Origin: Omnitrophica bacterium GWA2_52_8
GTDB lineage: Bacteria; Omnitrophota; Omnitrophia; Omnitrophales; Aquincolibacteriaceae
Length of the DNA: 19,722 bases
Direction: 5' to 3'
Assembly (NCBI GenBank): GCA_001804025.1
Contig: MHFC01000103.1
Coordinates: forward strand, 62,684-82,405
The notes under the pieces: model-generated
Database searches by the model: none
Told to the model about the DNA's origin: nothing
The model's input: only the letters and a program-made list of their open reading frames with translations
In this document: positions 1 to 19,722 of the stretch, in pieces
How positions within the stretch are numbered: position 1 is the stretch's first letter
Layout of the letters: every line of letters begins with the position of its first letter
Made by a program: the position numbers and the translations under genes

Positions 1-1370
1 AGCGGGATGGGCGGGACATAGTTGAGCATGATCAAGTGCTGCATCGGGGGCTCGCTCACCACGCAATAGGCCTCCCCGGTCTGGAGGCTCCGGATGGCGT
101 TTGGGTCAATGTTGTATTCATTTTTGAGGAAAATATTACCCTGGCCGGTCGGAGCTTTCTTCGTGCTGAAAAACTCCCTTTTTTCCTCAGTCTGATAGGA
201 CTCGCTTACGACCTGCTTCGTGCCGCTGATATTGGCGGCCTGTTCCACGCTTTCATTGGCCCTTTGGGTTAAAAGAACCGAGATATTCGTATTGTCGATG
301 ATTTCATTGAGCGCCCCAGCGCCGTATTCCTTGAGGTTCCCGGAAAGGGACTGATGGCCGAGCGTAAGGGCAAAACCCGATGAGCGGGACTGCGCCGCAA
401 AAGCGCCGAAATCGTGATGGTAAAAGGAATCGAGCTCATCCACAAAACAGGGAAAAAACTTGCGGTCCCGGGCGATCGAATGGGTGTCAAAATAGTCACT
501 GGCAAACGCCAGGTCCTTAAGCAGCATCCTCCCGATCCTGCGGCAGGTTTCAGAAAGGCCTCGAACATTCAGCTCAATGTAGACGATCTGGTTTTCCTCA
601 TAAGCGCGGATGAAATCAATATCCGGGTTTACGGTGTCAAAAAGCCCGCCGAACTCAGAGGTAATGAGAAGGCTGATGTCCACCGAAAACCCGCGCATCT
701 CCTTTAAGTTCTTTTCAAAGTGTTTTTCATATTTTTGAAGCGAACGCTTCACAATCGGGTTTTTCACCATCTTCAAAAGAAACGCCACGGATTCCTTTTC
801 CGTTAAGAAAACATCCAGGTCCTGGAACGTGCAGCGCATCCCGGCATCAAAAACCCCCATCATGATCGTCTGGCAAGCATCCTCGGCGGTCTTCTTATAA
901 TATGGCTCGCTCCAAAGAATGGAGCCGATCAGTTTGTCCTTGACCTGGGTGGCGGATCCCCGGACAAAAGGCGACCAGCGGTGGCTAATCTCGGGATGAA
1001 TCAGGCTGAAATAACGAAAGTCTTTCTCACGGCCCAGAAACTTCGCAAACCCGTAAAGCGCATCGCGGGTCGTGGTGTCCCCTTTTCCTGAAATGAAGAC
1101 GCATCCGCGGCCGCGCTCAAGATCATGAAAGGCAAGCGATTCCATGAAGGAGGATTTGCCGCTACCCGATCCCCCCACGATGTGCATGTGCTTCTCGCGG
1201 GCCTCATCGGATAAAAAAATCGGGTCGCCTGTTTCAAGGTCACGGCCCAGATAAAACATGCCCGGCATGGCGCGGGCTTTCCTGCGGCCAACGGCATGAT
1301 CTTCAAGGGCAACGCCTTTCTTTTCCCGTTCCTTTTTCCGGCTGAAAAGGTCTTCAATTCCCAAGTGCAT
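1..1370 (-). CDS. Type IV secretion coupling protein (VirD4/TraD/TraG-like ATPase), C-terminus cut by window edge
   Basis: Reading the minus strand from the ATG at 1368-1370 gives 456 codons without a stop before the window ends, so the C-terminus is missing. A Walker A motif GGSGSGKS is at residues 66-73, a Walker B-like FPCFVDE at 306-312, and a conserved SGFALTLGHQSL stretch follows at about 331-342. This layout is typical of hexameric coupling ATPases that bring relaxase-DNA complexes to the conjugation channel at the inner membrane. No transmembrane segment is visible at the N-terminus, so it resembles the soluble TraG/MobB-like or TraD_N-lacking forms. The gene starts directly after the TGA of the upstream replication-relaxation gene (TGA then ATG, no gap), which indicates translational coupling. 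The ATPase assignment is firm; conjugation rather than mobilisation only is inferred. Confidence 0.88.
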   Translation of the reverse strand, partial: MHLGIEDLFSRKKEREKKGVALEDHAVGRRKARAMPGMFYLGRDLETGDPIFLSDEAREKHMHIVGGSGSGKSSFMESLAFHDLERGRGCVFISGKGDTTTRDALYGFAKFLGREKDFRYFSLIHPEISHRWSPFVRGSATQVKDKLIGSILWSEPYYKKTAEDACQTIMMGVFDAGMRCTFQDLDVFLTEKESVAFLLKMVKNPIVKRSLQKYEKHFEKNLKEMRGFSVDISLLITSEFGGLFDTVNPDIDFIRAYEENQIVYIELNVRGLSETCRRIGRMLLKDLAFASDYFDTHSIARDRKFFPCFVDELDSFYHHDFGAFAAQSRSSGFALTLGHQSLSGNLKEYGAGALNEIIDNTNISVLLTQRANESVEQAANISGTKQVVSESYQTEEKREFFSTKKAPTGQGNIFLKNEYNIDPNAIRSLQTGEAYCVVSEPPMQHLIMLNYVPPIP

Positions 1371-2144
1371 TCACCCCTTTTCCGCCCGGAAGTTCTGTTC
1401 CAGGTTTTCCTCGATCTCAAGCATGCTGCCTCCTGCGTTTCGGAAGACCGTCTTTTCTCTTTTCTCAAAAAGCTCGGCAATCGTGGTGAAATAAATCGCC
1501 GGAAAATCAACGGCTTTTTCAAGAAGGAGCGGCATGAGTTTTTCATCCGTCATGTAGAGGCAGGCCACGATTTCGCGGTCGGTCTGATAACGCTGGAAAA
1601 TTTCTTCATACCGGACGGTTTCTTTCTGCATCCGTTCGACCTCAATCGCAAAGGTATCTCCGCCCACCTCGATGACCGCATCCGGGGCCCAAAGCCGGAC
1701 CGAGCGGTCCATGCGCCAGACCCGCTCGCTTGTCCAGGAATTCCCGAACCCAAGTCTGCGGAAAAGGAAACGCACATCCGTCACCAGAAGATCGTGTAAA
1801 ATCGTGCGGGGATCGGGACAGGACACCGGCAGAGGAACTTCCACATAACGGCCTTTGAAATATTTATGCGCTTCGTCGGTCGGAAGATAAAGACCTTGCG
1901 GGACAAATCCAGGCATGTAGCGGATAAAATCAAAGCGCATGAGCTTCCACAGCCGGTAACGGCCGTAGCGTTCTTTCCCTTCAAAAATGAAATCCATGAT
2001 CTGCTTTTTGGTGAGGTACTTCTGCTCAAGGAGGATTTTTAAAAACTCAAGGTCGCGGGGCTGAGGATCCACGCGCTGCCATTTTTCGGGAAGCCTGTCT
2101 TTTAAACGCCAGGGGCTCGGTTGTTCCGTCCCGGAAGGGTTCAT
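1371..2144 (-). CDS. Replication-relaxation family protein
   Basis: A 257-residue protein. Residues about 28-80 form a winged-helix-like segment (LEFLKILLEQKYLTKKQ followed by GRYRLWKLMRFDFI). The second half (about 95-235) carries a nuclease-fold-like core with APDAVIEVGGDTFAIEVE near 154-171, which looks like a degenerate D...ExE PD-(D/E)XK sheet. This matches the replication-relaxation family, whose members sit beside coupling ATPases and relaxases on plasmids and integrative elements. The ATG at 2142-2144 follows a strong AAAGGAGGT ribosome site. The gene lies 26 bp after the small membrane protein and directly abuts the coupling ATPase. The biochemical role is not established; a DNA-binding accessory role in transfer or replication is inferred. 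Confidence 0.72.
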   Translation of the reverse strand: MNPSGTEQPSPWRLKDRLPEKWQRVDPQPRDLEFLKILLEQKYLTKKQIMDFIFEGKERYGRYRLWKLMRFDFIRYMPGFVPQGLYLPTDEAHKYFKGRYVEVPLPVSCPDPRTILHDLLVTDVRFLFRRLGFGNSWTSERVWRMDRSVRLWAPDAVIEVGGDTFAIEVERMQKETVRYEEIFQRYQTDREIVACLYMTDEKLMPLLLEKAVDFPAIYFTTIAELFEKREKTVFRNAGGSMLEIEENLEQNFRAEKG

Positions 2145-2170
2145 GCAATCGGGACCTCCTTTTTCAAGTT

Positions 2171-2506
2171 TTAAATCTGCCAGATCGGGGGTCTGTCTTT
2201 CACGAGCTTCTTGCGGCAGAGGGTACAGTAATAAGTCGGGTACCCATTATGAACATAAACGTGCCGGCAATGCTCCTGACGCTCAAGAAGCCGCGCCTCT
2301 TCCTCGGAACTCATCTTCGCCCAAAGGGTGCGCTCGGGAGCATATTCGTGGGAGCTGTTGACTGAGATCGGAATCCGGAAGAGATCATAGACAAGCATCG
2401 CCCCAAAAAAGAGAAAACCCAGGTACCACATAAGTTGTAATACCCTGAAGATCGTGGTTCCAATTCCGATCACCGACCCGCCGATTGCCTTTAATTGCTT
2501 GACCAT
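2171..2506 (-). CDS. Small membrane protein with C-terminal zinc-binding motif
   Basis: A 111-residue protein. One hydrophobic helix spans about residues 18-42 (from IFRVLQLMWYLGFLFFGAML onward). A hydrophilic C-terminal domain holds C80-x-H82 and C94-x2-C97, a likely zinc knuckle. The ATG is preceded by GGGAGAAAGG, a good ribosome site. It is the first gene of the operon containing the replication-relaxation and coupling genes, and a near-consensus promoter lies about 90 bp upstream. I do not recognise the family. The context suggests a membrane-anchored accessory factor of the transfer module, with the zinc domain on one face of the membrane. The gene itself is well supported; the role is inferred. 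Confidence 0.7.
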   Translation of the reverse strand: MVKQLKAIGGSVIGIGTTIFRVLQLMWYLGFLFFGAMLVYDLFRIPISVNSSHEYAPERTLWAKMSSEEEARLLERQEHCRHVYVHNGYPTYYCTLCRKKLVKDRPPIWQI

Positions 2507-2568
2507 AACCTTTCTCCCGTCGCTTTAAACTTGACTTTCCCCCGTTTCTCATGCAGTATTTGAGTAGA

Positions 2569-2596
2569 TTTGCACTTTTACATTGAATTTTGCACT
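2569..2596. repeat. Paired AGTGCAAA direct repeats (candidate operator)
   Basis: TTTGCACT occurs at 2569-2576 and again at 2589-2596, start to start 20 bp, close to two helical turns, so a protein dimer would contact one face. The copies abut the plus-strand -35 box and overlap the expected start of the minus-strand transcript. An operator for the neighbouring XRE-cupin protein is inferred. Confidence 0.45.
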
Positions 2597-2606
2597 ATAT
2601 TATACT
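2577..2606 (+). promoter_or_regulatory. Oppositely directed promoter for the XRE-cupin gene
   Basis: On the plus strand, TTTACA (2577-2582) and TATACT (2601-2606) are 18 bases apart, each 5 of 6 to consensus. It occupies the same DNA as the minus-strand promoter, so the two polymerases would compete. Transcription from it would give a leader of roughly 125 nt carrying two hairpins. Confidence 0.5.
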
Positions 2607-2627
2607 AAACTTCAAGACAAATCTCAA
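2599..2627 (-). promoter_or_regulatory. Sigma70-type promoter for the transfer operon
   Basis: On the minus strand, TTGAGA (2622-2627) is separated by exactly 17 bases from TATAAT (2599-2604). This matches 5 of 6 and 6 of 6 consensus bases. Transcription would start near 2592 and reach the ATG at 2506 after about 85 nt. Confidence 0.72.
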
Positions 2628-2646
2628 TGGATTTTACTAAAAAAGT

Positions 2647-2678
2647 GGCGTTTTTGAGGTTTACACTTCAAAAACGCC
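2647..2678 (-). terminator. Strong hairpin with T-run on the minus strand
   Basis: GGCGTTTTTGA (2647-2657) pairs perfectly with TCAAAAACGCC (2668-2678). Three further pairs, one of them G-U, leave a TTAC loop. Read on the minus strand it is followed by ACTTTTTTAG, as in an intrinsic terminator. It would block minus-strand transcripts before they reach the transfer-operon promoter. On the plus strand it lies in the leader of the XRE-cupin gene without a T-run. Confidence 0.5.
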
Positions 2679-2683
2679 GCGCC

Positions 2684-2718
2684 GCCCCCCTGAATTGCTG
2701 TATGCAATACAGGGGGGC
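2684..2718 (+). promoter_or_regulatory. GC-rich palindromic hairpin just before the XRE-cupin ribosome site
   Basis: GCCCCCCTG (2684-2692) and CAGGGGGGC (2710-2718) are perfect complements. Inside them ATTGC/GCAAT pair around a TGTAT loop after one A-A mismatch. The element ends 5 bases before the AAAGGAG ribosome site. It could be an RNA stem that affects the leader or an operator; it does not bury the ribosome site itself. Confidence 0.45.
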
Positions 2719-2738
2719 CAAAGAAAGGAGCCCTTTTG

Positions 2739-3305
2739 ATGAGTGAAAACGCGCCCCTTAAGAAACAGCGCAAAAGCAGAAAAAAACCAGAGAACCTCCC
2801 CCTCTGCCGTTTGCAGCAAATCCGCGAGGTCCAGAAAAAAAGCATGGCGCAACTGGCTGAGGAATCAGGAGTGCACCGTAATCTGATCGCCAACATCGAA
2901 ATGGGGGCGCAGGAGGGCATCGCATCGAATCACCTAAAGCTCATCAAAACCCTCGGCGTGTCCGCGGATGAATACTTCGGGCTTATCTCCCCGAAATCCG
3001 CTCCTGAAGACACGCCCGACATTGTGGACTCCCGCAAGGGCTTCACCGTGGAGCTTTTCCCTGCCGCTCAAGGAGACGTCAAGAGGATTCAGCTCTCACC
3101 AAATGAAAGCGTTTCCTTGAAGCGTTACCTTGATCCCCAAAAACCCGTATTCTTTTATGTGGCACAGGGAGAAATCAAATTCCAAAGAAACCAGGAAATC
3201 TATGAGCAGGGTCCTGGCGCGGGCTTGAGCTTCCCGAGAGCAAGCAATATCACGCTCAAAAACATCTCAAGCCTTGGCGGGATTCTTCTTGCGTTTCAAT
3301 GCTAA
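2739..3305 (+). CDS. XRE-family regulator with C-terminal cupin-like domain
   Basis: A 188-residue protein. A lysine-rich tail (1-20) leads to an XRE helix-turn-helix at about 25-80 (KSMAQLAEESGVHRNLIANI is the recognition region). A cupin-like beta barrel follows at about 100-188, with the VFFYVAQGEIKF signature near 137-148. XRE-cupin proteins normally bind DNA through the first domain and sense a small ligand through the second. The ATG at 2739 sits 8 bases after AAAGGAG and is preferred to the TTG codon just before it. It is divergent from the transfer operon and shares its control region, so control of that operon and of itself is likely. Its last 39 bases overlap the convergent gene at 3267-3572. 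Confidence 0.82.
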   Translation: MSENAPLKKQRKSRKKPENLPLCRLQQIREVQKKSMAQLAEESGVHRNLIANIEMGAQEGIASNHLKLIKTLGVSADEYFGLISPKSAPEDTPDIVDSRKGFTVELFPAAQGDVKRIQLSPNESVSLKRYLDPQKPVFFYVAQGEIKFQRNQEIYEQGPGAGLSFPRASNITLKNISSLGGILLAFQC

Positions 3306-3572
3306 GCGCCGCCTATGAACTTTCGCGGGATTCCGCTTTTCAATCAAAACAACTTCCTGAATCAGCTCAGGGTTCTTGCAAACCAGGATGAGCTTCGTTC
3401 CCGAAACGACCGCCGCTGAAAAATCCGCGCTTGCCTGCTCTACCGGCGTCAGAAGCCCCTTCATTGCTTTCACAATTCGTTCATCCGGCATCACTCCGGA
3501 ATAACGCAGGGAATCCTCGAATATTTTTTCAGCCCGCTTCACGAGGAACTTTTCATCCTTTTCAAATTTCAT
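3267..3572 (-). CDS. Small basic protein of unknown function
   Basis: 101 residues from the ATG at 3570-3572. This start is chosen over an upstream TTG because GAGGTG lies at the right distance. The N-terminal half is helical and mixed in charge. The C-terminal 25 residues are strongly basic (KVHRRRLALKRKKNPAKA), which suits nucleic-acid contact. It overlaps the end of the upstream small gene by 11 bases, so the two are probably co-translated. It ends inside the convergent XRE-cupin gene. I do not recognise a family. Confidence 0.55.
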   Translation of the reverse strand: MKFEKDEKFLVKRAEKIFEDSLRYSGVMPDERIVKAMKGLLTPVEQASADFSAAVVSGTKLILVCKNPELIQEVVLIEKRNPAKVHRRRLALKRKKNPAKA

Positions 3573-3921
3573 GGTGCGACACCTCAATTTCAAGTGCCTG
3601 CGCTACGGCTTCAATCGTGCGCTTTCCGTCCTGCGCATCCTCAAAGCCAAGAACCCGTTCCTCGCAAATCTCATGGAGCAGCTCAATCACTTCCCCAATC
3701 TTATCGGATACCTGGGTATCCGCAAAATAAGGATGAAGCTCATCCAAGGTTTCAATTACCGCAAGCACAAGATTCGGATCAGCCTCTCCAGGCGCCGTGA
3801 AAATTTCAAGCGAGCCGTTTAAAGCATCCTGAAGCATTTCACGTTCATCCGGAAACAGACGCGCTTCACGGCCCGCATTCTCAAGGACATCGGCCTCATA
3901 ATCCTCAAAATAATCTGACAT
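3562..3921 (-). CDS. Small acidic protein of unknown function
   Basis: 119 residues from the ATG at 3919-3921, preceded by AAGGAG with 11 bases of spacing. A longer reading from 4005 exists, but its extra residues run through the leader hairpin and look non-coding. The protein is acidic and predicted helical (for example DYFEDYEADVLENAG at the start, LLHEICEERVLGFEDAQDG in the last third). No motif is recognised. It forms a two-gene unit with the basic protein downstream, and the opposite charges of the two products would fit a complex or an antitoxin-toxin-like pair; that idea is speculation. Its ribosome site can be sequestered by the stem at 3933-3982. Confidence 0.6.
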   Translation of the reverse strand: MSDYFEDYEADVLENAGREARLFPDEREMLQDALNGSLEIFTAPGEADPNLVLAVIETLDELHPYFADTQVSDKIGEVIELLHEICEERVLGFEDAQDGKRTIEAVAQALEIEVSHHEI

Positions 3922-3932
3922 AGTTGATATTT

Positions 3933-3982
3933 CTCCTTTTCGGTTTTTGATTTCGGCCGGGGTGAGAAAGACCGAAAAGGAG
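3933..3982 (-). promoter_or_regulatory. Leader stem-loop that sequesters the ribosome site
   Basis: CTCCTTTTCGGT (3933-3944) and ACCGAAAAGGAG (3971-3982) are perfect 12-base complements with a 26-base loop. On the minus-strand transcript the stem's 3' arm contains the AAGGAG used by the gene starting at 3921, and the 5' arm supplies the anti-ribosome-site CTCCTTTT. Translation would be off when the stem forms. Confidence 0.6.
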
Positions 3983-4494
3983 GGAGGCGGACACACGACG
4001 CCCATCTTCTGCGCGCAAAGAGACAGGCCTTGATTCAGGGCTTTTAAGGCTTCAAATTCAAAAGCCTAAACGAACCAAGGGGAGTGTTGCTAACCGGAGG
4101 TTTCTTTTGAGGGAAACTGGAGAGGTGCTTTGAAACTGGACAGGAGGCAGAAAATGGACGGGTGAAGATCCCTTAAAAACAGACCTTCCTTCCCTTCGAT
4201 CTTCTCACCCAGCCGTGTTGGACCGGCCACAGGAGCTTTGTTAGCAATGCGAAAGCTCCCCTTCCCGAATCCAGTTGCAATTGTAGCTAGATGCTATTTC
4301 AGATGCGCTTGAGTCCTAGCCTCAAACGCCCAAAAGAAAAGCTTTGAGCTTTTCCGGTGCTCAGAGTCCTGAGCGAAGGTGCGTATTATATCATTCCATC
4401 CTATCGCTCGTCCATTTGAAAATCACGTTTTCAGAAAATAATCTGTTGCGATCTAACGAAATATGGCAATTATTAACAGAAAAAAATGTAACCG
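3983..4494. other. Gene-free, hairpin-rich intergenic region
   Basis: No convincing gene on either strand. It holds several inverted repeats: GGGTGAAGATC (4160-4170) against GATCTTCTCACCC (4198-4210) with a 2-base bulge; GGAGCTTT/AAAGCTCC (4232-4239, 4252-4259); AAAAGCT/AGCTTTT (4337-4353); and GCTCAG/CTGAGC (4359-4374). Possible uses are an origin of transfer, a small RNA or terminators; none is proven. Confidence 0.4.
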
Positions 4495-4890
4495 TCAGGC
4501 CGATGGAATCAGGGCCTTCCGGGAAGGCCGGGTGGCTGGGTAACCTGGCAGCCTCAAGAGAAGATGCCAGAACATGCGATACTTGGTCCTGCAACTCGGG
4601 CAGTATCTCCGCATGGCGGGAATCATGCGTGTGAATGTGATCTTGCAAGGGACGCATTTATAGACGTAGATGATCTTGCTCGGTCTATTCTCATCCTGCA
4701 TGGAACTGACACACTCTGCGGGCTGTTTGCACTTCCGGCAGTCAACGTCCATGTTTCCGTGCATCCAAAAATCCTCATCAAGATCCATAAACTCCTGGCT
4801 GCATTTCGGATTTGGACACGGCACCGGCTCGCATCCGTCATAAAACTCGCCGCCGTCTCTGTTTGAAGTGTACTCCTTCTCCCCACCCAC
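4495..4890 (-). CDS. Zinc-ribbon protein with four Cys pairs
   Basis: 131 residues from a GTG at 4888-4890. A near-perfect AAAGGAGGTGA lies about 10 bases upstream and the preceding in-frame codon is TAG, so this start is well fixed. Cysteine groups C25/C30, C51/C54, C79/C82 and C97/C100 suggest two zinc ribbons. The final 20 or so residues are poor in character and overlap an 8-bp palindrome (4513-4529), so the ORF may have been extended by a repeat element at its end. No family is recognised; nucleic-acid or protein binding is usual for such ribbons. It has a leader of its own and appears to be transcribed alone. Confidence 0.65.
   Translation of the reverse strand: MGGEKEYTSNRDGGEFYDGCEPVPCPNPKCSQEFMDLDEDFWMHGNMDVDCRKCKQPAECVSSMQDENRPSKIIYVYKCVPCKITFTRMIPAMRRYCPSCRTKYRMFWHLLLRLPGYPATRPSRKALIPSA
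4513..4529. repeat. GC-rich palindrome at the end of the zinc-ribbon gene
   Basis: GGCCTTCC and GGAAGGCC flank a single G. Downstream on the minus strand, after the TGA, comes a TTTTTTT run (beginning about 20 bases beyond the palindrome). It may be part of a terminator, though the spacing to the T-run is longer than usual. Confidence 0.3.
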
Positions 4891-5300
4891 CTATGTGTCA
4901 CCTCCTTTGTTTTAATCCCCACTTTAAAAAAGCTTTCACCTTTGATGGCACTGGATTTGCTTGGAACCGTGCCATTTACTTTCAAAACCTTCGACGTAAG
5001 CAGACAATAAAAAACCCCGTGACTGATTAAATCGCCCAAAAAAGCTCAACCCCCTAAAGGTCGGCGCATTAGTAGCGGTATTTAACTCGTGACAGGGTTT
5101 TGTGCCGTGAAGGTGCGCCGGCTCTCCCTTCGAAGGAACCGGTGAACGGTTCACGCATTCCAGTTTTCGCGACTTTTAAAAATCGCTGCTACTAAAAAAC
5201 TGCCTCCTGGCCGTGGGCCGGTTATAAAGACAGTGAGTGTCCAAAAATTATTTGTTGCACATTTTAATGTGCAGTTCCAAGCTTATCTATCGCATCCATT
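4891..5300. other. Intergenic region between the zinc-ribbon and lacI-type genes
   Basis: No convincing gene. The part next to 4890 is the zinc-ribbon gene's leader and contains ATGGCAC/GTGCCAT (4945-4951, 4969-4975). Further right are GAACCG/CGGTTC (5136-5152) and an 8-bp inverted pair TTAGTAGC (5069-5076) and GCTACTAA (5188-5195) that brackets about 110 bp. The bracketed DNA could be a small element or an RNA gene; I see no transposase or known site. Confidence 0.35.
5257..5272 (-). terminator. Possible weak terminator after the LacI-family gene
   Basis: GCACAT-TTTA-ATGTGC forms a 6-bp stem about 30 bases after the LacI-family stop codon. On the minus strand it is followed, after AACAAATAA, by TTTTT. 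The short AT-containing stem and the gap before the T-run make this only a candidate. Confidence 0.3.
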
Positions 5301-6377
5301 TCAAGCTGTCTGCCGCACGATGAGCTCGGTCTTATAACACTTCTGAATCGGCTCCATCATGGGATCCCCCACCCGCTCAAGTAAAATATCCACCGCATCG
5401 CGCCCCATTTGCGGAAGCGGCTGGTGAATCGTCGTAAGGGAGGGTGAAACAAGCCGCCCTTTTTCAATGTCATCAAAGCCCACCAAGGCCATTTTCTCAC
5501 CCGGCCAGAGTTTGAACTCCTTCAAAACCCGCCAGGCATCCAGGGCGATTTCATCATTCATGGCAACGAGGGCTTCGGGCAGATCCGTCTTTCCAAGCCA
5601 CTCCTTGATCACCTGATAGCTTTCTTCCTGGTTATATGAAGGACACTCGACAATCCACTCTTTCCGGCTAGAAATCCCCTTTTCTTTCAATGCCTCAAGG
5701 AATCCATCGAATTTCTCCTTCGCGTCAAACGAAACTATTTTTTGAGTCTTGGTACCGCTTTGAATCAAAACATCCCGTGGACCGGCAAGGAGAGCTATCT
5801 TTTTGAATCCCCGTCTCAGCAGATAAAATACGGCCTGTTTCATCCCTTCGCGGACGTTGGTATAAAGAACATTGACTTTCAATCCCGGCTTATAGTCGTT
5901 GAAGATTACAAGCGGCAGAGCCCCGGAACTCTTTTCGACAAGCTCGACCACATTGGGATGGCACCGCCAGCTTAGAATCATGAGGCCGTCCACCCCATGT
6001 TCATAAAGAACCTCTTCGATCCGGTCATAGTGATGTTCCCTCAAAATGAAGAACTTAAGCTCGTGGGCGGACCGGAAGGCATGCTCGTGAACACCAGTCA
6101 GGATTTCCGTGTGATAACGGGACCGGAAGATTTCAGACGATGGAAAAGTCAATATGCCGATTGTAGCCTTCTTCTTGGCGCGGCGCTTCCTCGCAAAAAT
6201 ATTGGGCAGATAGCCGGTTTCCAGGACAGCTTTTTCAACCTTGGCCTGGGTTTCAGGAGACAACTCAGGGCGCTTCCGCGGGTCGATAAACCGGGTAACT
6301 GACGAAATGCTGACATCCGCCGCCTTTGCCACATCCCTGATGGTTGGCTGTCTCTTTTCCCGTTTTTTCCGAATCAT
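5301..6377 (-). CDS. LacI-family transcriptional repressor
   Basis: 358 residues, full length for the family. The N-terminal helix-turn-helix (about 11-58) contains TIRDVAKAADVSISSVTRF, followed by a basic hinge and a periplasmic-binding-protein-like effector domain (about 70-350). Diagnostic spots include a substrate-domain start TIGILTFPSSEIFRSRYH, the VAMNDEIALDAWRVL strand-helix and GFDDIEKGRLVSPSLTTIHQ near the end. The ATG at 6375-6377 follows AGGGGAG. Such proteins usually sense sugars or nucleosides and repress catabolic or transport genes. No carbohydrate gene is in view on either side, so the target is elsewhere or has been lost. A perfect inverted repeat in its promoter suggests autoregulation. 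Confidence 0.92.
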   Translation of the reverse strand: MIRKKREKRQPTIRDVAKAADVSISSVTRFIDPRKRPELSPETQAKVEKAVLETGYLPNIFARKRRAKKKATIGILTFPSSEIFRSRYHTEILTGVHEHAFRSAHELKFFILREHHYDRIEEVLYEHGVDGLMILSWRCHPNVVELVEKSSGALPLVIFNDYKPGLKVNVLYTNVREGMKQAVFYLLRRGFKKIALLAGPRDVLIQSGTKTQKIVSFDAKEKFDGFLEALKEKGISSRKEWIVECPSYNQEESYQVIKEWLGKTDLPEALVAMNDEIALDAWRVLKEFKLWPGEKMALVGFDDIEKGRLVSPSLTTIHQPLPQMGRDAVDILLERVGDPMMEPIQKCYKTELIVRQTA

Positions 6378-6405
6378 TTCGAATCTTCTCCCCTAGTAGA
6401 TATTA

Positions 6406-6430
6406 TCGGTAACATACCACCTGTTACCGA
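6406..6430. promoter_or_regulatory. Inverted-repeat operator of the LacI-family gene
   Basis: TCGGTAACA (6406-6414) and TGTTACCGA (6422-6430) are perfect 9-base complements with a 7-base centre. The half-sites resemble the TGTTACC/GGTAACA halves known for GntR/IdnR-type LacI members, but in the reverse order. The element overlaps the proposed promoter, as expected for a repressor site. Confidence 0.6.
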
Positions 6431-6439
6431 ATAAATCAA
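6411..6439 (-). promoter_or_regulatory. Candidate promoter of the LacI-family gene
   Basis: TTGATT (6434-6439) and TATGTT (6411-6416) are 17 bases apart on the minus strand, 4 of 6 matches each. The operator covers the spacer and -10 box. An alternative -10 is GATAAT just downstream. Confidence 0.38.
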
Positions 6440-6494
6440 GCACTTATTTTATCGGACGTAAAACTTGAATCCCTTTGAGTATAAGGAGTTAAAG

Positions 6495-6524
6495 ATGATT
6501 GATAGTTTTAGAAATTGTGATTAA
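6495..6524 (+). other. Nine-codon micro-ORF with good ribosome site
   Basis: ATG at 6495 follows AAGGAG (6483-6488) by six bases and reads MIDSFRNCD before TAA. It is divergent from the LacI-family gene. It may be a leader peptide, or the stub of a repressor-controlled gene whose body was lost. Confidence 0.25.
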
Positions 6525-6560
6525 TAATTAGCTTCACACTGACCCCGGGCAATGTTCCTA

Positions 6561-6812
6561 CTATTCATTGCCGCGATGATATGTACGGCAGCTACCCAAA
6601 TAGCTGAGAATTAAGACTTCCCTCGCCCTCTCAAGGCCGTTTAAAAAATGGCGCTCCGCGATTGCCCGGTAGGTTTCCTCTTCCTCATGCGTGTGATTTT
6701 GCATCATCGACTTCTTGAATCTTTCTATTTCCCGGTTGATGATAGCAATTTCAGGAAGGTCATTGACGCTTAGCATAAGTTCATTCGCATTCACTGCGCT
6801 TTTCCTTTTCAC
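6561..6812 (-). CDS. Small hypothetical protein
   Basis: 83 residues from a GTG at 6810-6812, with GGAAG close upstream. An internal ATG at 6774-6776 is an alternative start. The middle is acidic and helical (HTHEEEETYRAIAERHFLNG), with no cysteine pair, membrane segment or recognised motif. It stands alone between the LacI-family and XRE genes. It is plausible as a gene from its composition, but I have no family evidence. Confidence 0.4.
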   Translation of the reverse strand: MKRKSAVNANELMLSVNDLPEIAIINREIERFKKSMMQNHTHEEEETYRAIAERHFLNGLERAREVLILSYLGSCRTYHRGNE

Positions 6813-6920
6813 AAGACTTCCGGTCTATATTTGCGATCCAATACTTAGCTCATCATACCAGCGATTCGCACAAGCACAAAGCATAACTTGCTAAGTGCTT
6901 CGTGGTGTAATTGGCGGGCA

Positions 6921-6947
6921 CCCCATAGAATTGCTCTCATTATGGGG
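6921..6947. promoter_or_regulatory. Inverted repeat across the start of the small XRE gene
   Basis: CCCCATA (6921-6927) and TATGGGG (6941-6947) are perfect complements 13 bases apart. The right arm includes the ATG at 6942. No ribosome site is visible in between. It could be an autoregulatory operator or an RNA stem over the start codon. Confidence 0.42.
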
Positions 6948-7157
6948 AAAGAGATACGGCTTAAATTCGGACGAAGAATCCGCCGCTTGAGGGAGAAGAA
7001 GGGATGGACTCAGGAGGAACTGGCTTACCGCGCGGGGCTTGCGGTCCGGCAGGTGCAGTATCTTGAAAGCAAAAACCCCTCACCCGCCAAAATCGATACC
7101 ATCGAAATGATCGCGAAAGCATTCGGCATCAGCTGTTCCCGCCTACTCGATCTCTGA
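6942..7157 (+). CDS. Small XRE-family DNA-binding protein (controller-like)
   Basis: 71 residues, essentially one XRE helix-turn-helix domain (LREKKGWTQEELAYRAGL at about 17-34, then RQVQYLE). The ATG at 6942 is chosen because the domain begins there; a reading from 6888 adds residues unlike the family. Single-domain XRE proteins of this size include the controller proteins of restriction-modification systems and phage-type repressors. It lies end to end with vsr (stops 86 bases apart), at the tail of the defence operon. A role in tuning the methylase or helicase genes is inferred from position alone. Confidence 0.72.
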   Translation: MGKEIRLKFGRRIRRLREKKGWTQEELAYRAGLAVRQVQYLESKNPSPAKIDTIEMIAKAFGISCSRLLDL

Positions 7158-7243
7158 TTTCTGCCAGCTTCACTGTCATCCATAAGGCAAGATACGAGAG
7201 GTTACGGCTTGCATCAATGAGTCACCTGTTCCGTTGGTGGCTG

Positions 7244-7648
7244 TCATATCTTGTCTAATTTCATTAACACTTTTTCTGGCTTCTTTTCAATCTCACATTC
7301 CCAGAGTCTCAGAATCTTCCAACCTGCCTTCCGAAGTTCTCGAATGTGCCTAATATCTCGACGCTTATTCTTCAAAAGTTTTTCCTCCCAATATTCCCTT
7401 TGTGACTTTGGGATGGTGCCGTCTCTGCATTTTGAGTGCAAATGCCAAAAGCACCCATGAACAAAAATAGCAGTATTATGCTTGCGAAGAACAATATCCG
7501 GTTTGCCCGGCAAATTTTCGACATGCAATCTATAGCGGTATTTTTTTAATGAAGATAGCATCTTTCTTACACGCTGTTCTGGCTTTGTATTCGTGCTAAG
7601 AATTTTCGACATGACCTGACTGCGTTTTTCTGGCGTCCAAATATCCAT
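7244..7648 (-). CDS. vsr: Very short patch repair endonuclease Vsr
   Basis: 134 residues from the ATG at 7646-7648, chosen because it gives the family start MDIWTPEKRSQVMSKI; a longer reading overlaps the methylase gene. Key residues match E. coli Vsr by position: PGKPD with D51, FVHGCFWH with H64, W68 and H69, and zinc ligands C66, H71, C74 and C118. The enzyme nicks next to the T of T:G mismatches that arise when 5-methylcytosine deaminates, and polymerase I and ligase complete repair. The gene begins 4 bases after the cytosine methylase stop, so both are made together, as expected for a methylase and its repair partner. It is the last gene of the operon. Confidence 0.93.
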   Translation of the reverse strand: MDIWTPEKRSQVMSKILSTNTKPEQRVRKMLSSLKKYRYRLHVENLPGKPDIVLRKHNTAIFVHGCFWHLHSKCRDGTIPKSQREYWEEKLLKNKRRDIRHIRELRKAGWKILRLWECEIEKKPEKVLMKLDKI

Positions 7649-7652
7649 TAAT

Positions 7653-8813
7653 TCAATTCTTTCTGGAGATGATTGGGTGAATAAATTTATTAAGGCTTTT
7701 GGCAACTTGGTATGCCAGCGGAACAGGAACTCCATTTGATACAACGGTAAACTTCCATGATAACGGCTTGTCTTCCGGCAACGAATATTCATCTGGTATG
7801 CCCTGTATCCTCATCGCCTCCCTTACGCTCAACCGCCTTTTTTCCCATGGATGCAGATGTACTTCATTGTGTCCATAACACGCCGTGGGGCTAAACCGGT
7901 AACGGTGCAAACGTTTAAATGATTTCCGTTTTGTATCACCCTCATTTATATAAGAGAACCGCCGGGATTTTGCCTTGAATGTATCCTTGCCGTTTGGCTG
8001 GCGCTCAGGATAACTTCTGCCGTTTAACACCGTATCTACCATTAACTCTTTTGGAATACCATAGGGCTTTCTTGATTTCCCGCCAAATTTAATCATTCCG
8101 GGCCATTTGTATTTTGTCTTTGCTCCTTTATATTCAGGTATGCTTGGCCAAGAAAACCAGTTACGTTCTCCTGGATCAAGCTCCTTTCCTGCACACTTTT
8201 CCGCCAATGATTTTTCCATACCAATCATGATGAGGCGCTCTCTATCCTGCGGCACACCCATTTCTAAGGAATTTAACACCTTTAGATCAAGACGATAGCC
8301 CGCCTGTTCAAGCTTCTTCTCCCGTTTTTTGAGAAACTCCCGGTGCATGCTTGTGTTATACAATCCAGGAACATTTTCGAAGACAAAAAAAGCCGGTTTT
8401 AATTTACAAATGCGATTAAAGTATACTTTTGTGAGACGGCCATTAATTCCGTGATGCCCTTCATTTTTACCACCGACACTGAAATCAGGGCATGGCGGCC
8501 CGCCAATGACACCAAAGAATTTTGGTTTTCCATCTGGGAATGCCTGTAACGTAATTTTATGAGCAGGTAGACTCTCAATACTTCTTCGGGCGCTTATTTT
8601 TGCTTCTTTTTCATTCTTCTGCGACTTTTTTCTCCATTCTGTCATGCCATATTCATAGAGGCCTGCAAACGCTGGATTCACTTCATTCGTCCATATAATC
8701 TCAAAACCAGCTTGCTCGAAACCCATATCCAGAAAGCCCCCGCCGGTGAAGAAGGAAAGAAGTGGAACCCTTTCCTGATTTTTCTTTTTTAAGCGTTTTT
8801 TTCTTTTTTTCAT
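7653..8813 (-). CDS. DNA cytosine-5 methyltransferase (DruM candidate)
   Basis: 386 residues with a lysine-rich start (1-14). Motif I is LLSFFTGGGFLDMGFEQAGF (18-37), binding S-adenosylmethionine. Motif IV is GGPPCPDFS with catalytic C108 and proline where many relatives have glutamine. Motif VI is ENV (146-148), motif VIII PQDRERLIMIG (188-198), and motif IX/X REAMRIQGIPDEY near 340. The target-recognition region lies between about 200 and 330. No restriction endonuclease of a classic type II pair is adjacent. The ATG overlaps the nuclease gene stop as ATGA (4 bp). Within the operon it would mark self DNA, as DruM does in Druantia type II. Confidence 0.93.
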   Translation of the reverse strand: MKKRKKRLKKKNQERVPLLSFFTGGGFLDMGFEQAGFEIIWTNEVNPAFAGLYEYGMTEWRKKSQKNEKEAKISARRSIESLPAHKITLQAFPDGKPKFFGVIGGPPCPDFSVGGKNEGHHGINGRLTKVYFNRICKLKPAFFVFENVPGLYNTSMHREFLKKREKKLEQAGYRLDLKVLNSLEMGVPQDRERLIMIGMEKSLAEKCAGKELDPGERNWFSWPSIPEYKGAKTKYKWPGMIKFGGKSRKPYGIPKELMVDTVLNGRSYPERQPNGKDTFKAKSRRFSYINEGDTKRKSFKRLHRYRFSPTACYGHNEVHLHPWEKRRLSVREAMRIQGIPDEYSLPEDKPLSWKFTVVSNGVPVPLAYQVAKSLNKFIHPIISRKN

Positions 8814-9895
8814 TCGGTTTTATATCCGGCTGTTAAGGCGGTCTGTATAAAGTAATCCTTCGCTGTATCATGCGCCAGATTACACAACATCAAATTCTTG
8901 CGATCCTCATTTAAAACAAGATGCCTCTCAGGCGATAATCCTCTTACCGCCAAATGTTTTCCTTTACTTTCAATAACGACTCGTATCAATCCGTTCCCTA
9001 ACACTTTCTTTTGGATCACTGCCCCAGATATATCTACTGGCCAGTCATCAGTATCTTCACGCGCATCCCAATAACTCTTGCATGCTGGCCGGTACGCACA
9101 GTAAAAACACGTTTTTGCTGACGGATTTGCAAAAGAATCAGGCGGATCTCTTCTCTTTATTCTGCTATTTATCTCATCGCGTAAGCTCGCAGCATCCTCT
9201 AAAAGCTGTTTGCATTCCTGACTATCAAACGGCACATCATAATGGCGCTGATCAAGGCCTATGACATTGAGTTTTGCCGGCCATTCATTTTTTACCGAGT
9301 AATACAGGCCAGCGTAAAGGCGTAATTGCACTTGGTACTCTTCTTTCGGCTGTTCGCTACCGCCTTCTTTCTCAACGATGGCCCCTGACTTATAGTCAGA
9401 GATTTCTACTCCTTGGCCTGTCGAATGAATAATATCAATTTGTCCTCCCACCTTCCCGTCAACAGACTCAAACCACTGTTCCGTTTTCGATCCTGCGCGA
9501 GATGGGGCGGCGGCTGGTTTGCTATTCTGAGAAATGCTGCGTGCAAACGAAAATGCCATCCGCTGTTTGACTCCATAGTTTCCAGCATGCTTGGCTAATG
9601 GAACAAGATGGCTTTCTAACGGATTAGCCCTCATCCCGTTTTCAACTTCAGAGCAAATCTCATTCCAAGCAGTCAGCAATTCGTCTTCAGTTTGAAGCGG
9701 TCTGTTGGTTGCAATTTCAAAAAGTTTGTGACAAACAATCCCGAGTTTTGCGGCTGGAGAGGCTGGCAGCAATCCAGGTACCCGGTTAGCAGCCCAAATT
9801 TCTTTAAGGGCACAATTTCTTAAGGCTGTAAACCGGCTTGGCGAAATTCGCTTCAAAGGTTGAAGGTGCGATGGATCCATCACCATTGCAGTCAT
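8810..9895 (-). CDS. RecB/Cas4-like PD-(D/E)XK nuclease with iron-sulfur cysteines
   Basis: 361 residues. The N-terminus ISPSRFTALRNCALKEIW is typical of RecB/AddB/Cas4 nucleases and supplies C28. H56 (GIVCHKLFE), D154 (GGQIDII), D167-x-K169 (EISDYKSG) and Q190/Y194 (QVQLRLYAG) form the nuclease active site. C263-x2-C266-x5-C272 completes a four-cysteine cluster spaced exactly as in Cas4. Residues about 285-361 look like an extra beta domain. Cas4/AddB relatives cut or trim DNA ends. It lies 3 bases after the helicase stop and overlaps the methylase start by 4 bases, so it belongs to the same system. There is no cas1, cas2 or repeat array nearby, so CRISPR adaptation is unlikely. It is a candidate effector. 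Confidence 0.85.
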   Translation of the reverse strand: MTAMVMDPSHLQPLKRISPSRFTALRNCALKEIWAANRVPGLLPASPAAKLGIVCHKLFEIATNRPLQTEDELLTAWNEICSEVENGMRANPLESHLVPLAKHAGNYGVKQRMAFSFARSISQNSKPAAAPSRAGSKTEQWFESVDGKVGGQIDIIHSTGQGVEISDYKSGAIVEKEGGSEQPKEEYQVQLRLYAGLYYSVKNEWPAKLNVIGLDQRHYDVPFDSQECKQLLEDAASLRDEINSRIKRRDPPDSFANPSAKTCFYCAYRPACKSYWDAREDTDDWPVDISGAVIQKKVLGNGLIRVVIESKGKHLAVRGLSPERHLVLNEDRKNLMLCNLAHDTAKDYFIQTALTAGYKTE

Positions 9896-9898
9896 GTA

Positions 9899-12800
9899 TC
9901 ACTGCCTCGCCGCAAGCTCTATACGGCACCACCCCGGCCTCCTCAACAGATTGAAAGTATCCAAGAAACCATCTACATCCCCGCCCGCTTGCGCAACAGC
10001 TTCGGCCAAAATCCCTTGCTGGTCATAGGTGTTCCAAAATGGATGAACAACAAGATAACGCCCGCTTGCCGTCCTTATGCCTGGCAGCTGACCCCAAGTA
10101 ACCGGCTCATAATCTTCAAAAAACGATATAAAATTATCCCGGAGGGTAAAAGCATTCTGAATCCATCCGCTGAGTTCCGGACTTGAAAAATTAGCATCCA
10201 GACCCGATCTGTAATTTTGGCTTCTGAGAATCTTAAGATAGCCTACAGCTAGCCGCCAATCCAACAATCCGTGATATGTCATATTTCGGTATACTTTCAG
10301 GCAGTCATAACAAGCTGAATCGCAATTAGTGAAATGATTTTCCTCGATAATTTGAGTTGTGTAGGCTCCTGCTTCTCTTGGTTCACAGATACTTCCAAGA
10401 ATATCACCCAAATTGGTATGGGCCGCCCTCACAAATCCCGCACCATTCGGCAACCGGTCGCTTAAGATGATATCTGCAACAGCGGTATGCCCATCTAAGG
10501 AACGGCGGGTAATATTCGCCACTTCGATCTCCTCGGGGTCAATATCAAGCCTGTCGGCGATTGTTCTTTGTAACAAGAAAGCCGCTGATATAATTGCTGC
10601 CCTCACCGCTCCCTTCGACGAAACCTGATTCAATGTCAAACCGCTTGGAACGGCTTGGGGACTGATGCGTAACACCTCTGTCGTTTTACCGGCAGCCAAT
10701 GCGACACGGTCGGTAACCCCGCCGCCTAAGCTATGTTCAATCCATTGGTTATCCAGCCTAGGTATGCCGCGAGCATCCTGCGGCTGAGGTGGCGGCGGTG
10801 TCTGAATGACTGACCCTTCAAATAATCTTCCGGAATTATCATTTATCCGCCATACTCTTCCGGCTTCTGATAACGATCGTAAACAGTTTGTCCCATCAAT
10901 TAACTGTGCGCCTGACCTGTCCCTTGATTCTGCGAGTGCAGCGGGTATTCCGAACATAACATTTGAATCTTCTTTTGCATCGCTGCCTCTTGATAAATTA
11001 GTCCTGAATGCCTGAGGCACAACGATCTCATATTGTAGATACAACTGATTGTCATCTTCCGGCTGCCCGCATTCTGGACAGCAATTGTCTGCATTACGGG
11101 AATCTCCGGTAATCATGAAGCCACATGATTTACATCTTTGTACCCAGCGCCTGTAAGGAAGCGGATTATCAGATGATGGCGTCCATTGGGTACGGCGCTG
11201 AACGAGTGGCGCCGTAAAGCCAATGGCTGTGTGAATAACTTTATCTTTTGTCTTTTGCGCGCCAGGCGCAAATTCTGTAATGGCAATTTCGAGATCACGT
11301 CCAATGCTGAAATCATGATTTGGAGTCAGCCTGTGGTAGAGTACCCGCGTCCTTGATGGCATGCCAAACATTGGCAATATAGCTGCTTCTGCCAGCCTTT
11401 CTGCCAGGCCGTCACCCGAGAGTTCAGGGTTTACGGCTGCATCATCAATCAAGTGTGGAAGATCCCTTTCAAGCCAATCAAGATATTCTTCTTTCACTTC
11501 ACCTAACAAGCCTTGCAAAATCTCCCGCTGTTCGTCTTTATTGTTTGAAAGCCATGCAACGACAGATGGACGGTTCTGTTGCCACCCGGCTGCTTGATTC
11601 ACTTGGTCTACAGCCAGACCAAATTCTCCATGACTGTCAGGCGGCGTAGGGCTATGCCACCATCGCATGCCTGCCGCGACAAAAGCCCGTCGCAAACATT
11701 CCTTGACGAAAAGTCTTTTTATGATGCGCTCCTGTCCCATCGTAAGAAATGGAACCGGTGGCGGATCTCCAGTAATCCTATCAGGATATGAGAAATAATG
11801 TTCATCATGACTGCGGCCACGGCAAAGTGTTAATACTACTGCAAATGCCTGTCCGCGGCGGCCCGCACGCCCGACTCTTTGCTGGTAATTGAATCTCATT
11901 GGAGGCATATTCGCCAGCATGACGGCCTGCAAGTTGCCAATATCAACACCAACTTCCATTGTTGTCGTCACACTAAGCACATCAATCTCGTCAACTTCCC
12001 GGTAAAATCTTCTGTCCTGCCCAGGCATGTCAATAATGATCCCTCTGAAATGACGCTGACGTTCAAGCTGATTATCAGTCTGGGCAGTGAGCTCTTCGCA
12101 ATGAAGCCGCATAGGAATCCGTCCTTCCGATGCCGCCCATGCCAGGTGATTGGAAGCCCATACAGCACTGCATGCTGTCGATGGCTGTTCAGCCAAAAGA
12201 TTTTGACATGCCGTACAAATGCCTCCGGCACGGTGCAAATGATTCCGGCCGCACCGCGAGCATGTCCAAACTGAATCCTCTGCAATGGCAACGCGAACAC
12301 TCATATGCCGGGTGCTCAATTTTGCATTATGGTGCCCTGATTCCTGAAGTGCACTAAATACTGCTTCCCCTAATGTATCAGAATCAACAGAATGCAAATT
12401 GGAAAGCGCTCTTAAATATCTTTTTAGCGATGCCATCGCATCCCTATAGTGAGGATAATCCGGCTGCGGAAATTCGGAACCCTCATGACGGTATTTGTCT
12501 CCCAATACCCGGAGATATGCATCACATATCTGACGAAATATCTCAGGATCAATCCCCGCGTCATTTGCAAACCGCTGCAAGCTTGCATTATCCAGTTCAA
12601 TCTTGACCCAGCCCAATGCGGCAGATTCAAAGCCAAAATACAGGCGGCCAAAAAACAAGCCGCAAAGGGCTTCCCTCAAGCTTTCATAAATTCTCATTCT
12701 TGCATGATGGGCATCTTGAGGAAGGCCTTGCCGCCAATTATTCCTTCCAAAATCAAAAAGCGTTGTCCAGTGATGCCATTCTTGATGCCAGCCGAACGTC

Positions 12801-15649
12801 TGCATGAGCACGTCATTACCAGCAGGATTTACACCTATTTGAATAACCCTTTTGATGAGGGCACCGCAATCATGAATGTCGTCAGGAGGGGGGAGAAGCG
12901 TCGTGATCGGCAGGACTCTCCTTATACGCCGTTGCCGTATCTGATTTATCTCATTCTGTGCCTTTTGGATTTGCTCCACAACTTGTTCAGGCATCCCCTC
13001 CGGCGATAGCGCAGCAGTCCTTACAAGTCCTCTCAATCGCGCGTCTTCTCCAGGATGCCTTGCTAGAAAATCCTGTGATTCCTGCCTGAGAACCGCTCTG
13101 TTCTGCTCAATATCTTCCAGTAATGACGGCCCGCCTGTAATTTCAACACGAAGCTCATCACAAACAATCTCACGCATCAGTTCCGAATAATGGTTACGCT
13201 CAACACCATTCGAAATCTGCGCCGCATCCTCACGGCTATCAGAAAAAACAACCAGTTTTCGCTCTGCGTTGCTTGTCGAAGACAAATGATAAAATAATTC
13301 TTTTGTAAAAAGCTGGCTGACTTTTGAGAAACCGGTACGGAACCCTCTTACGGGTGACTGCCTGCTTCTTCGTCTAACGTAATTCGTACTGCACGCAGGG
13401 CAGGCGCAAGGCAAAGCCCGGTAGTTACCCTGCTCATTTGCTCCCGCGGCAATAGTGAACAAATATCCTTTTGTCCAATTTTCAGGGTCATCTTCCGCGT
13501 CTTCCTGAGACAATCTCACATGCCCTGTGCGTGTATTCATGCTGGCCGGCTGCCAATTTGCCCAATCGCCCTGTCTTCTTTGAGGATTTAATATCTTTGG
13601 CTGGCGCCAGCGGTCCGGCGAATCATACACCTGCTCACCTTGCGGCCAAAAAACGGCATATTCGTCATATGTCCGCCGGTCTACGAATCGTGCCGCCTGG
13701 CGTTCCGGTATGCCCTCAATATCGGGTGTGGTCGCCAGCATTTCAATAACACCATGCTCAACTTCCAGCCTGCTTCCGCCGAGAAATATTGTCCCGCAGT
13801 GCTCACAGTAAAGCAGCTCCAAAACCCTGTCTCCTTCACGGGAAATAATGCGGGGCGTATGATACAACTCCCCAACTGGACGATGGTCTTCTGCCCCGGG
13901 CAGCGGCCTAGCTGATGCCCATAACCCTTCAATATTCCGGAAAAAATAATGGAGCCTGAATGATGGCAAATCAGTGCGGTAATGAAGATACTTTTCATAC
14001 AGCCCTCTTGCAATCAAAAGGCCCCGCATTGCTTGCTCCTTGCTTTCCTGAGAAGTTCCAGCAAACAACTTTTCTGCTAATTCACGGAGTGAAACGGCAC
14101 GGACATTCACTTCTTTTGTGCAGGCGCTTACGATCCTGGATTTAAGATTCAGCGGCTCTAGCGCACGAAAATACCCGTCAACACTCCGTCCCGAGCTAGC
14201 GTTCAATTTTACGGCCGCTTCCGAGAGAATCCCGTCAGTGAGGTTTGCTGCATTTTCTGCTAAGAATGAAAATGGCTCAATCGGGAGAAGGCCGCTTCCT
14301 TCTTCTGGGGGGACCACGGCAACTTGCGTTCCCTCAATAATGTCAAAATCGCTGGAGCCAAAAAATTCGTTGAGAAACTGGTGGCTCTCGCTTTCCGGGC
14401 CGCCAGCTTCTAATGAGGCGCTTGATGCAAGGACGCGCAGTTGAGGATGGCCGGGGTGAAGGCCCAAGCGAAGGAGCAATAACCGTAACAGATATGCTAC
14501 TTCCGCGCCCGCAGTTCCCCTATAAAGATGAAGCTCGTCCACAATCAAATGAAAGATACGGGATGGTTTAGTCCTTTCTCTTTCACCTGAAGGAAGATCC
14601 TCACATGCCAGCCATGCGCGTGTCTGAGCAAATATCCTCTGGTCACTTTCACGCATCATCATGATGCTTAACATCGAAAAGTTTGTAATCAAAATATCAG
14701 GAGGGCTGTCCTGCATGTCCCAACGGCTTCTCATTTCAGCGCCGTCAAGTTTCGGAAAGAAGTGTACAACGTCTTCTTTGCTTGGATCGGTGTTTCCCGG
14801 ATCATCCGCATACCTTTTTGCTGCTTGCGAAGCCTGGTCAGCCTCATTCATAGCCTCAACCAATGCATCGATTTTTTCTTTTATGTATCTGCGCCTTCCA
14901 TTTGAATCACGGAACTCATGTCCAGGCACAGGCGTTGCGCCATTGTACCTGCCCATATAGACGCGGTTTTGGTCCAGATTGTGCTCAAACCACGAGCGTG
15001 CCGCATCCGAATCCAATGCTCTCCTTAGCCGCGTAAGCTGGTCCTCAACCAAAGCGTTCATAGGGTACAGTATCAGAGCCCGCACAGCCGCAGGCCGTGT
15101 CTCATGTTCCCGTTGTGGAACCCTGTAAGACCGCACAAGGCTTCTCGCAGGCTTGCACTGATTCTTCCAGTCCCCATTTCTCCACCAGTCATTCAAGTGT
15201 ACAGGGGCCGAATCCGGCGCCCGCCAGGAATGCATCTCCTTTGCTAACTGCGCAAACAAAGGCAGCAAAAAAGATTCTGTTTTTCCTGAACCCGTACCCG
15301 CCGTGACAACACAATTCCGGCCATTAAGCGCACGGCGGAGCATCTCCGCCTGATGAACATAAAGCGCATGTGTGCCAAACAATCCGCATTTAACCAAACC
15401 TTTGAAAATGCTGCGTTGATCTTCGTTCATGCCCGGCAAGTCATCACCAGACAAGTCATCAATCATCTTTTTGCTGCTCAAATATGTCGGCAACGGCTCA
15501 ATCCAAGGCTCTTGATTCAGCACACCGCGCTGACGCAACAGTCTCTCCCGCTCGGCTTCTAAAGTTACGAAACGTGTGCCAAAGGCAGTCTTCACATAGA
15601 GAATAAAATTTTCTCTTATCCGGTTAAACGTGCTTACCGGATCAATCAC
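9899..15649 (-). CDS. druE: Giant DUF1998-type superfamily 2 helicase, DruE-like
   Basis: 1916 residues from a GTG at 15647-15649. Motif I TAGTGSGKTES (116-126), motif Ia LYPMNALVEDQ (about 194-204), DELH motif II (371-374), SSASLE motif III (409-414), motif V TTTMEVGVDIG (about 1224-1234) and motif VI QQRVGRAGRRGQ (about 1254-1265) define an ATP-driven helicase. About 800 residues separate the two RecA halves and carry cysteine pairs near 612, 748 and 1130. Further pairs near 1505 and 1523 form a ribbon, and TNCDSACYDCLKVYR near 1774 is the DUF1998 signature. Helicase plus DUF1998 in one chain of this size is the hallmark of Druantia DruE; DISARM splits these between DrmA and DrmB. The start overlaps the preceding gene by 8 bases. 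Helicase identity is certain; the DruE call is probable. Confidence 0.85.
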   Translation of the reverse strand: MIDPVSTFNRIRENFILYVKTAFGTRFVTLEAERERLLRQRGVLNQEPWIEPLPTYLSSKKMIDDLSGDDLPGMNEDQRSIFKGLVKCGLFGTHALYVHQAEMLRRALNGRNCVVTAGTGSGKTESFLLPLFAQLAKEMHSWRAPDSAPVHLNDWWRNGDWKNQCKPARSLVRSYRVPQREHETRPAAVRALILYPMNALVEDQLTRLRRALDSDAARSWFEHNLDQNRVYMGRYNGATPVPGHEFRDSNGRRRYIKEKIDALVEAMNEADQASQAAKRYADDPGNTDPSKEDVVHFFPKLDGAEMRSRWDMQDSPPDILITNFSMLSIMMMRESDQRIFAQTRAWLACEDLPSGERERTKPSRIFHLIVDELHLYRGTAGAEVAYLLRLLLLRLGLHPGHPQLRVLASSASLEAGGPESESHQFLNEFFGSSDFDIIEGTQVAVVPPEEGSGLLPIEPFSFLAENAANLTDGILSEAAVKLNASSGRSVDGYFRALEPLNLKSRIVSACTKEVNVRAVSLRELAEKLFAGTSQESKEQAMRGLLIARGLYEKYLHYRTDLPSFRLHYFFRNIEGLWASARPLPGAEDHRPVGELYHTPRIISREGDRVLELLYCEHCGTIFLGGSRLEVEHGVIEMLATTPDIEGIPERQAARFVDRRTYDEYAVFWPQGEQVYDSPDRWRQPKILNPQRRQGDWANWQPASMNTRTGHVRLSQEDAEDDPENWTKGYLFTIAAGANEQGNYRALPCACPACSTNYVRRRSRQSPVRGFRTGFSKVSQLFTKELFYHLSSTSNAERKLVVFSDSREDAAQISNGVERNHYSELMREIVCDELRVEITGGPSLLEDIEQNRAVLRQESQDFLARHPGEDARLRGLVRTAALSPEGMPEQVVEQIQKAQNEINQIRQRRIRRVLPITTLLPPPDDIHDCGALIKRVIQIGVNPAGNDVLMQTFGWHQEWHHWTTLFDFGRNNWRQGLPQDAHHARMRIYESLREALCGLFFGRLYFGFESAALGWVKIELDNASLQRFANDAGIDPEIFRQICDAYLRVLGDKYRHEGSEFPQPDYPHYRDAMASLKRYLRALSNLHSVDSDTLGEAVFSALQESGHHNAKLSTRHMSVRVAIAEDSVWTCSRCGRNHLHRAGGICTACQNLLAEQPSTACSAVWASNHLAWAASEGRIPMRLHCEELTAQTDNQLERQRHFRGIIIDMPGQDRRFYREVDEIDVLSVTTTMEVGVDIGNLQAVMLANMPPMRFNYQQRVGRAGRRGQAFAVVLTLCRGRSHDEHYFSYPDRITGDPPPVPFLTMGQERIIKRLFVKECLRRAFVAAGMRWWHSPTPPDSHGEFGLAVDQVNQAAGWQQNRPSVVAWLSNNKDEQREILQGLLGEVKEEYLDWLERDLPHLIDDAAVNPELSGDGLAERLAEAAILPMFGMPSRTRVLYHRLTPNHDFSIGRDLEIAITEFAPGAQKTKDKVIHTAIGFTAPLVQRRTQWTPSSDNPLPYRRWVQRCKSCGFMITGDSRNADNCCPECGQPEDDNQLYLQYEIVVPQAFRTNLSRGSDAKEDSNVMFGIPAALAESRDRSGAQLIDGTNCLRSLSEAGRVWRINDNSGRLFEGSVIQTPPPPQPQDARGIPRLDNQWIEHSLGGGVTDRVALAAGKTTEVLRISPQAVPSGLTLNQVSSKGAVRAAIISAAFLLQRTIADRLDIDPEEIEVANITRRSLDGHTAVADIILSDRLPNGAGFVRAAHTNLGDILGSICEPREAGAYTTQIIEENHFTNCDSACYDCLKVYRNMTYHGLLDWRLAVGYLKILRSQNYRSGLDANFSSPELSGWIQNAFTLRDNFISFFEDYEPVTWGQLPGIRTASGRYLVVHPFWNTYDQQGILAEAVAQAGGDVDGFLDTFNLLRRPGWCRIELAARQ

Positions 15650-16655
15650 GAATCACCTCGTCCTCGTCAACGGCCAAGGAGCAAGCTATCAGCTTCTGAC
15701 CTAATTTTTCTGCGACAAGAGTCGCTATATCCGGTGTAACATTCAAATATATTTGCATCTTATGCCCTGCCGGGACCGCTCCTGCTGCAATTTTTGTTTG
15801 TTCAATAACAGGCGGAAAGCCCGAGCATAAAGCCAGTGCCCTGGCCATGAGACACGGCAACGGCAACGTTAAGGGCGCCGCCAGCGCATATGTATTCTCA
15901 TCGTAGAGCAGAATTTGCGATTGCATATGAGATAGGATCACGTATCTGCCCCAATCCCGCTGTACCCCCGCGACCTTGCCTTCTTTCCAGAGCCAATGCA
16001 TACGCTGTTGCGTGACTGGATGCTTATATTCTGCAAGGGACAGGCCACTATTTGAAATATCCGCTTTTTTTGAAAAACCAAGATGACTTACATCAAACAC
16101 ACGGCGCTGCCAATCCGGTTCTCCTTTCTGCTCAAAAGTCAGACCTCGTTCGATTTCGCTGACCGGTGCAGAACAAAGCGCAAGAAGCCACGCCGCAGGC
16201 TGGTCTATTTCACACTGTATGTGCAAATCGTTGGCAATTTCTGCAAGCGTTTGCTGGTCCGCTGTCTCGACATGGACTGATGCTGGAATCGTCGCAACAT
16301 TTCTTCTGCTTGTATCAAGAACCATCCGGGCCTTGCCTATTCGTTTCTTAACAGCTTCTTTTAATAGCGCCATTAGTCTTGGGCTTCTGGCTCCCGTCAA
16401 TACGGCTTTGGGAAGGCCATGCGTTGGCAAAAGGACAAAAGCCGGCGGGCACATGTAAACCATTCTGTCGTCGAAGTCAAATTCACAGTAACCCAGCGCA
16501 TCAAGAGCACGGATCACATGACGGCGGACATCGAAATCTATAGTTTCATCCTTATCAAGCTCTCCCGGCAAGGATACTTTCTTAAAAATGTCATTGAACT
16601 GTTCTATGCGCAACTCCGTCCGCGTACTCATAGCGTAAATCAACTGCTCAGACAT
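15642..16655 (-). CDS. Defence-operon protein of unknown function, DruG-like by position
   Basis: 337 residues from the ATG at 16653-16655, preceded by AAAGGCG. No catalytic motif is evident. The N-terminal part contains a helical, winged-helix-like stretch (FDVRRHVIRALDALGYCEFD). The centre includes SLAEYKHPVTQQRMHWLWKE, and the C-terminus has a conserved-looking LPLPCLMARALALCSGFPP followed by YLNVTPDIATLVAEKLGQ. It overlaps the 693-residue gene by 8 bases (ATGTCTGA) and the helicase by 8 (GTGATTGA), which implies coupled translation and a shared complex. The position directly before the helicase matches an uncharacterised subunit of Druantia type II. Function is unknown; helicase partner is an inference. 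Confidence 0.72.
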   Translation of the reverse strand: MSEQLIYAMSTRTELRIEQFNDIFKKVSLPGELDKDETIDFDVRRHVIRALDALGYCEFDFDDRMVYMCPPAFVLLPTHGLPKAVLTGARSPRLMALLKEAVKKRIGKARMVLDTSRRNVATIPASVHVETADQQTLAEIANDLHIQCEIDQPAAWLLALCSAPVSEIERGLTFEQKGEPDWQRRVFDVSHLGFSKKADISNSGLSLAEYKHPVTQQRMHWLWKEGKVAGVQRDWGRYVILSHMQSQILLYDENTYALAAPLTLPLPCLMARALALCSGFPPVIEQTKIAAGAVPAGHKMQIYLNVTPDIATLVAEKLGQKLIACSLAVDEDEVIRD

Positions 16656-18729
16656 TTTGCGCCGCCTTTACATATTTTCGCCACATATCTCTGATTTGAG
16701 GAATTACAGGCTCATCAATAACTTTCCGGTTGTAATACACAATCTCTTTCCATTCGCGGACTGCCTTCCTGTCCTCAAGAGGGATTCCAGGGTTTTGGTT
16801 ATCCGCGGCTTGCCCCATATTTCCGCAGAATACGGCTTCCGATATTTTCCGGGACATCCTGGCAATAGCCCAAACGGGTTTCCACGCTCTGGGTAGCTCT
16901 TCCGATGGCCAGCGGGCAAATTGGCCTGGCCGTGAACCAACAAAAGTAATCCTGCTGGACAGATGAAGCGGCAGCCTTTTGGGGTAAGGAGGAAAAGAAC
17001 CATTGCTTCCGGTATTAACAATGGCACCGCTAACTTTGCCTTTCTGCATTTCTGTTTTGCAAAAATTTCCCGCACTGTCACGGCGTGGTGTTTTATCAAA
17101 CGAAAGCGGGAGGTGCGGTTCCTCAAGCCTGAGCATACGTTTCAAAGTATATTCACCCGAAGCCACCTCAACATGAAGCGGCTGCCCAACAGGCATTTTA
17201 GCTGGAATGCACCAGACCGGAATACCACCATCGAATCTCTTCGCCTTTGCTTTATTAACTGTTACGGCTTCATTTCCCTGGCCGTTATCAATAACAATGT
17301 CCGGCGGAGCAAAAGCGAGGTAAGTATTCCCCATCCCTGTTTTAATACCGCCTCGCAAAAGCAAACGGGCAGATGATGAAACTGACAGAGCATCAATACT
17401 TGGGCATGGCTTTAATGCGTTTTTGCCATGAAACAGTTTCCAGCCAGCAGGCAAACCGGTAACGCTTTCTTCCTGCAATTCCTGGCAACCATCTCTTCCC
17501 CAATTCATAACCGTTTCAATATCCTTGCCATAAGCTGCCACATAGAACTCCATCCCCCGCTCCAGACGCTGTTTTTCTATCCATTCCGAAAAGCCATCGT
17601 GCTTGCCCGAAAGGAATAGCCGCGTTGTGGCACCCCTCAGTTTTGCCCGCCAATGGTGATCTGCGTCGTTCAACTGCACTCCTTCCACCCAATCAAGCGA
17701 TGCCCCGTCAAGCTTAACGGCTGGCTTTGTATCAGAATTCTTTAAAAGCGTAGACCACCCCTGGCACGATTCGTTGCATGACCAAATATTACTATCCCCT
17801 CTCCGTGTAAAATTTAAACCGTCTTCAGGAAAAGTCTTCCCAGTTTTAAAACGAACATAGCATTTGACGGTTCTGGCGAATGTATCGAAAGCAAGACAGA
17901 TCCGCAAACCTGCATGCGTTCTTCGCCTGGCCGTCTCCGTCGCATCCTGCTCCAGGTCTTCAAGGACAGTACCATCCCATTCCTCCAATTCATCCAGCAC
18001 AACATTAATCAAGGCATTCTTTAAAACGAGATCGTCTTTCTTTTCGCTAGTCAGCAATTGACGAGTCCGTTTTTCCAGAACATCCTCGCCATATTTCCTG
18101 AGGATACGGATAATCACTTCGGGCGCAGGAGAATCCACCGGGTCAAGCCCGGCTTCATCAAAAATATTCGGCAAATGTCTTCTTTCATCCTCTGAAATAA
18201 TCGTCTGCGATAGTGGCAAGCCTACCTTCCACCAGCTGCCGCGGATTCTCGCCTCAAAACGCCCAAGCTGTTCATGCTGATCTTCTTTACTCCATTTTTC
18301 GAGATCGTCCCAGAGTTCGATCATTCTGTCAAATGAAGGAAGCCCTCCCGCATCTTCAGCCCTGCCAAGCAGTTTATTTAAACGCGGATAATAGGCGTGA
18401 GGGGCAAAATCGCCCTCCGTCCCGGCCGCAAGCACAAAACAAGCAAGATATGCAATATATGGCGGATATGAAAGGTCTTTTGACCTCCACACTTCCAGCG
18501 CTTGAACGGCTTTTTGACAAAACCCCTGCCTTGTAGCCCACTCAGGACCTGCATTAAGGGCGTTGATAAAATCAAGCATGCCAACTCCGAAAGGAGTGCC
18601 GAGTTTTTCAATAAGCGGCTCATTGACATATAGCAACACTTCCTTCCCGGCTCTTTCTTCATTGAAGAAGTGCTTTGCGATCAATTCATTCCATTGTAGG
18701 CACGAAAGTTTTGATATAATGTCGGGCAT
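16648..18729 (-). CDS. Large defence-operon protein of unknown function, DruF-like by position
   Basis: 693 residues from the ATG at 18727-18729, with only a weak ribosome site. Visible landmarks are an N-terminal WNELIAKHFFNEERAGKEVL (13-32), a central SWWKVGLPLSQTIISEDERR (165-184), an acidic region at about 230-265 and a beta-rich second half with PEDGLNFTRRGDSNIWSCNE near 300-320. No Walker, nuclease or methylase motif, signal peptide or membrane helix is apparent. It follows the 58-residue HTH gene by 69 bases and overlaps the 337-residue gene by 8. A large uncharacterised protein in this place fits one of the extra Druantia type II subunits. I do not assign a biochemical activity. Confidence 0.72.
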   Translation of the reverse strand: MPDIISKLSCLQWNELIAKHFFNEERAGKEVLLYVNEPLIEKLGTPFGVGMLDFINALNAGPEWATRQGFCQKAVQALEVWRSKDLSYPPYIAYLACFVLAAGTEGDFAPHAYYPRLNKLLGRAEDAGGLPSFDRMIELWDDLEKWSKEDQHEQLGRFEARIRGSWWKVGLPLSQTIISEDERRHLPNIFDEAGLDPVDSPAPEVIIRILRKYGEDVLEKRTRQLLTSEKKDDLVLKNALINVVLDELEEWDGTVLEDLEQDATETARRRTHAGLRICLAFDTFARTVKCYVRFKTGKTFPEDGLNFTRRGDSNIWSCNESCQGWSTLLKNSDTKPAVKLDGASLDWVEGVQLNDADHHWRAKLRGATTRLFLSGKHDGFSEWIEKQRLERGMEFYVAAYGKDIETVMNWGRDGCQELQEESVTGLPAGWKLFHGKNALKPCPSIDALSVSSSARLLLRGGIKTGMGNTYLAFAPPDIVIDNGQGNEAVTVNKAKAKRFDGGIPVWCIPAKMPVGQPLHVEVASGEYTLKRMLRLEEPHLPLSFDKTPRRDSAGNFCKTEMQKGKVSGAIVNTGSNGSFPPYPKRLPLHLSSRITFVGSRPGQFARWPSEELPRAWKPVWAIARMSRKISEAVFCGNMGQAADNQNPGIPLEDRKAVREWKEIVYYNRKVIDEPVIPQIRDMWRKYVKAAQNV

Positions 18730-18798
18730 ATCTGACCGTTCTAAATCCGGCTACCGAATCTTTTGCTTAACCGGTTTTTTCCTCCATCAAATGACTGG

Positions 18799-18975
18799 TT
18801 ATTTATTCGATCTCGCTTCAATAAACTTCTCCAAATCTTCAGGTTTAATTCTCCACCTCCCGACCTTCGTGGCTTTGATCTGCTTCAAAACAATAAGCTC
18901 CCTTACTCGCTCTTCGGTCAAGCCAAGGCTTTTCGCTGCTTTATCAACTGTCAGATATCTACTAAGATCAACCAT
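18799..18975 (-). CDS. 58-residue helix-turn-helix (excisionase/MerR-like) protein
   Basis: The reading frame starts at the ATG 18973-18975 and ends with TAA at 18799-18801. It begins MVDLSRYLTVDKAAKSLGLT and continues with a recognition helix EERVRELIVLKQI, a wing KVGRWRIKPEDLEKF and a short tail. This is the HTH_17 layout found in excisionases and small MerR-like regulators. GAGGA lies about 12-16 bases upstream. As the first gene of the defence operon, just after three phased repeats, it is a good candidate for the operon's own regulator. An excisionase role is possible, but no integrase is in the window. The gene is short and easily missed. Confidence 0.78.
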   Translation of the reverse strand: MVDLSRYLTVDKAAKSLGLTEERVRELIVLKQIKATKVGRWRIKPEDLEKFIEARSNK

Positions 18976-18989
18976 TTTATTCTCGTCCT

Positions 18990-19019
18990 CGCGTTCCTTA
19001 CGATTCCCTTTCGTTCCCT
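18990..19019 (-). repeat. Three phased 10-bp repeats in the defence-operon leader
   Basis: On the minus strand the units AGGGAACGAA, AGGGAATCGT and AAGGAACGCG follow each other with an exact period of 10 bases. They begin immediately after the TAAAAT box. One unit per helical turn suits cooperative binding of a small HTH protein on one face. The G-rich units might also act as extra ribosome sites. Confidence 0.5.
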
Positions 19020-19048
19020 ATTTTAGCCAAAAATAAAAAAAATGCGAT
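19020..19048 (-). promoter_or_regulatory. Possible promoter of the defence operon
   Basis: TAAAAT (19020-19025) is a good -10 box. The spacer is an unusual T8-A-T5 tract, and the hexamer 17 bases upstream (ATCGCA) is a poor -35. A weak promoter, perhaps activator-dependent or aided by the bent A/T tract, is inferred. Confidence 0.35.
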
Positions 19049-19420
19049 TGAAAAGTGCCTAGTGGAAAATGGGGTGGCGGAGGAGGGCTGATTTCGCCAC
19101 TCGACGAGATTATGACCTGGCAGAGGGAAAAGCCGGCTTCTGGCTTTTGGGGACGGGTGGAAACGGTAAAAGCACTAATTCCTTGAAAGGGATACATTGA
19201 CCTGCGTACCCAAGATCTGGTTGGACGACCAGTCTTTTCCGCCTTTCACGGACTGGATCATGTAAAAAATCTGGAGGGAAGATTCCCAGGGCAACTCTAT
19301 CTTGACCCCGCAAAGGGCTGCGCCACTCGTCTTGCTCACCGATGAATATCCGAAGCAGTAGTGCAGTAGTAAGGAACGGGCTAAGAAAAAGCAGGTAGAG
19401 GCGCCCGCTTCAGCCTGAAC
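19049..19420. other. Intergenic region with no convincing gene
   Basis: Both strands lack a credible coding sequence. It includes a stem AAAAGCC/GGCTTTT (19128-19134, 19142-19148) with a four-T tail, possibly a weak terminator. It also has a two-copy tandem GCAGTAGT (19355-19370). I found no tRNA or attachment site that I could defend. Confidence 0.4.
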
Positions 19421-19722
19421 CTAACGAGGAGAACCGGGTAGTGACCTCATTTCTGATTGAGAATTTAAGACGTTCAATTCGTTTTGCATAATGGCCTGCG
19501 CATTATGCCGGCTTCCGTCCGGGAAAATGATCTGATACGGTTCCCCGCTCTTCTTTGATCCGCTTAGAACTTTTGCCACGAAATCCTCATCCGTATCTAT
19601 TACCTCATGATATGTTTTGTACCACCACCCGAGTTTCCATCTCAGAAACCGGGCCGCGTCAGATCCATTATAAGTTGAGCCGTTTCGATAAAGCTTGGCA
19701 TCTGAAGACCGGATTCTGTATA
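19421..19722 (-). CDS. DUF5329-like protein, C-terminal part only
   Basis: The minus strand is open from the window edge to the TAG at 19421-19423, giving 99 residues with no start in view. The segment KLYRNGSTYNGSDAARFLR followed by FVAKVLSGSKKSGEPYQIIF and a DGS...A...L ending fits the DUF5329 pattern (variable RNGxxYxxxxAAxFLRxK and SGxPYxIxF). Members are short, usually secreted, proteins of unknown function. The N-terminus with any signal peptide lies beyond the window. It is separated from the defence operon by about 450 bp and is transcribed in the same direction, so it probably marks the flank of the island. Confidence 0.65.
   Translation of the reverse strand, partial: YRIRSSDAKLYRNGSTYNGSDAARFLRWKLGWWYKTYHEVIDTDEDFVAKVLSGSKKSGEPYQIIFPDGSRHNAQAIMQNELNVLNSQSEMRSLPGSPR

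Follow-up and report, generated by a model that had tools for sequence, protein, structure and literature searches.

Gene content of the operon

The window analyzed here, a 19,722-nucleotide stretch of contig MHFC01000103.1 from Omnitrophica bacterium GWA2_52_8, carries seven genes on the minus strand at positions 7244–18975, in the order HTH, DruF, DruL, DruE, DruK, DruM, and Vsr. According to the coordinates and a reading of the sequence, the junctions from DruF onward measure −8, −8, +3, −4, and +4 bases, and the HTH gene lies upstream, separated from DruF by a gap of 69 bases. An earlier, sequence-only reading of this DNA described seven genes on one strand, closely packed from the 693-residue gene to vsr, and assigned them to a Druantia operon in which a cytosine methylase of the DruM type and a DUF1998 helicase are joined by a PD-(D/E)XK nuclease and Vsr. 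All seven genes were found where it had placed them, and the profiles agree with this assignment. Pfam and NCBIfam models, where they exist, concur (DEAD, Helicase_C, MZB/DUF1998, PDDEXK_1, DNA_methylase, and Vsr). The long open frames, the tight coupling of the genes, and best PADLOC E-values of 4.6e-22 to 0 exclude the operon as a product of chance.

The first gene (18799–18975, minus strand) encodes a 58 amino acid protein of the HTH_17 family (Pfam E 3.4e-12), a putative regulator. The sequence-only reading counted it as part of a variant system. The gene is indeed present, but a close relative occurs in just 1 of the 80 other loci surveyed (L029, Candidatus Fischerbacteria), and it was rejected as a defining part on this count, which comes from a single-sequence query that is blind to unrelated HTH genes. 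A Cro/C1-type HTH gene on the plus strand (6888–7157) is convergent with vsr, and a LacI-family regulator lies beyond it on the minus strand (5301–6377). An incomplete minus-strand frame at the window edge (19421–19720) matches DUF5329 (E 7.6e-15).

DruF (16648–18729, minus strand) is a protein of 693 amino acids that matches the PADLOC profiles DruF4 (E 5e-223) and DruF2 (E 5e-216). It is composed of a helical N-terminal part followed by beta-rich parts, including an Ig-like sandwich near residues 451–539, and its AF2 model has a mean pLDDT of 84.4. DruL (15642–16655, minus strand) has 337 amino acids, matches DruL4 (E 1.8e-101), and gave a confident AlphaFold model (pLDDT 89.7). A fold search of the PDB revealed no convincing relative of either model. 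The sequence-only reading allowed that these two proteins might belong to another system, for example DISARM or a phosphorothioate system. Neither has a phosphorothioate or DISARM profile match in PADLOC, where the 337 and 693 amino acid proteins matched Dru profiles only, with 4 and 9 matches, respectively.

DruE (9899–15649, minus strand) is a 1916 amino acid SF2 helicase of the YprA/DUF1998 family. It contains DEAD, Helicase_C, and MZB/DUF1998 domains, the last of which scores exactly the gathering score of 24.2 bits, and the helicase motifs AGTGSGKT, DELH, SAS, and QRVGRAGR were found. Its matches to PADLOC DruE2 (1884 and 1867 bits) and DruE4 (1844 bits) span almost the full length, which identifies it as a Druantia helicase, irrespective of type. 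DISARM was rejected, as DruE scores 39 bits against DrmA versus 1884 against DruE, and DruM scores 111 bits against DrmMII versus 441 against DruM2.

DruK (8810–9895, minus strand) is a 361 amino acid PD-(D/E)XK nuclease of the Cas4/AddB type, matching PADLOC DruK (E 4.6e-22) and Pfam PDDEXK_1 (E 1.2e-17). Residues C28, C263, C266, and C272 form a predicted 4Fe-4S site. Together with H56, D154, D167-x-K169, and Q190xxxY194, they are all conserved in every aligned sequence but one (34 of 35, window included); the exception is cut by its contig end. This alignment comprises matches of 250–450 amino acids only and includes a second, weak match from L008 (254 amino acids, 24 bits) that is perhaps a Cas4. 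Cas4/AddB-type nucleases with a 4Fe-4S cluster have this residue set. DruK is already a profile in PADLOC-DB, and a whole-word search of open-licence PMC texts found no paper in which "DruK" appears together with "Druantia".

DruM (7653–8813, minus strand) is a cytosine-5 DNA methyltransferase of 386 amino acids (Pfam PF00145, E 6.8e-49) with the motifs FTGGG, PPC, ENV, and QDRER. It matches PADLOC DruM2 at E 7.8e-133, and the strongest of the generic profiles for type II methylases gives 4.5e-114. The last gene, vsr, encodes a protein of the mismatch-nicking endonuclease family (TIGR00632, 128 bits with a cut-off of 97.85; PADLOC Vsr, E 2.3e-24). The ORF caller started it at 7792, inside DruM, giving 182 amino acids, of which the Vsr domain begins only at residue 49–50. 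An ATG at 7648, 4 bases past the DruM stop at 7653, yields a 134 amino acid protein when the sequence is read by eye; the predicted start is therefore corrected to 7648, and the gene spans 7244–7648 on the minus strand. Vsr residues E24, D51, C66, F67, W68, and H69 are conserved in all 31 aligned sequences (window included), and position 64 is variable (H in 19, D in 7, and N in 5). D51 and H69 are part of the active site in the E. coli enzyme, whose DNA wedge includes F67 and W68. As in Dcm–Vsr very short patch repair, a cytosine methylase is directly followed by a Vsr with D51, F67, W68, and H69, here with 4 bases between the two genes, but this pair is embedded in a helicase–nuclease defence operon.

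Relationship to Druantia types II and IV

In the relevant passages of Payne et al. 2021 (PMC8565338), Druantia type IV is defined by DruE, DruF, and DruL and lacks the DruM and DruG of type II, whose parts are restated as DruM, DruF, DruG, and DruE. In open-licence PMC texts, the phrase "Druantia type IV" appears nowhere outside this PADLOC paper. PADLOC profiles found DruE, DruF, and DruL all present in the operon, which also shares the absence of DruG with type IV. In contrast to the 2021 wording for that type, DruE is followed by DruM, DruK, and Vsr. The operon shares DruE, DruF, and DruM with type II but has no DruG, and DruL, apparently the C-terminal domain of DruF, is a separate gene. 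None of the nine window proteins scanned has a PADLOC DruG profile among the matches listed, and no spare gene lies between DruF and Vsr, although a DruG-like gene in L055, named by its place only, likewise has no DruG profile match. Strict type II, the composition that the sequence-only reading had proposed, was rejected because DruG is absent and the 337 amino acid protein is DruL, a type IV marker. Judged from its gene complement, the operon belongs to a Druantia II/IV continuum, being type IV by DruL and the lack of DruG and type II by DruM.

Related loci contain 28 ORFs, each from a different locus, in which DruF and DruL form a single protein; two of these ORFs are short (L038 and L049). 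Fusions of about 930–1040 residues occur in L019–L021, L023–L024, L026–L027, L031–L032, L034–L035, and others. In the L019 fusion, which was scanned as an example, the PADLOC DruF4 profile spans residues 2–591 and DruL4 spans residues 617–932. The window DruL also matches positions 786–1006 of the 1011-position DruF2 profile (PADLOC, E 3.8e-10). An alignment of DruL matched the C-terminal portion of the DruF sequences of 10 loci that carry a DruG-like gene, at an hhalign probability of 95.2 (E 2.5e-8); against the DruG-like, DruK, and DruM alignments, the probability was just 0.1 to 0.6. On these comparisons, the most plausible reading of DruL is a C-terminal DruF domain that has become detached, so that types II and IV would intergrade. 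The PADLOC split between them would partly reflect gene fission, while the methylase and the nuclease come and go.

Distribution of the nuclease, methylase, and Vsr

The best 80 of at least 559 confirmed genome loci, together with the window, made up a survey set of 81 loci, and the rates given here hold for close relatives. Genes were placed with local profiles, and any ORF that matched a DruM-seeded profile within the retrieved sequence, which extended up to 10 kb to either side, was counted as a methylase. DruK matches were found in 37 of the 81 loci, mostly directly after DruE, counting a doubtful match in L076 (1102 amino acids, 54 bits) and a DruK in pieces in L013. The nuclease that the sequence-only reading took for an addition of this operon is therefore present but not peculiar to it, and PADLOC already holds its profile. 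That reading would also have been undermined if the nuclease and vsr occurred in one genome only; both recur among the surveyed loci, and a one-genome oddity was rejected.

A cytosine methylase was found in 60 of the 81 loci and Vsr in 31. Vsr occurs in 31 of the 60 methylase-bearing loci and in 0 of the 21 methylase-free loci (Fisher 9.7e-6), with L029 counted as methylase-bearing by tblastn without an ORF match, a 40-residue Vsr-like remnant in L054 left uncounted, and the methylase-free loci including 14 cyanobacterial ones and several short contigs. When at least 5 kb was available on both sides of DruE, Vsr was present in 28 of 48 loci with a methylase and 0 of 11 without, L029 again being taken as methylase-bearing; by ORF matches alone, with L029 as methylase-free, the figures are 27 of 47 and 1 of 12. 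Vsr is missing from about half of the loci that carry a methylase and is therefore dispensable. It is a candidate accessory that accompanies the other half of the methylase-bearing loci examined.

DruE, DruF, DruK, a methylase, and Vsr occur together, by ORF, in 17 loci (window included), on one strand in 10. The nine other one-strand sets come from Nitrospirota, Planctomycetota, Bacteroidota, and Ignavibacteriota. L029 (Candidatus Fischerbacteria) adds another full set; its DruE and DruM were recovered with tblastn and not as whole ORFs. By a count made by eye, a methylase lies within 100 bases after DruK on the same strand in 20 of the other 80 loci, and these 20 come from five phyla. Among Bacillota loci, the methylase lies upstream of DruF in L008 and L011 and downstream of DruE, without DruK, in L009 and L047. 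The place of the methylase varies in these four loci, and DruM and DruK are separable. In 12 loci, a gene of 672–793 amino acids stands in the place of DruG, and Vsr is present in 11 of them; these loci are relatives of one another on the DruE tree, and their DruG-like genes were assigned solely from position and length.

Cytosine methylases outside Druantia loci served as a control. Vsr lies within 12 kb of 8 of 53 such methylases in 44 host genomes, so that the rate at Druantia loci (31 of 60) is about 3.4 times as high (Fisher 5.7e-5). The control covers 44 of the 80 loci and takes in 27 of the 30 other Vsr loci, which inflates its own Druantia figure of 28 of 44. Within 1.5 kb, Vsr accompanies 21 of 44 Druantia methylases, a rate likewise inflated by the choice of loci, versus 7 of the 53 others in these 44 genomes. 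Matches less than 1 kb apart on one strand were merged in counting the 53, which joins one neighbouring pair.

The distance between Vsr and the methylase is below 200 bases in 17 of 30 loci, and both are on the same strand in 25 of 30. Vsr is opposed to the direction of DruE in 12 loci, in 7 of which the methylase is turned alike, and in 6 of the 30 loci the methylase and Vsr stand at opposite ends of the operon, 10.3–10.7 kb apart. On a FastTree phylogeny of 76 DruE sequences, Vsr shows at least 14 state changes versus 6 each for DruM and DruK; the tree omits 5 of the 81 loci, which have no DruE ORF of 1500 amino acids. Tree-aware pair tests of gene co-occurrence on the 76 rows of this tree were not significant. 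Vsr distances correlate with those of DruM (r 0.59) and DruE (r 0.66), and the partial correlations are 0.41 for Vsr and DruE given DruM and 0.22 for Vsr and DruM given DruE. Such correlations can come from common descent without a functional tie.

A further sample of 395 Bacteroidota genomes contained nine with DruE at E 1e-100, two of which were already in the survey. In five of the seven new loci, a methylase lies within 1.3 kb of DruE, and Vsr is near three of those five: adjoining the methylase, between DruE and the methylase, and 3.4 kb past the other end of DruE, respectively. Of the remaining two genomes, one has no methylase at all and no Vsr near DruE, and in the other, a methylase and Vsr sit together while DruE is on a different contig. 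The source genome of the window (82% complete) has a single Vsr and a single cytosine methylase, both in the operon.

Proposed function and genomic setting

The operon probably serves phage defence by targeting DNA, within the Druantia II/IV continuum and with Vsr as the repair partner of DruM; phage protection is assigned by analogy. From the observed gene content, protein families, conserved catalytic residues, and repeated co-occurrence, we infer the following activities and interactions. DruM would mark host DNA with 5-methylcytosine. DruF with DruL, a single protein in many relatives, could act as a sensor or scaffold for DruE, which would travel along DNA recognised as foreign and expose single strands. 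DruK, as a RecB/Cas4-type iron-sulphur nuclease, would degrade the strands exposed by DruE. Vsr would nick T:G mismatches produced by deamination of 5-methylcytosine in DruM sites, so that the self-mark does not mutate the host; most likely, it repairs the T:G mismatches that arise from DruM methylation. If Vsr serves DruM in this way, the mutational cost of 5-methylcytosine self-marking is paid inside the defence operon.

Vsr could instead be a working part of the defence. It would then nick T:G or unmethylated incoming DNA as an entry point for DruE and DruK, or addict the cell to DruM, with the loss of DruM turning Vsr into a source of DNA breaks and keeping the operon in place. Vsr would be a new Druantia effector if it does more than repair. 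We consider this unlikely, given that Vsr is missing from about half of the loci with a methylase and from all 21 methylase-free loci, and that its conserved residues are those of ordinary mismatch-specific Vsr, as judged against the E. coli enzyme. Several observations nevertheless point towards a defence role: Vsr stays with the locus even in the 6 of 30 cases where over 10 kb separates it from DruM, it tracks DruE given DruM, and of the 12 loci with a DruG-like gene, 11 have it. In the relevant part of one report, loss of the Caulobacter methylase ScmA leads to a DNA-damage response that is strictly VsrA-dependent (PMC12907096), and parts of two others describe Vsr-type domains fused to helicases in related systems (PMC12458937, PMC11090510). 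A broader version, in which Druantia II/IV loci are self-contained epigenetic packages with a 5-methylcytosine mark, a dedicated Vsr repair enzyme, and a Vsr that also penalises methylase loss or cuts, is likewise doubtful. If true, Vsr would be a functional defence element beyond a housekeeping companion.

It is quite improbable that DruM and Vsr are an ordinary Dcm–Vsr pair beside a Druantia type IV core plus DruK. Such pairs are classical, the E. coli pair being in one operon according to a passage of PMC12907096, and in 7 loci the two genes share an orientation opposed to that of DruE. However, junctions of −4 and +4 bases flank DruM in the window, a Druantia profile suits DruM better than the generic ones, and the methylase follows DruK closely on the same strand in 20 of the 80 other loci. 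Vsr is also about 3.4 times as frequent here as beside other cytosine methylases.

Related operons provide partial precedents. MORC operons combine SFII helicases with cytosine methylases and Vsr-superfamily nucleases, as described in a section of Iyer et al. 2008 (PMC2292703). The window shares with these MORC/paraMORC restriction operons an SFII helicase, a cytosine methylase, an RE-fold nuclease, and a Vsr-superfamily nuclease in one neighbourhood. The same section, however, assigns GHKL ATPases to the MORC/paraMORC operons and sorts their helicases into Rad25-like, SWI2/SNF2, and a third distinct type; the scanned proteins of the window gave no match to GHKL. The YprA-family ARMADA systems share the YprA-family helicase with the operon, and in the relevant part of a preprint, Druantia I and II are filed as Type IV CoCoNuTs (Bell et al. 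2025, PMC12458937). In ARMADA, a Vsr-type domain is fused to the helicase, whereas Vsr is a separate gene here. No published association of Vsr as a separate companion gene with Druantia was found in open-licence PMC texts. Three of these texts mention both Druantia and Vsr, two being versions of one work, and passages of two of the three describe Vsr as a helicase-fused domain. A recurrent separate vsr gene with Druantia thus seems unreported within the open-licence literature, and the combination of helicase, methylase, and Vsr itself has precedent.

The operon is located near the end of an 82 kb contig. Among 58 genomes searched (the source genome and its kin), a close DruE was found only in the source genome; G050 has a distant DruE, a 1870-residue frame matched in four pieces at 33–46% identity, and G014 has one short, weak match. 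A conjugative element or plasmid may carry the operon, and horizontal arrival on a conjugative element is likely.

A TraD-like coupling protein and a MobC-family gene occupy positions 3–2144 of the window on the minus strand, and TraC/VirB4-like and ParB genes occur further along the contig (L089, G000:C103:40001-60000). A 708 amino acid protein in the same region (L089:13320-15446, minus strand) weakly matches SNF2-type helicases, DISARM DrmD, and an anti-phage protein of the phospholipase-D kind, and is possibly the product of a second defence gene.
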